From: an uncultured Bacteroidales bacterium
Lineage (GTDB): Bacteria > Bacteroidota > Bacteroidia > Bacteroidales > Muribaculaceae
Assembly (NCBI GenBank): GCA_902779125.1
Contig: CACZAC010000018.1
Coordinates: 30,426 to 94,425, forward strand
DNA: 64,000 nucleotides
Reading direction: 5' to 3'
A program made the position numbers and the translations under genes. Of this stretch, positions 1-64,000 are shown piece by piece. The stretch's first letter is position 1, and each line of letters starts with the position of its first letter. Below the pieces are notes generated by a model. That model did no database searches. It was not told where the DNA came from and saw only the letters and a list, made by a program, of their open reading frames with translations.

Positions 1-662
1 GATGATGCACGCAAGCAAGAGAGGTCCCAGTTGTTACGGATATTCTCGCGGCGTATGGGCACGTCGTCGGTATTACCCTCGATGAGCACATCATAATCCT
101 CATAGTCGTTGATAATCTTTGCGATCTTGGACAGCGTCTCGGCGGCACGGTCGTTGATTTCGTATGAACCGCTCTTGTAGAGCATATTGTCTGCCAGCGA
201 GATATAGACCACGCCTTTCAGCACCTGGACATCAACATCCTTGAGTTCCTCCTTAGAGAGTGAGCGCGTGAGTTTGTTGGTGAGCGCCATGTTGAGAGAA
301 TCGCTCTTGGTCTTGAGATCGGTCAAGTGGCGGATGTACTGATTGCTCTCATTGATCTGGTCAACGAGTTTCTCAATTGAGACATTGCTCTGACTGGAAT
401 TGACGAGGCTCTTGTCAAGTGACTGCTGCAGGCGCTCATAGGCTGCCTTAGACTCGGCTAGCTGTTCCTCCAGCGAGGAGACACGCACATTGGCTGCAGC
501 CAACTGTTCCTTTGCTTCCTGATAGTTGAGGTTCACCTCCTTAAAGGATTCGAGCATTCCCAGGTTGCGCTGCCTGCACTCTTCCAAGTCCTTCTTGCTG
601 GCACAGCTGCTCACGAGCAGGAGACCCGCCAGCAGGGTCATCATCAAAAAAAGCTTTTTCAT
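1..662 (-). CDS. OmpA-family lipoprotein with coiled coil (3' end cut by window edge)
   Basis: The reading frame opens at the ATG at 662-660 and stays open to base 1, so the C-terminus lies outside the window. The 220 visible residues begin with a lipoprotein signal (MKKLFLMMTLLAGLLLVSSC). A charged, Glu/Gln/Lys-rich stretch of about 90 residues follows, likely a coiled coil. The start of an OmpA-like peptidoglycan-binding domain comes next, with VVYISLADNMLYKSGSYEI and then VLIEGNTDDVPI and NNWDLSCLRA, the usual DTD/DVP and NWDLS-R-A signature. Expected role: outer-membrane-anchored protein binding peptidoglycan, of the MotB/OmpA C-terminal type. It is divergent from the dCMP deaminase gene. 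I saw no TAnnTTTG box for it in the 267-base gap. Confidence 0.85.
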   Translation of the reverse strand, partial: MKKLFLMMTLLAGLLLVSSCASKKDLEECRQRNLGMLESFKEVNLNYQEAKEQLAAANVRVSSLEEQLAESKAAYERLQQSLDKSLVNSSQSNVSIEKLVDQINESNQYIRHLTDLKTKSDSLNMALTNKLTRSLSKEELKDVDVQVLKGVVYISLADNMLYKSGSYEINDRAAETLSKIAKIINDYEDYDVLIEGNTDDVPIRRENIRNNWDLSCLRAS

Positions 663-901
663 AATATAATCTATTATCATTAATGATGTATAATCATATT
701 GTTATTCTTGTCATCTATATTAGACGCAGAAAACGACAGAATGTTGTATCCGTTTAAATGATTTAACCAAAATCGATTAAATCTTACACTTTTTAGCACA
801 TTTCATGCCAGTGTTGTAGCCTTGACGGAAAAAAGATGAAAAAATTGTTCTTTTAGACGAGAAAAACGATAATAAAATGTATCTGTAGCCTAAAAAATAA
901 G

Positions 902-909
902 TATCTTTG
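902..909 (+). promoter_or_regulatory. Bacteroidetes -7 promoter box
   Basis: TATCTTTG matches the Bacteroidetes -7 consensus TAnnTTTG and lies 20 bases before the ATG of the dCMP deaminase gene. No clear -33 element is visible. Confidence 0.65.
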
Positions 910-929
910 CTGATTAAAACTATAAATGA

Positions 930-1439
930 ATGGAAGCTCGTGAGAAAAAACAGTTGCTGTTGGACTCCAGGTACCTGCGCATGACACAGATCTGGGCCGA
1001 AAACTCATATTGCCGTCGCCGCCAGGTGGGCGCCTTGCTCGTCAAGGACAAAATGATTATCAGTGACGGTTACAACGGTACTCCGTCAGGGTTTGAAAAC
1101 GTGTGCGAGGAAGACGCCGACCACTCCAAACCCTATGTCCTGCACGCCGAAGCCAACGCCATCACCAAGGTGGCACGCAGCAACAACAGCAGCGACGGGG
1201 CAACGCTCTATGTCACCACATCCCCCTGCATGGAATGCAGCAAACTCATTATCCAAGCAGGCATCAGGCGTGTGGTGTTCGGTGAGTATTACCGTATGCA
1301 CGATGGTGTGGACCTGCTGTGCCGTGCCGGTATTGAAGTAGTCCACCTGTGGCAACATGGAGACGAGTATGAACTAGTTGAAATCACAAGCCATAACAGC
1401 GAAAGCCATTATCAGGAAGTGGCTAAAGAATTAGCTTGA
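930..1439 (+). CDS. dCMP deaminase family protein
   Basis: This 169-residue protein has the zinc-dependent cytidine/deoxycytidylate deaminase signature: HAE at residues 72-74 (zinc ligand His72, proton-shuttle Glu74) and SPCMEC at 99-103 (zinc ligands Cys100 and Cys103). The TPSGFENVCEED stretch between them is typical of dCMP deaminases. It should convert dCMP to dUMP in the cytoplasm, feeding dTMP synthesis. The ATG at 930 sits 20 bases after a -7 box. An overlapping ATG at 926 is in another frame. The S41 protease gene follows after 44 bases, an arrangement I recall as common in Bacteroidales. Length fits the family (about 150-170 residues). Confidence 0.93.
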   Translation: MEAREKKQLLLDSRYLRMTQIWAENSYCRRRQVGALLVKDKMIISDGYNGTPSGFENVCEEDADHSKPYVLHAEANAITKVARSNNSSDGATLYVTTSPCMECSKLIIQAGIRRVVFGEYYRMHDGVDLLCRAGIEVVHLWQHGDEYELVEITSHNSESHYQEVAKELA

Positions 1440-1483
1440 AGTCAGAAATAAGAAGTTTGGAGTTTGTAAATTCTTTATAATCA

Positions 1484-3103
1484 ATGAAGCAGAAGTCCAC
1501 ACGTCAACCCATCTGGTTACCCCTCGCCATAGCTCTGGCGGTGGTGGTGGGCATCTTTATCGGCAGCCGATTCACCGTCAACAAACCCGTTGCCGAGAAC
1601 GACCGTAAACTCAATGCCATCCTCAACCTCATTGCTCAGGACTATGTTGATACGACCAATCTCAAGGACCTCATCGAAATGAGTATCCCCGAGATACTGA
1701 GCAATCTGGACCCACACACAAGTTATTTCAGTGTAGAAGACCTGAAAGCTGCGACCGATGACCTGAACGGGTCGTTCAGCGGCATCGGCATCTCGTTCGT
1801 CATGGTAAATGACACCATCGGCGTTGTTGAAGTCATACCCGGTGGTCCAAGCGAGAAAGTGGGCATCATGGCTGGCGACAAAATCGTCATGATTGACGAT
1901 TCGGTGGCTACAGGTCCTAAAATGAGTAATGGTGAAGTGATGAAACGCCTGCGTGGCAACAAGGGCAGTAAAGTCAAACTGGGCATCAAGCGCCAGAATA
2001 CAAGCAAATTGCTCACGTTCACCGTAACACGTGGCGACATTCCTATCAACACTGTGGACGCCTACTACATGATTGACAAAAACACAGGCTACATTAAAAT
2101 CAACCAGTTCGGACGCCATACCTACGATGAATTCATTACCGCCATGGCAAGCCTTGAAGACGAAGGCGCCAAGCGATATATAATAGACCTGCGAGGCAAC
2201 GGAGGCGGTTTTATGGAGATGGCCGTGCTCATGGTCAACGAGTTCCTGCCTGCCGACCAGCCCATCGTGTTCACCAAGGGGCGCTACAAGCGCGATGACA
2301 GTGAAGTGTGGAGTGACGGCAACGGCTCATTCCAGGATGCCGAGGTGGCAGTGCTTATCGACGAGTTCAGCGCCAGCGCCAGTGAGATTTTTGCAGGTGC
2401 CATGCAAGACAACGACCGAGGTCTGATTGTTGGATGCCGTTCGTTTGGCAAGGGACTGGTTCAGAAGGAGTTTGTACTGCCTGACAGCAGTGCCATCCGC
2501 TTGACCACTGCACGTTATTATACGCCCAGCGGCCGCTGCATCCAGAAGGATTACAAGGAAGGGATGCTCAACTATGAGAAAGAACTCATCGACCGCTATA
2601 CCCATGGTGAGCTTTACAGCCGCGACAGCATGAAGGTGGATAAGAGCCAGGTCTTCACCACAACTCATGGCCGAACGGTATATGGCGGCGGTGGCATTGT
2701 CCCTGATATCTTTGTCGCCCGCGACACCAGCGGCATCACCAACTATTATATCGAAGTCGCTAACGCCGGACTGCTGCAGCGCTATGCCTTTAACTACTGC
2801 AACAACCACCGTGACGCGCTCAACAAGATGGAGGACTACAACCAGTTCCTGAGAACGGCTCCCAGTGATGATGCCCTGACCAAGGACTTTGCCGACTATG
2901 CTGCGGCTAACGGCATTGCTCCACGCTGGTACTACATCAACCTGTCACAGAACGTGATTGTCACCAATCTCAAGGCTCTGATTGCCCGTGACACCTTCGG
3001 CAACCAAGCGTTCTATCCCATCATTAACCGTAATGACAATACTGTTCAGGCCGCCCTCAAGGCCATGAACAAGCACAAGGCAGCCTTTCCCATTACCGAC
3101 TAA
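1484..3103 (+). CDS. S41 family carboxy-terminal processing peptidase (copy 1)
   Basis: This 539-residue protein has an N-terminal membrane anchor or uncleaved signal (residues 10-30), a PDZ domain (about 95-180, with the carboxylate-binding segment SGIGISFV) and an S41 protease core. The catalytic dyad is read as Ser298 in FSASASEIFAG and Lys323 in SFGKG. Their 25-residue spacing equals the Ser430-Lys455 spacing I recall for E. coli Prc. Such proteases trim or degrade periplasmic proteins recognised through the C-terminus. It begins 44 bases after the dCMP deaminase gene and ends 18 bases before a second gene of identical length and layout, so the pair is a tandem duplication. No separate promoter box was seen, so cotranscription with the deaminase is likely. 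Confidence 0.93.
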   Translation: MKQKSTRQPIWLPLAIALAVVVGIFIGSRFTVNKPVAENDRKLNAILNLIAQDYVDTTNLKDLIEMSIPEILSNLDPHTSYFSVEDLKAATDDLNGSFSGIGISFVMVNDTIGVVEVIPGGPSEKVGIMAGDKIVMIDDSVATGPKMSNGEVMKRLRGNKGSKVKLGIKRQNTSKLLTFTVTRGDIPINTVDAYYMIDKNTGYIKINQFGRHTYDEFITAMASLEDEGAKRYIIDLRGNGGGFMEMAVLMVNEFLPADQPIVFTKGRYKRDDSEVWSDGNGSFQDAEVAVLIDEFSASASEIFAGAMQDNDRGLIVGCRSFGKGLVQKEFVLPDSSAIRLTTARYYTPSGRCIQKDYKEGMLNYEKELIDRYTHGELYSRDSMKVDKSQVFTTTHGRTVYGGGGIVPDIFVARDTSGITNYYIEVANAGLLQRYAFNYCNNHRDALNKMEDYNQFLRTAPSDDALTKDFADYAAANGIAPRWYYINLSQNVIVTNLKALIARDTFGNQAFYPIINRNDNTVQAALKAMNKHKAAFPITD

Positions 3104-3121
3104 GTAACACGACTGGCAACA

Positions 3122-4741
3122 ATGAAAAGAAATCTGCCCATCTGGCTTACAATCGCCATCGCTCTGATAGCGTTTGCGGCAGGCTTTATCATTGACCGTC
3201 ATTACATGAATTACTCTTCAAGACATGATGTCAACGACCCCAAGGTGAAAGCCATTCTCGACCTCATCACAGAGGAGTATGTGGATACTTTGAACTTTGA
3301 TGAACTCATAGAGAGGAGCATCCCGTTGATTCTGAGAGGACTTGACCCCCACACCAGTTATTTCGATGCCCAAAATTCCAAGATTTCACGGAATCATCCC
3401 GATGGGGTCATTCCTGACATCGGTGCTGTCCTCATCATCTTCAACGATACGATTCATGTTGAATGTATTGTTCCCGCTGGTCCAAGTGATATAGCCGGCA
3501 TCCTGCCAGGTGACTGTATCGTGAAGATTGACGGGCAACCAACCGACAACATCAAGAAAAACTCAGGTGAGGTCTTCAAACTCTTGAGCGGACCCAATGG
3601 CAGCAAGGTCACGTTGAGCGTGCAACGCCATGGCTACCCCAAAGTTCTTGACTTTACAGTGACACGCAACAGGATTGTAAAGAAAACCCTTGATTCCTAC
3701 TACATGCTTGACAAGAACACGGGATATATCAAGGTCAACCAGTTTGAACGCAACACTTATAAAGAATTTGAGCAGGCTTTAACCCAACTGAAAGACCAAG
3801 GCGCCAAGCGCTTCATGATAGACCTAAGAGGCAATGGCGGAGGCTATATGGAAATTGCGGTGCTCATGGCTAACGAGTTCTTGTCTGAAGGTCAACCGAT
3901 AGTCACCACACGCGGCAGGCGCAAGAAGTACAATCATCCATACAAGAGTGACGGAAAAGGGAAATTCCAGAATGTCGAACTTGCAGTCCTTATCGACGAA
4001 TACAGCGCCAGCGCCAGTGAGATCTTTGCAGGCGCTCTCCAGGATAATGACCGTGCTCTCATCGTGGGTCGTCGCTCCTTTGGAAAGGGTTTGGTGCAGA
4101 ATGACTTCATCCTCTCTGACAGCAGTATTATCCGACTTGCTGTAGCACGCTACTATACCCCAAGCGGCCGCTGCATCCAAAAGAACTACAAGCATCAAGA
4201 GACCCGCTACTATGATGATGAACTGCTGGAACGTTTCAAACACGGCGAACTCTACAACAGGGACAGCCTCAGGATTGACAAGAACCAGGTATTCACTACG
4301 CTGCACGGCCGAACGGTCTATGGCGGTGGCGGCATCATCCCCGACATCTTTGTTGCGCGAGACACGGCAGGAATTACCAATTACTACATTGATGTTGAAA
4401 ATGCCGGTCTGTTACAGCGTTTTGCCTTTACCTATTGCGAGAAAAACCGCGCGACCCTTGAGCAGATGAGCGACTACAAGCAATTCTTGCGTACGACGCC
4501 TATCGATAATGATATTGTCAAAGAATTTGCCGAATTTGCCGCAGCCTACGGCATAGCTCCGCGATGGTTCTACATCAACCAGTCCCGTAATCTGATTTTA
4601 ACCAAGATTAAGGCAATCATCGCCCACGATATCTTTGGTCCAGAGGGCTATTCCTTCATCGTAAACCGCAACGATAACACTGTTCAGGCTGCCCTCAAGG
4701 CATTAAGCAGGCACAAAGCCGCGTTCCCGATTACCGAATAA
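3122..4741 (+). CDS. S41 family carboxy-terminal processing peptidase (copy 2, tandem paralog)
   Basis: At 539 residues this is the same length as the preceding copy, with the same order: membrane anchor (about 6-26), PDZ, S41 core. The dyad is intact (Ser297 in YSASASEIFAG, Lys322 in SFGKG) and the C-terminal half is closely similar, including YYTPSGRCIQK and HGRTVYGGGGI. The PDZ domain has diverged most: the ligand-loop GIGISFV of copy 1 is IGAVLII here, which suggests a different substrate tail preference (inference). It starts 18 bases after copy 1, so the two are probably cotranscribed. The 3' flank is the hairpin-rich gap at 4742-5337. Confidence 0.92.
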   Translation: MKRNLPIWLTIAIALIAFAAGFIIDRHYMNYSSRHDVNDPKVKAILDLITEEYVDTLNFDELIERSIPLILRGLDPHTSYFDAQNSKISRNHPDGVIPDIGAVLIIFNDTIHVECIVPAGPSDIAGILPGDCIVKIDGQPTDNIKKNSGEVFKLLSGPNGSKVTLSVQRHGYPKVLDFTVTRNRIVKKTLDSYYMLDKNTGYIKVNQFERNTYKEFEQALTQLKDQGAKRFMIDLRGNGGGYMEIAVLMANEFLSEGQPIVTTRGRRKKYNHPYKSDGKGKFQNVELAVLIDEYSASASEIFAGALQDNDRALIVGRRSFGKGLVQNDFILSDSSIIRLAVARYYTPSGRCIQKNYKHQETRYYDDELLERFKHGELYNRDSLRIDKNQVFTTLHGRTVYGGGGIIPDIFVARDTAGITNYYIDVENAGLLQRFAFTYCEKNRATLEQMSDYKQFLRTTPIDNDIVKEFAEFAAAYGIAPRWFYINQSRNLILTKIKAIIAHDIFGPEGYSFIVNRNDNTVQAALKALSRHKAAFPITE

Positions 4742-4883
4742 ACCGCGCTTTAACTGCGACCATTTCACCACCAGAAACAATAAAATGATTGTCAATGAGG
4801 GTACTTATTCCATGACTACATACCCAAGCCAGAGACAGTGAAATTGACAGATATCTCTATAATTAATTATTAGTGTCCCTTAA

Positions 4884-5155
4884 AACATCGTAGATGTTAG
4901 CGGTTCGAAGAACCGATTTCAATGTGAAAGACCATGCAAGAACCTCGTAGGGGTTCGCAGCTTGGTCCCTGAACGAGATGGGAACGTGCCTCGAAGAGGA
5001 ACTTTATGATTTCCTGGCATTTTGCAATTGCAAAAGTTCATCTTCGATGCACTATTCACTGGTTATCATGGTCACCAAGCTACGCCCATCTTCGATGGGC
5101 TTGCATGGTGTTTCACACAAAGTCGGGCCTTCGACCCGCCTTGTCTCTCCGAGAC
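4884..5155. repeat. Nested palindrome cluster forming a chain of four-way junctions
   Basis: This fills much of the 596-base gap between convergent genes. Short perfect hairpins with 3-base loops lie at 4884-4898, 4901-4915, 4940-4956 (one G-T pair), 4989-4999, 5039-5049, 5084-5100, 5124-5138 (one mismatch) and 5143-5155. They are arranged symmetrically around long-range stems: 4923-4940 with 5100-5117 (17 of 18 paired), 4957-4966 with 5074-5083 (9 of 10), 4986-4989 with 5049-5052, and 4999-5005 with 5033-5039. The apex holds a 16-base palindrome at 5020-5035. Loops on the left arm are GTA or GAA and on the right arm TTC or TCC. The only open frames across it have no recognisable protein character. 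It could be a folded RNA, a mobile palindromic element or a protein-binding DNA structure. Confidence 0.8.
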
Positions 5156-5275
5156 ATAAAACCAAGTCCCCAAATCGGCAATTTCTAATAACTGATTTAT
5201 TTCCAATTAATTAAACATGATGCTGCTTTTTTACCAGACACCAATAATAATCAATTTGGATTAGGACACAGTTAT

Positions 5276-5324
5276 AATGAAGATGACGAGGCAGAGGTAA
5301 TCTGTCTCGTCATCTTCATTTCTT
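5276..5324. terminator. 20-bp hairpin between convergent genes
   Basis: Arm 5276-5295 pairs with 5301-5320 over 20 bp, with a single G-T pair and the 5-base loop GGTAA. ATTTCTTT follows on the plus side. It lies 14 bases beyond the stop of the minus-strand 3D-like gene. It is probably a transcription terminator, though the T-tracts are weak. Confidence 0.65.
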
Positions 5325-5337
5325 TAATGTGAACTCA

Positions 5338-5742
5338 TCATTTTTGAGCTCGGTCAGCGTTCTTCTTACGAATGGTGACGGCTCCGTTACGGAAGTTGTA
5401 CTTGTCACCTCTGGGAGTGAGGAAATCGATGCGTTTGCGCAGGCGCGGTCCCATCTTGTCCTTCACCACCCATTCGCCATTGATGGCGGGGGTGGACTCA
5501 CTCTCCACAATAATCACGTCGCCCATTTTGAAGCCATGTTGCTTGAACATGTCATGCGAGAGAGCGACCCATCGAATCTGATAGTTTTTCAACTTATCAT
5601 AATTGATTCGGTCTCCGCTTGCTGTTACCCATCCAGCACCACCCTGTCCCGGGTGATATTTGGTGGCATGCAGTTTAAAATCCTGCCCCACGGCAGACAC
5701 AGCAATCACAACAGCAAGCGCTAAAAAAAATCGTCTTAGCAT
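5338..5742 (-). CDS. Secreted 3D/RlpA-like barrel-domain protein
   Basis: This is a 134-residue protein with a signal peptide (MLRRFFLALAVVIAVSAVGQ). The mature part resembles the 3D / double-psi beta-barrel group: ATKYHPGQGGAGWVTASGDRI, then VALSHDM, GDVIIVES, and INGEWVVKDKMGPRLRKRIDF near the end. Related folds occur in lytic transglycosylases and RlpA-type septal proteins, but the assignment rests on motif resemblance only and catalytic acids are not certain. The ATG at 5742 follows a -7 box at 5769-5776 by 26 bases. It converges on the S41 pair across the palindrome cluster. Confidence 0.65.
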   Translation of the reverse strand: MLRRFFLALAVVIAVSAVGQDFKLHATKYHPGQGGAGWVTASGDRINYDKLKNYQIRWVALSHDMFKQHGFKMGDVIIVESESTPAINGEWVVKDKMGPRLRKRIDFLTPRGDKYNFRNGAVTIRKKNADRAQK

Positions 5743-5768
5743 AAGTTGTTAGTAATTGGTTCGTCATG

Positions 5769-5776
5769 CAAAGGTA
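5769..5776 (-). promoter_or_regulatory. Bacteroidetes -7 promoter box
   Basis: TACCTTTG on the minus strand, 26 bases upstream of the 3D-like gene at 5742. The remaining gap to 5988 (about 200 bases) is AT-rich and shows nothing else I can name. Confidence 0.6.
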
Positions 5777-5988
5777 TGTAAATCATTTGAATTGACCAAA
5801 TATTTGGGGCATAAAGTGACACCTCAGCAAGGCCAAATTTGCCGATAAAGCCAGTGTTTACGGCGGTTTCGGGCCATCTTCAGACAAGTGCTGAAAAATG
5901 GCTTCAATTTGGGAAAAACACGAAAAATCGACCTAAAAAACAAAAAACACGCCAAACGATGGATTAGCCGTATAAAGCGAAAAACTAA

Positions 5989-6774
5989 TCAGAAAGAGTA
6001 GTCTAGAATAGTGGGATTGAAGTGGATTTCGCGGTTCAAAAACAAGCGATCCATGGCGCCATCGGCAAGCAGTTGCTGAGTGGTGCCCGTGAGCACCTCA
6101 CGGTCGGTAGTGATTAGCCATAATTCATCAGCCAGCATCAGTGACTGGGAGATGTCGTGGCTGGAGAGCAATACAGCCTTGCCACGGTCATGTGCAAGGG
6201 TCTGAAGCAAGCGCATCGTCTCGATGCGGCTAGCCACATCCAGGAAGGCTGTCGGTTCATCAAGGATGATGATGGGCGTCTGCTGGGCCAGGGCACGTGC
6301 AATCATCGCCTTCTGGCGCTCACCATCGCTCAATGATGCCATATAGTCATTTGCCTTACTGATGATGCCAGCATCAGCCATCGATTGCTGGATGATAGCG
6401 CGATCCTCATCATCCAGTCGTCCTAAGAACCCCGTGTGGGGCTGTCGTCCCAGTCCCACCAGTTCAGTAACCGTCAGAGCTCCGGCCTGGATGCGCTCGG
6501 TAGAAACGAGTCCGATGATTCGGGAACGGTCTTTCTGACTCATTTCCAGCAAGTCACGGCCGTTCACCTCGATAGAACCCGCCAACGGGCGTTCATCGCA
6601 TGTGAGGGCACGCAACAGGGTTGATTTGCCAGCACCATTCTGCCCGAGCAAAGCAACCAATTTTCCTTTCTCAAGGTTAAGGTTCAATCCACTAAGCAGT
6701 GTGGTTGTCTGGCTGCCATTGCGGTAGCCGACTGCAAGTTCACGAGCGGTTAATATTGCGTTATTTTCTTTCAT
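5989..6774 (-). CDS. ABC transporter ATP-binding protein, FecE/BtuD type
   Basis: The 261 residues carry Walker A GQNGAGKST at 44-52, a signature region ASLSDGERQKAMIARALAQ, Walker B IIILDEPTAFLD and a switch His in LLSSHD. This is the class that powers import of iron-siderophore, heme or vitamin B12. It is last of three genes in the order binding protein, permease, ATPase. The permease stop is 55 bases upstream. Substrate cannot be decided from sequence alone: in Bacteroidetes this class serves cobalamin and iron chelates, and no TonB receptor or riboswitch is visible here to choose between them. Confidence 0.92.
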   Translation of the reverse strand: MKENNAILTARELAVGYRNGSQTTTLLSGLNLNLEKGKLVALLGQNGAGKSTLLRALTCDERPLAGSIEVNGRDLLEMSQKDRSRIIGLVSTERIQAGALTVTELVGLGRQPHTGFLGRLDDEDRAIIQQSMADAGIISKANDYMASLSDGERQKAMIARALAQQTPIIILDEPTAFLDVASRIETMRLLQTLAHDRGKAVLLSSHDISQSLMLADELWLITTDREVLTGTTQQLLADGAMDRLFLNREIHFNPTILDYSF

Positions 6775-6829
6775 CTGTCAGAAATTCATTATTTGTGAAT
6801 TATGGCTGCATCTACCCAGAGACTCCAAA

Positions 6830-7864
6830 CTAATTAAAATACTGGATGCGACGCCGATTAAGGATGATATACAAGATGATGGGCACACCGATAATCGGCG
6901 TGATGGCATTGATGGGAATAATACCATGAGGATTGATTACACTGACTAAAGCACATAGCAGAGCAATATCAGCACCCGCAAGAATGGTAGCAGGAATCAA
7001 GCGGCTATGGTTACTCGTGCCTAGAGACAAGCGTGCGATGTGCGGCACCGCAAGGCCAATAAAGCCGATGGGGCCGCAAAAAGCGGTCACAACAGCAGTG
7101 AGCACACCGGTTATGAGCAAGAGGACATTGCGCGACCGCGTCACGTTCACACCCAAGTTGCGGGCATAACGGGAACCCAGCAACATGGCGTTCAACGGCT
7201 TGACCATGAGAGCTGAGCCAATTAGTGCAAGGATGATGATACCGGCATAAACCGGCATTTGCGCTACACTCACACCCGAGAAATTGCCGAATCCCCAAGA
7301 CACATAGTTGTGAACGCCCTCCTCGGTAGCCACCGAGTTGAGCAACTGCACGACACTCGACGTGAGGTAACTCACGAGAATACCGATAATGAGCAACATC
7401 GTGTTACTGCGTACAATCATCGAAAAAGCGATGAGCAGCACCAGCACCACACCAGCACCAATAAGCGCCCCTACCAGAATAGCGATGTAACTGCCCACGT
7501 TTTCACCCAGCAGTCCACCCAAAGATCCCCCCATCGCAAGAATGACAATGGCGACGCCGAGGCCAGCACCCGACGATACACCTAGAATAGAAGGACCGGC
7601 AAGCGGGTTGTTGAAAGTCGTCTGCAACAACAGGCCCGAGATGGAGAGCGCTGCTCCTGCCAGTGCCGCTGTAGCAATCATGGGAATGCGAGACTGCAGA
7701 ATGATAATGTCCCACGCCTTGTTGCCGCTACCCTTTCCCGAGAGAATGTCAACAATCCTGCCCACAGGAATGTCCACAGAGCCGAAGGCGAGGCATGCCA
7801 ATGCCAGCAGCACCAACAGCAACGTCAGAGCAATCACAGTAATGATATAGCGGCTACGGGTCAT
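6830..7864 (-). CDS. FecCD/BtuC-family ABC transporter permease
   Basis: This 344-residue integral membrane protein is strongly hydrophobic throughout, with about ten predicted transmembrane helices and the family's sequences, such as AGAALSISGLLLQTTFNNPLA, PSILGVSSGAGLG and GPIGFIGLAVPHIARL, the last close to the ATPase-coupling loop. It should form the inner-membrane channel for iron-chelate or cobalamin uptake with the ATPase at 5989-6774 and the binding protein at 7873-8997. Eight bases separate it from the binding protein gene. Length is normal for the family. Confidence 0.93.
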   Translation of the reverse strand: MTRSRYIITVIALTLLLVLLALACLAFGSVDIPVGRIVDILSGKGSGNKAWDIIILQSRIPMIATAALAGAALSISGLLLQTTFNNPLAGPSILGVSSGAGLGVAIVILAMGGSLGGLLGENVGSYIAILVGALIGAGVVLVLLIAFSMIVRSNTMLLIIGILVSYLTSSVVQLLNSVATEEGVHNYVSWGFGNFSGVSVAQMPVYAGIIILALIGSALMVKPLNAMLLGSRYARNLGVNVTRSRNVLLLITGVLTAVVTAFCGPIGFIGLAVPHIARLSLGTSNHSRLIPATILAGADIALLCALVSVINPHGIIPINAITPIIGVPIILYIILNRRRIQYFN

Positions 7865-7872
7865 CCGGGTAA

Positions 7873-8997
7873 TTATTCTATATGGTGATACATCTGAGAT
7901 TCAACATCGGTAAACAGTTCGGGATGCATGATTGCTGCGAACTCACGCAACAACACTTCGGGATGGAACGGGATGCGGTCAAAGAAGTGTGTCTTGTCAG
8001 TGTCACAGACATAAACGTGCTTATTTTGGAACGCTGCCATTTCCTTGTTCAAATCGTATGCACCCTGCAAATCCTTCAGCGAATTGATATTGGTCCACTT
8101 GATAAACCAATAATCGGCATTTTGGGCAACAGCCAGCACCTGGTTGAAGTCCAACGCCAGTGACCCCGTATTCTTGTCATCAGCCCAAAAATAACTGCCG
8201 CCGGCATCAGCAAGAATCCGGGCCATGTAACTCTCGCCACCAGGAACGTTCCACACGCCATTGATGACCATTTCGGTCACCACAGTAGGACGGTTACTTG
8301 CTGCAGCCGCCTTTTCCTTCATGTCGTTATATGCCTTGACGACAGCGTTGTAGAGGCTGTCGGCCTCGTCACGCTTGCCGACTAATTCGCCATAAAACTT
8401 CACCCACTCGGCACGTCCCAACGGGTCATATTCCAGATAGTCAGCACACTCAATAATGGGAATATCCAAACTGGCAATCTGGCCATAGCTGGCATCCTGA
8501 TAAGGCGACAACAGAATGGCATCGGGCTGCATTTCAATGACTTTTTCAACAGTAGGATTCATCGAATTGCCACAATCAGCAATCTTGCCAGCAGCCACCC
8601 CAGAAGTGATAACCGAATCAGTAAAATACTGCTTATCCACAACACCGCGCACAGCATCGATTGCGCCCAGTTCATCCAGCAGACTAGTGTGCACTGAGGA
8701 ATAAACCAACGCATTACTGATGGGTGTACGCACGATAGTACCTTCAGGCAAATTTTTGGGCAGTTCTGAGTCACGGGGCACCATCACATAGCGGTGTAAT
8801 ACCCCACCCTTCCACGGGTCTCCAACAGTAACCAGTGTATAATCCGGAGTGCGCTGTATGGATAACAGTTTGGCAGCCGTTATCACCGAATCCTGTAAAT
8901 CAAGCTGATTGCCTGCACCATGACCGTTCCTGAAGCAAGAGGTCATCAGCAAGCATATGACGAATAGTAATGTGAAATGATATCGTTTGATTGCCAT
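7873..8997 (-). CDS. ABC transporter substrate-binding lipoprotein, FecB/BtuF type
   Basis: This is a 374-residue protein with a lipoprotein signal ending at Cys21 (LLMTSC). It has the class III periplasmic binding fold: ALVYSSVHTSLLDELGAIDAV near the N-lobe, EKVIEMQPDAILLSPYQ, a long linking helix (about 195-235), and a C-lobe ending HPEVLLREFAAIMHPE. It presents substrate to the adjacent FecCD-type permease and therefore likely binds an iron chelate, heme or cobalamin. It is first of the three importer genes and starts 18 bases after an unrelated secreted-protein gene, so it may be part of a longer transcript. No TAnnTTTG box was found directly upstream. Confidence 0.9.
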   Translation of the reverse strand: MAIKRYHFTLLFVICLLMTSCFRNGHGAGNQLDLQDSVITAAKLLSIQRTPDYTLVTVGDPWKGGVLHRYVMVPRDSELPKNLPEGTIVRTPISNALVYSSVHTSLLDELGAIDAVRGVVDKQYFTDSVITSGVAAGKIADCGNSMNPTVEKVIEMQPDAILLSPYQDASYGQIASLDIPIIECADYLEYDPLGRAEWVKFYGELVGKRDEADSLYNAVVKAYNDMKEKAAAASNRPTVVTEMVINGVWNVPGGESYMARILADAGGSYFWADDKNTGSLALDFNQVLAVAQNADYWFIKWTNINSLKDLQGAYDLNKEMAAFQNKHVYVCDTDKTHFFDRIPFHPEVLLREFAAIMHPELFTDVESQMYHHIE

Positions 8998-9015
8998 AAT
9001 AAAACGGTCAATAGG

Positions 9016-9654
9016 TTAACGGGGTGATTCACCTTCAATAAGGTCCAATATGTATGGCCTCATCTCATCATTTGTCACCCGTTTTACATACTCAATGAAA
9101 TAATCCTCTATCATTATCGGCGACTTGTAATCCCTCATACTTTCATAGCGCTTGAGCAAGTCGGGATAGTCAGCAAGCAGTTCCTTGAGGACCTTAGGCG
9201 TCACCTTACTCACCCGGTGCTTCTCAAAATCAATATAGAAATAGAATACCTCATATTCTGCTTTCCAAGGATAGGAATATAAGACATAAGCTAACTTTTC
9301 GTTGAAATATAGCGGCACAAAATTCTTAAGCATCTTGGCATCACCCTTGAATTCACGCTGAAGATACCTGCTATTGATAACCCAGATGCTGTCATTTAAT
9401 GAGGCAGCAATATGATCCTTGATATATACGAGTTTTTGCTTCTCATCTTTAATAGCGAATGTCGTTTCATAAGGCGACTCGTTAGTAATAATAGGTCTTT
9501 TTACTGTATCAGCAGGATTCAATTCAAAAATCTGTGACCACGAGTCATAGAAATAGACATTATCAAAAAAAGTGACAAACTCGTCAAAAGCCATCGCCTG
9601 AAACGAGACCATGGCTAAGACAAATACCACAATATGTTGTTTCCACCGCTTCAT
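9016..9654 (-). CDS. Secreted protein of unknown family (paralog A)
   Basis: This 212-residue protein has a clear signal peptide (cleavage near SFQAMA-FDEF). I do not recognise a family. It is a paralog of the next gene upstream (9707-10351). Both share Y-F-Y-x-S-W-x-Q-x-F-x-L near the N-terminus, NSRYL-x-x-x-F, VPLY-[FY]-NEK-[LV]-AY in the middle, YIDF-x-x-x-R-V-x-K-VT, and MRPYILDL or MQPYILDL at the end. The two sit 52 bases apart and are probably cotranscribed with maf upstream and the importer downstream. The high Tyr/Phe content suggests a beta-rich secreted fold; function is unknown. Confidence 0.75.
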   Translation of the reverse strand: MKRWKQHIVVFVLAMVSFQAMAFDEFVTFFDNVYFYDSWSQIFELNPADTVKRPIITNESPYETTFAIKDEKQKLVYIKDHIAASLNDSIWVINSRYLQREFKGDAKMLKNFVPLYFNEKLAYVLYSYPWKAEYEVFYFYIDFEKHRVSKVTPKVLKELLADYPDLLKRYESMRDYKSPIMIEDYFIEYVKRVTNDEMRPYILDLIEGESPR

Positions 9655-9706
9655 GATTGAAAAGATTTAAGCAATTCAATATTAAAAAACCTCCTCATGG
9701 TAGATT

Positions 9707-10351
9707 TCATTCCACGAGGTCAAGAATATAGGGCTGCATGACGTCATCGGTAACACGCTCGATATACCTGAAGAAAAATTCCTCGACCATGTAGCGTTTC
9801 TTGTAGTCCTTCATGCCCTCAAATCGCATTTGCAAGTCGTGATAATCCTCCAGTAATTCACTCAAGTAATTGTGTGTCACCTTTCTCACACGACCGTTCT
9901 TAAAATCAATATAGTAATAATCAACGGGAAAAGTCATTTCATCATCATGGGCGAAAAGAATCTCCTTAACGCTCGGTTCACCAAGACAAGCGATATATGC
10001 CACTTTCTCGTTGTAGTACAATGGCACTAAATTATCAAACGCCCTGTCGTCGCACTGGAACTTATTCTTGAGATATCTGCTGTTGGCATACCAAAGCCCG
10101 TCATGAGATACAGCGACGAAGCCACTCTTTTGAAGAGTCTCAATCGCCTCGTCGTTATCAGTCAGTACTCTGACAGAATACGGCGTTTCGGCTTCAATAT
10201 ACGGGTTTACAATGAGCACCCCAGGTGTCAAATCAAACACCTGTTGCCAAGACTGATAGAAATAGACAGTGTCATTCCTTTCGGCAGCATATAACGAGCA
10301 GGATGTCGCCAATACCACCATCATCAGAAAATATCTTAAACTGGTTTTCAT
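9707..10351 (-). CDS. Secreted protein of unknown family (paralog B)
   Basis: This 214-residue protein has a signal sequence in which ATSC (Cys18) could be a weak lipobox. Cleavage by signal peptidase I at LYAA-ERN is the alternative. It shares its whole length with the downstream gene at 9016-9654, including VYFYQSWQQVFDL, NSRYLKNKF, LVPLYYNEKVAY, YYIDFKNGRVRKVT and the YIERVTDDVMQPYILDLVE tail, so the two arose by tandem duplication. It begins 10 bases after maf. No known domain or catalytic motif is apparent. Confidence 0.75.
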   Translation of the reverse strand: MKTSLRYFLMMVVLATSCSLYAAERNDTVYFYQSWQQVFDLTPGVLIVNPYIEAETPYSVRVLTDNDEAIETLQKSGFVAVSHDGLWYANSRYLKNKFQCDDRAFDNLVPLYYNEKVAYIACLGEPSVKEILFAHDDEMTFPVDYYYIDFKNGRVRKVTHNYLSELLEDYHDLQMRFEGMKDYKKRYMVEEFFFRYIERVTDDVMQPYILDLVE

Positions 10352-10361
10352 ATCAATATCA

Positions 10362-10946
10362 TTAAAATGTTTTCAGTAATTGATAGAGTTTGCGTGTGGG
10401 TAGGCCCATCACGTTATAGAAATCTCCATTGATACCCGAGATGCCGATGTTGCCTATCCATTCCTGGATACCGTATGCTCCGGCTTTGTCGAGCGGGCGA
10501 TAATGCTTGATGTAGTAGTCTATCTCATCGTCGGTGAGGTCGGCAAAATGAACAATGCTTGTGTCAGCAAAAGACTCGCTTCGGTCAACCGTGGTGACAC
10601 ACACGCCGCTGATGACCCGATGGGCGCGGCCCGAGAGGGCCCTTAACATGCGGTGGGCATCGGCTTCGCCTTCTGGCTTGCCGAGGACGGTTTCATCGAG
10701 CACGACGACGGTATCGGCGGTAATCAGCAGTTCATTGTCTTTGAGTGGATGTCCCTCGGCCTTAACTCGGGCAAGAAAGACAGGTATTTCCTCAATGGGC
10801 AGACTGGCAGGATAGGTCTCGTCGATGCCCTTGACGGTCTCGACACGGAACTTCACGCCCATATCATTAAGCAGTTCACGACGACGAGGCGAGTTACTGC
10901 CCAGTACCACATCATATTTTTCCAGATTATTGAGCATTGTCATCAA
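10362..10946 (-). CDS. maf: Maf-family nucleotide pyrophosphatase
   Basis: The 194 residues carry the Maf hallmark GSNSPRRRELL near the N-terminus and the catalytic ITADTVVVLDETVLGKP segment with its conserved Asp, followed by RMLRALSGRAHRVISGV. Maf/YhdE enzymes hydrolyse dTTP, UTP or modified nucleotides and have been linked to septum formation. The first Met gives a 20-base overlap with the upstream DUF2520 gene. Met4 (MLNNLEKYDVVLGS) at 10937 is an equally good start with a shorter overlap. Gene order prfA, DUF2520, maf suggests one operon. Confidence 0.92.
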   Translation of the reverse strand: MMTMLNNLEKYDVVLGSNSPRRRELLNDMGVKFRVETVKGIDETYPASLPIEEIPVFLARVKAEGHPLKDNELLITADTVVVLDETVLGKPEGEADAHRMLRALSGRAHRVISGVCVTTVDRSESFADTSIVHFADLTDDEIDYYIKHYRPLDKAGAYGIQEWIGNIGISGINGDFYNVMGLPTRKLYQLLKTF

Positions 10947-11706
10947 TCGGATTACGGTTCATAATGGAATCAGAAATCAAGCGGTAGATATCGCGTTTGT
11001 CACCTTGTAGCATCGCCAAGTGGCTGTCAATGACCTGAGTATCGTGACGAACAGCCGGTCCCGTCTGGGAACTGGCGGGTGCCAAGCGGTCGAGTTTTTC
11101 GACTGTTGTGCGGATGAGTGGCTTCATTGCGTCAAAGGGCAAGCCGGCACTGGTCAGCACCTCGTCGGCTAGAGTCCACATGTGGTTAGCAAAGTTGCAT
11201 GAAAAGACAGCAGCGATATGCAACTGACGGCGCTTCTCGCTATCAGCCTCTACCACATGACGTGAGAGCAATTCGCCCAGTTCGCGCACATTTTCCAAGA
11301 CATCGGCATTACGGGCCTCAATGAAAAAATGAACATCGTCAAGGGGAACGACCATCTGACGGGAGAACGACTGCATGGGATAGAGCACGCCATAGCGAGA
11401 ACGGTGTCCATCGAATAGGTCCATCGGTTTGCTGCCCGAAGTGTGTACCCATAAGGCTCCGTTATCAGCCGTAGCACGAACGACATCGGCAATGGCATCG
11501 TCACGCACCGCGATGATATAGGCATCGGCATCAGGCACCAATGACTGCAAATCATTGGTAGCGTTTTCACAACCTATTGCATCGGCTAATGCTTGAGCAT
11601 GAGCAAGTTGGCGGCTATATATTTGAGCCACGTCACAACACGATGCCAATCCATGAGCCAGACTGGTTGCCACGTTTCCCGATCCTATAATTACTACTCG
11701 TTTCAT
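10927..11706 (-). CDS. DUF2520/Rossmann-fold NAD(P)-binding protein
   Basis: About 259 residues. MKRVVIIGSGNVATSLAHGL opens a Rossmann dinucleotide-binding fold with a GSGNVA glycine loop. An alpha-helical C-terminal DUF2520-type domain follows (HIAAVFSCNFANHMWTLADEVL, then TGPAVRHD). The family resembles ketopantoate/F420-type reductases, but its reaction is unknown to me. I chose the ATG at 11706. An in-frame ATG at 11748 would add MAFLSHKNKSLHWE, which is unlike the conserved N-terminus. It lies 52 bases after prfA and overlaps maf by about 20 bases. Confidence 0.85.
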   Translation of the reverse strand: MKRVVIIGSGNVATSLAHGLASCCDVAQIYSRQLAHAQALADAIGCENATNDLQSLVPDADAYIIAVRDDAIADVVRATADNGALWVHTSGSKPMDLFDGHRSRYGVLYPMQSFSRQMVVPLDDVHFFIEARNADVLENVRELGELLSRHVVEADSEKRRQLHIAAVFSCNFANHMWTLADEVLTSAGLPFDAMKPLIRTTVEKLDRLAPASSQTGPAVRHDTQVIDSHLAMLQGDKRDIYRLISDSIMNRNPIDDNAQ

Positions 11707-11758
11707 TTCCCAATGCAGAGATTTATTCTTATGACTCAAAAAAGCCAAGAAAGTTTAT

Positions 11759-12868
11759 CTACAACTCGGCTTCTTTAAGTTTCTCGGCATTCTCGGCAAC
11801 AATCAGGTGGTCGATGCAGTCCTGGATATCACCGTCCATAAAAGCCGGCAGGTTGTAGATGGTATAGCCAATACGGTGGTCGGTGATGCGTCCCTGCGGA
11901 TAGTTATAAGTACGGATTTTGGCCGAGCGGTCACCTGTGGAAACCAGAGTCTTGCGGCGCGAGGCAATATCATCCATATACTTCTGGTGCTCATGGTCAT
12001 AGATGAAGGTGCGCAGGCGTGCCAAAGCCCTCTCTTTGTTCTTGGGCTGGTCACGGGTTTCGGTACACTCGATAAGGATTTCCTGCTGCTCACCTGTATT
12101 GGGATTGGTCCACATGTAACGCAGACGAACACCACTGTTCACCTTGTTCACATTCTGTCCACCTGCGCCGCCGCTACGGAACGTGTCCCACTTGATTTCA
12201 CCCTCGTTGATGTGCACGTCAAACGGCTCGGCCTCGGGTAGCACAGCCACACTGGCTGCACTGGTGTGTACACGGCCCTGAGTCTCGGTGACGGGCACGC
12301 GCTGCACGCGGTGAACACCCGATTCATATTTCAAAGTGCCATAGACGTTATCGCCAGTGATACTGAATACCACTTCCTTGAAGCCACCAACAGCACCCTC
12401 GCTGCAACTCGACATCTGCACGTTCCAACCCTTGGTCTCACAATAGCGGGTGTACATGCGCGCCAGGTCTCCGGCAAACAAGGCAGCCTCGTCGCCACCC
12501 GTGCCGCCACGAATCTCGAGTACGACATTCTTGCTGTCCTCGGGATCCTCGGGGATGAGCAGGAGCTTGATTTCTTCCTCCAATTTGGGGATAGCGGCCT
12601 GATTGGCGTCAATCTCCTCGCGCGCCATAGCCCTCAAGTCCTCATCGGTCTCGGTGTCTAGCACGGCCTTGGCTTGCTCAATATCCTCCAACATCCTACG
12701 GTAACGGTGAGTGGCATTGAGCAGCGTTTCAAGGCTCTTATACTCCTTGGTCAACTTGACATATCGTTTCTGGTCGGCAATGACATTGGGGTCTGTAATG
12801 AGTGTGCCGATTTCCTCAAATCGGGCATCGAGACCATCCAAGCGTTGCAATAAAGTGTTTTCTGCCAT
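11759..12868 (-). CDS. prfA: Peptide chain release factor 1
   Basis: At 369 residues this is the normal RF1 length. The catalytic GGQ is at 236-238 in SGGAGGQNVNKV. The tripeptide anticodon is PVT at 192-194 (HRVQRVPVTETQGRVHTS), marking RF1 (UAA/UAG) rather than RF2. It hydrolyses peptidyl-tRNA at the ribosome. An in-frame ATG exists at 12892, but the -7 box at 12890-12897 overlaps it, so the ATG at 12868 (MAENTLLQRL), about 20 bases past the box, is the likely start. Heptad repeats at 12908-12935 precede the promoter. Confidence 0.97.
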   Translation of the reverse strand: MAENTLLQRLDGLDARFEEIGTLITDPNVIADQKRYVKLTKEYKSLETLLNATHRYRRMLEDIEQAKAVLDTETDEDLRAMAREEIDANQAAIPKLEEEIKLLLIPEDPEDSKNVVLEIRGGTGGDEAALFAGDLARMYTRYCETKGWNVQMSSCSEGAVGGFKEVVFSITGDNVYGTLKYESGVHRVQRVPVTETQGRVHTSAASVAVLPEAEPFDVHINEGEIKWDTFRSGGAGGQNVNKVNSGVRLRYMWTNPNTGEQQEILIECTETRDQPKNKERALARLRTFIYDHEHQKYMDDIASRRKTLVSTGDRSAKIRTYNYPQGRITDHRIGYTIYNLPAFMDGDIQDCIDHLIVAENAEKLKEAEL

Positions 12869-12889
12869 AATATCGTTCAATTCTAGGCA

Positions 12890-12897
12890 CAAAGGTA
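12890..12897 (-). promoter_or_regulatory. Bacteroidetes -7 promoter box for prfA
   Basis: TACCTTTG on the minus strand. Its position over the upstream candidate ATG at 12892 decides the prfA start in favour of 12868. Confidence 0.65.
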
Positions 12898-12907
12898 GTA
12901 TAAAGTT

Positions 12908-12935
12908 GTCAGTTTTCAGTTGTCAGTTTTCAGTT
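12908..12935 (-). repeat. 7-base tandem repeat upstream of prfA
   Basis: Four perfect-phase heptads read on the minus (coding) strand as AACTGAA, AACTGAC, AACTGAA, AACTGAC. They lie between the metallophosphoesterase stop and the prfA promoter. The same heptad word precedes lpxA and buk. Confidence 0.75.
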
Positions 12936-12943
12936 TTTTACGA

Positions 12944-14320
12944 TTACCGCTTCATCCTCTCGGGGTGGCGGTTAACGTATTCCTGGATGCGGTTGGCGAA
13001 TTTCTGGTCCTTTTTGTTGTTGGGATCAGGGGTGAATTCCATATATTCGGGAATGTCCTTGCCCAGGTCGGTCACCAGATGCGCTTTCACAGGCGAGACG
13101 ACAACAATCAGCGAGTCGTAGAGCGCATGGGTGTTAGCGTCATAGGTGGCCATCGCCAAGGTATCACCGCTGGTGCTCACCGTCTGGTAATAGCGGCTTG
13201 AGATGCCGAACTTGTCAAAGCGGTCGTCAAAACGGATGCGGTAATTCTTTGGCGAACAATGGCTGACGGTGTAAACGGGCACGGCTGGAGCTCCGTTTTT
13301 ATAGACGCCACCAATCATGCGGGCATAGGCATGTTCGTGACCCTGCAGCACAAGGTCGACACCATACTGACGCACCAGGTCGTCAAACATCCAGCGCTGA
13401 ATCAGGTTATTGTTCTTTTTCTTGATGGAATAGAGCGGATGATGCAGGACAAGTATCTTCCATTTCGCATTGCTTTGTTCAAGTTGTGTTTTCAGCCACT
13501 CGCGCTGGGTCCACAGGTGGAAGAACTCGCGGTTGCTGTCCAGTACAAATAACTGGGCGTCTCCATATTTCAGAGTATAGACCATGTTGTCATCGACCTT
13601 GGAGTCCAGGAAATAGGAGAAGACAAGCGGGAAGCGACGTTCCAATCGGCGGATGACGCCCTTGAAGTAATCGTGGTTGCCCGTGACATTGAGAATCGGC
13701 ATCGATTGGCCAATACTATCCAAGTCGCGGAATGTCTCGGCCCAATACTGGTTGGCGGGGCGCTCGGTCAAGTCGCCGCCGCACACGAGGAACTCTGCCT
13801 CGGGATGATGCGCCCATGCCTCCATCAACAACCGGTTGGTGATACCACCAATGGTATCTTGCACATCGCCAACAAAGAGGAACGAGAAACGGTCGCGGTT
13901 TGGAGCATAAGTGCGGAAGCCAAACCACGGGGATGGCGCTTCTCCCGTAACAGCGCGATAACGGTAATGCCTATCGGGCTTCAACTGGCGCAGACGAGCC
14001 ACATAATAGGCTGCCTTGCCCTTGCGCGAGGCAAACACCTCGCCCTGAGCCTCGATGCGAGCAGTATCGCTGTCTTCAAGGCATACCAACTCTAATGAAG
14101 AAGGCTGCAGCACAGAATCGCACTGCCAACTGACGTTGCGCGACATCTCGTCCTCATCACCGAAGGTAAGCAGGACATGTCCTGGCGTATGGAGAGGCGC
14201 AACAGCCATTTCCTCGGGATTATAGAACCACACATGCCACCTTGTTGCAACCCAAACAGTCAATGTTAACAGGAGCAACAAGGCTACTATGGTCTTGATT
14301 TTTCTTTTACCGGATTTCAT
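12944..14320 (-). CDS. Purple-acid-phosphatase-like metallophosphoesterase
   Basis: This 458-residue protein has an N-terminal hydrophobic segment (about 9-24) that is a signal or membrane anchor. A beta-sandwich region of purple acid phosphatase type follows (about 45-125). The calcineurin-like core has the metal-ligand motifs GDVQD, GGDLTER, GNHDYF, LVLHHP and GHEHAY in order. It is likely a periplasmic or membrane-bound phosphomonoesterase or diesterase; the substrate is unknown. The ATG at 14320 lies only about 9 bases from a -7 box at 14329-14336, implying a very short leader. It is divergent from the LTA-synthase-like gene, with a shared palindromic repeat between them. Confidence 0.9.
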   Translation of the reverse strand: MKSGKRKIKTIVALLLLLTLTVWVATRWHVWFYNPEEMAVAPLHTPGHVLLTFGDEDEMSRNVSWQCDSVLQPSSLELVCLEDSDTARIEAQGEVFASRKGKAAYYVARLRQLKPDRHYRYRAVTGEAPSPWFGFRTYAPNRDRFSFLFVGDVQDTIGGITNRLLMEAWAHHPEAEFLVCGGDLTERPANQYWAETFRDLDSIGQSMPILNVTGNHDYFKGVIRRLERRFPLVFSYFLDSKVDDNMVYTLKYGDAQLFVLDSNREFFHLWTQREWLKTQLEQSNAKWKILVLHHPLYSIKKKNNNLIQRWMFDDLVRQYGVDLVLQGHEHAYARMIGGVYKNGAPAVPVYTVSHCSPKNYRIRFDDRFDKFGISSRYYQTVSTSGDTLAMATYDANTHALYDSLIVVVSPVKAHLVTDLGKDIPEYMEFTPDPNNKKDQKFANRIQEYVNRHPERMKR

Positions 14321-14328
14321 AATGAGTG

Positions 14329-14336
14329 CAAAGTTA
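14329..14336 (-). promoter_or_regulatory. Bacteroidetes -7 promoter box
   Basis: TAACTTTG on the minus strand, 8 bases before the metallophosphoesterase ATG at 14320. The 5' leader would be only a few bases. Confidence 0.55.
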
Positions 14337-14347
14337 GGGAAAGTCCC

Positions 14348-14375
14348 TTAGAGACGCAAGATTTTGTGTCTCTAC
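14348..14375. repeat. 28-base interspersed palindrome (copy 1)
   Basis: Nearly the same 28 bases occur at 31388-31415. The arms TAGAGACGCAA and TTGTGTCTCTA are inverted repeats around a short AT-rich centre. The copy lies between divergent promoters (14329-14336 minus and 14400-14407 plus). It resembles small REP-like palindromes. Confidence 0.75.
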
Positions 14376-14399
14376 AAAGCGAAACTGATGACTTTTTAC

Positions 14400-14407
14400 T
14401 AATTTTG
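14400..14407 (+). promoter_or_regulatory. Bacteroidetes -7 promoter box, near-leaderless
   Basis: TAATTTTG ends 4 bases before the GTG start at 14412. Transcription starting just downstream would give a leaderless or nearly leaderless mRNA. Confidence 0.5.
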
Positions 14408-14411
14408 TGCC

Positions 14412-16397
14412 GTGAAACGACGTTTTTCAATATCCGATATACCCCTCATTGCCGTGATGTGGGACCTAGTGGTGGCTTATATAGCCTACACTCTGTGCCG
14501 TGGCGTTTTTCTGATTCTCAACTGGTCACTGTATGCTGGTACGCTGACGTTGGGGCACGGCATGAAATTGTTCGGTGCCGGACTGTTATTTGACACCCCA
14601 GCCATTCTTTATACCAACGCCATCATCATGGTGATGTTCCTATTGCCTCTACATTGGAAGGAACGTCCTGTGTATTACCGTGTGGCACGTTGGATTTATA
14701 CCATCGTAAACAGCATTGCCGTGTATATGAACCTGATGGACTGTGTCTATTTTCCGTTCACAGGCAAGCGCACTACGACATCGGTGTTTGCCGAGTTCAG
14801 CAACGAGAGCACAGGCGAAATGCTGAAAATCTTCGGCGGGCAGTTCTTGAGCCATTGGTACCTGGTGCTGCTGGCGGTTTTGGTCACCTGGGCATTCTGG
14901 AAATTGTTCCGACCTATTCCGAAATCGGTTGAGCGCCCAACCCACAAGCCACAATACTACACCATCCAGGTCATCTCGCTTTTTGTGACCGTTCCCCTGT
15001 GTATCGCTGCCATTCGCGGCGGCGTCACCAAGTCAACGCGCCCCATCACCATCAGCAATGCCAATCAGTATGTCAACCGTCCAGCCGAGACGGGAATCGT
15101 GCTGAACACGCCGTTCTCCATTTTCAGGACACTGAAGAAGACGCCTTTTGTCGTTCCTAACTATATGAGCGACGAGGAGGCTTTGGCTATCTATACCCCA
15201 CTCCATCAGCCCAATGACAGTGCTGCCTTTACCCCCCGCAATGTCGTGGTGCTTATTCTGGAGAGTTTCAGCAAGCAACACATCGGCTTCTATAACAAGA
15301 CCTTGCGCAACGGCACCTATCACGGCTTCACGCCATTTTTGGACTCGCTCATCACTGATGGGGCGATGACCTACCGCTATTCCTATGCCAACGGGCGCAA
15401 GAGCATCGAGGGCATGCCTTCAGTATTATCGTCGCTGCCCAACTTCGTCGAACCGCTGTTCCTCACCCCTGCCTCGCTCAATGTCATGTCGGGCTTGGCA
15501 CGGGAATTGGGTGAAAATAAGGGTTACACTACCGCTTTCTTCCACGGGGCGCAGAACAGTTCAATGGGATTTCACGCCTTTGCCCGCGCTACGGGATTCC
15601 AACGCTATTACGGCCGTGAGGAGTACAATGCTGACCCCAACTTCCATGGTGACGATGATTTTGACGGCACATGGGCCATCTGGGATGAGGAGTTTTTCCA
15701 ATTCTATGCCCAGCAGATGAGCATAATGAAAGAGCCGTTCATGACCGCCTTATTCAGTGCGTCTTCACACGACCCGTTTGTCGTTCCTGAGAAATACAAA
15801 GGACGTTTCCCACAAGGAGAGAGCCCCCTTCAGGAGTGCATCGCTTATACCGACTACGCCTTGAAGCGTTTCTTTGAAGAAGCGAGCAAGCAACCGTGGT
15901 TCAAGAACACGCTGTTTGTCATCACTGCCGACCATGTGAGCCAGCAGATTGACCCCTTCTATTGCACGACGCTGGGTAACTATTGTGTACCCATCATCCT
16001 CTATGCCCCGGGGGACCCGTCATTGCATGGTTATGACGAGCAACAGGTGGTGGAACAGATTGACATCATGCCCACGGTACTCGGTTACCTGCACTATGAC
16101 AAACCCTATATCGCCTTCGGGCGCGATATGATAAGCGGTCAAGCTAACGACGGTTTTGCCCTGCACTGGTTACCCGAGTCCAGCAGCTATGAATACGTCT
16201 GGGGGGACTATGCCCTGCAATTTGATGGGAAAGAAGTAACGTCGGCTTACGCTTTCCGCACCGATTCCACGTTCTCCCACAATGTGTTAGGCACAATACC
16301 GCCCGCCACACGCAATCGCATGGAGCGCCACATGAAGTCATTCATCCAGCAATACATGCAGCGCATGACCACCGACCAACTGGTGATTAAGAATTAG
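14412..16397 (+). CDS. LTA-synthase-like sulfatase-fold membrane protein
   Basis: This 661-residue protein has about five transmembrane helices in its first ~190 residues. An extracytoplasmic alkaline-phosphatase/sulfatase domain follows: RNVVVLILESFSKQHIGFY (metal Glu), GRKSIEGMPSVLSSLPNF (nucleophile region), and ITADHVS plus a following His-rich metal site. It is related to LtaS and to OpgB/EptA-type phosphoglycerol or phosphoethanolamine transferases. In a Gram-negative it probably modifies an envelope glycan or lipid (inference). The start taken is GTG at 14412. An ATG at 14457 is the alternative if the mRNA begins inside the -7 box spacing. Confidence 0.88.
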   Translation: MKRRFSISDIPLIAVMWDLVVAYIAYTLCRGVFLILNWSLYAGTLTLGHGMKLFGAGLLFDTPAILYTNAIIMVMFLLPLHWKERPVYYRVARWIYTIVNSIAVYMNLMDCVYFPFTGKRTTTSVFAEFSNESTGEMLKIFGGQFLSHWYLVLLAVLVTWAFWKLFRPIPKSVERPTHKPQYYTIQVISLFVTVPLCIAAIRGGVTKSTRPITISNANQYVNRPAETGIVLNTPFSIFRTLKKTPFVVPNYMSDEEALAIYTPLHQPNDSAAFTPRNVVVLILESFSKQHIGFYNKTLRNGTYHGFTPFLDSLITDGAMTYRYSYANGRKSIEGMPSVLSSLPNFVEPLFLTPASLNVMSGLARELGENKGYTTAFFHGAQNSSMGFHAFARATGFQRYYGREEYNADPNFHGDDDFDGTWAIWDEEFFQFYAQQMSIMKEPFMTALFSASSHDPFVVPEKYKGRFPQGESPLQECIAYTDYALKRFFEEASKQPWFKNTLFVITADHVSQQIDPFYCTTLGNYCVPIILYAPGDPSLHGYDEQQVVEQIDIMPTVLGYLHYDKPYIAFGRDMISGQANDGFALHWLPESSSYEYVWGDYALQFDGKEVTSAYAFRTDSTFSHNVLGTIPPATRNRMERHMKSFIQQYMQRMTTDQLVIKN

Positions 16398-16425
16398 AAA
16401 AACGTTAATACCAAATTCAAGAGAT

Positions 16426-16662
16426 ATGATGTACAAGACAAGTATGAACATTGTGTTGATGGTTTTACCCATCATGTGCATCGCTGTATTGTTGGCGGGC
16501 TGCAAAAAGTCGGCCAATATCGAGCAGCGCGTTGATGAACTGTACAATAAGATGTCGCAAGAAGAACGCATCGCCCAGTTGAAAAGCATGTACATGGACG
16601 AGTTGTTCAATGAGCAAGGACAACTGGATACGATTAAATGGCCGCTGTCCAAGACTGGCTGA
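16426..16662 (+). CDS. GH3 glycosidase, N-terminal fragment (frame-disrupted)
   Basis: 78 residues. A lipoprotein signal (VLLAGC) is followed by IEQRVDELYNKMSQEERIAQ, the usual opening of GH3 beta-glucosidase/xylosidase enzymes. After LDTIK the frame runs into six unrelated residues and a TGA. The continuation of the enzyme lies in the -1 frame from about 16638. Homologs I recall have roughly 25-30 more residues between these parts (a segment like IPHGIGHISQY), so a deletion with a frame change is more likely than a simple frameshift. Treat this and the next entry as one broken gene. Confidence 0.8.
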   Translation: MMYKTSMNIVLMVLPIMCIAVLLAGCKKSANIEQRVDELYNKMSQEERIAQLKSMYMDELFNEQGQLDTIKWPLSKTG

Positions 16663-18695
16663 TTCATCATACCCCCAACGGAATACCGGCACTATGCCAT
16701 GAGGAAGCCCTGACGGGCATTAACACCATGGGAGCAACAATCTATCCGCAACAGATAGGACAAGCATGCTCGTTCAACACGCAATTGGCCGAACTCAAGA
16801 CCCGTCAAACTGGTACAGCCATGAGAAAAATGGGTGCTGTTCTTGCCCTCTCGCCAATGGTCGATGTGTGCCGTACTCCCAGTTTCAATCGTCTTGAGGA
16901 ATCCTATGGTGAGGATGCTTATCTGTCGGCTGCGATGGGAACGGCTTTTGTCAAGGGTATGCAGCAAGGCGACCTCAAGAAAGGTGTAGGAGCTTGTACC
17001 AAGCATTACCTAGGATATGGCGGTGGTGGCGATGCCGACGAGAAGGAACTTATGGAAGAGATACTGTTACCTCATGAGGCTATCATCCGACTTGCGGGCA
17101 GCCACGTAATCATGCCGGGCTATCATGCCGTTCATGGAGTCAATTGTGTAGCTAATGCCGAGATTTTGCAGGATATCTTGCACGGTTATCTCGTTTTTGA
17201 TGGCATGGTGGTGAGCGATTATGGCTCTATCGATCAGATTCCAGAACTCACCGACCCCGTCCAAAAGGCCGCGACAGCCATAAATGCGGGCAATGATGTG
17301 GACTTCCCCACCGGCAACTGCTACCAGTACTTACAACAAGCTATTAATCAAGGCCTTGTGAGCCCAGACACCCTTGAACGGGCTGTAAAAAACGTGTTGC
17401 GCCACAAGATGCGTGCCGGTCTGTTTGATAAGAACCCATACCTTTACAGCAAGGAGCAGATTACACTCGATACGCCAGAGGAGCGACAAACAGCCTATGA
17501 TATCGCTACCCAGTCGGTGGTTCTACTGGAGAATAACGGCATCCTGCCGCTCAAGGACGCAAAGAACATACTCTTGACAGGTCCCAATGCCAACACCATG
17601 TGGGCCATGTGTGGCGATTACTCCTTCCCGGCCATGTCCTATTTCTGGAAAAAGATGGAAAGCGGTTACGAGCATCCTCATATCGTGACCTTGCTTGAGG
17701 GTATGCAGGACCACAAGGCAGAGGGCGTGAATATCCTTTATTCACGCGGCTGCGACTGGACCGAAGAAGTCGAAACCAAATATGACAAGAATGGCGACCC
17801 GCGTTCATGGGAATACGGACTGCTGCACCGCAAGGTGGACGCAGGGGAAACCGCCGATAAGGCTGAAGCGTTGGATATGGCACGACGTAGTGATGTCATC
17901 GTGGCTGCCGTCGGCGAGAACGTGATGCTTTGTGGCGAGAATCGCGACCGTCAAGGCCTTAGATTGCCTGGCCTCCAGCAACAATTTGTCGAGGAACTGC
18001 TGGCCACAGGAAAGCCAGTCGTACTTGTTGTGTTCGGTGGTCGCGCTCAAGTCATCTCGGACATCGCCGACCGTTGCGCTGCCGTCATTCAAGCATGGTA
18101 TCCGGGTGAAGAAGGCGGTCATGCAGTGGCCGACATCCTATACGGGAAGGTCTCTCCCTCAGGTAAGCTGTCTGTCAGTTATCCCAAAACAGAGGTCTAT
18201 GAGCCATTGTGCTACAACTATAGTGATAAACCCGATCCTCGCGTACAGTGGCCCTTCGGCTACGGTTTGAGCTATACCACATTTGAATACAGCGACCTGA
18301 AGATCGAAGGTGATTTCTCAACGGCCTCTCCGAGCGTCAACCTTTCGTTTGTGGTTAATAACACTGGAAAAATGGCTGCAGATGAAATCGCACAGGTCTA
18401 TCTTTCCCCCACCAGCAGCAATCAGCCCCTTCGCCCGATTCAATTACAGGGTTTTGCCCGTGTGTCGCTCAATCCCGGCGAGAGCAAGACCGTCAAAATA
18501 AAGATTTATACCGAACAGTTCGGCTACTACAGCCACGAAGGCCAACGCCAGTGGAATATCGCCCCAGGCTCATACATTGTGAAAGTTGGAGCTTCGTCGG
18601 CCGATATCAGGCTGCAACAAACTGTTGCCCTGAATGGCGAGCCCGTCACCAAACCGCTAAGAGAGCATTACTTCTCGGAAACGATTATTGATTAA
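16638..18695 (+). CDS. GH3 family glycoside hydrolase, main part (lacks signal peptide)
   Basis: 685 residues covering nearly all of a GH3 enzyme. The TIM-barrel domain starts AVQDWLIHHTPNGIPALCHEEALTG. The nucleophile Asp is residue 194 of this fragment in GMVVSDYGS. The second alpha/beta domain runs about 290-540, and a fibronectin-III-like C-terminal domain about 580-670 (VVNNTGKMAADEIAQVYLSP). It likely cleaves beta-linked glucosides or xylosides released from plant glycans. The secretion signal and the first ~45 residues are encoded in another frame at 16426-16662. The ATG at 16638 is therefore probably not a genuine start. Confidence 0.9.
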   Translation: MAAVQDWLIHHTPNGIPALCHEEALTGINTMGATIYPQQIGQACSFNTQLAELKTRQTGTAMRKMGAVLALSPMVDVCRTPSFNRLEESYGEDAYLSAAMGTAFVKGMQQGDLKKGVGACTKHYLGYGGGGDADEKELMEEILLPHEAIIRLAGSHVIMPGYHAVHGVNCVANAEILQDILHGYLVFDGMVVSDYGSIDQIPELTDPVQKAATAINAGNDVDFPTGNCYQYLQQAINQGLVSPDTLERAVKNVLRHKMRAGLFDKNPYLYSKEQITLDTPEERQTAYDIATQSVVLLENNGILPLKDAKNILLTGPNANTMWAMCGDYSFPAMSYFWKKMESGYEHPHIVTLLEGMQDHKAEGVNILYSRGCDWTEEVETKYDKNGDPRSWEYGLLHRKVDAGETADKAEALDMARRSDVIVAAVGENVMLCGENRDRQGLRLPGLQQQFVEELLATGKPVVLVVFGGRAQVISDIADRCAAVIQAWYPGEEGGHAVADILYGKVSPSGKLSVSYPKTEVYEPLCYNYSDKPDPRVQWPFGYGLSYTTFEYSDLKIEGDFSTASPSVNLSFVVNNTGKMAADEIAQVYLSPTSSNQPLRPIQLQGFARVSLNPGESKTVKIKIYTEQFGYYSHEGQRQWNIAPGSYIVKVGASSADIRLQQTVALNGEPVTKPLREHYFSETIID

Positions 18696-18794
18696 TAACC
18701 ATCAGGTTAAGACATCATTGCGCAGGTTGTAATCAGTACCGCGCTAAAAATTGCAGATTGACCAGTCAATCAGACCAGCATATAAATCCATAAA

Positions 18795-18837
18795 ATAACA
18801 AGAAACACAATGATTTATGATTTGTGTTTCTTGTTAT
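18795..18837. terminator. Long AT-rich hairpin between convergent genes
   Basis: Arms 18795-18810 and 18822-18837 pair perfectly over 16 bp with an 11-base loop. It lies between the GH3 gene and the convergent serine hydrolase gene. The stem is AT-rich, so terminator strength is uncertain. The rest of the 160-base gap shows nothing. Confidence 0.6.
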
Positions 18838-18859
18838 AATTGCTGTTCTGGTTGTTTTT

Positions 18860-19972
18860 TTATTGGAATCCTAAAATGCTGTACACCTTGTTGACCATAC
18901 CGAGGCGGTCGATGTCAGGACGGGTTGAGAAGAACAGGAAAATGACATCGCGCTCAGGAATCTTGCCGGCATAGATGGTAAAGCCGCCGTTGTCGCCCAA
19001 GTGATAGACATGGGTGGGATGATTAGGCATGTCCTGAACGAAAAAGCCGTAGCCATAGCCCGTGTGAGGCTGGTAACCGTACTCGGCATCGGCGGGAATC
19101 ATTATCCAAGGATTGTAGGCCAGACGCTTGGTGGCTGCAGTCCACACCTTGTTATCCCGCAAGGCGCGTTCCCAATTCACGAAATCGTTGATGGAACAAT
19201 ACAGGGCGCCATCGGCCTTAGTGCCAAAGAAACTCTCCTCGCCATAGTCATATTCCTGCCAAACGCCCTTGCCGTCACGCACATAGCCATGAGCCAAACA
19301 GGCAATGTTACGGTCGGGCTCAAAATAACGGCAAGTCGTCATTCCGGCTTTGTCAAAGACATTCTTCTGCATATAGGTCTCAAAGGGAATACCTGTAGCG
19401 CGCTCGACAATCTGGTAAATGAGTTGGAACGTCGGGTTGATGTACTCGTATTGTGTACCGGGCTGGAAATTCAAGTGATTGAGCGTGCGCATGTACTGCA
19501 CCGAAGTAACGTCGTTGCTATAGAGCACAAAGTTGCGGTCGTTGCGGGGGCGCGCATCAGGGATGCCCGAGGTGTGGCTCATGATATGATGCAGGGTGAT
19601 GTCCTTGAAGAAGGGTGCCTGGAACTCAGGGAAAAACTTCGACAACGGGTCGTTGAGCGACAGCACCCCCTGCTCGGCAAGTTGGAGCAATGCAACTGCC
19701 GAGAACTGCTTGGACACCGAAGCGATGCAAAAGTTGGTGGCAAACGTCACAGGGGCTTTGGTCACCATATCGGCCAAACCGAAGCAACGGCTGTAGAGCG
19801 TGTCATTGCCCTGCATGATTAACACGGCAGCGCCAGGCTCGTTGGGGTTATTATACACTGCACCGAAAACCTCGTCGATGCGCTTGGTCACGTCATTTTT
19901 CATGTCAACAGCATGGGCGGAGGCAAAAATGGCCATCAACGCCACAATCATTAATATGGTCTTTTTCATCAT
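18860..19972 (-). CDS. Serine hydrolase of the beta-lactamase / penicillin-binding fold
   Basis: About 370 residues with a signal peptide (MMKKTILMIVALMAIFASAHA). The active-site motif SxxK is SVSK (Ser85-Lys88 counting from 19972). A Tyr-containing second motif is in TQYEYINP, and HLGDNGGF stands in place of the KTG box. Class C beta-lactamase-like proteins of this type include esterases and D-aminopeptidases, so antibiotic hydrolysis should not be assumed. An upstream in-frame start at 20005 would overlap the -7 box at 19978-19985, so I take the ATG at 19972 (or 19969). Confidence 0.88.
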   Translation of the reverse strand: MMKKTILMIVALMAIFASAHAVDMKNDVTKRIDEVFGAVYNNPNEPGAAVLIMQGNDTLYSRCFGLADMVTKAPVTFATNFCIASVSKQFSAVALLQLAEQGVLSLNDPLSKFFPEFQAPFFKDITLHHIMSHTSGIPDARPRNDRNFVLYSNDVTSVQYMRTLNHLNFQPGTQYEYINPTFQLIYQIVERATGIPFETYMQKNVFDKAGMTTCRYFEPDRNIACLAHGYVRDGKGVWQEYDYGEESFFGTKADGALYCSINDFVNWERALRDNKVWTAATKRLAYNPWIMIPADAEYGYQPHTGYGYGFFVQDMPNHPTHVYHLGDNGGFTIYAGKIPERDVIFLFFSTRPDIDRLGMVNKVYSILGFQ

Positions 19973-19977
19973 GGCCA

Positions 19978-19985
19978 CAAAGGTA
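19978..19985 (-). promoter_or_regulatory. Bacteroidetes -7 promoter box
   Basis: TACCTTTG on the minus strand, 5 bases before the serine hydrolase ATG at 19972. It implies a very short 5' leader and argues against the start at 20005. Confidence 0.55.
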
Positions 19986-20064
19986 ATGCTTTTCTTTGAC
20001 GTCAATGGCGTACAGTCACAAAAATCTATTCACCATTATCTATTAACAATTCTCTAAAATATTG

Positions 20065-20072
20065 TATCTTTG
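20065..20072 (+). promoter_or_regulatory. Bacteroidetes -7 promoter box
   Basis: TATCTTTG, 23 bases before the ATG of the B3/4-domain gene at 20096. Confidence 0.65.
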
Positions 20073-20095
20073 CACCGATTTTTAAAACGATAGCA

Positions 20096-20770
20096 ATGAT
20101 TCAAGTAAAGATAGACCCGAGGATACTGGAAGCGTGTCCTGAATGCCGCATCGGGCTCATCAGCGCGACCGTCGTCAACGAACCGACGTGCGACGAACTA
20201 TGGGCAGAAATCGAAGCTGCAGCCGAGGACATCAAGCAACGCTACGAATTGCTGGAAATCAACCAGCGCCCCGCTATTGCCGGTACGCGCCACCTCTATA
20301 AATCACTGGGCAAGGATCCCAGCCGTTACCGCGTGTCGAGCGAGGCACTGTGCCGACGCATCATCCGCGGTTTGGGCATCTATCGTCTGACCACACTCAT
20401 CGATGTGGTCAACCTGGTATCCATTAAGAGCGGCTATGCCATCAGCGGACTTGACGGCGACCGCATCGAGGGCGACACCCTCACCATGAGCGTGGGCACT
20501 GCCGATGACGTGTACAACGGCATCGGGCGTGGACTGCTCAACATCGAGGGCATGCCCGTCTATCGTGATGCCAAAGGTCCCATCGCTACCCCAACCAGCG
20601 ACGAGGAACGCACCAAGTTCACCGAACAGACCGTCACCGCTCAAATCAACATCAACGCCTTTGCCCCCGAGATGCCGCTCGAGGAGGCTGTGGAATGGAT
20701 GGCATCGCTGCTCAAGAAGTATGCTCATGCTGTCAATGTAGAAACCAAAATATATGACCCAAACAATTAA
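20096..20770 (+). CDS. B3/4 domain protein (PheRS beta editing-domain homolog)
   Basis: The 224 residues match the free-standing B3/4 domain group related to the editing domain of phenylalanyl-tRNA synthetase beta. Examples are RPAIAGTRHLYKSLGKDPSRYRVSSEALCRRIIRG, IDVVNLVSIKSGYAISGLD and the glycine-rich IGRGLLNIEGMPVYRD. Such proteins may deacylate mischarged tRNA or act on an amino-acid-like substrate, but no activity is established that I know of. It is followed after 12 bases by a Sua5-type gene, which gives the pair a translation-quality flavour. Confidence 0.82.
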   Translation: MIQVKIDPRILEACPECRIGLISATVVNEPTCDELWAEIEAAAEDIKQRYELLEINQRPAIAGTRHLYKSLGKDPSRYRVSSEALCRRIIRGLGIYRLTTLIDVVNLVSIKSGYAISGLDGDRIEGDTLTMSVGTADDVYNGIGRGLLNIEGMPVYRDAKGPIATPTSDEERTKFTEQTVTAQININAFAPEMPLEEAVEWMASLLKKYAHAVNVETKIYDPNN

Positions 20771-20782
20771 CACAACATAATT

Positions 20783-21388
20783 ATGGAAGTATTACAGATT
20801 ATTGAAAAAAACATCAATCAACGCTACATCGATCAGGTGGTCGAGACCCTCAAGGACGGCGGACTCATCATCTACCCTACCGACACCGTGTATGCTCTGG
20901 GCTGTGACGCGCTCAACAACCAGGCCATCGAGCGCATTTGCTCCATGAAGGAGATGAAATCGGCCAAGACCAACCTGTCCATCATCTGTGACGACATCTC
21001 TCAAGTGGCACAGTTCGCCAAGTTTGACAACACCCAGTTCAGACTGATGAAGGCCAACCTGCCTGGTCCATTTACTTTTATCTTCCCCGCCCTGTCGAAA
21101 CTACCCAAGGCATTTAAGGGGCGCCGCACCGTGGGCATCCGTATCCCTGACAACGAGATTGCTTTGTCCATCGTCCGCACACTGGGTGGTCCCATCCTGA
21201 CGACATCGGTGCCTGGAGATGACGAGGACTACCGTTGCGAACCTGGATTGATGGCCGAAGCCTTTGAGTCTCAAGTCGATATCGTCATCGATGCCGGTCG
21301 TGGCCAACTCATGCCCTCGACCATCGTGGACTGCACCGGCGGTGAACCAGAGATTACCCGTCAAGGCAAAGGAAAGCTTGTTAGTTAA
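20783..21388 (+). CDS. Sua5/YciO/YrdC-family L-threonylcarbamoyladenylate synthase
   Basis: The 201 residues have the YrdC fold signature GGLIIYPTDTVYALGCDA, KTNLSIICDDIS, LPGPFTFIFPA and the RRTVGIRIPDN region. The family makes threonylcarbamoyl-AMP from Thr, bicarbonate and ATP for the t6A37 modification of ANN-decoding tRNAs. Some YciO members have other roles, and this one is YciO-sized, lacking the C-terminal Sua5 domain. The stop codon lies inside the heptad repeat at 21384-21425. Confidence 0.85.
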   Translation: MEVLQIIEKNINQRYIDQVVETLKDGGLIIYPTDTVYALGCDALNNQAIERICSMKEMKSAKTNLSIICDDISQVAQFAKFDNTQFRLMKANLPGPFTFIFPALSKLPKAFKGRRTVGIRIPDNEIALSIVRTLGGPILTTSVPGDDEDYRCEPGLMAEAFESQVDIVIDAGRGQLMPSTIVDCTGGEPEITRQGKGKLVS

Positions 21389-21425
21389 TAGTTAATAGTT
21401 AACAGTTAACAGTTAACAGTTAATA
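21384..21425 (+). repeat. 7-base tandem repeat overlapping a stop codon
   Basis: Six heptads in phase: GTTAATA twice, GTTAACA three times, GTTAATA once. The TAA stop of the Sua5-type gene (21386-21388) lies within the first unit. Confidence 0.8.
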
Positions 21426-21448
21426 ATTGATTTTTAATCGTTTAGAGA

Positions 21449-21898
21449 ATGAAAAAGATATTTTTATGCCTGATAGCGCTTATGGCGCTCGTAGCCTGCA
21501 ATAACAAGAGTGAAAACCAGAATGTTGAAGGCAATGAGGCTCAGCCCGAGACCGAGGCGGCTGCCGCTGTCGAGAAGAGCCAGGACGGCTGGATGAAGCA
21601 AACGACCCTCATGGCCAACAAGCCCATGGTCGTTGATTTCTATGCCACCTGGTGCCCTCCCTGCAAGGAGTTGGTGCCCGTGCTTGACCAACTTGAGAAA
21701 AAGTACGAAGGCAAGGTTATTTTCCAGCGCATTGATGTGGACCAAAGACCCGAATTGGCCCAGGAATTCCATATCGATGCCATTCCCATGCTGATGTTTA
21801 TTACACCCAATGGCGAATACAAGGCCATCGTGGGTTATCAGGATGCTCCAGTGATTGATGCACAGATTGTCGAGTTGCTCAATTACAGCGCCAAATAA
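21449..21898 (+). CDS. Thioredoxin-family lipoprotein
   Basis: 149 residues. The lipobox LVAC puts the lipidated Cys at 17, followed by an acidic Asn/Glu-rich linker (18-45) and then a thioredoxin domain with the active site WCPPC (Cys69, Cys72) and the cis-Pro segment IDAIPMLMF. It probably acts as a periplasmic membrane-tethered disulfide reductase or in cytochrome/oxidative-stress functions. It starts 60 bases after the Sua5-type gene. No -7 box was found. Confidence 0.9.
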   Translation: MKKIFLCLIALMALVACNNKSENQNVEGNEAQPETEAAAAVEKSQDGWMKQTTLMANKPMVVDFYATWCPPCKELVPVLDQLEKKYEGKVIFQRIDVDQRPELAQEFHIDAIPMLMFITPNGEYKAIVGYQDAPVIDAQIVELLNYSAK

Positions 21899-21900
21899 AA

Positions 21901-21956
21901 AACTAGGGACCGGGGAGTAAAAACTAGGGATAAAGGACTAGAAACTAGAAACTTTT
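21901..21956 (+). repeat. Degenerate 7-base-period repeat upstream of lpxD
   Basis: Eight heptads can be read in phase, beginning AACTAGG, GACCGGG, GAGTAAA, AACTAGG. They end next to the lpxD promoter. The period is clear but the units have drifted. Confidence 0.6.
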
Positions 21957-21959
21957 TCG

Positions 21960-21967
21960 TACCTTTG
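21960..21967 (+). promoter_or_regulatory. Bacteroidetes -7 promoter box for the lpx cluster
   Basis: TACCTTTG, about 44 bases before the lpxD ATG at 22012. Confidence 0.65.
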
Positions 21968-22011
21968 CGCCCGATTTTGAATTATTAGACTAGTCAATAC
22001 ATAACTACATC

Positions 22012-23034
22012 ATGGAGATTACTGCACAACAACTTGCAGCGATGGTTAATGGTACGGTTGATGGTGATGCCTCGACCGTGATTAACAATTATGCAAAAAT
22101 CGAGGAGGCCACGCCTGGCTGCCTGACCTTTCTCGCCAATCCGAAATACACGCATTTCATCTATACCACCCAGGCATCGGCAGTGCTGGTGCGCAAGGAC
22201 TTTGTGGCCGAGCAAGAGGTCAAGGCTACGCTTATACGTGTGGACGACCCCTATAAAACGCTTGCCGACCTGCTGAACTTTGTAAACAGCCAGCGTCCCG
22301 GCAAACAAGGCATTGAAGACCCCATTCACGTTGGTCAAGGCACTACCCTGCCCGAGGACGTGTATGTCGGTGCATTTGCTTACATCGGCGATGGTGTGAC
22401 CATCGGCAAGAATGTGAAGATTTATCCTCAGGTGTATGTGGGTGACGGCGTGACTTTGGGCGATGATGTCATCCTGTATCCTGGTGTCAAGATTTATCAT
22501 GGCTGCCGCATTGGCAACCGCTGCATCGTGCAGGGCGGTGCTGTCATCGGTGGCGACGGCTTCGGCTTCGCTCCCAAGGAGGACGGCACCTACGAGAAAA
22601 TTTCCCAAGTGGGTATTGTCATCCTCGAGGATGATGTGGAGATTGGTGCCAACACGACCATCGACCGCGCTACCATGGGAGCCACGGTTGTCAAGAAGGG
22701 TGCCAAACTCGATAACCTCATCCAGATTGCCCACAACGTCGAGGTGGGCGAAAGCACCGTGATGGCAGCCCAAGTGGGCGTTGCCGGTTCCACCAAAATC
22801 GGTAAGTACAACATGGTTGGCGGCCAGGTGGGCTTTGCCGGACACATCACTGTTGGCGACAAGAACGGCATCGGCGCCCAGACCGGCGTTGATAACAGCA
22901 TCGGCAGCAACGGCAAGTGGCTGGGAGCCCCCGTACAACCCGCAATGGAATTTGCTCGCCAAGTGGTTTACCTTAAACGTATTGGCGAGATGTACAGCGA
23001 CATCAAAGACCTGAAAAAGAAAATCAACAATTGA
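22012..23034 (+). CDS. lpxD: UDP-3-O-acylglucosamine N-acyltransferase
   Basis: 340 residues: an N-terminal uridine-binding domain (about 1-100, with [14 protein letters not shown]), then a left-handed parallel beta-helix of hexapeptide repeats (about 105-310) and a C-terminal helix. The catalytic His lies in [11 protein letters not shown]. It adds the second 3-hydroxyacyl chain to lipid A precursor in the cytoplasm. It is first of three lipid A genes; lpxC/fabZ starts 44 bases downstream. Confidence 0.96.
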
Positions 23035-23078
23035 ATCCACTAAAGGCTCACAGCTGATAGCATACAGCTTAGAAGATA

Positions 23079-24473
23079 ATGAAACAGACGACACTGAAGA
23101 ACGCCTTTACCGTGAGCGGCAAAGGATTACACACGGGCCAAATGTCAACGGTGACATTCAAGCCTGCCGAAGTGAATACAGGCTATGTGTTCAAGCGCAT
23201 TGACATGGAGGGCCAGCCCACCATCCAGGCACTTGCCGAACACGTTATCGAGACCACCCGTGGCACCGTCATTGCCAGCAAGAGCAACAAGGAAGCCCGC
23301 GTGAGCACTATCGAGCATGCGATGGCCGCCCTGTACGCCGCCGGTATCGACAACTGCCTCATCGAGGTGAATTGCGGCGAGGTACCTATCCTTGACGGCA
23401 GCGCCATCAAGTGGTGTGAGGAAATCGAAAAAGCCGGCATCGTCGAGCAGGAGGCCGAAAAGGAATACTATGTGGTGAAGCAGCGCATCAAGGTCGTTGA
23501 CAAAGAGAGCGGCTCATCACTCATCGTCTTGCCTGATGATGATTTCTCCATCGACTGCATGATTGAGTTTGATTCCCCCGTGCTGGGCAACCAGTTTGCT
23601 TCGCTGACCGACATCCGTCAGTTCAAGAGCCAGATTGCTGCCAGCCGCACCTTTGTCTTTGTGCGTGAAGTACAGCCTCTCATCCAGCTCAATCTCATCA
23701 AGGGCGGTGACCTTGACAACGCTATTGTCATCTATGACTCGCCCATGAAACAGGAGGACCTGGACCACATGGCCGACGTGATGAATGTGCCCCACAAACC
23801 AGCCAACGAACTGGGCTACCTGAACAACAAGCCCCTGGCGTTCAAGAACGAGCCCGCCCGCCACAAACTGCTTGACGTGATGGGTGACTTGGCACTGATT
23901 GGCCGTCCGTTGAAGGGCCGCATCGTCGCTACCCGTCCGGGCCACACCATCAACACCCAGTTGTCCAAGAAAATCCGCCAGGAGTTGCGTTACCAGAATG
24001 TTCAGGCTCCCATCTATGACCCGAACAAGGAACCGCTTTACGACATCAACCAGATACGCAAGATGTTGCCTCACCGCTATCCCATGCTCATGATTGACAA
24101 AATCATCGAGAAGGGCAAGAAACACATTGTGGGCATCAAGAACGTAACGGTCAACGAGCCATTCTTCCAGGGGCACTTCCCTCACGAGCCGGTCATGCCA
24201 GGCGTGTTGCAAGTCGAGGCGATGGCCCAAGTGGGTGGCATTCTGGTGCTGAGCAGCGTGGATGATCCCGAGAACTACTCCACCTATTTCCTCAAGATTG
24301 ACAATGTAAAATTCCGCAACAAGGTTGTGCCCGGTGACACCCTCATCTTCCACCTGTCGCTGATGACGCCCATCCGCCGTGGCACTGCCGTGATGAAGGG
24401 ATACGCATTTGTGGGCGAGAAAATCGTTACCGAGGCCGAATTCATGGCACAAATCGTTAAGAACAAAGAATAA
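23079..24473 (+). CDS. lpxC/fabZ: Bifunctional LpxC deacetylase / FabZ dehydratase
   Basis: A 464-residue fusion. Residues 1 to about 305 are UDP-3-O-acyl-GlcNAc deacetylase, with STIEHAMAALYAAGIDNCLIEV and the zinc/active-site segment HKLLDVMGDLALIGRP. Residues about 320-464 are 3-hydroxyacyl-ACP dehydratase FabZ, with LPHRYPMLMID and the catalytic FFQGHFPHEPVMPGVLQVEAMAQ. This fusion is characteristic of Bacteroidetes. It couples the committed lipid A step with fatty-acid elongation, which competes for the same 3-hydroxyacyl-ACP pool. It lies between lpxD and lpxA. Confidence 0.96.
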   Translation: MKQTTLKNAFTVSGKGLHTGQMSTVTFKPAEVNTGYVFKRIDMEGQPTIQALAEHVIETTRGTVIASKSNKEARVSTIEHAMAALYAAGIDNCLIEVNCGEVPILDGSAIKWCEEIEKAGIVEQEAEKEYYVVKQRIKVVDKESGSSLIVLPDDDFSIDCMIEFDSPVLGNQFASLTDIRQFKSQIAASRTFVFVREVQPLIQLNLIKGGDLDNAIVIYDSPMKQEDLDHMADVMNVPHKPANELGYLNNKPLAFKNEPARHKLLDVMGDLALIGRPLKGRIVATRPGHTINTQLSKKIRQELRYQNVQAPIYDPNKEPLYDINQIRKMLPHRYPMLMIDKIIEKGKKHIVGIKNVTVNEPFFQGHFPHEPVMPGVLQVEAMAQVGGILVLSSVDDPENYSTYFLKIDNVKFRNKVVPGDTLIFHLSLMTPIRRGTAVMKGYAFVGEKIVTEAEFMAQIVKNKE

Positions 24474-24527
24474 TTGAGTATTACAGTTTTCTAATTCGGT
24501 TGAAAGCGAATGCCGCCAACAACCGAA

Positions 24528-24555
24528 AACTGACAACTGACAACTGAAAACTAAA
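24528..24555 (+). repeat. 7-base tandem repeat upstream of lpxA
   Basis: Four heptads in phase, AACTGAC, AACTGAC, AACTGAA, AACTAAA, ending 4 bases before the lpxA ATG. Confidence 0.75.
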
Positions 24556-24559
24556 TAAT

Positions 24560-25333
24560 ATGGATATCCATCAGTTTGCCGTCGTTCACCCTGACGCTAA
24601 AATTGGGGAAAACGTGAAAATCGGTCCGTTTGTGACCATCGATGCCAATGTCGAGATTGGTGACGGCACCATCATCGATAGCGGAGCCGTAGTGCGCAGT
24701 GGTGCGCGCATCGGCAAGAACTGCCATATACATGCCAATGCTGTGGTTGGCGATGTGCCTCAAGACCTGAAGTTCCAGGGAGAAGACACCGTAGCCATTA
24801 TCGGCGACAACACGGTCATCCGTGAGTTTGTCACCATTCACCGCGGCACCGCTTCCAAGGGCAAGACGGTTGTGGGCAACAACTGCCTCATCATGGCCTA
24901 CTGCCATGTGGCACACGATTGCGTGGTAGGTGACCATGTCATCATGTCCAACTCAGCTCAGCTGGCTGGCGAAGTGGTAGCTGGTGACTGGGCCATCATC
25001 GGTGGCGGCGCTCTCGTTCACCAGTTCACCCAGATTGGTTGCCACGTGATGATTCAGGGCGGTGCCCTGGTCAACAAGGACATCCCGCCCTATTGCATGG
25101 CGGCTCGCTACCCCATCGCCTATGAGGGCGTGAACAAGGTGGGCCTGCACCGCCGCGGCTACACCAGCGAACAGATTGATGCCATCGCCGACGTTTATCG
25201 CACCATCTACGACTCGGGTCTCAATATCACCCAGTCACTAGAAGAGGCCGTCAAACTGCCCGCCAGCCCTGAACGCGACATCATCATCGACTTCGTACGC
25301 GCCAGCAAGCGCGGCATCGTCCGTAAGCCCTGA
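24560..25333 (+). CDS. lpxA: Acyl-ACP--UDP-N-acetylglucosamine O-acyltransferase
   Basis: 257 residues of hexapeptide-repeat beta-helix (about 1-185) with the catalytic His in AYCHVAHDCVVGD and the C-terminal helical domain GLHRRGYTSEQIDAIADVYR. It carries out the first step of lipid A synthesis. It is third of the lpxD-lpxC/fabZ-lpxA cluster, preceded by heptad repeats and followed by a strong terminator at 25367-25414. Confidence 0.96.
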   Translation: MDIHQFAVVHPDAKIGENVKIGPFVTIDANVEIGDGTIIDSGAVVRSGARIGKNCHIHANAVVGDVPQDLKFQGEDTVAIIGDNTVIREFVTIHRGTASKGKTVVGNNCLIMAYCHVAHDCVVGDHVIMSNSAQLAGEVVAGDWAIIGGGALVHQFTQIGCHVMIQGGALVNKDIPPYCMAARYPIAYEGVNKVGLHRRGYTSEQIDAIADVYRTIYDSGLNITQSLEEAVKLPASPERDIIIDFVRASKRGIVRKP

Positions 25334-25366
25334 TTATCATCAGACAACCAGGACAACACAAAAATA

Positions 25367-25414
25367 CAACTTGGGCAACATCATTTCACTAATTGTTGCC
25401 CAAGTTGCTTTTTT
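25367..25414. terminator. Rho-independent terminator after lpxA
   Basis: Perfect 13-bp arms 25367-25379 and 25395-25407 are followed by CTTTTTT. An A-rich flank on the left lets it work for the converging TPR gene as well. Confidence 0.88.
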
Positions 25415-25439
25415 ATTACCGTTGATGTCCAGATAGCCC

Positions 25440-26681
25440 TTATTGTGCGGACTCGATGGCTTGAAGTTTGTCGGCCTCACCCAGTTTGTAGTAGATGTCG
25501 CGCAACGCGTTTACCAGGTCGGGGTTGTTGGGATTGATGGCATAGGATTTCTCCAGAAATGGCAGCGCCTCACGGTACATGGGATTGACCAGGTCGGCGA
25601 GTTTCTTGCCATATAAGCGGCTGTTTTGCCGGGTCTCCTGTGCCTTATTGTAGAAGTATCGTCCCACGTTGAACAGTCCCAACGCATTGCTGTCATTGAG
25701 CTCAATGCAACGCTGATAATAGGGGAAGGCCTCATAAATATCCTCCTTGCTCTCGACCACGAGTCCCTTGAGGTTGAGCAACTCATCATCGTTGGGGTTA
25801 GCCTCCATCGCATCGTCAAGCAGGTCGTTAGCACCAGTGAAATCCTCACGAGACAGATAACTATTGATTAGGATGCGGATGTACTGTGGGTCACTGGTCC
25901 CGTACTTAATAAACGCTTCCCAAGCCAGTTTCACTACTTCCTGTTCCATGCCCATTTCGTTGAGGCAGACCAATGCATAATCGAAGGCTTCCTTATGGTC
26001 ATAGCCTGAGTTGCGGGCAACCTCGAACAGCCGCACAGCCTCGAGCGTATCAGCCTTCTGCCAAGCAGCAATGCCTTGATAATAGCGCACCTCGCTCACC
26101 AAGCTGTCAGGTTTGTTCCACCGAGGGTCATCGGTTCGGGCTGCCAATTGGCAGTAGGCCTCCCAAGCCTGGTATGCCCCATTCCAATCCTTCACATTAT
26201 ACAATTCACTGCCCACAAGGCGGAAATCGTCATGATGGTCCAGCATGCGGTTAGCGATGTCCTTGCTGTATTTGGTCCTCACCCTGGGACGCTTGGATTT
26301 CTTGTCAAGGATTTTTTCGCCCTTATTGTCGAGGATATAGACGGTATCCAATTTGAGCGCTATCAGGCTGTAATCGTAGCCATCCAGCAGAGCATGGCCC
26401 ATCAGCTTGGCATCTATTTTCTTGCCCACACGACGGTTGTCCATGTATTTGTCATAGAGTTCGATTTTGATGCGGTTGGCAAGGGCCCATGTCTCGGCAC
26501 GGTTACGCGTCTCGTCATTGGCCAATGCCGGTTCCAGCTTCTTGAAAGCCTTGTTATAACTGTCAACCGTCATGGTCAGGCCACTAATGGCTTTCTTGAC
26601 CTCGGCAATGTTGGCTCGTTGTGCCGCAGCACCAAACGCCAGCATCACGATAATGGAAAATATAATGGTAGTTCTTTTCAC
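25440..26681 (-). CDS. Secreted tetratricopeptide-repeat protein
   Basis: 413 residues with a signal peptide (IIFSIIVMLAFGAAAQ). Several degenerate TPR units are visible between about 195 and 400 (for example AWQKADTLEAVRLFEVARNSGYD and ALGLFNVGRYFYNKAQE). Likely a periplasmic scaffold; partner unknown. It is a paralog of the next gene at 26867-28000: both share the opening signal, a mid-protein Y-S-K-[DE]-I region and the same TPR tail. The start codon is GTG, preceded at 7 bases by GGAGG, a strong Shine-Dalgarno that is unusual in this window. Confidence 0.85.
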   Translation of the reverse strand: MKRTTIIFSIIVMLAFGAAAQRANIAEVKKAISGLTMTVDSYNKAFKKLEPALANDETRNRAETWALANRIKIELYDKYMDNRRVGKKIDAKLMGHALLDGYDYSLIALKLDTVYILDNKGEKILDKKSKRPRVRTKYSKDIANRMLDHHDDFRLVGSELYNVKDWNGAYQAWEAYCQLAARTDDPRWNKPDSLVSEVRYYQGIAAWQKADTLEAVRLFEVARNSGYDHKEAFDYALVCLNEMGMEQEVVKLAWEAFIKYGTSDPQYIRILINSYLSREDFTGANDLLDDAMEANPNDDELLNLKGLVVESKEDIYEAFPYYQRCIELNDSNALGLFNVGRYFYNKAQETRQNSRLYGKKLADLVNPMYREALPFLEKSYAINPNNPDLVNALRDIYYKLGEADKLQAIESAQ

Positions 26682-26688
26682 AATAATT

Positions 26689-26693
26689 CCTCC
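26689..26693 (-). promoter_or_regulatory. Shine-Dalgarno GGAGG before a GTG start
   Basis: GGAGG lies 7 bases upstream of the GTG at 26681-26679. It supports that non-ATG start. Other genes here lack such a site. Confidence 0.6.
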
Positions 26694-26706
26694 AATAAAA
26701 ACGCTG

Positions 26707-26714
26707 CAAAATTA
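26707..26714 (-). promoter_or_regulatory. Bacteroidetes -7 promoter box
   Basis: TAATTTTG on the minus strand, 25 bases before the GTG start of the TPR gene at 26681. Confidence 0.6.
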
Positions 26715-26804
26715 GTGCATTTTGATTATCCCTGCAAACGAAATGCCATGAGCATTGAGCCGTTTTAACATTATTAAGGTGTATGGAGAGGCTTATTCTG
26801 TACA

Positions 26805-26840
26805 CTAAAACGGGCAGTGAAGCTGTAACTTCACCGCCCG
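26805..26840 (-). terminator. Terminator after the second TPR gene
   Basis: Arms 26811-26822 and 26829-26840 pair 11 of 12. TTTT follows on the minus strand, just past the stop of the gene at 26867. Confidence 0.8.
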
Positions 26841-26866
26841 CAACTTTAAAAATTAATGATTATTGA

Positions 26867-28000
26867 TTACTTAACACCCATCACTTCGAACTTCCAAAGG
26901 ATGTCATCAAGAACACTATTGGGCTTGGTGTCATCAGGATTCAGTTCCATTGCTTTCCTCAAATAAGGAATAGCTTCGTCATAGATGGGTTTAAGCTTGG
27001 GAACAAGCTCCTTGTTGGTAGCATTAGGATTCTCGTCGATAATCTTTTGAGCCATCAGGTAGAGGCAACGACCAACGTTATACTGTGAATCGGCATAGTT
27101 GGGGTCAACCTCTACAGCCTTACGGTAGAAGGGCAGAGCAGACTCAACGTCTTTCATCAACTCAACAGTGAAGCCCTTGATATCATAGAGGACACCATTG
27201 TTGGGGTCATCCTTCAGGGCATTGTCAATAAAGCTGCTGGCCTTTTCATACTCATTCTTATCAATCATACCTTGAATCATGTTGGCCAGCGATGAAGTCT
27301 GGAATTCAGCAATGTTGTTATCGGTATAACCCAGCTTGCGAGAGGCTGTGAAGTTTTTGTATGCCTCATCAAACTGCTTAGCCTGGTACTGTGAATATGC
27401 CTGATAGAAACGCACCTGGCTCAGAGTGCTGTCGGGAGCAGCTACGCCGTTAGCGATGGCGAATTCAGATGATGCGATGTCGGCATAGTTACCGAAAGCA
27501 TCAGCTGCATTCTCCCAATCACTGTTCTGCAGATAGATGTTACCGGCATTGGCAATGTCACCCATGTGAGACGTGAGGGTGCTGATAATCTCCTTGCTAT
27601 ACTTGGTCTTGATCTTTTTGCTACCGTCCTTGTTAAGCTTGGGGTTGCCATTCTTATCCACCTCGGGAACACTGTCCAAGGGGAGAGCCGTCATGTAGAA
27701 CTGGTAGGCAGCATTGAGGCATTCATTCATCATGTTGTCATCAACGGCCTGACCCAACAGTTTCACTTTATACATCTCATCAAAGAGACCGAATGCAGCT
27801 TTACCTGCAGTGTACCAAGTGAGGACATCCCCAGCGCTCTCAGGATTGGTGAATGCCGGTTCGATAGCCTGAAGTACTTCAGCATAGGCTTGAGGGTTGC
27901 CAGTGCCAGCCTTCTTAGCGAGGTCCTTGACAAGGCTCATTTGAGCCGACGCGCCGAACGCCATCATGATGGCTGCGGCGAAAAGAATCATCTTTTTCAT
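26867..28000 (-). CDS. Secreted tetratricopeptide-repeat protein (paralog)
   Basis: About 377 residues from the ATG at 28000 (MKKMILFAAAIMMAFGASAQ, a good signal peptide). An ATG at 28012 only adds MLIK. TPR-like units fill about 150-370 (YQAYSQYQAKQFDEAYKNFTASRKLGY, ALPFYRKAVEVDPNYADSQYNVGRCLY). It lies 32 bases downstream of gyrA and is probably cotranscribed with it. It is followed by its own terminator and then a second, related TPR gene. Role unknown; likely periplasmic. Confidence 0.86.
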   Translation of the reverse strand: MKKMILFAAAIMMAFGASAQMSLVKDLAKKAGTGNPQAYAEVLQAIEPAFTNPESAGDVLTWYTAGKAAFGLFDEMYKVKLLGQAVDDNMMNECLNAAYQFYMTALPLDSVPEVDKNGNPKLNKDGSKKIKTKYSKEIISTLTSHMGDIANAGNIYLQNSDWENAADAFGNYADIASSEFAIANGVAAPDSTLSQVRFYQAYSQYQAKQFDEAYKNFTASRKLGYTDNNIAEFQTSSLANMIQGMIDKNEYEKASSFIDNALKDDPNNGVLYDIKGFTVELMKDVESALPFYRKAVEVDPNYADSQYNVGRCLYLMAQKIIDENPNATNKELVPKLKPIYDEAIPYLRKAMELNPDDTKPNSVLDDILWKFEVMGVK

Positions 28001-28032
28001 TTTTATTAACAAATTAATATAGTTTATAATGT

Positions 28033-30603
28033 TTATTCGTTCTCGTTTTGTTGTTCATCGTTTGTGTCCTCTGAGGCCTCTGTGTTTTCGGAATTCTCAG
28101 AGATTGCGGGAGTCTCGGGTACCTCGTTGAAGGCGTCACGTACGCTCTCCTCGTCGGTCGTCTCGGGCTCGGTATCCACCTTGCAAACGCTTGCTATCTC
28201 GTCGTTCTTCTTCTCGAGGTTGATGAGCCTTACACCCTGAGTGGCGCGTCCCACAACACGCAGTGAGCTAACCCGTAGCCTGATGGCGATGCCGCTCTTG
28301 TTGATGATGACAAGGTCGTTATCGTCGTTCACATTCTTAATTGCAATTAGTTTGCCAGTCTTGGGCGTAATGTTAATAGTTTTAACACCTTTACCGCCAC
28401 GGTTGGTCACGCGGTAGTCCTCAAGGGCACTGCGCTTGCCCATACCCTGCTCAGAAACGACGAGCACGTCGTCGCGGGTGCCGGCACGCATACAAATCAT
28501 ACCGATGACCTCATCACCCTCGCTCAGCGACATACCCTTGACACCGGTTGCGGTGCGTCCCATGGCACGAACCTTGGTCTCGGGGAAGCGGATGGCATAG
28601 CCACGGCTGTTGGCGAGAATAACCTCGCTGTCACCCTCGGTGAGGATGGCGCCCACGAGCTGGTCGTCCTCGCTGATATTGAGGGCACGGACGCCGTTAG
28701 CACGGGGACGTGAATAGGCACTCAGACTGGTGCGCTTCACGATACCGTTCTTAGTAGCAAATACGATGAAGTGTGACTGGTTGTACTCGGGATCGGTGAG
28801 TGCCGTAGCACGGACGAAGGCCATGATGCGGTTCTCGGCATCCAGATTGAGCAGGTTCTGGATCGCACGTCCCTTGCTGTTCTTGGTACCCTCGGGAATC
28901 TCGAACACACGCAGCCAGAAACAGCGTCCCGTTGCGGTGAAGAACAGCATGTAATTGTGGTTGGTGGCTTCATAGACATACTCGATGAAGTCCTCATCGC
29001 GTGTGTCACTGCCCTTGGCACCCACTCCGCCACGTGCCTGGGCACGGTATTCCTTGAGCGGGGTGCGCTTGATATATCCGAAGTGGGAGATGGTGATAAT
29101 CATGGGATCATCACTGTAGAAGTCCTCAGCATTCATCTCCTCGCTGGAATAGACAATCTGTGTGCGGCGCTCGTCGCCAAATTTTGCCTTAACCTCGAGC
29201 AATTCCTCCTCGATGACCTTGCGGCACTCGGCGGGATCGTCGAGGATAGCCTGCAGGTGCTCGATGGTCTTGCGCACCTCGGCCAACTCGTTGTGGAGCT
29301 TCTCCTGCTCCAAGCCGGTGAGCTGACGCAGACGCATCTCAACGATGGCACGGGCCTGAATCTCGGTGAGGCTGAAACGCTCACACAAGCGCTGGATGGC
29401 GTGCTCGGTTGAGTCGCTGCTCTTGATGATGGCGATGACCTCGTCGATATTGTCGCTGGCGATAATCAGTCCTTCCAGGATGTGGGCACGCTCCTTGGCC
29501 TTCTTGAGGTCGAACTGGGTGCGGCGGATAACCACCTCGTGACGGTGCTCCAGGAAGTAGTGCAGCAGTTGCTTGAGATTGAGCAGCATGGGGCGCCCAT
29601 TGACAAGGCACACATTGTTCACGCTGAACGACGACTGCAGCTCGGTCATCTTGTAGAGCTTGTTGAGAAGCACACTGGGGTTGAAGTCCTTCTTCACATC
29701 GATGACGATGCGCATACCGTGACGGTCGCTCTCGTCGTTGATGTCGGCAATGCCTTCAATCCTCTTTTCCTCGACCAGACGTGCAATATTCTCAATGAGG
29801 TCTTTCTTGTTGACGTTATAAGGAATCTCGTTGACAACGATACGCTCATGGTTGTGTTCAGTTTCAATCTCGGCTTTGGCGCGCACGACGATGCGTCCGC
29901 GACCGGTCTCAAAAGCGTCTTTCACGCCCTGGTAGCCATAGATAATGCCGCCCGTGGGGAAGTCAGGAGCCTTGATATAGTTCATCAGGTCGCTCACTTC
30001 CATCTCGGGATCCTCGAGCAAAGCCAGGCAGCCGTCAATGCACTCGCCCAGATTGTGGGGAGCCATGTTGGTTGCCATACCGACAGCGATACCTGTGGCG
30101 CCATTCACCAGCAGGTTGGGGATGCGGGTAGGCAGCACCGAGGGTTCTTCAAGGGTATTGTCAAAGTTAGGCACGAAGTCCACGGTATCCTTGTCCATGT
30201 CTTCCATCATGCTCTCGCCCATCTTGTCGAGACGCACCTCGGTGTAACGCATGGCAGCAGGACTGTCACCGTCCACCGAACCGAAGTTACCCTGTCCGTC
30301 AACCAGCGGATAACGCATTGCCCACTCCTGGGCGAGACGGACCATGGCAAAGTAAACCGAAGAGTCACCGTGGGGATGGTACTTACCAAGCACGTCACCC
30401 ACGATACGAGCCGATTTCTTGTAGGGGGCATTGGAATAGTTACGCAACTTATCCATGCCATAGAGTACCCTGCGGTGCACGGGCTTGAAACCGTCGCGCA
30501 CATCGGGTAGCGCACGCGAAACGATGACCGACATCGAGTAGTCGATGTAACTGGTCTTCATTTCGTTCTCAATGTTGATCTCTAGAATTCGATCGTTGTT
30601 CAT
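28033..30603 (-). CDS. gyrA: DNA gyrase subunit A
   Basis: 856 residues. The breakage-reunion domain carries the catalytic Tyr120 in [10 protein letters not shown] and the quinolone-determining stretch [10 protein letters not shown] (78-85). Phe85 sits where E. coli has Asp87, as I recall for Bacteroides. The C-terminal beta-pinwheel contains the GyrA box as [10 protein letters not shown], and the tail is acidic Glu/Asn-rich. It introduces negative supercoils with GyrB (not in this window). A -7 box at 30699-30706 would give a leader of about 95 bases. Confidence 0.97.
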
Positions 30604-30698
30604 TTGTATTCTTTACTTTTAAATCTTTCACGGGCACCGCACCGCAGGCAAACTCCGCCCCAGGCTAGCACGAATGCCACGACATTAGGTTTAACCTA

Positions 30699-30706
30699 CA
30701 AATTTA
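30699..30706 (-). promoter_or_regulatory. Bacteroidetes -7 promoter box, candidate for gyrA
   Basis: TAAATTTG on the minus strand, 95 bases upstream of the gyrA ATG. The intervening leader is GC-rich. Confidence 0.5.
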
Positions 30707-30823
30707 CGCACTTTTTTTCAATCAACAATTCGTTTTGCGCCACTTTTTGACTCATGAAGTTGCAAAATGTTTAAAAGTCTATCATTTTTATCGGTCAACA
30801 CCTTATTTTTCCCATTAAATGCT

Positions 30824-30831
30824 TATTTTTG
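30824..30831 (+). promoter_or_regulatory. Bacteroidetes -7 promoter box
   Basis: TATTTTTG, 26 bases before the exonuclease ATG at 30858. Confidence 0.6.
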
Positions 30832-30857
30832 TCCTGTTATAACAAGCTGATAAGGCC

Positions 30858-31349
30858 ATGCAGAACTTTGCAGCAATAGACTTTGAGACCGCCAACAACG
30901 AACGCACCAGCGTGTGCTCGGTGGGGGTCGTCATCGTGCGTGACGGTGAAATCACCGACACCTTCTATTCCCTTATCCAACCCGAACCCAACTATTACAG
31001 CTACTGGTGCCAACGCGTACACGGCCTGGGCCATGAGGACACCGACGATGCTCCCGTATTCCCTTTCGTTTGGGCCCAAATCGAGCCCCTGATTGAGGGG
31101 TTGCCTCTCGTTGCCCATAACAAATCCTTTGACGAGAGCTGCCTGAAGGCCGTCTTTCGTTGCTACCAGATGGATTATCCTGACTATGAGTTCCACTGCA
31201 CCTGCGTGGCCGCCAAGCGCCAGCTCAAGCAACTGCCCAACCATCAACTGCACACCGTTGCCGCCTACTGCGGATTTGACCTGAGACAGCACCACAATGC
31301 CCTGGCCGACGCCGAGGCGTGCGCCCACATCGCCCTGCAGCTCCTCTGA
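30858..31349 (+). CDS. DnaQ-like DEDDh 3'-5' exonuclease
   Basis: 163 residues. FAAIDFETAN supplies the first two acidic ligands (Asp8, Glu10), LVAHNKSFDESCL the second Asp region, and HHNALADAEACAHIALQLL the catalytic His and last Asp. It resembles the stand-alone exonuclease group similar to DNA polymerase III epsilon, without a C-terminal BRCT or other domain. It is probably used in DNA repair or RNA turnover. It lies between gyrA (divergent) and dnaA (convergent). Confidence 0.88.
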   Translation: MQNFAAIDFETANNERTSVCSVGVVIVRDGEITDTFYSLIQPEPNYYSYWCQRVHGLGHEDTDDAPVFPFVWAQIEPLIEGLPLVAHNKSFDESCLKAVFRCYQMDYPDYEFHCTCVAAKRQLKQLPNHQLHTVAAYCGFDLRQHHNALADAEACAHIALQLL

Positions 31350-31387
31350 AGTTAATCCGACTATGTTAAAGCTATAGCATGAAAGCA

Positions 31388-31415
31388 GTAGAGACACAAG
31401 ATTTTGCGTCTCTAC
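31388..31415. repeat. 28-base interspersed palindrome (copy 2)
   Basis: Arms GTAGAGACACAA and TTGCGTCTCTAC form a near-perfect inverted repeat. The same unit occurs at 14348-14375 with a few substitutions. A further short inverted repeat (TGCCC / GGGCA) follows at about 31426-31441, so the element may be longer than the shared core. Confidence 0.75.
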
Positions 31416-31470
31416 CCCATACGGATGCCCCATGCAGGGCAATCCTTAAGTTGACTTTGTTGAATTCAGC

Positions 31471-32874
31471 TTATTGAGTCAGGCTGGCAGTAATCGCCTG
31501 TACTTCACGCGAAAAGTCTTTTTCTATCGACATGCGCTGCTCAATCTGGATGCAGGCATGCAGCACGGTCGCATGGGTGCGGTCCAGCTTTGCACCGATA
31601 CTGGTTGATGACATCTGAGCCTCTTTCTTGGCGAGATACATCACCAACTGGCGGGCATCGCTGATTTCGCGCTTGCGTGATTTGCCATAAATCACATCGG
31701 TGGGCAGGTTGTAGTAGTCAGCCACAGTCTCGGCAATGGACTCAAAGGTAACCTGTTTCTCGGTAACCTTGACCGTGTTGCCGATGACGCTGCGGGCGAG
31801 GTCAATCGTGATGTCCTGTCCCAGCATGGTGGCATGGGCCAACAGGGCTACCATGACGCCTTCAAGCTCACGCACGCTCTCGGTCACATGAGAAGCAATG
31901 AAGTCGAGCACCTCGTCGCTGATGGTCAATCCGTCCTGAGCTGCTTTCATAGCGAGGAACTTGCGCCTCAGCACAAAGTCGGGCTTCTCCAATTCCACGG
32001 TCATGCCCCACTTGAAGCGGGAAATCAGCCTGGGCTCCATACCGTCGAGGTCACTCGGGCGGCAATCACTGGACATCACCAATTGGCGCTGGTGCTGATG
32101 CAAGTGGTTGAAGATATGGAAGAAGGTATTCTGGGTCTTCTCCTTTCCTGCCAGGAACTGTATATCGTCGAGCAGGAGGACGTCAATACTCTGGTAAAAA
32201 TTAATGAAGTCGTTGACTTTCTTCTGGATAACAGCGGTCGTGTACTGGCTCTCGAACACTCTCGAGGAGACATAAAGCACCCTCATGCGCGGATTATTCT
32301 CCTTGAGTTTCACGCCGATAGCCTGCAAAAGGTGGGTCTTGCCCACACCCGTTGAGCCAAAGACGAACAAGGGGTTGTAAGTCTTCACCTCGGGATGCTC
32401 GGCAATCGTCTGGCCAATGCTGAGCGCAAGCTTGTTGCTCATGCTGCTGCAATAGTTCTCAAAGGTGTATCGCGGATTGAGCTGCGGGTCGATATCCTCA
32501 AGCGTATCTTCACGCTCGAAGGGGTTGGCGACACGCGGCTTGCGGATCTTGAGTTCTTGCTTGAGCTTGACACTAGAGTTGTCCTCGGACTGCTCGACAG
32601 CACTGGCGTCATCATTAGCTACCACATTATATTTATAGGTGAGCCTGACATTCTCGCCAAATACCATCTTTAAGGCTGCCGACAAGATATCAATGTATCG
32701 ACCCTCAATCTGTTCCACAAAGAACTGCGAGGGAACCCGAAGCGTCACGCGGTTGTTTTCCTGGTCAAAGTCAACGGCAACAATGGGAGCGAACCAAACA
32801 TCAAATTGTTCGGCCGGGAGGTTTGCCTTGATGACGTCAAGGCAACGGTTCCACTGTTGTGCAACGTTAAACAT
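31471..32874 (-). CDS. dnaA: Chromosomal replication initiator DnaA
   Basis: 467 residues: domain I (1-80), an acidic linker (about 85-130), AAA+ domain III with Walker A GSTGVGKT at 173-180 and Walker B LLLDDIQFL, and a C-terminal DNA-binding domain with DRTHATVLHA. It binds DnaA boxes and opens oriC. The 422-base upstream gap has an inverted repeat but no recognisable TTATCCACA boxes, so the origin is not obviously here. Confidence 0.97.
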   Translation of the reverse strand: MFNVAQQWNRCLDVIKANLPAEQFDVWFAPIVAVDFDQENNRVTLRVPSQFFVEQIEGRYIDILSAALKMVFGENVRLTYKYNVVANDDASAVEQSEDNSSVKLKQELKIRKPRVANPFEREDTLEDIDPQLNPRYTFENYCSSMSNKLALSIGQTIAEHPEVKTYNPLFVFGSTGVGKTHLLQAIGVKLKENNPRMRVLYVSSRVFESQYTTAVIQKKVNDFINFYQSIDVLLLDDIQFLAGKEKTQNTFFHIFNHLHQHQRQLVMSSDCRPSDLDGMEPRLISRFKWGMTVELEKPDFVLRRKFLAMKAAQDGLTISDEVLDFIASHVTESVRELEGVMVALLAHATMLGQDITIDLARSVIGNTVKVTEKQVTFESIAETVADYYNLPTDVIYGKSRKREISDARQLVMYLAKKEAQMSSTSIGAKLDRTHATVLHACIQIEQRMSIEKDFSREVQAITASLTQ

Positions 32875-32991
32875 TTTGTAATATTTTTCTTAGTAATGGT
32901 TGTTTTTTTCGTGCTTTTAGCAGTACAAATTTCGGTCAATATTTTCTTATAAAAAAGTGCTCAAAAAATTTGGATATTTCATTTCAAGTGT

Positions 32992-33026
32992 AACAATGTT
33001 GAAAAACAAAGGGTTACAACATTGTT
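32992..33026. promoter_or_regulatory. Inverted repeat upstream of dnaA
   Basis: AACAATGTTG (32992-33001) and CAACATTGTT (33017-33026) form perfect 10-base arms with a 15-base spacer, about 120 bases upstream of the dnaA ATG. It is a possible operator or a leader hairpin. Apart from this and the hairpin at 33187-33224, the 422-base gap is AT-rich without other visible features. Confidence 0.5.
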
Positions 33027-33186
33027 TAAATTTTTATACATTTCATGGGATATAACTTTTATTATCTCATTCATATTCAGCCAATTAGCAACAATACATG
33101 ATTTAACTATTTCATTTTTCAAACTCGCAAATGGCTGTTATTGCTAGGGTTTGATTTTGCAAATCCCGAAAACCATAAATTTCAAA

Positions 33187-33224
33187 AAAAACTCTATTTA
33201 GATTGAGTCCAAATAGAGTTTTTT
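33187..33224. terminator. Terminator between the MCE gene and dnaA
   Basis: Arms 33187-33199 and 33211-33223 pair over 13 bp with an A-tract on one side and a T-tract on the other. It serves the minus-strand MCE gene ending at 33297. Confidence 0.75.
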
Positions 33225-33296
33225 ATCCGCTCTCAAGAGGTCATTTTGGACCTCCAGAAATGAATTGCATCAGTTAAATTCAAACACGCTAGCATG

Positions 33297-34199
33297 TTAG
33301 AAAACTTTGATATTAATATAGCGTTTGGGATTTGCCTTGATATCGGTCAGCAACGAGTCAAGACTGGCTATGGCGTGGTTAGCGTTATCATAGAGCTCGC
33401 GGTCGTTCACAATCTTGCCCAGCGAAGAATTCTTGTCGTTTAGCTGTTCGCTCAAGGCCTGCAGGTTGGCCAACGTGGTGTTGAGTTTGGTCATTGTCTC
33501 GTCAAGAGGCAACTGCTTGAGAGAGGCCGTCAAGTCAGTAATGTCGCTCGAAGCGCCAGTCAGGTTGCCTGTAATGCCATTGACGTTGTTCATCACACAG
33601 GGAATACTGCGATTCAGGTTATTCATCAGCACCGTGAGCTGCTGGGCACTTATCTGCAGTTGACGTGTAATGGCATCCAGTCTAACCAACGAAGCCCTGA
33701 GAGCAGGGTCAGAGGTCAGAGTGTTGACATTTCCCAAGATTGAGTCAACCTTGGGCAACGCCTGATTGACAACGGGCATAATGTTATCACTCACATGATC
33801 CATCAAACCTTGCTGCTTGACCGTGGGAATCATGCTACCAGTCTTCATGGCAGGACCGCCGCCCAGGTTCAGTTCCAGCGATGCCCCGCCCAGAATTCCA
33901 GAGGCCAGTGTCACGGTACTGCCCTCGGGGACCTTCATATCCTTATTCATGGCCAGCATGATCGTGATTTTGTTCTTGGCATAGTCATAATTGATTTCCC
34001 TCACCTGCCCTACCTGGAAACCATTCACGGTGATTGGAGCAGCCTCAAGCAAGCCTTCGGTGCTCTCCACCTCGGTATAGAAATAGTTGGCAGGGGTCAA
34101 CAGGTTAATACCCTTCAGATAATTGATGCCCCAGTAAAGCAGAACAAGGCCCAAAAGAACCGTGAGCGCAATCTTGACATTCTTGGTGAAAAACTTCAT
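33297..34199 (-). CDS. MCE-domain (MlaD-type) protein
   Basis: 300 residues with one N-terminal transmembrane helix (about 9-25). An MCE domain follows (about 38-115: YFYTEVESTEGLLEAAPITVNGFQVGQV, then ASGILGGASLELNLG). A long helical region (about 135-290) is typical of MlaD homologs that form tunnels for lipid transport between membranes. No Mla permease or ATPase lies beside it in the window, which is unusual for proteobacterial mla but I recall it can be scattered in Bacteroidetes. A -7 box lies at 34239-34246. Confidence 0.88.
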   Translation of the reverse strand: MKFFTKNVKIALTVLLGLVLLYWGINYLKGINLLTPANYFYTEVESTEGLLEAAPITVNGFQVGQVREINYDYAKNKITIMLAMNKDMKVPEGSTVTLASGILGGASLELNLGGGPAMKTGSMIPTVKQQGLMDHVSDNIMPVVNQALPKVDSILGNVNTLTSDPALRASLVRLDAITRQLQISAQQLTVLMNNLNRSIPCVMNNVNGITGNLTGASSDITDLTASLKQLPLDETMTKLNTTLANLQALSEQLNDKNSSLGKIVNDRELYDNANHAIASLDSLLTDIKANPKRYINIKVF

Positions 34200-34238
34200 A
34201 TTCTCGTTTATAACTTATTTATTATTCTTTACAAACGG

Positions 34239-34246
34239 CAAAATTA
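34239..34246 (-). promoter_or_regulatory. Bacteroidetes -7 promoter box
   Basis: TAATTTTG on the minus strand, 39 bases before the MCE gene ATG at 34199. Confidence 0.6.
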
Positions 34247-34393
34247 CAAATTTGTTCTTTTATTCGCCGTGATTTTTTGTAGTTTTACACATTTTTAAGA
34301 GCAATAGGTGGTAAAGAGGCACTTCAAATGTGAAAAATTGAGCCCAAAATCAAAAAAACGGTCAAATTCGGTATCTATTACAAGTTTTGTGAC

Positions 34394-34401
34394 TATTTTT
34401 G
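34394..34401 (+). promoter_or_regulatory. Bacteroidetes -7 promoter box for aroE
   Basis: TATTTTTG, 23 bases before the ATG at 34425. It argues against the longer in-frame start at 34308. Confidence 0.65.
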
Positions 34402-34424
34402 CACAATTAACAAATCCTACGATT

Positions 34425-35204
34425 ATGGAATCTCCACTTGACAAAAAAATCATATATGGGCTTATTGGCTATCCCCTGGTCCATTCCTTCTCCCATGACT
34501 TCTTTAATCAGAAGTTCATCGCCGAGGATATTAATGCCTTATACATCAATTTTGAGATTGAAGACCTCGGCTTGCTCATGGAGGTCATTGCCGAATACCC
34601 CAATCTGAACGGCTTGAATGTCACGGCGCCTTTCAAAGAAGCTGTTATCCCCTATCTGGACTCCCTTGATAACGACGCACAGGAAATCGGAGCCGTCAAT
34701 GTCATCAAATTCATCCGCGACCCCAAATCCGGCGACCTGGTTGAACTGAGAGGTTATAACAGCGACGTCGTGGGGTTTGGCAAGACCCTTGAGAGCATCC
34801 TCACACCCCAGATGACCAAGGCGATGGTGCTGGGAACGGGAGGTGCTGCCAAGGCCGTGCGTGCCGCTTTGCTCAAGCATGGCGTAGAGGTGCAATTGGT
34901 ATCTAGACGCAAGTCAGAGCAAACGCTGGTCTATGAAGAGATTACCCGAGCCATGGTTGCCAATTATCAACTCATTGTCAATGCGACTCCGCTGGGAAAG
35001 TATCCTGAAGACGACAAATGCCCCGATTTCCCCTATCGTTTCCTCACCCGTGAGCACCTGTGCTATGACCTCATCTACAACCCCGAGGAAACATTGTTCA
35101 TGAAAAATTCGGCACGCTATGGTGCCAAGACCAAAAACGGCATCGAGATGCTCTTGTTGCAAGCCTTCGACTCCTACGATATTTGGACGCGCGAGGGACT
35201 GTAA
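34425..35204 (+). CDS. aroE: Shikimate dehydrogenase
   Basis: 259 residues from the ATG at 34425 (MESPLDKKIIYGLIGYPLVHSFSHDFFN), the family's normal length. The frame is open back to 34308, but that extension is Lys/Ser-rich, unlike any AroE and upstream of the -7 box. Substrate-binding Ser residues are in HSFSHDF, the catalytic Lys in NVTAPFKEAV, and the NADP loop in VLGTGGAAKAVRAAL. It reduces 3-dehydroshikimate in aromatic amino-acid synthesis. Its TAA overlaps the comEC ATG (TAATG), implying coupled translation. Confidence 0.95.
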   Translation: MESPLDKKIIYGLIGYPLVHSFSHDFFNQKFIAEDINALYINFEIEDLGLLMEVIAEYPNLNGLNVTAPFKEAVIPYLDSLDNDAQEIGAVNVIKFIRDPKSGDLVELRGYNSDVVGFGKTLESILTPQMTKAMVLGTGGAAKAVRAALLKHGVEVQLVSRRKSEQTLVYEEITRAMVANYQLIVNATPLGKYPEDDKCPDFPYRFLTREHLCYDLIYNPEETLFMKNSARYGAKTKNGIEMLLLQAFDSYDIWTREGL

Positions 35205-37243
35205 TGGCTTCATCAACCATACTTTCCAAGATTCCTATTCTGCGGGTGATAATCCCGTTCATAATAGGTATCACAGCACACCGGTTGTGGCACTGTTGGT
35301 GGGCACCGCTGGCTTTGATTGTGTTAGCCATAGCCGGATACCAACTGCTCTCCGTTCTGTCACGGACGCCATCAGGCAGAATGCGTTGGCGTCCATACTA
35401 TACTGCTGTGCTGGCACTTGCCGCGTTGTCTCTAGGCTGGCTAACAGCCAACATCCACTGTCCACCACAACTCACTGCCGAGCAACGCACCGACAGAGTG
35501 CTAACAGGACGGATAATCCGTCTAGAGTACACCGATTTCTCGATGCGGCTTACCGTTGATTTGCTCAACCGAGATTTGCCTCAATGCAAGGTGCTGGTTT
35601 CTACCCGAGGCTGCGACTACACTATGCGGCCCGGAGACGTCGTGTCATGGCAGGGCGATTTAATCGAGGTGGGCAATATGGGTAATCCCGGCGAGATGGA
35701 CTACGCGACCTATCTTCTGGACAGTGAGGGCATCCGCTACCAGCAACATCTTCCTGTCAGTAAAATCAAGAGAACAGGCCAGTCCCCCACTTTCTTTACC
35801 CGCATGGCCAATGTCAGGCGGGATTTACAGTCAATGGTGTTCAATTCACGGCTATCACCACAGGCACAACAGTTTGTCGTTGCGTTACTGCTTGGCAACA
35901 GCAGGCTTATCGACAAAGCGACACGGCAGGAATTCTCGGCAGCAGGTGTGGCGCATATCCTGGCGCTGAGCGGTCTGCACGTTGGGTTTATCGCCCTCAT
36001 TATCTGGTGGCTGCTGTTTCCGCTGGACTACCTGCGCCTAAGAAGACTGCGTCTCTTCATTACCCTTGCAGCCATTATTCTGTTCGCCGTGTTCACTGGG
36101 TTGTCGCCCAGCGTAGTGCGCGCCACCATCATGATTGGGTTAGTGTTTGCGTCATTGGTATTCTATCGTCGGTCACAATCGCTCAATGCCCTTGCCCTGG
36201 CGGCCCTCGGCATCCTCGTTTTCACACCCTCGGCACTATTTAGCGTGGGATTCCAATTGAGTTTCATCACTGTCGGTGCGATATTGCTGTTTGCCCGACT
36301 TCCCCAATTCCTGGAGAGCCGCTACACGTGGGTCAACAAACTGACTACCGTGGTCATCACCTCGCTGGTGGCCATGCTTGCAACAATCGCATTGAGTGCC
36401 CATTACTTTCACACCGTCTCGTTCATGTCGGTGCTTACCAACCTGATGATACTGCCCGTACTGCCTGTTTTCATGGTACTTGGTGCGCTTTTCTTGCTTG
36501 TCACAGCGGCTGGGATGCACTGGCAACTGCTGAACGCAGCGCTGGACAGCATCTACAGTTACATCAGTTGGGCAACCGGAACTGTCAATGCTATTCCAGG
36601 TTCTCACATTGGCGGGGTATATGTGAGCACATTTGGCGTAATTGCCTATTTCGTAGTTATAGCGCTAATAATCATGTGGTTATACCGATGCAATTACCGC
36701 TATCTGTTGGCATCAGGCTGCGTTCTTGTCATGTTGCTTGCTCACTCGCTGTGGGTTGACGCCCGAACGCCCAAACAAGGCCTTATCGTTTTCAACTCAT
36801 TTGACGCGACTCCATTGCTTTACTATAATAATGGTAAAGGGTATGTGTGGATTCCCGATGATGAGGAGCCCGATTCGGCTGCATTTTCTCGTTATTATGC
36901 AGGCTTTCTTGCCCGCCATGAGATTGGAGAACTGCAATTCATCACCTCTGACGACACGCTGCACATCGATGGCGCATTGATTAAACCGCCGTTTGCCCAT
37001 CTGATGGGCCACAGGCTTCTGGCGGTGGGCAGTGGCAAGTGGAAGCACGCGACCACCACCAACAGACTGTCTCTGGATGACATCATTGTTACTAAACGCT
37101 ACCACGGCACAGCCAGCAAACTGCGTGAGTTGTTCCAGTTTGACCGTCTAATCATCTCCGGTGCCCATTATGAAAGCGCCAGGCTGCAGCACGAGTGCGA
37201 CAGCCTGGGCATTCATTCGGTTTCTGGAGCAATCAGTTTCTAG
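35204..37243 (+). CDS. comEC: ComEC/Rec2-family competence membrane protein
   Basis: About 679 residues from the ATG at 35204, which shares a base with the aroE stop. The order is an N-terminal hydrophobic/DUF4131-like part, a soluble OB-like region (about 95-180) and the multi-helix competence domain (about 215-480, with VALLLGNSRLIDKATRQEFSAAGVAHILALSGLHVG). A short C-terminal region follows without the HxHxDH metal site of the full ComEC beta-lactamase-like domain. It is expected to conduct single-stranded DNA across the inner membrane during uptake; actual competence is not known. It converges with glmM, overlapping 4 bases at the 3' ends. Confidence 0.9.
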   Translation: MASSTILSKIPILRVIIPFIIGITAHRLWHCWWAPLALIVLAIAGYQLLSVLSRTPSGRMRWRPYYTAVLALAALSLGWLTANIHCPPQLTAEQRTDRVLTGRIIRLEYTDFSMRLTVDLLNRDLPQCKVLVSTRGCDYTMRPGDVVSWQGDLIEVGNMGNPGEMDYATYLLDSEGIRYQQHLPVSKIKRTGQSPTFFTRMANVRRDLQSMVFNSRLSPQAQQFVVALLLGNSRLIDKATRQEFSAAGVAHILALSGLHVGFIALIIWWLLFPLDYLRLRRLRLFITLAAIILFAVFTGLSPSVVRATIMIGLVFASLVFYRRSQSLNALALAALGILVFTPSALFSVGFQLSFITVGAILLFARLPQFLESRYTWVNKLTTVVITSLVAMLATIALSAHYFHTVSFMSVLTNLMILPVLPVFMVLGALFLLVTAAGMHWQLLNAALDSIYSYISWATGTVNAIPGSHIGGVYVSTFGVIAYFVVIALIIMWLYRCNYRYLLASGCVLVMLLAHSLWVDARTPKQGLIVFNSFDATPLLYYNNGKGYVWIPDDEEPDSAAFSRYYAGFLARHEIGELQFITSDDTLHIDGALIKPPFAHLMGHRLLAVGSGKWKHATTTNRLSLDDIIVTKRYHGTASKLRELFQFDRLIISGAHYESARLQHECDSLGIHSVSGAISF

Positions 37244-38625
37244 ATGAGCGACAGCACAATCTGTTTTACATCTTCACCCAAGCGCTCTGCTTCCTGCATG
37301 GAGTGAGCCTCGCTGTAGATGCGGATAATCGGCTCGGTATTGCTCTTGCGCAGGTGTACCCAACCGTCGGCAAAATCAATCTTCACACCGTCGATGGTCG
37401 TCATCTGTTCACCTTGATAATGCTTCTCTACCGCCTTGAGGATAGCGTCAACATCCATACCGGGTTTGAGTTCCAGTTTGGTCTTGGCAATGCTGTACTG
37501 TGGATAGGTCTGCTTCAGTTGGCTAACGGTCTTACCGCTCTTGGCCAGCAGCGAGAGGAACAGCGCCACGCCCACCAGGGCATCACGGCCATAGTGGCTG
37601 GCGGGATAGATGACACCACCATTGCCCTCACCGCCGATGACGGCACCAGTGCGGCGCATCTCGGTTGTCACGTTGACCTCACCAACGGCAGCAGCGGTAT
37701 AAGAGCAACCGTGGTTGATGGTCACGTCACGCAGGGCGCGCGACGACGACAGGTTGCTCACTGTCGAACCGGGTGTATGGGACAGCACATAGTCGGCAAC
37801 AGCGACCAGTGTATATTCCTCTACAAAGAACTCGCCATTCTCCATCACAATAGCCAGACGGTCAACGTCGGGATCAACGACAAAGCCGACATCAGCTTTG
37901 CCCTGACGCATGAAATCGCTGATGGCCGTCAGATTCTCGGGAATAGGCTCGGGGGTGTGACCAAAGTTACCAGTGGGGTCACAGAAGAGTTTTTCCACCT
38001 TCTTGACGCCCAAGGCTTCGAGCAACTGAGGGATAGCAATACCGCCAACCGAGTTCACAGCATCGACAGCAACGGTGAAATCGGCCTTGCGGATAGCCTC
38101 GACGTCAACCAGGTCAAGTGCCAGCACCTGTTCGATGTGGCGACGCAACCAAGTGTAATTCTTCTGCTCACGTCCCAGATGGTCCACATCGGCATAGTCA
38201 AAGTCCTCGGCTTCGGCCAAACGCAAAACCTCTTTGCCTTCGGCATCGGTAAGGAATTCACCATTGTGGTTGAGGAGCTTGAGGGCATTCCACTGCTTGG
38301 GATTGTGTGATGCTGTGATGATAATACCGCCGCAGGCATGCTCACCGACAACTGCCAATTCGGTCGTCGGTGTGGTTGCCAGTCCGATGTTGACCACATC
38401 AAAGCCCATGCCCATAAGGGTGCCAACAACAGTGTTCAGAACCATGCGACCAGACAAGCGGGCATCACGCCCCACAACGATGACGTTGGACTTAACGGGC
38501 GAGTTGCGACGCATGAATGTGGCGTAAGCCGAAGTGAATTTAACGATATCGAGCGGTGACAAGCCATCGCCAGCCTTGCCGCCGATGGTGCCACGAATTC
38601 CAGATATAGATTTAATGAGTGACAT
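37240..38625 (-). CDS. glmM: Phosphoglucosamine mutase / phosphohexomutase
   Basis: 461 residues of the alpha-D-phosphohexomutase superfamily. The phosphoserine loop is TASHNPKQWNALK (Ser106), the metal loop VDPDVDRLAI, and the sugar loop GGEGNGGVI. The C-terminal phosphate site is in LRKSNTEPIIRIYSEA. GlmM, making glucosamine-1-phosphate for UDP-GlcNAc, is the usual identity in Bacteroidales, though a phosphomannomutase activity cannot be excluded by sequence. Confidence 0.88.
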   Translation of the reverse strand: MSLIKSISGIRGTIGGKAGDGLSPLDIVKFTSAYATFMRRNSPVKSNVIVVGRDARLSGRMVLNTVVGTLMGMGFDVVNIGLATTPTTELAVVGEHACGGIIITASHNPKQWNALKLLNHNGEFLTDAEGKEVLRLAEAEDFDYADVDHLGREQKNYTWLRRHIEQVLALDLVDVEAIRKADFTVAVDAVNSVGGIAIPQLLEALGVKKVEKLFCDPTGNFGHTPEPIPENLTAISDFMRQGKADVGFVVDPDVDRLAIVMENGEFFVEEYTLVAVADYVLSHTPGSTVSNLSSSRALRDVTINHGCSYTAAAVGEVNVTTEMRRTGAVIGGEGNGGVIYPASHYGRDALVGVALFLSLLAKSGKTVSQLKQTYPQYSIAKTKLELKPGMDVDAILKAVEKHYQGEQMTTIDGVKIDFADGWVHLRKSNTEPIIRIYSEAHSMQEAERLGEDVKQIVLSLI

Positions 38626-38657
38626 TATATTAAAGAATGGTTAATTGTATTTTATCG

Positions 38658-38747
38658 GCCGTGACTCTTGTCGCGGCATAGACATATACTGATTAAAGGC
38701 ATCAACTTGACAACCCTAACGGCTATTGCCGATGGTTCACGGGGTTG
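38658..38747. other. Pair of hairpins in the gap between glmM and the DUF4827 gene
   Basis: GCCGTGAC (38658-38665) pairs with GTCGCGGC (38670-38677) around TCTT. CAACCC (38711-38716) pairs with GGGTTG (38742-38747) and encloses CGGC-TATT-GCCG (38720-38731). The role is unknown; they may be terminators or RNA structure. Confidence 0.45.
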
Positions 38748-38753
38748 AAGCCA

Positions 38754-39326
38754 TTAAATCTGGCTGTGGAAGTAGCGGACATGGTAGAAGAACGGCATCA
38801 CATAAGAAATCTCATTGGTGAAACCGAACTGCGACTTGATGATGAGATTCACCTCACACTCTACCCCAAGAAACAGCAACGGATATTGCAGTCCGTAGCC
38901 CCATTGCGCTGAAGAGGGCAACGAGTAATCCTTATAGTTGAACGAGCAGGAAGCGCCATCCATCGTGTTTTCATTGCCACTATAAACGTTCCAGCTACCG
39001 TCGGCATACCATGCCGAGAGATTATAACGGGAATAGCGGAAGTAGATAGTCTCGCCCACTTTAGGACGGTCATTCTGACGATCACCGGCCTTGAGCACCT
39101 GCATATAGACATTGCCATCGGGGTCAACGCGGTAAAAAGGCGCATTCTCACCCACCTCGAATACAGAATCCTTGGGTATAGACATCACCACCTTGTGATC
39201 GGCGAGATAAGCATTCACGGCATTGCGCTCATCGTTCAAGCGGTCGGCATAACTCTGGTCGTTATTGCACGCGGCCAGCAGCGTGAGGGCCAGCAGCCCC
39301 AATAAGATACTGAAATAGTTCTTCAT
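38754..39326 (-). CDS. DUF4827-type FKBP-like lipoprotein
   Basis: 190 residues with a lipobox LLAAC. The remainder resembles the Bacteroidales DUF4827 group, a divergent FKBP-like fold (KVGETIYFRYSRYNLSAWY, then a C-terminal GLQYPLLFLGVECEVNLIIKSQFGF). Peptidyl-prolyl isomerase activity is uncertain. It begins 2 bases after the stop of the DHH phosphoesterase gene, so the two form an operon. The 128-base gap beyond it toward glmM contains hairpins at 38658-38677 and 38711-38747. Confidence 0.8.
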   Translation of the reverse strand: MKNYFSILLGLLALTLLAACNNDQSYADRLNDERNAVNAYLADHKVVMSIPKDSVFEVGENAPFYRVDPDGNVYMQVLKAGDRQNDRPKVGETIYFRYSRYNLSAWYADGSWNVYSGNENTMDGASCSFNYKDYSLPSSAQWGYGLQYPLLFLGVECEVNLIIKSQFGFTNEISYVMPFFYHVRYFHSQI

Positions 39327-39328
39327 TA

Positions 39329-40375
39329 TTATTGTTCTTGTGTTTGTTGTTCAGTGTTGTTGGGGAACAGGTCGGCAAGCACCTGATGGAATACCTGCAC
39401 CGCCTCGTCGATTGTGCCGGTGAAATCACCACCGGCAGCATTCTTGTGACCGCCACCGTTGAAGTAACGGCTGCAGATGTCATTGACCGAAAAATCCCCT
39501 TGAGAACGGCATGACACCTTGATTTTATCGGGGTCCTCACGCAGGAACACACTCCAGTAAATGCCTGGAATCGCCAGCGGCTTGTTAACCAGCGTTTCAG
39601 TGTCTCCACGGTTGTAATTGAAACGCTCCAACTCCGCTTTATCCAGGACAATGAGCGAGGCGCCCTGCTCAGGGAACAGTTGCATCTTATCGTTGATGGC
39701 ATAGCCCTGCAGACGCAGGCTGTCGGCACTGAAGGTATTCAGTGCCTTGTTATACAGCGTGATGCGGTCGAAACGGCGTCGCATGATTGACGCCATAACC
39801 TCATAGAACTCCGGATTGTCGCAACTGAAGGCAAAGCCGCCCGTATCGGTCAACATGCCCACATACAGGCAACTGGCAGCCTGACGGTCAAGAAAACGCA
39901 ACAGCCCCATCTGCATGAGAACGCGGAAAACCAGTTCACACGTCGAGGACAGCTCGGGGAACGAAATCGAAACATCGAAGCTGTCATCGGGATCCAAGTG
40001 ATGGTCGATGAGCACACGCGGTGTCTTGAGCGGTTCAATCAGTTCAGCAAGGCGGTCGATTCGGCTCAAGGAATTGAAGTCAAGACAGAAGATAAGTTGA
40101 GCATCGTTGAACACATGACGCGCACGCATCTCATGCTTGGTCAGCACCACGATTTCACGGACTCCAGGGATGAATTCCAATGACTTAGGTGCCATATCGG
40201 GAGTGACGACAACTGCATCTTTTCCCAAGCGCCGCAGCACACGACACAACGCCAGAGTGGAACCCAGCGCATCGCCGTCGGGCGACCTGTGGCAGGTGAT
40301 GGCAATGCGCTGCACGCCATTGATGAGGGCGCGCAGGCGTTCAATCACCTTATCGTCAATTATTGGACTAATCAT
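39329..40375 (-). CDS. nrnA: DHH/DHHA1 phosphoesterase, NrnA type
   Basis: 348 residues with the DHH superfamily motifs: CHRSPDGDALGS, LDFNSLSR, the name motif in VLIDHHLDPDD, and the DHHA1 glycine motif FNGGGHKNAAGG near the end. NrnA enzymes degrade nano-RNA (2-5 nt) and dephosphorylate pAp. It is followed directly by the DUF4827 lipoprotein gene. A -7 box at 40397-40404 gives a leader of about 20 bases. Confidence 0.9.
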   Translation of the reverse strand: MISPIIDDKVIERLRALINGVQRIAITCHRSPDGDALGSTLALCRVLRRLGKDAVVVTPDMAPKSLEFIPGVREIVVLTKHEMRARHVFNDAQLIFCLDFNSLSRIDRLAELIEPLKTPRVLIDHHLDPDDSFDVSISFPELSSTCELVFRVLMQMGLLRFLDRQAASCLYVGMLTDTGGFAFSCDNPEFYEVMASIMRRRFDRITLYNKALNTFSADSLRLQGYAINDKMQLFPEQGASLIVLDKAELERFNYNRGDTETLVNKPLAIPGIYWSVFLREDPDKIKVSCRSQGDFSVNDICSRYFNGGGHKNAAGGDFTGTIDEAVQVFHQVLADLFPNNTEQQTQEQ

Positions 40376-40396
40376 TATTTAAAAACGCATTAATCG

Positions 40397-40404
40397 GCAA
40401 AGAT
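40397..40404 (-). promoter_or_regulatory. Bacteroidetes -7 promoter box
   Basis: TATCTTTG on the minus strand, 21 bases before the NrnA-type gene at 40375. Confidence 0.65.
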
Positions 40405-40462
40405 AACGCTTTTTTGCCACATCAGCCCCAGATTGTCCCATTAATTAAAGTTAATGGCAATA

Positions 40463-41389
40463 CTAATGACTGAGAGAAAGGCGGACGAAAACCGGATAAT
40501 GGTCTGACGGCTGGCGGCGTGTGTATTTACTGAAGTCAATCTGCTGCGGGGCGTCATGACCTTTGAGTTTTGCTGCCGAAGCGTCGTTGGGCACCCAGTA
40601 ACTGTTGGTGAGCACACCGTAGGCCTCAACTTCCGTGTCGGGTGAAACGAAGATGTGGTCGATGCGGCTATCGGTATAGAGTTCGGTATCAAAAGAGTTG
40701 AATGTGCCGTTCTCGGCAAAGCGCAGGCGCGTCGCGAGATAAGAGTCCTTCAACAGTCCCGACTCGGTGAAAATGCTGTAAATCTCGTCCTTCTGGTCCA
40801 CGTTGAAATCGCCCGTGACGATGACAGGTGCACCCTGGGCTATCTCGCGGATTTTCCTGACGATGAGTTTGGCACCCTCGCGGCGTGCCACCACGCCGAC
40901 GTGGTCCATGTGGAGGTTGAAGAAGTAGAAGGCTTCATCATCGGTCGCCGTCTGTCCTGCAAAGCGCCCCCAGGTGCAGACACGCACACATGCTGCATCC
41001 CAGCCCAGTCCGGGACGGTCGGGCGTCTCGCTGAGCCAGAAGTTGCCCTGGTCAAGCAGCCTCAGGCGGTCAGGCTTGTAGAAGATAGCGGCATATTCGC
41101 CACCGGTCTTGCCGTCGTCACGTCCCACACCGATGTAGTCGTAACCGTCAAGTCCCTGAAGCATATCCAGCAACTGCACATGCAGCACCTCCTGGGCGCC
41201 GAAGATATCGGGCGACATGAAGTTCACCTGGTCACAGATGACTTGGCAGCGCTTCTGCCACGCGTTTCCATTAACACTGTCGCTGCTGACTTTCAACCTG
41301 ATGTTGTAGGAACCCACCAGCATCTGCGCCGACATCGGCAACGACAAACCCATTAAAAGCAAAAATACTAACAAAAATTTCTTCATCAT
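40463..41389 (-). CDS. Secreted endonuclease/exonuclease/phosphatase-fold protein
   Basis: About 308 residues with a signal peptide (MMKKFLLVFLLLMGLSLPMSAQ). EEP-fold motifs are present: MLVGSYNIRLK, DIFGAQEVL (metal Glu), NLHMDHVG, VIVTGDFNVD, and a C-terminal SDHYPVFV (catalytic His). Members hydrolyse nucleic acids, phosphoinositides or sphingomyelin; the secreted Bacteroidales type is uncharacterised to my knowledge. The frame runs back to 41413, but the -7 box at 41413-41420 puts the start at 41389 or 41386. Confidence 0.87.
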   Translation of the reverse strand: MMKKFLLVFLLLMGLSLPMSAQMLVGSYNIRLKVSSDSVNGNAWQKRCQVICDQVNFMSPDIFGAQEVLHVQLLDMLQGLDGYDYIGVGRDDGKTGGEYAAIFYKPDRLRLLDQGNFWLSETPDRPGLGWDAACVRVCTWGRFAGQTATDDEAFYFFNLHMDHVGVVARREGAKLIVRKIREIAQGAPVIVTGDFNVDQKDEIYSIFTESGLLKDSYLATRLRFAENGTFNSFDTELYTDSRIDHIFVSPDTEVEAYGVLTNSYWVPNDASAAKLKGHDAPQQIDFSKYTRRQPSDHYPVFVRLSLSH

Positions 41390-41412
41390 GACATTCTTTT
41401 TTGATTTTGCCA

Positions 41413-41420
41413 CAAAAGTA
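41413..41420 (-). promoter_or_regulatory. Bacteroidetes -7 promoter box
   Basis: TACTTTTG on the minus strand, 23 bases before the EEP-protein start at 41389. Back-to-back with the mgtC promoter. Confidence 0.6.
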
Positions 41421-41432
41421 GCAAAAAAAAAT

Positions 41433-41440
41433 TATCTTTG
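41433..41440 (+). promoter_or_regulatory. Bacteroidetes -7 promoter box
   Basis: TATCTTTG, 30 bases before the MgtC-family ATG at 41471. The two divergent boxes are only 12 bases apart. Confidence 0.6.
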
Positions 41441-41470
41441 CGGTAAAACTGAATACTAACAACTGTTATT

Positions 41471-42187
41471 ATGCTCGAGAATATTCTGAACGACATCAAT
41501 AGCCCCGATGTCAATGCCGTGGGCGCCATCGCCAAGTTGGTGTTGAGCCTCGTGCTGGGTGCTATCATCGGCCTGGAACGACGACGCAAGGGACAGATTG
41601 CCGGATTGCGCACGTTTGCCCTCATCTCGATGGGTGCAACACTCACCATGCTCATCTCTATTTATATACCGCAAGTGTATATGGGTCTGAAAAACGGCGA
41701 CCCCGGGCGCATTGCCGCCCAGGTGGTGAGCGGCGTGGGTTTCCTGGGCGCTGGCGCTATCATCCAGATGAAAGGCTCGGTGCGTGGCCTGACGACAGCA
41801 GCGGGCATCTGGATGGCGGCGTGCATCGGCCTGGCTGTCGGCGCCGGAATGTACGTCATCAGCATCATTGCCACCTTGCTCATCATCTTCATCCTGGTGA
41901 ACATCGAGCGCATCGAGATGCGTCACAACTTCCTGTGGGAGTCCAAAATCATCCGCGTCAAGATGCATGGCATTCTTGACGACATCCAGCCCCTGCGTGA
42001 CATTATCACCAAGAATGACGTCCACATCAGTGACGAGTTCATGAAATTTGACTATGTCGAAGGTTACACCGTCGTCAACTTCATGGTACGCAGTCCGAAT
42101 AAGGTGAACGTGCCTGCACTCTTCAACGAAATCAAGGTGCACGGAGACCCCATGTCCATTACCATCACCAATGAGATGAATATGTAG
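41471..42187 (+). CDS. MgtC/SapB family membrane protein
   Basis: 238 residues: about five transmembrane helices in the first 145, with the family motif GAIIGLERRRKGQIAGLRT and GVGFLGAGAIIQMKGSVRGLTTAAGIW, then a soluble ACT-like C-terminal domain. MgtC proteins support growth at low Mg2+ and modulate the F-type ATPase in some pathogens. It is followed by a heptad repeat and a Kef-type antiporter gene 89 bases downstream. Confidence 0.9.
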   Translation: MLENILNDINSPDVNAVGAIAKLVLSLVLGAIIGLERRRKGQIAGLRTFALISMGATLTMLISIYIPQVYMGLKNGDPGRIAAQVVSGVGFLGAGAIIQMKGSVRGLTTAAGIWMAACIGLAVGAGMYVISIIATLLIIFILVNIERIEMRHNFLWESKIIRVKMHGILDDIQPLRDIITKNDVHISDEFMKFDYVEGYTVVNFMVRSPNKVNVPALFNEIKVHGDPMSITITNEMNM

Positions 42188-42199
42188 GGGGAGTTCTTA

Positions 42200-42248
42200 G
42201 GTTAAAGGTTAAAGTTTAAAGTTTAAAGGTTAAAGGTTAAAGGTTAAA
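42200..42248 (+). repeat. 7-base tandem repeat upstream of the antiporter gene
   Basis: Seven heptads in phase: GGTTAAA twice, GTTTAAA twice, GGTTAAA three times. They fill most of the gap between the MgtC-type and antiporter genes. Confidence 0.8.
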
Positions 42249-42276
42249 GTTAAGAGGCAGAAATTGATTTTACAAC

Positions 42277-44520
42277 ATGGAATCACTTGATATCAACAGC
42301 CTTATCAGCGATCTTGCACTCATTCTGGTGTTGGGTGCCGTTGCAACAGTATTATTCAGGATGCTGAAACAGCCTGTCGTGCTGGGTTATATCGTTGCCG
42401 GTTTTCTGGCAAGTCCACACTTTGAACTGCTCCCGTCGATTGCCATCGAGTCCAACATCGAATTCTGGGCACAAATCGGCATTATCGTACTGTTGTTCTC
42501 GTTGGGACTTGAATTCAGTTTCAAGAAACTGATTGACGTGGGCGGGTCGGCTATCGTCACCGCCCTGATTATCGTGCTGGGCATGATGAGTCTGGGATTT
42601 GTAGTGGGCAGATTCCTGGGGCTCGGGCTAGTGAACAGCATCTTCCTGGGCGGCATGATTTCTATGTCCTCGACAACCATCATCCTTAAAGCGTTGACCG
42701 ACCTGAACATGCGGCAGCGCCGATTTGTCCCCATGACCTTTGCCGTGCTGATAGTCGAAGACCTGTTTGCCGTGGTAATGATGGTGATTCTGTCGTCCAT
42801 TGCGCTGAACAACAGCGTCAAGGGCCAGGATATGGTGGGCAGCATTCTCAAACTGTCTTTCTTCCTTATCATGTGGTTCACCGTGGGCATCTTCATGATT
42901 CCGACGCTGTTCAAGCGCTTCAAGCGGTACATCAGCGACGAGCAGATGCTCATCATCTCCATGGGCCTGTGCTTCGCAATGGTGCTGTTCTCCATTTTGT
43001 CGGGCTTCTCGGCAGCGTTGGGCGCCTTTGTGATGGGTTCCATTCTGGCAGGTACGATTGAGGCAGAGCGCATCGAGCGGCTCATTTCACCTGTCAAAGA
43101 CCTGTTCGGAGCGGTTTTCTTCATCTCGGTGGGCATGATGGTTAATCCCACAGTGATGACACAGCACTGGAGCGTTATCGCCCTGCTTGCCGTTGTCGTC
43201 ATCGTGGGTATGATTGTATTTGGCACGTTTGGCATGATTGCCACGGGTCAGCCACTCAAACTGGCTATGGAGTCAGGCTTCTCGCTGACTCAAATCGGAG
43301 AGTTCTCGTTCATCATTGCCACGCTGGGCACCAGTCTTGGCGTGCTGGACAAGAGCATCTACCCCATCATTGTGGCCGTGTCGGTCATCACGACATTCAC
43401 CACCCCGTTCTTCATCAAGCAGGCGGTTCCCTGCTATAATGCACTCTACAAGGTCTTACCCAAGAGCTGGACCCGTCTGTTGAACGGTTACAGCCAGAAT
43501 GCCAGCGAGAGCGAGAGCAGCGAGACCCGCCAGTTGTGGCGTTCTATCGTGAAGCGTTTCTTAATCAGGCTAGTCATCTATTCGGTAGTTATCATCGCCT
43601 TGATTGCACTGTGCCGCACTTATCTGATGCCCTTCATTCTCAAGTATCTGGGCACTAACACCTGGGGGCGTCTTGCATGTGTTACTGCCACGCTAGCCAT
43701 TGTCGCACCATTTATCACTTCAATCATCCTGCCCACAGTCAAGCGCAGCGAGCAGGAGCGTCTTGTCGAGGCATCAGGCTCGGTATCCTACGTTCCTCTG
43801 GTGGTCATGTCTATTCTGAGCGCAATACTCTCCACCATATATCTCACATCCATTCTGGACGGCGTCTATAGCAGTGCCGTTTCTATCATGGTCGCCATTC
43901 TTCTTGTAATCATCGCTTTAATTCTCATTTCGACCGTGCCCACTCCCTTGCGCCGCCGCGTGAGCAATATCGAGAAACGCTTCATCAACAACATCAACGA
44001 GCGCGAGAACCGGCGCACAGGCCGCGAGCACAATCTGGTGAGCGACTTGCAAGTGGCTTACATGACGGTGGGACACGACTGCCCGTTTGTGGGCGACAGG
44101 CTGCGTAATCTGGACCTGAGGTCACGCTATGGCGTGAACCTGGTCAATATCCAGCGCGGCAACAAACTGCATCCCGTCCCCACGGGCGACATGCGCATCT
44201 TCCCTGGCGACGTGCTGGGAGTCATCGGCAATGAGGAACAGATACAGCGCATGCTGCCGCTGGTCGAGGCTCAGCACAACCAAGGCGAAGCGCCCAACAA
44301 CGAGGTGAAGTTCATCCACTTTGCCATCAGCAAGCAATCTCCCCTCATCGGAATAGCACTCGAGAACACCAAGTTGCGTGAGGACTACGGGGCACTGCTG
44401 GTTGCCGTACAACGCGGCGAGGACGATTACATCTCCCCCACTCCCGACTTGACTTTCCACGCGGGTGATATCTTGTGGATAGTGGGCAATCCCAAACAAC
44501 TGGCACCCCTTAAGGGCTAA
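42277..44520 (+). CDS. Kef-type cation:proton antiporter with RCK_C domains
   Basis: 747 residues. The CPA2 antiporter domain spans about 10-390 with roughly 12 helices (PVVLGYIVAGFLASP, LLFSLGLEFSFKKL, LIVEDLFAVV with the acidic ion-site residues, GAFVMGSILAG). Further helices follow at about 430-560. Two TrkA-C/RCK_C modules lie near the end (about 585-660 and 670-745, each with a P-G-D or A-G-D hairpin as in IFPGDVLGVIG and FHAGDILWIVG). No canonical Rossmann RCK_N is visible, unlike KefB/C. Likely K+ or Na+ efflux; the ion is not decidable. Confidence 0.88.
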   Translation: MESLDINSLISDLALILVLGAVATVLFRMLKQPVVLGYIVAGFLASPHFELLPSIAIESNIEFWAQIGIIVLLFSLGLEFSFKKLIDVGGSAIVTALIIVLGMMSLGFVVGRFLGLGLVNSIFLGGMISMSSTTIILKALTDLNMRQRRFVPMTFAVLIVEDLFAVVMMVILSSIALNNSVKGQDMVGSILKLSFFLIMWFTVGIFMIPTLFKRFKRYISDEQMLIISMGLCFAMVLFSILSGFSAALGAFVMGSILAGTIEAERIERLISPVKDLFGAVFFISVGMMVNPTVMTQHWSVIALLAVVVIVGMIVFGTFGMIATGQPLKLAMESGFSLTQIGEFSFIIATLGTSLGVLDKSIYPIIVAVSVITTFTTPFFIKQAVPCYNALYKVLPKSWTRLLNGYSQNASESESSETRQLWRSIVKRFLIRLVIYSVVIIALIALCRTYLMPFILKYLGTNTWGRLACVTATLAIVAPFITSIILPTVKRSEQERLVEASGSVSYVPLVVMSILSAILSTIYLTSILDGVYSSAVSIMVAILLVIIALILISTVPTPLRRRVSNIEKRFINNINERENRRTGREHNLVSDLQVAYMTVGHDCPFVGDRLRNLDLRSRYGVNLVNIQRGNKLHPVPTGDMRIFPGDVLGVIGNEEQIQRMLPLVEAQHNQGEAPNNEVKFIHFAISKQSPLIGIALENTKLREDYGALLVAVQRGEDDYISPTPDLTFHAGDILWIVGNPKQLAPLKG

Positions 44521-44563
44521 TCAAACAATTACATCCCTTCAAGCTAACAGGAGGGACAAAAAC

Positions 44564-44602
44564 AAGCCACTATGGGCAAATAGGTCCATAGCGGCTTATT
44601 TT
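44564..44602. terminator. Terminator between convergent genes
   Basis: Arms 44564-44575 and 44586-44597 pair 11 of 12, followed by ATTTTA. It lies between the antiporter and the dockerin-domain gene. Confidence 0.7.
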
Positions 44603-44623
44603 ATAGATGATTTAATCTAACGC

Positions 44624-45430
44624 TTACTTGGCAGGGGCCCCAAGCAATGAGTCGATGAGTGCCGTCACATCGGCGATAGTGATTTTTGCATCATCTATCA
44701 AGTCGGCATTAAATTTGCTGAATGGAACGACCTCGGTACCGGCCAGATAGTCAACCAAGTCGGCTACGTCAGCAATAGATACCACTCCATCCATGTTCAC
44801 GTCACCCGTAGCTGCAGGTTTGGGGAACACCTCGAGATAAACGATATTAGAGTTGGTGGTCACGCCGTCAACGGTGTAGTGAGTCTGAATACCGATGCGC
44901 CACTGGAAGAAAGGCTCCATGATCACGCCTTCCTCGGCAAGGGCATCCACATTGTTGGTCTTTTTCTCGAAATGAACAAACCAGTACTCAAAGTGAGGCG
45001 TGGAATGATAGGTATCCTTATCATTAAAATCATCATAAAGGAGCAAGAACGGATAAACATTGGTGGTAGGCACATCAAACTCAGGATACTCATCGGGATT
45101 AAAGACAAAAATCTCATCAAAATCGGTGTAGATGCTATAACTGAATTTGTCCTTATCCAGAATCGTATAACCCAGCGTGTGAGTGAAAATCGAGTCTATT
45201 TCAAAACTATAGTCATTGGCGACCAGATTGGACATAATGTCCATTCCATAATGAACCATAAACTGCGAATTGAATTTCCACTCACCATCTCCCGAGTGAA
45301 TGAAAGGCACACCGTCTATCCAGTCCAATTGCCATTCATCGGGGTCAGCAGGAACCGGTACTGTACTTTGAGCCATCGCATTGCCTGCAAGAGCCAGCAA
45401 CATCACGAAAAGTAAAGAAATCTTTTTCAT
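44624..45430 (-). CDS. Secreted protein with C-terminal dockerin-like repeats (1)
   Basis: 268 residues from the ATG at 45430 (MKKISLLFVMLLALAGNAMAQ). The longer open frame to 45538 lacks protein character. A Tyr/Phe/Asp-rich beta domain (about 25-205) is followed by two dockerin-type calcium repeats: GDVNMDGVVSIADVADLVDYL and, more degenerate, NADLIDDAKITIADVTALIDSLLG. The N-domain is unknown but related in layout to the 47586-48230 product (both have an FFxWRIGIQ segment and a TNS-NIVY or YSNIVY-x-EVFP segment before the repeats). No cohesin is visible in the window. Confidence 0.82.
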   Translation of the reverse strand: MKKISLLFVMLLALAGNAMAQSTVPVPADPDEWQLDWIDGVPFIHSGDGEWKFNSQFMVHYGMDIMSNLVANDYSFEIDSIFTHTLGYTILDKDKFSYSIYTDFDEIFVFNPDEYPEFDVPTTNVYPFLLLYDDFNDKDTYHSTPHFEYWFVHFEKKTNNVDALAEEGVIMEPFFQWRIGIQTHYTVDGVTTNSNIVYLEVFPKPAATGDVNMDGVVSIADVADLVDYLAGTEVVPFSKFNADLIDDAKITIADVTALIDSLLGAPAK

Positions 45431-45560
45431 AAACAATGATTGAGTTAAATGATTTATAAATAATGTTAGTTTCTTGAAAAATGGTCTTCTCTGGTTTATT
45501 TTTACTACAAAAAAACATCTTTTTCCGATAATATCCAAATTTTTCCTTGCCTAATTCAAT

Positions 45561-45600
45561 AAAAAGAATGCCTTGCCACCAGGGCAAAGGCATTCTTTTG
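45561..45600 (-). terminator. Terminator after the adhesin-like gene
   Basis: GAATGCC and GGCATTC arms with an inner GCC/GGC pair. A T-run follows on the minus strand. It lies about 50 bases past the stop at 45653. Confidence 0.7.
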
Positions 45601-45652
45601 TTTAATTGGATTCACCTATTAGAAACTACTCCATAGGCTAGTTGATGTTGAA

Positions 45653-47212
45653 TTACTCACCGCCAAGGATCAAGTCAACAAGAACTGCAACATCACCAAT
45701 TGAGATGGTGTCATCACCGTTTACGTTAGCGTTATCCTCGTTGAAGGACTCAACCGTTGCACCAACCAGGTAGTCAATCAGAGTGGTAATGTCGGCAATA
45801 CTTACAACACCATCATTATTCACGTCACCAAGGAGAATAGCACTTTCACCCAGCGTGGTGAACTCAACAGTTTCGCACCAGTTGCTTTCGCTTTCATTGT
45901 TGTAACCCATTACCTCTACCTCATAAGTGGTCTCGGGAGTAAGGCCATCGATGGTGTAGTTGGTGTTGGTAATCTCATTTACTTCAATCCACGGGTTAAC
46001 AGTGCCAATCGAAATATTATCGATGTAAAGCATCCACTGGTCATAAGTGCCATAGTTGCGGAAGACGATGCAACCCTCAGCACCCTCGAATTGATCCAGG
46101 TTAACGGTATATTCAACAGGTGCTACTGTTGACAAGAGATCTTCTTCAAACAGAGGAGTCAGTTCATCACCAATCATGGCATAAACCATAAGGTTCTCGG
46201 GATAATAGTCTGATCTACCCCACAAGGTAAACTTGAGCTCACCCTTCAAGGGCAGGTCAGGAGTACCAAGCCAGTTATCGGGCGAGCACACACCAACACC
46301 GCTTATGTATGAACCAGAGCCAAGGCAAAGGTCAGTTTGACTATCGTCTGAGTAATACAGACCCCAGTCGTTGCCGTCTTCATCAGCATCATAGACCCAC
46401 CAGCCTTCCATTTCACTCTCATAGCTATCGAGGGGGAAGGTCCACGCCATACCGGTGGATTTTTCCCTGTAGCGGAGGTTCCAACCAGTAGCATTCTCAT
46501 CGGCAGCCCACTCTACCAAAGCAGAAGTGCTAGCAGGAGTAACGGCAATCTCAGGAACTACAGGAGCATTGGGATCATCGATCTCCACGTCAGTCTGGTC
46601 ATTACCATTGGAGCCTAATGTAATGGTGAAGTGGTATGCGCAACCGCTCTTGAACTCGAAGTCATCACCACGGCCACCAGCACTACCATTCTGAGAAGCA
46701 ATCCAGAGCCTGTCACCAGGAGTGGGGTTAACCATGACATAGTCATAGGTGCCAGCGGGAATCAGAATAGTCACACTGCCGTCAAAGACAATGTTCTCAG
46801 TATTCAGATCGTTGTCGGCATTTTCAGGAATCTTGTACTCAAAATTGGCATAATCACCAGCGAAAGTACCCGAACCACCAGCTGCCTCAAATTCAACACC
46901 ATAAGCGGTAGCATCGGCATCGAGCAGCATCTGGTAGCCGCTGTAATCTGGATTATCAGGATCCGTGTTCCATACTTGATGGGCTTCAAGAGTAACTTGT
47001 GCATAACCTTCAGGAACATCAGCCTTTGCAGGTGCTCTGAATGCAATGGGCTTAGCGGTAGACAATACATTAGTGTACTTTGCATTCAGCTCAACCTTAG
47101 CCTTGCTGGTAGCCTGTTTTGAAACCTTGCTCTGAAGCTGAGACTTGGTAATACCTGCACTGGCAGATACAGCAACTGCCATGCCTAAGAGTAAAAACAA
47201 AAATTTTTTCAT
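45653..47212 (-). CDS. Secreted DUF2436 / cleaved-adhesin / Fn3 / dockerin-like protein (2)
   Basis: 519 residues from the ATG at 47212 (MKKFLFLLLGMAVAVSASA). The frame back to 47365 spans the promoter and is not protein-like. In order: a short linker; a DUF2436 domain as in Porphyromonas gingipains and HagA (GYQMLLDADATAYG, YDYVMVNPTPGDRLWIAS); then Fn3 strands (ALVEWAADENATGWNLRYRE); a cleaved-adhesin/MAM-type jelly-roll (WWVYDADEDGNDWGLYYS to WMLYIDNISIG); the remaining Fn3 strands (YTIDGLTPETTYEVEVMGY); and two dockerin repeats. It is probably a surface or secreted adhesin. The split Fn3 with a domain inserted in it is unusual. Confidence 0.82.
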   Translation of the reverse strand: MKKFLFLLLGMAVAVSASAGITKSQLQSKVSKQATSKAKVELNAKYTNVLSTAKPIAFRAPAKADVPEGYAQVTLEAHQVWNTDPDNPDYSGYQMLLDADATAYGVEFEAAGGSGTFAGDYANFEYKIPENADNDLNTENIVFDGSVTILIPAGTYDYVMVNPTPGDRLWIASQNGSAGGRGDDFEFKSGCAYHFTITLGSNGNDQTDVEIDDPNAPVVPEIAVTPASTSALVEWAADENATGWNLRYREKSTGMAWTFPLDSYESEMEGWWVYDADEDGNDWGLYYSDDSQTDLCLGSGSYISGVGVCSPDNWLGTPDLPLKGELKFTLWGRSDYYPENLMVYAMIGDELTPLFEEDLLSTVAPVEYTVNLDQFEGAEGCIVFRNYGTYDQWMLYIDNISIGTVNPWIEVNEITNTNYTIDGLTPETTYEVEVMGYNNESESNWCETVEFTTLGESAILLGDVNNDGVVSIADITTLIDYLVGATVESFNEDNANVNGDDTISIGDVAVLVDLILGGE

Positions 47213-47362
47213 AAAACAATTAATTTTGGTTAATAATGAGTTGGAATAAAAAAAGGTAATCTTCATGTTTGGGTTTATACGGCTTCCAAATTCAGGGGGC
47301 AAATCACTGTCAGGAGACAGTAAGGGAAAAACTCGAATTTGGGCGCTTTGTATAAATTTCTG

Positions 47363-47370
47363 CAAATATA
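47363..47370 (-). promoter_or_regulatory. Bacteroidetes -7 promoter box
   Basis: TATATTTG on the minus strand, about 150 bases before the adhesin-like gene start. This implies an unusually long leader. The 373-base gap 47213-47585 holds this box and the hairpin at 47489-47528. Confidence 0.55.
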
Positions 47371-47488
47371 GCGCTTTTTTTTAAAAACAAATTTGAATTT
47401 GACATGTTTTTTTTAACAAAAACAGGAAAAATTAATATAACTATTATTTTCGGTAATAATTGTTTTGCAAATTTAGAGTACCACAAGC

Positions 47489-47528
47489 AATGAATGCCTT
47501 GGCTCATTTGGAAGCCGAGGCATTCATT
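47489..47528 (-). terminator. Hairpin after dockerin gene 3
   Basis: AATGAATGCC and GGCATTCATT arms with inner GGCT/AGCC pairing, about 60 bases past the stop at 47586. The T-tract is poor, so it is a probable rather than certain terminator. Confidence 0.55.
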
Positions 47529-47585
47529 CATTAATTAAATATATCAGTTTACCCGAAAGAACAGAGTTCCATCGTCAAACTATGC

Positions 47586-48230
47586 TTACTCTGCCTTGTT
47601 AACCAACATATCGATCAGAGCAGTGACGTCAGCAATTGAGATGTTCGCATCACCATCAACGTCGGCGTTAGCCGTATTGATGGCAATATTGGCATTAAGC
47701 AGGTAGTCAATCAGAATGGTCACATCACTGATACTTACTTCGTTGTCGCCATTCACGTCACCGGGCATGCCTTCGTGGGGGAATACCTCGGTATAGACAA
47801 TGTTGGAATAGGTCTTGCTGTTGTCCTCATTAAGGTAAACTACCTGGATACCGATACGCCATGTGAAGAAGGGCTCAAAACCCTCGGCATTGGTGCGATA
47901 GAAATAGGTATAAGTCGCGCGGAAGTCCACACCCGAACTAAAAATCCAGTAGTAAATATCCGTCTGGTTACCATACAAATCATCATAGGAGTAAACGGCA
48001 TCGTCAAAGGTAAACAACTGGTCGTTGTCGGTATAAACACGATAGGCCATGTTTTCCAGCACGAGGGGATTGCCTTCGGTGTCCACCTGAGGCAAGGAAT
48101 ACATGAGACGGCTAAAACCGCTCTCATCACCACAGTCATACCATGATACATTGGTGGGATCAGCAGGAGTAGCAGCTACAGCATTGGCAGCAATAAACAG
48201 ACCTGATAAAAGCAAGAAAAATTTCTTCAT
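47586..48230 (-). CDS. Secreted protein with C-terminal dockerin-like repeats (3)
   Basis: 214 residues: signal peptide (MKKFFLLLSGLFIAANAVAA), a beta-rich domain of about 130 residues of unknown family, and two well-conserved dockerin-type repeats at the C-terminus (GDVNGDNEVSISDVTILIDYLL and NADVDGDANISIADVTALIDML) with the Asp/Asn calcium ligands in place. The N-domain shares FFTWRIGIQ and YSNIVYTEVFP with the 44624-45430 product, so these two flank the adhesin-like gene as relatives. A -7 box lies at 48366-48373. Confidence 0.82.
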   Translation of the reverse strand: MKKFFLLLSGLFIAANAVAATPADPTNVSWYDCGDESGFSRLMYSLPQVDTEGNPLVLENMAYRVYTDNDQLFTFDDAVYSYDDLYGNQTDIYYWIFSSGVDFRATYTYFYRTNAEGFEPFFTWRIGIQVVYLNEDNSKTYSNIVYTEVFPHEGMPGDVNGDNEVSISDVTILIDYLLNANIAINTANADVDGDANISIADVTALIDMLVNKAE

Positions 48231-48365
48231 AACGCATTAAGTTTAAGTTAATAATATAGAAATAAAAACAGTAGTCATCTTACAAACCGTCAGTGCTAAA
48301 TCACCATAATGAATCGGAAACAGGATGTCATTCACTTTTGATTCAGATACCAACTAATGATTTTG

Positions 48366-48373
48366 CAAATATA
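48366..48373 (-). promoter_or_regulatory. Bacteroidetes -7 promoter box
   Basis: TATATTTG on the minus strand, about 135 bases before the gene at 48230. This is the same box and a similar long leader as for the adhesin-like gene, which suggests shared control. Confidence 0.55.
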
Positions 48374-48482
48374 GCAAAAAAACAATAAATCCCGCTTTAA
48401 AAAATAGTTTTTTTTGTACCCCTCGGGAATAATACATCTGTAAACGCCATGAGCAGAAACCCCTGGAACACCCAGCAGGGAG

Positions 48483-49295
48483 TCATTCGACAACGGCAGC
48501 GGATTTAGGGACAAGGTAGGCACTGAACTCGTAGAGCAGATAGATGGGCAGGAAAACTACCGTCAACGTGAAGGGGTCACCTGTAGGGGTAATGATAGCG
48601 GCAAGCACCAGCAGCGCCACGATGGCATGACGACGATAGGTGGAGAAAAAGCCGCGATGCAGCACGCCCAGCGAGCCCAACAGCCACGCCATGAGCGGCA
48701 GCTCAAAAATAATCCCCATCACAAAAATCAGCATCAGGAAGGTGTCCATATAGCTATCAAGCGATATCTGGTTGGGAACCATCTGACTCACGTGATAGTC
48801 GGCAAGGAATCGCAAGGTAACGGGAAACACGATGAAGTAGCCCACAACCACACCGATAAAGAACATCATGCAGCCGATGAAAAACGCCAACTTGACGCCT
48901 CGCTTCTCATTGGAATAAAGCGCTGGAGAGACAAAAGTCCACAACTGATACAATACAAACGGGAAAGACAACACCAGCGCCAGCCAGAACGATGTGGACA
49001 TGTGGATAAAGAACTGTGACGCCAGCTTGATGTTAATCAGTTCAACGCTGAACCCCTCGGTAGAGAACTGGGGCAACCACGATGCCGACGAGGTGATGCG
49101 CGCAAAGAAGCGGTAAAGAACAAAATCGCCATGACACGGCGCCAGTATCACCGAGTCAAAGATGGAAGGCATGAGAAAAAACAGCCCCAGAGCCACCAGC
49201 ACAAGAAAGACCACAACACGTATCAGCATCGAGCGCAATGCGTCGATGTGATCCCAGAACGACATTTCCTGTAATTGTGGCTGCTCCTGGGCCAT
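48483..49295 (-). CDS. tatC: Sec-independent protein translocase TatC
   Basis: 270 residues with six predicted transmembrane helices and TatC hallmarks: MSFWDHIDALRSMLIR at the N-terminus (the signal-peptide-binding face), SPALYSNEKR, and FELPLMAWLLGSLG. It is the receptor for twin-arginine signal peptides in the inner membrane. It is preceded 12 bases upstream by tatA, so the two form a minimal TatAC system. Confidence 0.96.
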   Translation of the reverse strand: MAQEQPQLQEMSFWDHIDALRSMLIRVVVFLVLVALGLFFLMPSIFDSVILAPCHGDFVLYRFFARITSSASWLPQFSTEGFSVELINIKLASQFFIHMSTSFWLALVLSFPFVLYQLWTFVSPALYSNEKRGVKLAFFIGCMMFFIGVVVGYFIVFPVTLRFLADYHVSQMVPNQISLDSYMDTFLMLIFVMGIIFELPLMAWLLGSLGVLHRGFFSTYRRHAIVALLVLAAIITPTGDPFTLTVVFLPIYLLYEFSAYLVPKSAAVVE

Positions 49296-49307
49296 TACTC
49301 GGCAAAA

Positions 49308-49547
49308 CTAGTTGTTTTGGTTATCAGGGCTAGAGCCGGGCTTTTCCTTGTCAAGGTCTTCAATAGGCTTCTTGATCTCGTCTTCAATCTCGTTCATTCC
49401 CTGCTTGAAAGACTTGACGCCCTTGCCCAGACCACGCATGAGTTCGGGAATCTTCTTGCCGCCGAAGAGCAGCAACACAATGACAACGATTGCGATAATC
49501 TCACCCGTTCCCAGGTTAAAAAAAGCCAATATTCCGTTCAATGTCAT
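49308..49547 (-). CDS. tatA: Twin-arginine translocase subunit TatA/E
   Basis: 79 residues: a short transmembrane helix (about 5-26, [34 protein letters not shown], with the FG-kink and the conserved amphipathic helix) and an acidic tail. It polymerises to form the protein-conducting site with TatC. A -7 box lies 36 bases upstream at 49583-49590. It is too short for TatB, and no tatB is nearby. Confidence 0.95.
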
Positions 49548-49582
49548 AATCCTTACTTTGATTATTTGTTGATTAGTGACTG

Positions 49583-49590
49583 CAAATATA
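49583..49590 (-). promoter_or_regulatory. Bacteroidetes -7 promoter box for tatAC
   Basis: TATATTTG on the minus strand, 36 bases before the tatA ATG. Confidence 0.6.
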
Positions 49591-49644
49591 AGGTTTTTTT
49601 TTCAGTTGTTATAAAATAATTTGTGGTATGTTGTAAAAAAGTAG

Positions 49645-49652
49645 TAATTTTG
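49645..49652 (+). promoter_or_regulatory. Bacteroidetes -7 promoter box for ptb-buk
   Basis: TAATTTTG, 38 bases before the ATG at 49691. Confidence 0.6.
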
Positions 49653-49690
49653 GGCATCCAAAACCATTAACGTCTTTATACTATTAATTA

Positions 49691-50602
49691 ATGAACACCA
49701 TTAAGAATTTTGATGAGTTGCTTGCTCATCTCAAAGAGAACAACGTGAAGAAACGTGTGGCCGTTGTTTGGGCCGCCGATGAGAAAACTCCCGCCGCCTG
49801 TGCCCAAGCTCTTGAGGCAGGTTTTATCGAAGCCATCTTTGTGGGCTGTGAAGAGAAGCTCAAAGCCAATGAAGCCTTGAAGCCCTTTGCCGACAGCATG
49901 ACTTTTGTCGATGCTACCGATGCCGATGACGCTGCTGCCAAAGCTGTGGCTCTGGTGCGTGAAGACAAGGCCGACGTGCTGATGAAAGGTCTCATCAACA
50001 CCGACAACCTGCTGCGTGCCGTCCTGAACAAGGAAACGGGCATTCTGCCCAAGGGCAACGTGCTGACCCACGCCGCCGTAGCCGACATTCCCAATTATCA
50101 CAAGTTGTTGATTTTCACCGATGCTGCCGTTATTCCCTACCCCAACCAGGCTCAGCGCATCGAGATGGTGAAGTATATGTCTAATGTCGCCCGCAACTTC
50201 GGCGTTGAGGTGCCCAAGGTGGCGCTCATCCACTGCACCGAGAAGGTCAACGGCAAGCACTTCCCCTTCACCGAGGACTATCCCGTAATCATCGACATGG
50301 CCAACAAGGGTGAGCTGGGCAAGTGCATCGTTGACGGACCGCTGGATGCCAAGTGCGCCTGCAGCATGCACGCCATGGAGGCCAAGGGCCTGACATCCCC
50401 CCTGCAGGGTGACAGCGACGTGCTCATCATGCCCGACATCGAGGCCGGTAACGTGTTCTATAAAGCCATCACCCTGTTCGCAGGCGCCAGCACCGCTGGT
50501 CTGCTGCTGGGTGCCAAGTGCCCCGCTGTGGTGCCCTCGCGTGCCGACAGCGCCCAGTCCAAGTTCTACAGCCTTGCCGTTGCCACGATGGCAGCCGAGT
50601 AA
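49691..50602 (+). CDS. ptb: Phosphate butyryltransferase family (phosphotransacylase)
   Basis: 303 residues of the PTA/PTB fold: VLMKGLINTDNLLRAVLNKETGI, LTHAAVADIPNYHKLLIFTDAAVIPYP, and the C-terminal VLIMPDIEAGNVFYKAITLFAGASTAGLLLGAKCPAVVPSRADSA. It should exchange acyl-CoA and phosphate to give acyl-phosphate. The pairing with butyrate kinase 71 bases downstream points to butyryl or branched-chain acyl substrates rather than acetyl. Codon use is strongly biased (GGC, ACC, CTG), suggesting high expression. Confidence 0.92.
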   Translation: MNTIKNFDELLAHLKENNVKKRVAVVWAADEKTPAACAQALEAGFIEAIFVGCEEKLKANEALKPFADSMTFVDATDADDAAAKAVALVREDKADVLMKGLINTDNLLRAVLNKETGILPKGNVLTHAAVADIPNYHKLLIFTDAAVIPYPNQAQRIEMVKYMSNVARNFGVEVPKVALIHCTEKVNGKHFPFTEDYPVIIDMANKGELGKCIVDGPLDAKCACSMHAMEAKGLTSPLQGDSDVLIMPDIEAGNVFYKAITLFAGASTAGLLLGAKCPAVVPSRADSAQSKFYSLAVATMAAE

Positions 50603-50627
50603 GGTCTATCCTTTACACACTAGCAAA

Positions 50628-50669
50628 AACTTAAAACCGATAACTGAAAACTGAAAATAAAAAACTAAA
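50628..50669 (+). repeat. 7-base-period repeat upstream of buk
   Basis: Six degenerate heptads (AACTTAA, AACCGAT, AACTGAA, AACTGAA and two drifted units), ending 4 bases before the buk ATG. Confidence 0.65.
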
Positions 50670-50673
50670 ACAT

Positions 50674-51729
50674 ATGAAAATCTTAGTCATCAATCCCGGA
50701 TCGACCTCCACCAAGATGGCTGTCGTTGAGAACGGCGAACCTAAACTGATTAAAGTTATCCGTCACGCAGCCGAGGAACTTGCACCGTATGCCAAAATTA
50801 CCGACCAGTTTGACTTCCGCCGCAAGATGATTCTTGGCGAGTTGGAGAAAGCCGGCATCCCCGTGGAGTTTGACGCCATTGTTGCTCGTGGCAGTTTGAC
50901 CAAGCCGCTTCCTGGCGGTGTGTATGCCGTTGACGAGAACATGATTCAAGCCACCTATGCCAGCGAACACCAGCACGCATGCGACCTGGGTTGCGTAATT
51001 GCCAACGAGATAGCCAAGGGTCTGGGTTGTCCCTGCTACATCGCCGACCCCGTCGTGACCGACGAGTTGAACGATTATGCCCGCGTCTGCGGTCTGGCAA
51101 TGTTCAAGCGCGAGAGCATCTGGCACGCCTTGAACCAGCGCGCCATCGCCCGCCGCTTTGCCAAGGAGAATGGCAAGCGCTACGAGGACCTGAACCTCAT
51201 CGTTGCCCACCTGGGTGGCGGTATCTCGGTAGCCGCTCACGACCATGGCCGTGCCGTTGACGTGAACAATGCCCTGGATGGTGAAGGCCCGTTCTCTCCC
51301 GAGCGTGCCGGCAGCCTGCCCGCTAAAGAACTGGTGAACCTGTGCTTCAGCGGTGAGTACACCAAAGATGAGATTCTGAAGATGATCTCGGGCAAGGGCG
51401 GTGTATTCTCGCACCTGGGCACCACCGACATGATTGAGGCCGAGAAGATGATGAACAACGGCGACGAGAAAGCCAAGCTTGTCATCAATGCCATGATTTA
51501 CCATATTGCCAAGGCTATCGCCGAGAAGGGCGCAGTCCTGTGCGGCAAGATTGACGCCATCCTCATTACCGGCGGTATTGCCTACTGGAACTATATGGTT
51601 GATGAGCTCAAGAAACGCGTTGACTGGATGGCACCCGTTTATGTATATCCCGGCGAGGACGAGATGTCGGCACTTGCCGAGAACGCAGCCGCTGTTCTGA
51701 AGGGCGAGATTGAAGTCAAGAAATATTGA
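50674..51729 (+). CDS. buk: Butyrate kinase
   Basis: 351 residues of the ASKHA acetokinase family: N-terminal phosphate loop ILVINPGSTSTKMAV, VARGSLTKPLPGGVYAV, the adenosine region NLIVAHLGGGISVAAHDHG, and the C-terminal DAILITGGIAYWNYMV. With the upstream phosphotransacylase it makes ATP from an acyl-phosphate, releasing butyrate or a branched-chain acid. No upstream butyryl-CoA synthesis genes lie in this window, so the fermentation product is not settled. A terminator follows. Confidence 0.94.
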   Translation: MKILVINPGSTSTKMAVVENGEPKLIKVIRHAAEELAPYAKITDQFDFRRKMILGELEKAGIPVEFDAIVARGSLTKPLPGGVYAVDENMIQATYASEHQHACDLGCVIANEIAKGLGCPCYIADPVVTDELNDYARVCGLAMFKRESIWHALNQRAIARRFAKENGKRYEDLNLIVAHLGGGISVAAHDHGRAVDVNNALDGEGPFSPERAGSLPAKELVNLCFSGEYTKDEILKMISGKGGVFSHLGTTDMIEAEKMMNNGDEKAKLVINAMIYHIAKAIAEKGAVLCGKIDAILITGGIAYWNYMVDELKKRVDWMAPVYVYPGEDEMSALAENAAAVLKGEIEVKKY

Positions 51730-51755
51730 TTTTCCACGCCATAGCATGGCGCAAA

Positions 51756-51789
51756 CAAAAAGAGGGAGCATTAAAAACTCCCTCTTTTA
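51756..51789. terminator. Bidirectional terminator after buk
   Basis: GAGGGAG (51762-51768) pairs with CTCCCTC (51778-51784). The flanking A and T tracts extend the stem. It serves buk and the convergent LysE gene. Confidence 0.85.
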
Positions 51790-51807
51790 TTATTCTATGT
51801 AGTGATT

Positions 51808-52464
51808 TCAGATTATTTGTAACTGCTGCAGGTAGGCGTAGATGCCTGTAACAAGGCCGTAGCAGGATAGCAGGATGATGATGACGCCAATGATGCGGTT
51901 GATAAGCCACATGGAGCGGATGTTGAAGTGAGTGCGCACCTTATCGACAAAGAAGGTAATTACCGCCCACCATATCAATGCACCCAAGACAATAAAAGCA
52001 TATCCCAAAATGATGTGGTAGAACTTGTATTCAGGCAAGGGGAAACCGAAACGAGCAAACAAAGGGATAATCAGAAACACAATGAGCGGATTGCTCAAGG
52101 TGAACAGGAAACCCGTAACGGCATCACGCAGGTAGTCATCCCGCTGGTCCAGGTTCTCCTTAATCTGCGTGACAGGATTGTGGAAAATCATGTACAGGGC
52201 ATAGACTATCAGGATAATACTGCCAACAACCTGCAGGACGTTGACATGGTCGGCAATGAAATCGGTAACCAGAGAAATGCCCAGTCCCACCAGCAGACAG
52301 TAGAACAAGTCGCTGACAGCGGCACCAACACCGGTGAAAAAGCCGGAGTTGCGACCTTTGTTAAGGGTACGCTGAATGCATAGGATTCCAATAGGACCCA
52401 TGGGGGCAGAGAGAATGATGCCGATAGACACACACCCTACTAATATGGATATAATAGTACCCAA
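51808..52464 (-). CDS. LysE-family amino-acid exporter
   Basis: 218 residues, about six transmembrane helices, with the family's early motif SAPMGPIGILCIQRTLNKGRNSGFFTGVGAAVSD and LFTLSNPLIVFLIIPLF. It is likely to export amino acids or small metabolites. The first codon appears to be TTG at 52464: no ATG lies upstream in frame, and the first internal Met is within the conserved motif at residue 21, too late to be the start. A -7 box is 29 bases upstream at 52493-52500. Confidence 0.85.
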   Translation of the reverse strand: MGTIISILVGCVSIGIILSAPMGPIGILCIQRTLNKGRNSGFFTGVGAAVSDLFYCLLVGLGISLVTDFIADHVNVLQVVGSIILIVYALYMIFHNPVTQIKENLDQRDDYLRDAVTGFLFTLSNPLIVFLIIPLFARFGFPLPEYKFYHIILGYAFIVLGALIWWAVITFFVDKVRTHFNIRSMWLINRIIGVIIILLSCYGLVTGIYAYLQQLQII

Positions 52465-52492
52465 TACTGGAGGTTATTCAGTTTACAACCTG

Positions 52493-52500
52493 CAAAGGTA
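52493..52500 (-). promoter_or_regulatory. Bacteroidetes -7 promoter box
   Basis: TACCTTTG on the minus strand, 29 bases before the TTG start of the LysE-type gene. Confidence 0.6.
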
Positions 52501-52608
52501 GTAATTTGTTTTCACTTAATCGTGGATTGCAAACGGTTTTTTATTGTTGATGGGCGATTGTTGGGATAAAAAAGATATTCAACGTGAGTTGCAGGGCGAG
52601 GGTGAGTA

Positions 52609-53385
52609 CTATTGGACGAAATAGTACTGGCGCTTGCCTCGAGTGCGGCCTGCAAAGTCGATGGCATGGACGGGGCAATGATGATAGCACGAGAAACAGG
52701 TGGTACACAGCCCATTGTGCTGCCACTCGGGAGGATTGCCGGCGCCGCAGTCGATATTGCCCACGGGACACACCTGCTGGCACTTGCCGCAACGGATGCA
52801 GATATCGGTATCGACAGTGAACTTGCAATCGGTGACCCAATGTTTGAGGAAAAAGCCACCCAGCAGAATGCTGTTAGTGCGGGGCCATCGGCTCTTGTTG
52901 ATCATCTTCACCCCTCGGGCGCGACTCACGATGCCTGGAATCATCCTGGTCAATTGCTCGCGTGCATCGGCAATCTTGCGTTGGGCTATCTCGGGGGTAT
53001 CAATCTGGTCGATGAGGGGGAAATTGTAAGTCTCGGGCATGATGACCGAATAGACGCTGTCGAGAGTAATGCCAGCGTGCTGTAAATCCTCACGGATATA
53101 ATCAAACGCCAAGCCCACATCGTCGCCACATGTAGCAAAGGCATAACAGAACTGTCCGTTGTAGCCATCCAAGTGCAGACGTCTGACAAAGTCCCTCACA
53201 ATGAACGGCGGTCGCCAACCATGAATCGGGAAACAGAAGCCGATGCGCTCATCAGCCGCCAGCCTGTAGTCATATTCCTCGTTGACTACCGCCGATGCAA
53301 CAGACACCAAGCGTTCTCCTGTCTCTTGAGCCAATCGGGAAGCGACAAAGCCCGTGTTACCTGTACCAGTGAAATAGAATATCAT
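52609..53385 (-). CDS. EFR1-type flavodoxin/ferredoxin fusion protein
   Basis: 258 residues: a flavodoxin-like N-domain (MIFYFTGTGNTGFVASRLA, FMN phosphate loop TGTGNT at 6-11) and a C-terminal di-cluster ferredoxin with CIRCGKCQQVCPVGNIDC and CTTCFSCYHHCPVHAIDF, each a CX2CX2CX3C [4Fe-4S] site. This is a cytoplasmic electron carrier or FMN reductase of anaerobes; partner unknown. Its first 29 bases overlap the end of the YiiX-type gene, so translation may be coupled. Confidence 0.9.
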   Translation of the reverse strand: MIFYFTGTGNTGFVASRLAQETGERLVSVASAVVNEEYDYRLAADERIGFCFPIHGWRPPFIVRDFVRRLHLDGYNGQFCYAFATCGDDVGLAFDYIREDLQHAGITLDSVYSVIMPETYNFPLIDQIDTPEIAQRKIADAREQLTRMIPGIVSRARGVKMINKSRWPRTNSILLGGFFLKHWVTDCKFTVDTDICIRCGKCQQVCPVGNIDCGAGNPPEWQHNGLCTTCFSCYHHCPVHAIDFAGRTRGKRQYYFVQ

Positions 53386-54019
53386 GACCTGAATAGAGTA
53401 TCTTGCCTATGATGTTAACTTCTTGACGTTGTGACAATTCACCCGGATTTGTGCCAGGGGCACCTTCGGGTACTGTCATTCCACGCTGCGCATAAAACTC
53501 CTGCCAATAATCTGTCACCCTACCCGTCTTGTCATGAAATGACATGGGCACAGGTTCAAAGATGAGCCGGTTTGAAACAGTCCTGTAGTTCAGCTGCACC
53601 AGTTCACTGCAATAAATGGCGCTGTCACCAGGCAAATAGAGGTCATCGTATGGCTTTCCCACCATCGCGAGGCATCGCCTGACAGAGGGCTGAACATAGA
53701 AATCAGCATTCACGCGGCCAACAATCACATGAGGATTGTTACACAGAAAGATATCGATGGGCGTGAGCCGGACGGCTGGCTTTACCGCCTCGATTACATA
53801 AGGAATGCCCTCCTCACCGCCAATGCGGTGAAATACCGCCACATGGTCGATAGGCAGGTCCTCTACCCCACTCGTCACTGCAGTGATGGCATTAGCCGTG
53901 TCGGTACAGCAGAAGAGCAGGTCTCCCTCGCGCAAATCCTTTACCGATTGCCCCAGCGCAGTCAGGGCAACAGATAAAATCACAATAAAGGTGAGGATTT
54001 TAATACCAGGTGACGCCAT
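53357..54019 (-). CDS. YiiX/YebB-type NlpC/P60-like cysteine hydrolase
   Basis: 220 residues with a signal sequence (about 8-24). It belongs to the permuted papain-like group: LREGDLLFCCTD, IDHVAVFH with the catalytic His, and IYCSELVQLNYR with the catalytic Cys. In permuted members the His precedes the Cys, as here. Likely targets are peptidoglycan peptides or lipid esters; the substrate is unknown. It overlaps lptD by 20 bases upstream and the EFR1-type gene by 29 bases downstream. Confidence 0.82.
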   Translation of the reverse strand: MASPGIKILTFIVILSVALTALGQSVKDLREGDLLFCCTDTANAITAVTSGVEDLPIDHVAVFHRIGGEEGIPYVIEAVKPAVRLTPIDIFLCNNPHVIVGRVNADFYVQPSVRRCLAMVGKPYDDLYLPGDSAIYCSELVQLNYRTVSNRLIFEPVPMSFHDKTGRVTDYWQEFYAQRGMTVPEGAPGTNPGELSQRQEVNIIGKILYSGHDILFHWYR

Positions 54020-56729
54020 TGTTCAGACTCGAGTGCTTGTCATACTTGACATCCTGCAGGATAGACGACTTGACGGCAATGTGGAAGTTGTAACTCTTGT
54101 AGGGACCCACCGGCACAAAACTGGCACTCATCTCGAAGCAGTGCATCTGTCGCGAAATGGTACAGTTCATGTAAGCAATCTTATGGGCATCGAAGTTGTA
54201 GCTCGCCGATGCATTGAACGACCAGTTCTTGGTGGGACGTATCGTGGCATTGAGACTCAGGTTTTGAGTCCATTTGCCATTATATTCCAACTTGTCAAAG
54301 TTGAAAGAGCCATAACCGTAGGATATCGAATAATTGAGCGTCAAGCTCCATGGGCAGTCCCACTTGGCATAACCGTCAATGAGTTCCAAATCGGTTGTCG
54401 GACCTGTGGGCCCACCGTTTTTCTCATCATTGTTGTCTTTGTCACTATTGGAATTGGTCTCAGACCTCCGTTCATTGGTCTGGTTCTGATTCTTGTCGCG
54501 CTTGCGCTTGAAAGTGTCGTTGTTGAACGTGTAAGAAAACGATGTACCCGTGCTTGACAGACGGCCCCAACCGCCACCGTTAAATAGTCGCAACTTATTG
54601 ATTCTCATCGGTGTGCCACTAGGACTAACGGCGTACTTATACACGTCCCATGTAGCATTCAGGTTAAGGTTGAACCCCTTGGTCAATCGCAGCAAAATAC
54701 TGGTCGAGAGGTTACTCCATTTCAGGGAGTCGGCAGCCAGGTTGCACGACTGGGACAGAGTAAAGTTCTCAATGAGCGAAATCTTCTTGAAGCCCGTGCT
54801 GTCGCTCTCGCTCTTGACCTTGGCTTCCAGGTTGTTGGCTATGTTGAACGAAATAACTCCCGACTTGCCATTGGGGGCACCGCCGTAGAGACCGTGCTGG
54901 AAATAGCTGTAACGCACCGGCATCACAGTGCCGTCGGCCATCACGCGCTCATAGTTGCCGTAATATCCCCAGAAGGGAGCGCCAAAGTCGGGTGCAGCCG
55001 TGAACGATACAGACGGCGACATCACATGGCGCACCATCTGCAATTTCTCACTCAACTTGCCCAAGAACTTCAATGGCTTGAAGAAACCATAGACTTTGGT
55101 ACTGACTGAAACGCCAAAACTGAAATCGAAAATGTTGTAGAAGCCATAGGTGGTGTCCCTGACAACGGCACTGGCATTAGGATCCCACTGTTGGCGTATC
55201 TTGCTGGTGTACATGCGGTCATTCAAGGTGATGTTAGGAGTAATGTTGAAATACTTCATCACATTAAATGTCGCCTGGATGGGCATCGAGTGACTCATGC
55301 CGTTGCGCCAGTCCTTGACCAGGCTCTTGTGCAGGAAGTCGTTTTGCTTGGCTGTCAATGAATTCTGGAAACGGCCTGTGTAGTTAATCTTGATTTTCTC
55401 ATACCACCGCTCTTCGCCCACAACACGTTTTCGTTTAAACGGCGCCGTCTGGCTCATGCTGATTGTCACATTAGGGAACGATACGGTCAATGTCGAGTCG
55501 GCAGTTCGCTGCGAGATGTTGGCATTGGTCGATATTGACCATTTGCTGTTGGGAATCTTATAGGTCAGGTTGACAGTACTGCTCTTGGTGTTCTCGGTAA
55601 AAGCCTTGGTGTAATAGGTATTCAGGCTGTTGCGGGAATAGCCTGAGGTGGCGAAGTTCACGCTTGCCGAGAAGGTCAGATAAGGATTTGCCTTCTGGTT
55701 CTGGGAGTGGTTCCACACCACCTGGAAGTTTTTCATCTTGTTGTAGTCGGGATCACCTTTCTGGCCTGTCACCGTCGTGAGGTAGTTGACATTGAAGGAG
55801 CCGGAATACTTGTAGCGCTTGGAATAGGAAGACTGTGCCGACAGACCCCACGAACCACGCGTGTAGATTTCACCCGTCAATGCCAAATCGGCATATTGGC
55901 CCAACGCCAGATAGTAACCGCCATTGCGCAGGTAGAAGCCACGGTTATAGTCCTCGCCGAAGGTTGGCACCAGGATACCGCTCTGGTACTTCTCGCTGAA
56001 GGGGAAATAACCGAAGGGTACCGCAATGGGCAGTGGCAGGTCTTCCAGTACCATATAAGCTGGGCCCGTCACTACATTCTTCTTGGGTTTGACCTTGGCC
56101 TTGGTGAGCTGGAAGTAGAAGTGCGGATGCTCATGGTCGTCACAGGTGGTGTATCTGCCGTCCTTGATGTAATAATAGTCATCCTCGGTCTTCTTGGTGA
56201 CGCCGCCTGTGAGGAAGCCTTCACCCTGCTCGGTGACGATGTCGGTGATGTAGCCGCGCTTGGTCTTGAAGTTGTATTTCATCACCTTGGACTCATATTC
56301 GCCGCTGTTGTCCTTGAACACGGGGTTACCGACCAGGTCGCCCACAGTGTCGGGAACGCCGATGGCCTGCACCTGGCTGCTGTCCATGTCCATGCTGATT
56401 TGGGCAGCGGTCATGTCGATGTCTCCATACTGGATATTGCTATTGCCATACATTACGGCCTGGCTACGTCCAAATAGAATAATGCTGTCCTTAGCATTAA
56501 ACTGCACAACATGGTCAAGGTCCACCTTTACAAGTTTGAAGCGGCTTGTGTCGGCAGGCTGCGCCACAAGATTCCTCGTGGTCACAGAGTCGGCCGCAGG
56601 AGATGAAAGGTTAAGCGTATCTACAGGAAGCACCTGTTCAAGGGCATGTTCCTGGCCATGAAGCAGCACCGGTAACAGCGTCATCGCTACCACCAGCAGC
56701 AGTACAATATGGAGACTTCTAGTCGTCAC
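54000..56729 (-). CDS. lptD: LPS-assembly (LptD/OstA-like) outer-membrane protein
   Basis: 909 residues from a GTG start (MTTRSLHIVLLLVVAMTLLPVLLHG, signal peptide). An N-terminal OstA/LptA-like jelly-roll (about 60-190: DSIILFGRSQAVMYGNSNIQYGDIDMTAAQISMDMD) is followed by a large beta-barrel region rich in alternating aromatic strands, ending in YNFHIAVKSSILQD and a final Trp-Tyr. It should insert LPS in the outer membrane. A low-complexity Lys/Asn/Asp insert (about 755-790) looks like an extracellular loop. A -7 box lies at 56748-56755. The nearest in-frame ATG alternatives upstream are closed by stops. Confidence 0.9.
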   Translation of the reverse strand: MTTRSLHIVLLLVVAMTLLPVLLHGQEHALEQVLPVDTLNLSSPAADSVTTRNLVAQPADTSRFKLVKVDLDHVVQFNAKDSIILFGRSQAVMYGNSNIQYGDIDMTAAQISMDMDSSQVQAIGVPDTVGDLVGNPVFKDNSGEYESKVMKYNFKTKRGYITDIVTEQGEGFLTGGVTKKTEDDYYYIKDGRYTTCDDHEHPHFYFQLTKAKVKPKKNVVTGPAYMVLEDLPLPIAVPFGYFPFSEKYQSGILVPTFGEDYNRGFYLRNGGYYLALGQYADLALTGEIYTRGSWGLSAQSSYSKRYKYSGSFNVNYLTTVTGQKGDPDYNKMKNFQVVWNHSQNQKANPYLTFSASVNFATSGYSRNSLNTYYTKAFTENTKSSTVNLTYKIPNSKWSISTNANISQRTADSTLTVSFPNVTISMSQTAPFKRKRVVGEERWYEKIKINYTGRFQNSLTAKQNDFLHKSLVKDWRNGMSHSMPIQATFNVMKYFNITPNITLNDRMYTSKIRQQWDPNASAVVRDTTYGFYNIFDFSFGVSVSTKVYGFFKPLKFLGKLSEKLQMVRHVMSPSVSFTAAPDFGAPFWGYYGNYERVMADGTVMPVRYSYFQHGLYGGAPNGKSGVISFNIANNLEAKVKSESDSTGFKKISLIENFTLSQSCNLAADSLKWSNLSTSILLRLTKGFNLNLNATWDVYKYAVSPSGTPMRINKLRLFNGGGWGRLSSTGTSFSYTFNNDTFKRKRDKNQNQTNERRSETNSNSDKDNNDEKNGGPTGPTTDLELIDGYAKWDCPWSLTLNYSISYGYGSFNFDKLEYNGKWTQNLSLNATIRPTKNWSFNASASYNFDAHKIAYMNCTISRQMHCFEMSASFVPVGPYKSYNFHIAVKSSILQDVKYDKHSSLNNGVTWY

Positions 56730-56747
56730 AACATTCTAAACAAACTG

Positions 56748-56755
56748 CAAAATTA
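56748..56755 (-). promoter_or_regulatory. Bacteroidetes -7 promoter box for lptD
   Basis: TAATTTTG on the minus strand, 19 bases before the GTG at 56729. It supports the GTG start. Confidence 0.6.
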
Positions 56756-56952
56756 CGGAAAAATCAACACTTGAGTGCTATCAGAACAGCATTATTGACA
56801 AGTTTTGTGCCATTTTTTGTTTTATTATCTTTATGCAGGTATCTGCAAGGTGTGAATCTACCGTTGTATTGGCCAAATCCAACAATATGAAAACAAAAAA
56901 GCAATCATGTAATGATTTTGATTTTATTATTGTTTTGTCAATTGATTTGTTG

Positions 56953-56960
56953 TATCTTTG
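56953..56960 (+). promoter_or_regulatory. Bacteroidetes -7 promoter box for hydG
   Basis: TATCTTTG, 47 bases before the hydG ATG at 57008. Confidence 0.65.
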
Positions 56961-57007
56961 CAAGTTCAAACAATAATTAACTGAAACATCTATTAACTAT
57001 TCACTAT

Positions 57008-58423
57008 ATGTATAACGTCAAATCTAACCATGCCGATGAATTCATCGACGATAGCGAGATACTGGAGACTCTATCATACGCTGAGAAGAACAAGAGCAAC
57101 CGTGCTCTGATTGAAGAAATCATAGAGAAAGCAGCAAAATGCAAAGGACTGACCCACCGCGAGGCGGCCGTGCTGCTCGACTGCGACCAGCCTGACCTGA
57201 TTGAACGCTATGAGCAGCTGGCAAAAGATGTGAAGCATCGCTTCTACGGCAACCGCATCGTGATGTTCGCACCGCTATACTTGTCCAATTACTGCATTAA
57301 TGGGTGCGTTTACTGTCCCTACCATGCCAAGAACAAGACCATTCCCCGCAAGAAACTCTCTCAGGACGAAATCCGTGCCGAGGTCGAAGCCCTGGTCAAG
57401 ATGGGCCACAAGCGCATAGCCCTGGAAGCCGGTGAGCACCCCGTGATGAACCCGCTGGAATATATCCTGGAGTCCATCCACACGATTTATGACACCAAGG
57501 TGGGCAATGGTGAAATCCGCCGCCTAAACGTGAATATCGCCGCAACCGAGGTCGAGGCCTACGAGAAACTTAAGGCCGCCGGTATCGGCACCTATATCCT
57601 GTTCCAGGAGACCTATAACCGCAAGAACTACGAGGCCCTGCATCCCACGGGGCCCAAGAGCGACTACTGCTACCACACCGAGGCTATGGACCGCGCCCAG
57701 ATGGGCGGCTGCGACGATGTGGGCATCGGCGTTCTGTATGGATTGACGACTTACCGTTACGACTTCGTTGGACTGCTGATGCACGCTGAGCACCTGGAGG
57801 CCAAGTTCGGTGTAGGTCCACACACCATCAGTGTGCCGCGCATCTGCCCTGCTGAGGACATCACCCTCGACGAGTTCCCCGATGTGCTCCCCGATGACAT
57901 CTTCTGCCGCATCATCGCTGTCATCCGTCTTGCGGTGCCCTATACGGGCATGATTATCTCTACCCGCGAGAGCCAGAGCGTACGCGCCAAGGTGCTTGAC
58001 CTGGGCGTATCCCAAATCAGTGGCGGCAGCCGCACCAGCGTGGGCGGCTACACCACGGTAGAGCGCCACGACGAGACGGCGCAGTTTGACGTGAGCGACA
58101 CGCGCACCCTCGACGAGGTCATCAACTGGCTGCTTTCCATCGGCTACCTGCCCAGTTTCTGCACCGCATGCTACCGTTCGGGCCGCACAGGCGACCGCTT
58201 CATGGAACTGTGCAAAGCAGGCAAAATCGGCGACATCTGCACGCCCAATGCACTGATGACGCTCAAGGAGTACCTCATGGACTTTGCCAGCGAGGACACT
58301 ATCGTCAAGGGCAATGCCTTGATAGAAAAGGAATTGGCCAAGATTTCCAACCAACGTGTGCGCGAAATCGCTGGCCAACATATCCAGGAAATCGCCGCCG
58401 GCAAGCGCGACTTCTACTTCTAA
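57008..58423 (+). CDS. hydG: [FeFe]-hydrogenase maturase HydG (radical SAM tyrosine lyase)
   Basis: 471 residues. The radical-SAM cluster is in NYCINGCVYCPYH (CX3CX2C: Cys96, Cys100, Cys103). The C-terminal auxiliary cluster has CTACYRSGRTGDRFMELC (Cys385, Cys388, Cys402), the HydG hallmark that separates it from ThiH. It cleaves tyrosine to give the CO and cyanide ligands of the H-cluster. It is followed by an AT-rich hairpin and hydF. The third maturase, hydE, is not in this window. Confidence 0.96.
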   Translation: MYNVKSNHADEFIDDSEILETLSYAEKNKSNRALIEEIIEKAAKCKGLTHREAAVLLDCDQPDLIERYEQLAKDVKHRFYGNRIVMFAPLYLSNYCINGCVYCPYHAKNKTIPRKKLSQDEIRAEVEALVKMGHKRIALEAGEHPVMNPLEYILESIHTIYDTKVGNGEIRRLNVNIAATEVEAYEKLKAAGIGTYILFQETYNRKNYEALHPTGPKSDYCYHTEAMDRAQMGGCDDVGIGVLYGLTTYRYDFVGLLMHAEHLEAKFGVGPHTISVPRICPAEDITLDEFPDVLPDDIFCRIIAVIRLAVPYTGMIISTRESQSVRAKVLDLGVSQISGGSRTSVGGYTTVERHDETAQFDVSDTRTLDEVINWLLSIGYLPSFCTACYRSGRTGDRFMELCKAGKIGDICTPNALMTLKEYLMDFASEDTIVKGNALIEKELAKISNQRVREIAGQHIQEIAAGKRDFYF

Positions 58424-58437
58424 TGAACCAGATAAAG

Positions 58438-58506
58438 AAAACAATAAATACAATAACTACAAATTGATGATTTTCAGACAATTGTAATTATTGTATTTGT
58501 TGTTTT
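58438..58506. repeat. Long AT-rich inverted repeat between hydG and hydF
   Basis: Arm 58438-58466 pairs with 58479-58506 over about 28 positions with 26 matches and one bulged A, leaving a 12-base loop. It fills most of the 104-base gap. It may be a terminator, an mRNA-stabilising hairpin or a mobile-element remnant. Confidence 0.7.
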
Positions 58507-58527
58507 CCATTTAATACTGTCGTTCTT

Positions 58528-59730
58528 ATGGTTAATCAGAGTTTGAATAGCACACCACAGAGTGAGCGGTTGCACATTGCGCTGTTTGGACGGCGCAATG
58601 CGGGAAAGTCATCACTCATCAACGCGCTCACGGGACAACAGATAGCCCTGGTCAGCGATATGCCCGGCACGACGACCGACCCGGTGATGAAGTCGATGGA
58701 GATTCTGCCATTGGGACCCTGCGTGCTCATTGACACGGCAGGATTTGACGATACGGGAAAAGTGGGTGACCTGCGCGTCGAACGTACCCGCGAGGTCATC
58801 AAACAGACCGATATCGCCATCATTGTGACCGATGCCTCTTCACTCGACGACGAAATGCGTTGGGCAGGACTGCTCAAACAAGCCAACGTGCCTTATGTAG
58901 CCGTATTGAATAAAGTGGACTTGATGAGTGAAGTCCCCATGACGCTACTTGCCGATATGGCAAAACGGCTGGGCTGCGACATGATTCCCGTGAGTGCACT
59001 TAAAGGCACCGGCCTTGACCAGCTCCGCCAGACGCTAGCAGGATTGATGCCCGAGGGCGACAATCAATCGCTCACAGGCGGTCTTGCCCAAAAGGGCGAC
59101 ACCGTGCTGCTGGTCATGCCACAAGACCCGCAAGCCCCAAAAGGCCGACTTATCCTGCCGCAAGTTCAGACCCTGCGCGATCTCATGGACAAAGACTGCA
59201 TCGCCGTGTGCTGCACCACCGAGGATATCGACAGTTCATTGGCAGCATTGCGCGAGCCACCACGGTTGATTATCACCGATTCCCAGGTGTTTGACATCGT
59301 GGAAAAGAAAAAGCCTGCAGGAAGCCTGCTCACATCGTTCTCGGTGCTGATGGCGGCTCATAAGGGCGACATCCGCTTCTTTGTCAGGAGCGCCATGGCT
59401 ATTGACCGCATGACCGAACAATCGCGCGTACTTATTGCTGAGGCCTGTACACATGCCCCGCTAGCCGAGGACATCGGCCGCGAGAAGATTCCCCGCATGT
59501 TGCGCCAATGCATTGGACAAGGACTGACCGTGGATATTGTGGCCGGCAAAGATTTCCCTGAGGATGTAACTAGTTATGACCTCGTGATTCATTGTGGCGG
59601 CTGCATGTTCAACCGCAAATTCATGCTTTCCCGCGTGGAACAATGCCGCCGTCAGGGCACACCGATGACCAACTACGGCATCACCATTGCCCACCTCAAG
59701 GGCATTCTGGACAAAGTCTCTTTGCCCTAG
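58528..59730 (+). CDS. hydF: [FeFe]-hydrogenase maturation GTPase HydF
   Basis: 400 residues: TrmE/Era-like GTPase domain with Walker A GRRNAGKSS (21-29), switch region DMPGTTTDPV, DTAGFDD and NKVD. Then a dimerisation domain, and a C-terminal cluster-binding domain with HCGGCMFN. The family's conserved Cys/His ligands are present there. It acts as scaffold delivering the diiron precursor to the hydrogenase. Its stop overlaps the 3' end of the convergent hydrogenase gene by 4 bases. Confidence 0.95.
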   Translation: MVNQSLNSTPQSERLHIALFGRRNAGKSSLINALTGQQIALVSDMPGTTTDPVMKSMEILPLGPCVLIDTAGFDDTGKVGDLRVERTREVIKQTDIAIIVTDASSLDDEMRWAGLLKQANVPYVAVLNKVDLMSEVPMTLLADMAKRLGCDMIPVSALKGTGLDQLRQTLAGLMPEGDNQSLTGGLAQKGDTVLLVMPQDPQAPKGRLILPQVQTLRDLMDKDCIAVCCTTEDIDSSLAALREPPRLIITDSQVFDIVEKKKPAGSLLTSFSVLMAAHKGDIRFFVRSAMAIDRMTEQSRVLIAEACTHAPLAEDIGREKIPRMLRQCIGQGLTVDIVAGKDFPEDVTSYDLVIHCGGCMFNRKFMLSRVEQCRRQGTPMTNYGITIAHLKGILDKVSLP

Positions 59731-61553
59731 AGGATAGACTTATCGCGATATTTGGTGTGAAGTATCTCGTGGGCCTTACCGTGTAACGGCTTGCCCAAGA
59801 ATTCATTATAAAGTCGCTGGATGACAGGATTCTCGTGGCTCTTGCGCAATTTCTTGCCAACATCCTCGCTGTAGATGGCACGTTGACGCGCCATGATGAC
59901 CTCGATGTCGCCATGGTGGTAGGGCTGACCTGTGCCACCGATGCAGCCACCAGGACAGGCCATCACCTCAATCACATGATAATCCAGTTCCCCGGCACGC
60001 AGTTTGTCCATGACAATGCGTGCGTTGCTCAAGGTATTCACCACACACACCTTCAGTTCAAAGCCGTTAAGGTCGATGACAGCCTCGCGGATACCATCGA
60101 GACCACGCACCTGCTCAAACTCGATGTGTGGCAGCGTCTTTCCCGTAAACTCCTCATAGACAGTGCGCAACACAGCCTCCATCACACCGCCCGTAGTGCC
60201 AAAAATCGCGCCAGCACCCGATGAGTCGCCCAAAGGGGAGTCAAACTCACCGTCACGAAGCCGGTCAAAATTGATATTCATCCGCTTGATGAGTTCAGCG
60301 AGTTCGATGGTCGTGATAGAGTAATCCACATCAGGATTCCCGTCGGTGATAAACTCGTCACGGGCACATTCATACTTCTTGGACAAGCATGGCATGACCG
60401 AAACCATCACCAATTTGTCGCGGGGTATGCCCATGCGCTGTGCCCAATAGTCCTTGATGACAGCACCCAGCATCTGGGCTGGCGACTTGCAGGTCGAGGG
60501 ATATTCACGCAGGTCGGGATAATCGTTCTCAAAGAAGTTGACCCATGCCGGACAGCACGATGTGGTAATCGGAATCCTCACGGTCTTGTCGCCCGCCATG
60601 AATTTCCTGAGTCGGTCAATAACCTCGGCAGCTTCTTCCATGATAGTGATATCGGCGCCAAAATCGGTGTCAAACACATAATCGACACCCACCTTGCGCA
60701 ACGCCGTTATCATCTTGCCGGTCACAATAGTTCCAGGCGGCATACCAAATTCCTCGCCCAAGGCATAACGCACTGCAGGAGCTGTCTGAGCGACGACAAC
60801 CTTGTCAGGGTCGGCGACATCGACCAACAGGTCCTCAACATAGTTGCGCTCGTTGAGGGCACCAACTGGTCCATGAATGGCGCCAAACTTGCACTTGGTC
60901 GCGCAATGGCCGCAGCAGGTGCACTTGTATGGATTGACCACATGAGGATGGCGCAAATCGCCCACGATAGCTTGACTGGAGCAACCGCGCTTGCAAGCGC
61001 CACAGCCTTTGCATTTGTCGACATCAATCATATAGGACATAACCGACAGGAACTTCTTGCCGCCAATCTCGTAGATGTAGTCATGGAGCATGGCGTCCAT
61101 CGACAGCTGCTTGGGATAGGAACTCCAGTGCTTGGAATCATCCATCAGCTGATGGGCTGTGAAGTCAACATACTGCAGGCGCTCAAGCCGACGTCCGTCA
61201 ATGATATGGGTCTTGACGATGTCCTCGACATCCTCAGGGTGAACCTGAACATAGGTCGTATTGTCGGGCATAATCCTGACAATGGGCCCCTTGGCACAAA
61301 AACCAAAGCATCCGGTAGCCACGACATCAACACGGCTACCCAGACCATACTCGGCAATGACACGGATAAAATTATCAATGATTTTCAGGCTGCCAGAATT
61401 GTAGCAAGCCGACCCACTGCAACACAAGACCTGAAGATGGCTGTGACCAATCAAACCGAACACCTCGGCATCAGTATGGCCGTTGTCCTGAGCGGGACGC
61501 TCTTGAAGCGTGCCAGGATTGTTCTTTGATGGCTCGTTGTGTTGTATATCCAT
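59727..61553 (-). CDS. [FeFe] hydrogenase with N-terminal thioredoxin-like 2Fe-2S domain
   Basis: 608 residues. The N-domain (about 38-115) is a thioredoxin-fold [2Fe-2S] module like the NuoE end (Cys45, Cys50, Cys82, Cys86). Then two [4Fe-4S] sites, CKGCGACKRGC (181-191) and CTCCGHCATKC (211-221). The H-cluster domain follows with L1 TSCCPAW (331-337), L2 MPCLSKKYE (387-395), L3 MACPGGCIGG (531-540), and the small-subunit tail (HHGDIEVIMARQRAIYSED). It is intact, with its own -7 box at 61619-61626. It is probably a ferredoxin-linked H2-evolving or sensory enzyme; which one is not clear. Confidence 0.94.
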   Translation of the reverse strand: MDIQHNEPSKNNPGTLQERPAQDNGHTDAEVFGLIGHSHLQVLCCSGSACYNSGSLKIIDNFIRVIAEYGLGSRVDVVATGCFGFCAKGPIVRIMPDNTTYVQVHPEDVEDIVKTHIIDGRRLERLQYVDFTAHQLMDDSKHWSSYPKQLSMDAMLHDYIYEIGGKKFLSVMSYMIDVDKCKGCGACKRGCSSQAIVGDLRHPHVVNPYKCTCCGHCATKCKFGAIHGPVGALNERNYVEDLLVDVADPDKVVVAQTAPAVRYALGEEFGMPPGTIVTGKMITALRKVGVDYVFDTDFGADITIMEEAAEVIDRLRKFMAGDKTVRIPITTSCCPAWVNFFENDYPDLREYPSTCKSPAQMLGAVIKDYWAQRMGIPRDKLVMVSVMPCLSKKYECARDEFITDGNPDVDYSITTIELAELIKRMNINFDRLRDGEFDSPLGDSSGAGAIFGTTGGVMEAVLRTVYEEFTGKTLPHIEFEQVRGLDGIREAVIDLNGFELKVCVVNTLSNARIVMDKLRAGELDYHVIEVMACPGGCIGGTGQPYHHGDIEVIMARQRAIYSEDVGKKLRKSHENPVIQRLYNEFLGKPLHGKAHEILHTKYRDKSIL

Positions 61554-61618
61554 TGACTATAAATCGGTTAATGGTTATTGACCTCTCGTCAGAGCTTGAG
61601 AATTATTGATTTTGGTTA

Positions 61619-61626
61619 CAAAATTA
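61619..61626 (-). promoter_or_regulatory. Bacteroidetes -7 promoter box
   Basis: TAATTTTG on the minus strand, 66 bases before the 608-residue hydrogenase gene. With the terminator at 61684-61727 it separates this gene from the hydBAC operon. Confidence 0.55.
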
Positions 61627-61683
61627 CTTTTTTTTGGTCATTAATCAATAGCTAAAACCAGAAAAAATCAAAAATCGCTGCAA

Positions 61684-61727
61684 TTAAAAAATGGACAGGA
61701 TGCCCATGAAGGTGCATCCTGTCCATT
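61684..61727 (-). terminator. Terminator of the hydB-hydA-hydC operon
   Basis: Perfect 14-bp arms 61690-61703 and 61714-61727 with a 10-base loop, followed by a run of T on the minus strand. Confidence 0.9.
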
Positions 61728-61748
61728 GTAAGGTGATGATTATATCAA

Positions 61749-61982
61749 TCAGTCTTGAGCAGCGACGTTGTCGAGGATTTGGCGGATGTCCTTGACGTCG
61801 AGACGGCCATAGACATGCTCACCGACCATAACAACGGGAGCAAGACCGCAAGCACCCACGCAACGCAGGCAGTCGAGCGAGAATTTGCCATCAGGCGTAG
61901 TCTCGCCCACCTCGATGTTAAGTACACGCTTGATTTCCTCAAGCAGACGCTCTGAACCACGCACGTAGCAAGCGGTACCCAA
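61749..61982 (-). CDS. HydC/NuoE-like [2Fe-2S] subunit, C-terminal fragment
   Basis: 77 residues from an internal ATG. The same frame is open further upstream and gives GKHPISVCLGTACYVRG before it, so the real coding region extends to about 62007. It contains the four Cys of the NuoE [2Fe-2S] site (CLGTAC and CLRCVGAC). The N-terminal helical part is in another frame at 61939-62145. About 30 residues expected between the two parts (from recalled NuoE-type homologs) are missing. Confidence 0.85.
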   Translation of the reverse strand: MGTACYVRGSERLLEEIKRVLNIEVGETTPDGKFSLDCLRCVGACGLAPVVMVGEHVYGRLDVKDIRQILDNVAAQD

Positions 61983-62145
61983 GCAGACCGAAATCGGGTG
62001 CTTGCCCTTCGGGAAGATAGCCGTGCAAAGCCTGGCACTCGTGCAGTACGTTAATCAATTCACCGGGCTTATTGCCGTGCTTGTCACAGATTTCCTCAAC
62101 CTGTTGAACAACGGTACACGCCAGTTTGATTTCTTGTTTCTTCAT
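61939..62145 (-). CDS. HydC/NuoE-like subunit, N-terminal fragment (frame-disrupted)
   Basis: Residues 1-46 (MKKQEIKLACTVVQQVEE, then GELINVLHECQALHGYLPE) are the helical start of a NuoE/HydC subunit. After LPE the frame continues with 22 residues of unrelated sequence to a stop. The break lies at about 62005-62010. It is part of one broken gene with the fragment at 61749-61982. The complete subunit would pass electrons between NAD(H)-linked HydB and the hydrogenase. Confidence 0.85.
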   Translation of the reverse strand: MKKQEIKLACTVVQQVEEICDKHGNKPGELINVLHECQALHGYLPEGQAPDFGLLGYRLLRAWFRASA

Positions 62146-62170
62146 ATCGTTATTGATGTTTTATACGAGA

Positions 62171-62488
62171 TTAATGAATGGATTTATCAAAATAGTGCGT
62201 GTGAAGCAGGTGGTGTGACTTCTCGCCACAGGGCTCACCCAGGAATTCCTTGTAGAGCTTCTGGATGTCGGGGTTCTCATGGCTCTTACGCAATGCCTTG
62301 CCCTCGTCCTCGCGGTAAACGGCAGCGGCACGTGCCTTGAGAATCTCGATATTGCCGTGGTGGTAAGGCTGACCAGCACCGCCAATGCAGCCACCGGGAC
62401 ATGCCATTACCTCAACCACATGGTAGTTGAGCTTACCGGCACGCAGTGCATTCATCACCTTGCGGGCATTGCTCAGGGTGTGAGCCAC
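62171..62488 (-). CDS. [FeFe] hydrogenase HydA, C-terminal fragment
   Basis: 105 residues from an internal ATG. The frame is open upstream to about 62551, giving RRGFEGIKEATIDLNGFELKVCV before it. It contains the L3 motif MACPGGCIGGAGQPYHHG and the small-subunit tail. Compared with the intact paralog at 59727-61553 it continues exactly where the upstream fragment stops, after a missing piece of about 18 codons. Confidence 0.88.
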   Translation of the reverse strand: MAHTLSNARKVMNALRAGKLNYHVVEVMACPGGCIGGAGQPYHHGNIEILKARAAAVYREDEGKALRKSHENPDIQKLYKEFLGEPCGEKSHHLLHTHYFDKSIH

Positions 62489-62496
62489 GCAGACCT

Positions 62497-63888
62497 TCAG
62501 CTCAAAGCCGTTGAGGTCGATAGTAGCCTCCTTGATGCCCTCGAAACCGCGACGGTACGCAGAGCTGCCTCCATCACACCACCAGTGATGCCGAAGATGA
62601 CACCAGCACCGGTCGATTCGCCAAGAGGCGAGTCGAAGTCGCTGTCAGGCAGGTTGACGAAGTCGATATTAGCACGCTTGATCAGGCGGCCCAGCTCACG
62701 GGTCGAGATGCTGTAGTCCACATCGGGATTACCATCCACCTTGAACTCTTCACGACCAGCCTCATACTTCTTAGCCAAGCAGGGCATGATGGAAACAACC
62801 ACGAGTTTTTCGCGGGGGATACCCATCTTCTCTGCCCAGTAGGTCTTGGCGATAGCGCCGAACATCTGGGCGGGAGACTTGGCTGATGAGGGATAGTCAA
62901 GCAGATCGGGGAACTCATGCTCATAGAAGTTAACCCAAGCGGGGCAGCACGAGGTCATGATAGGCAGTTTCACATCCTTATCGCCAGCAAGGAACTTGTT
63001 GAGGCGTTGCAGGATTTCGGTGCCCTCCTCCATGATGGTGAGGTCGGCAGCGAAATCGGTGTCGAATGCGTAGTCGAAGCCGAGGTCACGCAATGCGGTA
63101 GCCAGCTTGCCAGTCACGATAGTGCCGGGCTGCATGCCGAATTCCTCGCCCAGTGCAAAGCGCACGGCAGGTGCGGGCTGAGCAACAACCACCTTGTCGG
63201 GGTTGGTGAGGTCGTCCATGAGCTGGTTGGTATAGTCATGCTCGGTGAGGGCGCCGGTAGGACATACAGCGACACACTGTCCGCAATAGGTACAATTGGT
63301 GTCGGTGAACATCTTGTCGAAGGTGGGTGCGATGGTGGTGTTGAAACCACGACGGATAGCACTCAACACGCCGACCGACTGCACGTTGTTGCAGACGCTC
63401 TCACAACGGCGGCAATAAACGCACTTCTCCATGTTGCGGGTGATGGCGGGCGTGAGCTCTTGCTTGCGCTCGCTCTGCTCTCCACCGTTGTAAGGCATTT
63501 GGCGGATGTTGAAGCGCATAACCAGACGCTGCAACTCACAATCACTGCACTTGGGGCAAGTCAAGCAATCGTTGGGATGGTCGCTGAGCATAAGCTCGGC
63601 AACAGTCTTGCGGGCGCGGATAACGCGAGCGCTGTTGGTGTGAACCACCATGCCTGGGGTCACGCGGGTAGCGCAAGCGGGAGCCAGGTTGCGGCGACCT
63701 TCAATCTCCACAACACAAATGCGGCACGAGGCGGGCATGTTCTGTACACAAGTGCCCTCAAGGTTGATGTGGCACAGGGTGGGAATGCTGATGCCCACAG
63801 TCTTGGCAGCATCGAGCAACATCGTGCCAGCAGGAACTGTTACCTCATGTTTATCAATCGTCAGAGTGATCATATTCTTTTCTTCCAT
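62497..63888 (-). CDS. hydA: [FeFe] hydrogenase HydA, N-terminal and central part (frame-disrupted)
   Basis: 463 residues. In order: a plant-type [2Fe-2S] ferredoxin domain (SCRICVVEIEGRRNLAPAC), the His-ligated [4Fe-4S] site (HPNDCLTCPKCSDC), two [4Fe-4S] sites (CVYCRRCESVCN, CTYCGQCVAVCP), and the H-cluster L1 TSCCPAWV and L2 MPCLAKKYE. The frame fails after VMEAALRT and ends in 18 unrelated residues, so L3 is lost to the next fragment. It follows the hydB end by 14 bases. This is the catalytic subunit of a trimeric, probably electron-bifurcating HydABC. As written the enzyme would be inactive. Confidence 0.92.
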   Translation of the reverse strand: MEEKNMITLTIDKHEVTVPAGTMLLDAAKTVGISIPTLCHINLEGTCVQNMPASCRICVVEIEGRRNLAPACATRVTPGMVVHTNSARVIRARKTVAELMLSDHPNDCLTCPKCSDCELQRLVMRFNIRQMPYNGGEQSERKQELTPAITRNMEKCVYCRRCESVCNNVQSVGVLSAIRRGFNTTIAPTFDKMFTDTNCTYCGQCVAVCPTGALTEHDYTNQLMDDLTNPDKVVVAQPAPAVRFALGEEFGMQPGTIVTGKLATALRDLGFDYAFDTDFAADLTIMEEGTEILQRLNKFLAGDKDVKLPIMTSCCPAWVNFYEHEFPDLLDYPSSAKSPAQMFGAIAKTYWAEKMGIPREKLVVVSIMPCLAKKYEAGREEFKVDGNPDVDYSISTRELGRLIKRANIDFVNLPDSDFDSPLGESTGAGVIFGITGGVMEAALRTVAVSRASRRLLSTSTALS

Positions 63889-63902
63889 GATGCTATCGAA
63901 AT

Positions 63903-64000
63903 TTAATAAACCGAGATGGCGTCGAAGCGGCAGTTAGACTTACACATACCGCAGCGGATGCACTCGAAGGGGTTAATAATGTGAGGCTTGCGCATGTCGC
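63903..64000 (-). CDS. hydB: HydB/NuoF-like subunit, C-terminal end (cut by window edge)
   Basis: The last 32 codons are visible: KPHIINPFECIRCGMCKSNCRFDAISVY and a TAA. The CX2CX2CX3C pattern is the C-terminal ferredoxin site of NuoF-type HydB subunits. It lies 14 bases upstream of hydA on the same strand, giving the order hydB-hydA-hydC. The body of the gene, with its FMN and NAD sites, is outside the window. Confidence 0.85.
   Translation of the reverse strand, partial: DMRKPHIINPFECIRCGMCKSNCRFDAISVY

Follow-up and report, generated by a model that had tools for sequence, protein, structure and literature searches.

We analysed a 64,000-nucleotide stretch of DNA (the window) from an uncultured Bacteroidales bacterium of the Muribaculaceae (assembly GCA_902779125.1, contig CACZAC010000018.1, forward strand). 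Between two convergent genes of this window lies a dense cluster of short palindromes, which is part of a 379-bp element at positions 4868–5246 (Table 1). To its left are two tandem genes of 539 residues each (1484–3103 and 3122–4741), the DNA of which is 76–77% identical over parts and which we take to be S41-type peptidases by their appearance. They are followed at approximately 4799–4858 by an apparent remnant of a small lipoprotein-like gene; this gene looks intact at the same place in a relative (L226), and the element was inserted at its end. To the right of the element, a strong inverted repeat with a T-rich tail (5276–5320), whose pairing congeners keep with changes in both arms (for example, L229), is probably the terminator between the convergent genes. 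A promoter search found one candidate, compared with 1.4 expected. Far from the element, at 44637–47762, a 71-nt repeat occurs in four copies with 61–72% identity to the reference copy.

Table 1. Coordinates of the 379-bp element and its duplicated flanks, in positions of the window.
Feature	Position	Strand	Basis or remark
Left target-site duplication, ATAATTAAT	4859–4867		8 of 9 positions identical to 5247–5255
Left terminal inverted repeat, TATTAGTGTCCCTTAAA, IS4-family type	4868–4884	+	End motif common to IS4-family elements in congeners
Left four-hairpin unit (H0-H1-P2/H2-H3), 'near' type	4885–5006	+	Covariance model match 4885–5005, 122.7 bits; 90-unit alignment
Hairpin H0, loop GTA	4885–4897	+	Helix 1 of the alignment fold
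Hairpin H1, loop GAA	4901–4915	+	Helix 2 of the alignment fold
Stem P2 (GACCA/TGGTC, GC/GC, unpaired bases) around H2 (4940–4956, loop GTA)	4930–4967	+	Helices 3 and 4 of the alignment fold
Hairpin H3, loop GAA	4986–5002	+	Helix 5 of the alignment fold
Right four-hairpin unit, inverted, 'tail' type	5032–5156	−	Covariance model match 5033–5155, 123 bits
Tail from right unit to right terminal repeat, A+T-rich by eye	5157–5229		Asymmetry common to the 377–380-bp copies
Right terminal inverted repeat, TTTACCAGACACCAATA	5230–5246	−	End-motif matches
Right target-site duplication, ATAATCAAT	5247–5255		Flank comparison

The original prediction, made from the sequence of this locus, had placed eight hairpins and several nested long-range stems at 4884–5155 and read them as a chain of four-way junctions. 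The hairpins and stems are present where it put them, with 77% complementarity between the arms 4923–4966 and 5074–5117. Folding of 4870–5165 yielded −124 kcal/mol on the + strand (dinucleotide shuffles, −78.0, s.d. 5.1; z = −9.1) and −120.3 kcal/mol on the − strand (z = −8.3), and none of 200 dinucleotide shuffles was as stable on either strand. The cluster is thus real, although the element that contains it is wider, as the terminal repeats and 9-bp duplications fall outside the range first quoted. The eight hairpins regroup into two inverted copies of a single four-hairpin unit, both matched by one covariance model (Table 1). In the 377–380-bp copies of the element, one unit lies 16–17 bp from one end and the other about 88–90 bp from the opposite end.

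What is conserved is one local fold per unit rather than the long-range stems. Across 10 of the 11 elements of this size (L032 was left out, here and in the unit tree described below), Watson–Crick pairs within the unit were kept in 582 of 600 cells, compared with 437 of 600 for complementarity from unit to unit at the same columns. We therefore ruled out the long-range junction chain as the functional fold on the basis of these cross-unit mismatches; it was predicted because the unit is present as two inverted copies. For a single unbroken strand, pairing between the units is predicted to be more stable (−121.6 kcal/mol) than two separately folded units (−74.9 kcal/mol), and it may also form in a fully single-stranded element.

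Miniature inverted-repeat elements (MITEs) of the IS4 family have terminal inverted repeats, a 9-bp duplication and a uniform length, and contain no transposase gene. The window element has such ends, a 9-bp duplication, uniform length and no transposase gene. Its terminal repeats are of IS4 type (TATTAGTGTCC), the ends of this outer layer being NATTAGTGTCC with a 9-bp duplication, and the copies read in the same genome have ATTAGTGTCC and its complement in common. Allowing up to two mismatches, a search of this genome with a 16-base end pattern gave 23 matches, compared with none for the reversed pattern. At the ten end-repeat matches read there, no transposase was seen beside the repeat, and the autonomous element was found in a congener instead (L180). 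Its ends, of the same kind, surround a protein of 413 residues; this protein contains DDE_Tnp_1 and DUF4372 domains and scores 177.4 bits for the NCBIfam IS4 family, above the cut-off of 115. The 9-bp duplication of L180 is perfect. Membership of the window element among the IS4-type MITEs follows from its ends and the length of its duplication, both of which are those of the autonomous IS4-family element. The IS4-family elements L207, L208, L210, L211 and L212 likewise combine the end motif with a perfect 9-bp duplication; two IS4-like elements have no good duplication (L209, 3/9; L217, 2/9). Relatives of the L180 transposase were found in 20 of 61 genomes, with no match in the genome of the window (assembly 90.67% complete).

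In total, 34 candidates bounded by such ends, some of them with a common end, had a mean 9-bp flank match of 6.1, compared with 3.4 when shuffled (highest of 1,000 shuffles, 4.4). Eleven of the 34 are unit-bearing elements of 377–380 bp, five of them from the genome of the window. In eight of the eleven, at least 7 of the 9 flank positions agree; the other three have 6, 3 and 2 matching positions. A flanking target-site duplication, which the original prediction had proposed to look for, is present at the window copy (9 bp, 8 of 9 positions identical; Table 1). An empty site is found in the relative L226, where 9 bp (AAAATCTAT) stand between ATATCTCT and TTGGATTAGG, with the same flanks as the window copy. 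Eight other congeners were compared at this locus: in seven, no more than a short spacer separates the same two genes, and one (L233) differs upstream.

We aligned 90 units over 137 columns. Two are those of the window; the other 88 come from a set of 98 less similar units among 126, from which ten (one of them a copy of a window unit) were dropped by hand without a fixed rule. The local fold of the approximately 124-nt unit comprises five helices and is paired in 98.6% of 2,692 cells, with changes on both sides in 18 of 30 pairs, so that homologues keep the local stems of the cluster. None of 500 shuffles reached any of five fold measures and slid versions paired in 34–47% of cells; the shuffles do not remove the relatedness between units, and the slid versions keep it. 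At the outer pair of P2, for example, we counted 45 C–G, 44 G–C and one G–U among the 90 units. This covariation, read from the alignment, supports a local fold for each unit. By inspection, the 90-unit alignment contains no conserved GTAG or GTGG (a GT[AG]G tag at the hairpin foot), and no GTAG-type guide was seen.

The unit is widely dispersed in the assemblies compared, most of which are incomplete. A sequence search with the window segment matched 29 pieces in its own genome; among 61 genomes of the genus, its own included, 45 had a match. At an E value of 1e-5, the covariance model returned at least 833 matches, some of them weak. These come from 89 of the 101 congeneric genomes searched (again including its own), and the other 12 gave none. 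In distant congeners, units are single or in inverted pairs, with no IS4 ends as far as seen. In three congeners (L018, L246 and L247), a solo unit devoid of IS4 ends stands before the same gene, with no duplication seen at it, and this unit was not seen there in eight other congeners read. In two of the three (L018 and L246), a short tandem array of H0-H1-like hairpins, of different length in each, precedes the solo unit. Stop-free frames of at least 150 amino acids, in genomes without annotated genes, cover 18 of 126 units overall and 1 of 21 examined in the genome of the window. By eye, four copies in that genome (L003/L013, L008, L009 and L010) have the same insertion of about 75 bp in one unit, at H2, as though a subfamily had been copied together with its insert.

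At three loci, open frames lie beside the units, and the two proteins scanned are Y1_Tnp transposases (PF01797; E = 1e-20). A search for such genes matched 81 of the 101 genomes. We sorted the proteins by bands of identity to one 147-residue query rather than by a protein tree: group A, at least 56%; group B, 49–53%; group C, 33–47%. For group A, 30 loci (L075–L104) were examined from 34 listed places at 61% identity or more; for groups B and C, 20 places each were hand-picked among the matches listed, of which one (L106, 56%) was moved to group A and has both flanking units, leaving 19 and 20. Units stand inverted on both sides of the group A gene at 27 of the 30 loci, at mostly similar spacing: upstream units end mostly 56–75 bp before the gene (25 bp in L102) and downstream units start 2–22 bp past it (85 bp in L104). 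Two of the three exceptions (L100 and L103) have an upstream unit only, on a contig that ends inside the gene; in the third (L101), which has aberrant distances, a unit directly adjoins a 5′-truncated gene, as if inserted into it. By contrast, this two-sided arrangement was found at none of the 39 loci of groups B and C, which yielded one weak upstream match (L114) and two matches about 290–420 bp downstream (L110 and L124). Unit matches per genome, counted as minimum values, have a median of 13 in the 30 genomes with a group A gene and 2 in the 71 without one (Mann–Whitney p = 1.3e-7, relatedness not controlled). Many matches also occur in genomes in which no group A gene was found, namely G063 (at least 35), G077 (at least 33, weak scores) and the genome of the window (at least 27). 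In the latter (90.67% complete), the search for a group A gene returned only a 41-residue match of 49% identity.

Although groups B and C lack this two-sided arrangement, most of their genes have flanking inverted repeats of their own. These beat all 20 shuffles at 16 of 19 loci in group B and at 20 of 20 in group C, and the hairpin layout of several group B and C flanks read is similar. The flanking repeats of group A did so at every one of 28 loci, a set that omits the short loci L079, L100 and L103. Among 17 more distant loci with taxonomic titles (L158–L174), 14 were tested and 11 beat all 50 shuffles, some narrowly and including one from a Planctomycetaceae metagenome-assembled genome (MAG); L158, titled Muribaculaceae, may be of the present genus. 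The titled loci with group A genes (L145–L157) are from Bacteroidales MAGs (five Muribaculaceae, one Prevotellaceae and seven Bacteroidales only), some of them named after rumen or omasum.

Most of the hairpin loops follow a rule that is strongly biased to one strand. The 126 units contain 427 triloop hairpins, of which 370 read C(GNA)G on the sense strand, each of the four bases being found at the middle position, and 5 read TNC; on the gene-ward strand, GNA and TNC number 44 and 0 of 80 in group B flanks and 38 and 4 of 64 in group C flanks, counts that are not independent, as units descend from one another. GNA triloops form unusually stable DNA mini-hairpins (Yoshizawa et al. 1997, as cited in the available text of PMC6479982). 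Because such loops are stable as DNA and biased to one strand, the bias points to stable single-stranded DNA hairpins, and to single-stranded DNA as the form that would be recognised.

In the unit tree, built from units of Y1 loci and MITEs (75 rows of few columns, with many weak forks and a bootstrap that did not settle), upstream and downstream units cluster by side (none of 500 shuffles was as low). The near-type units of 10 MITEs form one clade (97/97), and each of these MITEs pairs two different unit subtypes. This pattern fits descent from one ancestral MITE that would have been made from a two-sided Y1 locus after loss of the gene. Within 500 bp of 70 Y1 loci, we found no composite element in which a Y1 gene and units are combined with paired IS4 ends; four loci had a single loose match to an end.

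Other elements combine the same IS4-type ends with other interiors. A second MITE family, with four copies in the genome of the window (L027, L033, L035 and L036) and two in congeners (L203 and L204), matches DNA beside Y1 genes of 33–37% identity (L142–L144; best E = 3.5e-17). Taking the best four rows per locus, L142 and L143 have matches both upstream and downstream of the gene, the upstream one in L143 coming from L204, a copy in a congener, and L144 has a downstream match. Matches near L127 and L141, and at a greater distance in L078, are weaker. To judge from these matches, Y1 units seem to have been captured between IS4 ends at least twice. The genome of the window also contains a third kind of element, in which such ends enclose yet another interior: L041, which is 260 bp long and has a perfect 9-bp duplication. 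By eye, L030 and L040 in the same genome have their right part in common with it.

The Y1 proteins have the HUH motif at 70 of 70 loci of groups A–C and Y---Q--HH (YxxxQxxHH) at 69. The Y1 protein shows weak similarity to two chains of known structure that are named transposase (E = 3e-5 and 5.5e-4), and it stays below the cut-offs of both NCBIfam models compared, at 51.2 bits for IS200 (cut-off 55) and 23.3 bits for REP_Tyr/RAYT (cut-off 80). We rejected a canonical RAYT (class 2 TnpAREP) as the cognate protein on this last score and because the signature is Y---Q--HH and not of the Y---NP type. In the accessible text of Quentin et al. 2018 (PMC6006769), TnpAY1 subclass 1.2 has the signature Y---Q--HH, the motifs DH[IV]H and WQ and about 148 residues; it has 'no' under REP in a table and is said generally to have no typical IS200 end structures. 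Here, NH[IV]H replaces DH[IV]H throughout groups A and B (31 and 19 loci, respectively), DH appears in 15 of 20 group C proteins, and WQ occurs in 1 of the 12 rows listed (L141) and in none of the group A rows among them. Since group A departs from DH[IV]H and WQ, we describe its proteins, from sequence comparison, as similar to subclass 1.2 and claim no membership.

The best explanation, to which we give a probability of roughly 80%, is that the element has two layers: a REPIN- or TIRtron-like Y1 substrate that travels as an IS4-type MITE. The outer layer would be a double-stranded element moved in trans, as a MITE, by an IS4-family DDE transposase. The inner layer, the inverted pair of approximately 124-nt units, would be the cognate sites of an HUH/Y1 transposase akin to TnpAY1 subclass 1.2. 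Once exposed in single-stranded form, such as in the lagging-strand template, the sense strand of a unit would fold into four mini-hairpins, mostly C(GNA)G, and a bulged stem; the Y1 enzyme would bind and recognise this fold, cut with its catalytic tyrosine and rejoin, and such cutting and rejoining would mobilise and spread the units as in REP/REPIN or TIRtron systems. The window copy is probably an inactive resident now, because neither a matching Y1 gene nor an L180-type IS4 transposase was found in its own genome (90.67% complete).

Of the three identities that the original prediction had offered, a transposable palindromic unit is thus favoured over a structured RNA or a cruciform-forming DNA signal: copies are dispersed, the element has terminal repeats and 9-bp duplications, a relative has the empty site, and the units are associated with transposase genes. 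We regard it as improbable that the units act as RNA, be it a structured non-coding RNA, a terminator or an mRNA-stabilising structure between the convergent genes. The strong fold on both strands would suit such a role, H1 of the right unit matches a terminator-like pattern on the − strand, and the upstream units, mostly about 55–75 nt before the Y1 start codon, could be transcribed. Nevertheless, the whole window contains no Rfam match at the gathering score, on which ground we rejected a structured RNA family, and a stronger terminator candidate lies outside the element at 5276–5320. Moreover, G–U pairs account for only about 51 of about 2,654 paired cells, which we take to be low for RNA; the loops obey the rule for DNA mini-hairpins and strongly favour one strand; and the inverted flanking of transposase genes and the varying presence at one locus fit mobility better.

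It is very unlikely that the element is a plain IS4-type MITE in which hairpins were merely caught between the ends and the Y1 enzyme has no role. Units occur singly or in pairs without IS4 ends, including the solo unit of three congeners, and they flank a group of Y1 genes, which indicates that the inside derives from a Y1 system even if MITE transposition is the only way in which today's copies move. The uniform size of the 377–380-bp copies and the single clade of near-type units, which suggest the spread of one ancestral element, and the lack of a match for the Y1 gene in the genome of the window would agree with a plain MITE. The variation between relatives in the presence of the unit at a given locus, together with the 12 genomes that have no model match, also makes us consider it very unlikely that the unit is a domesticated, REP-like chromosomal site with a structural role, bound by gyrase, IHF or another host protein, even though 20 of the 21 units examined in the genome of the window lie in no stop-free frame of at least 150 amino acids and binding of such host proteins is stated for REPs in the available part of PMC6006769.

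Viewed as a two-layered element, the locus resembles several described systems. The original prediction knew of no named element with this architecture: its kind does have names (REP/REPIN and TIRtron), and we found no description of this particular element in the open-licence literature searched. As far as the accessible text goes, REP/BIME/REPIN systems with their RAYT (TnpAREP) comprise inverted palindromic pairs in many copies and one or a few HUH/Y1 genes flanked by units (PMC6006769, PMC8266576); many copies and inverted pairs are also seen here. They differ in having the GTAG/GTGG tag, which we did not see, and one hairpin per unit rather than four, and the present protein is nearer to the IS200 than to the RAYT model, below both cut-offs. 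In TIRtrons (TIRYTs), as the available text describes them, the Y1 tyrosine transposase gene is flanked by non-GTAG inverted repeats, some of them self-complementary and some also scattered, either as dimers or in clusters (Di Nocera and colleagues 2013, PMC3733652). Here too, a Y1/HUH gene is flanked by inverted repeats that are also dispersed. However, TIRtron genes are called RAYT-like in that source and probably match TnpAY1 subclass 2.1, as suggested in the text of PMC6006769, whereas the present protein is of the Y---Q--HH type and each repeat, about 124 nt long, comprises four hairpins with mostly GNA triloops. Subclass 1.2 itself shares Y---Q--HH, a length of about 148 residues, few copies per genome and Bacteroidetes among its hosts, according to the same partial source (PMC6006769), in which it is listed without REP, whereas here inverted hairpin units flank most of the genes examined; NH[IV]H in groups A and B and the lack of WQ in the listed group A rows also set the present proteins apart. 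From IS4-family MITEs, the element differs by its inside, an inverted pair of the flanking units of another transposase.

A broader reading, to which we give somewhat less than even odds, is that these loci represent an undescribed type of single-stranded DNA transposition system in the Bacteroidota. Subclass 1.2 or 1.2-like Y1 enzymes would each have their own multi-hairpin unit of about 110–130 nt, with shared architecture, divergent sequence and strand-biased C(GNA)G loops, and pairs of these units would repeatedly have been captured by IS4-family ends, giving hybrids of two unrelated chemistries. We hold this reading lower because group A departs from two published subclass 1.2 motifs.

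For annotation, the locus serves as a warning, as such hairpin arrays resemble structured RNAs. The approximately 124-nt unit offers a concrete candidate substrate with its conserved bases marked, and with it a proposed DNA partner for HUH transposases that resemble a group listed without REPs. The one-strand GNA triloop rule, recurring at groups with different flanks, is a comparative sign of a selected single-stranded DNA fold. Finally, the IS4 hybrid suggests that the recognition sites of one transposon may spread by means of another where their own enzyme is missing.
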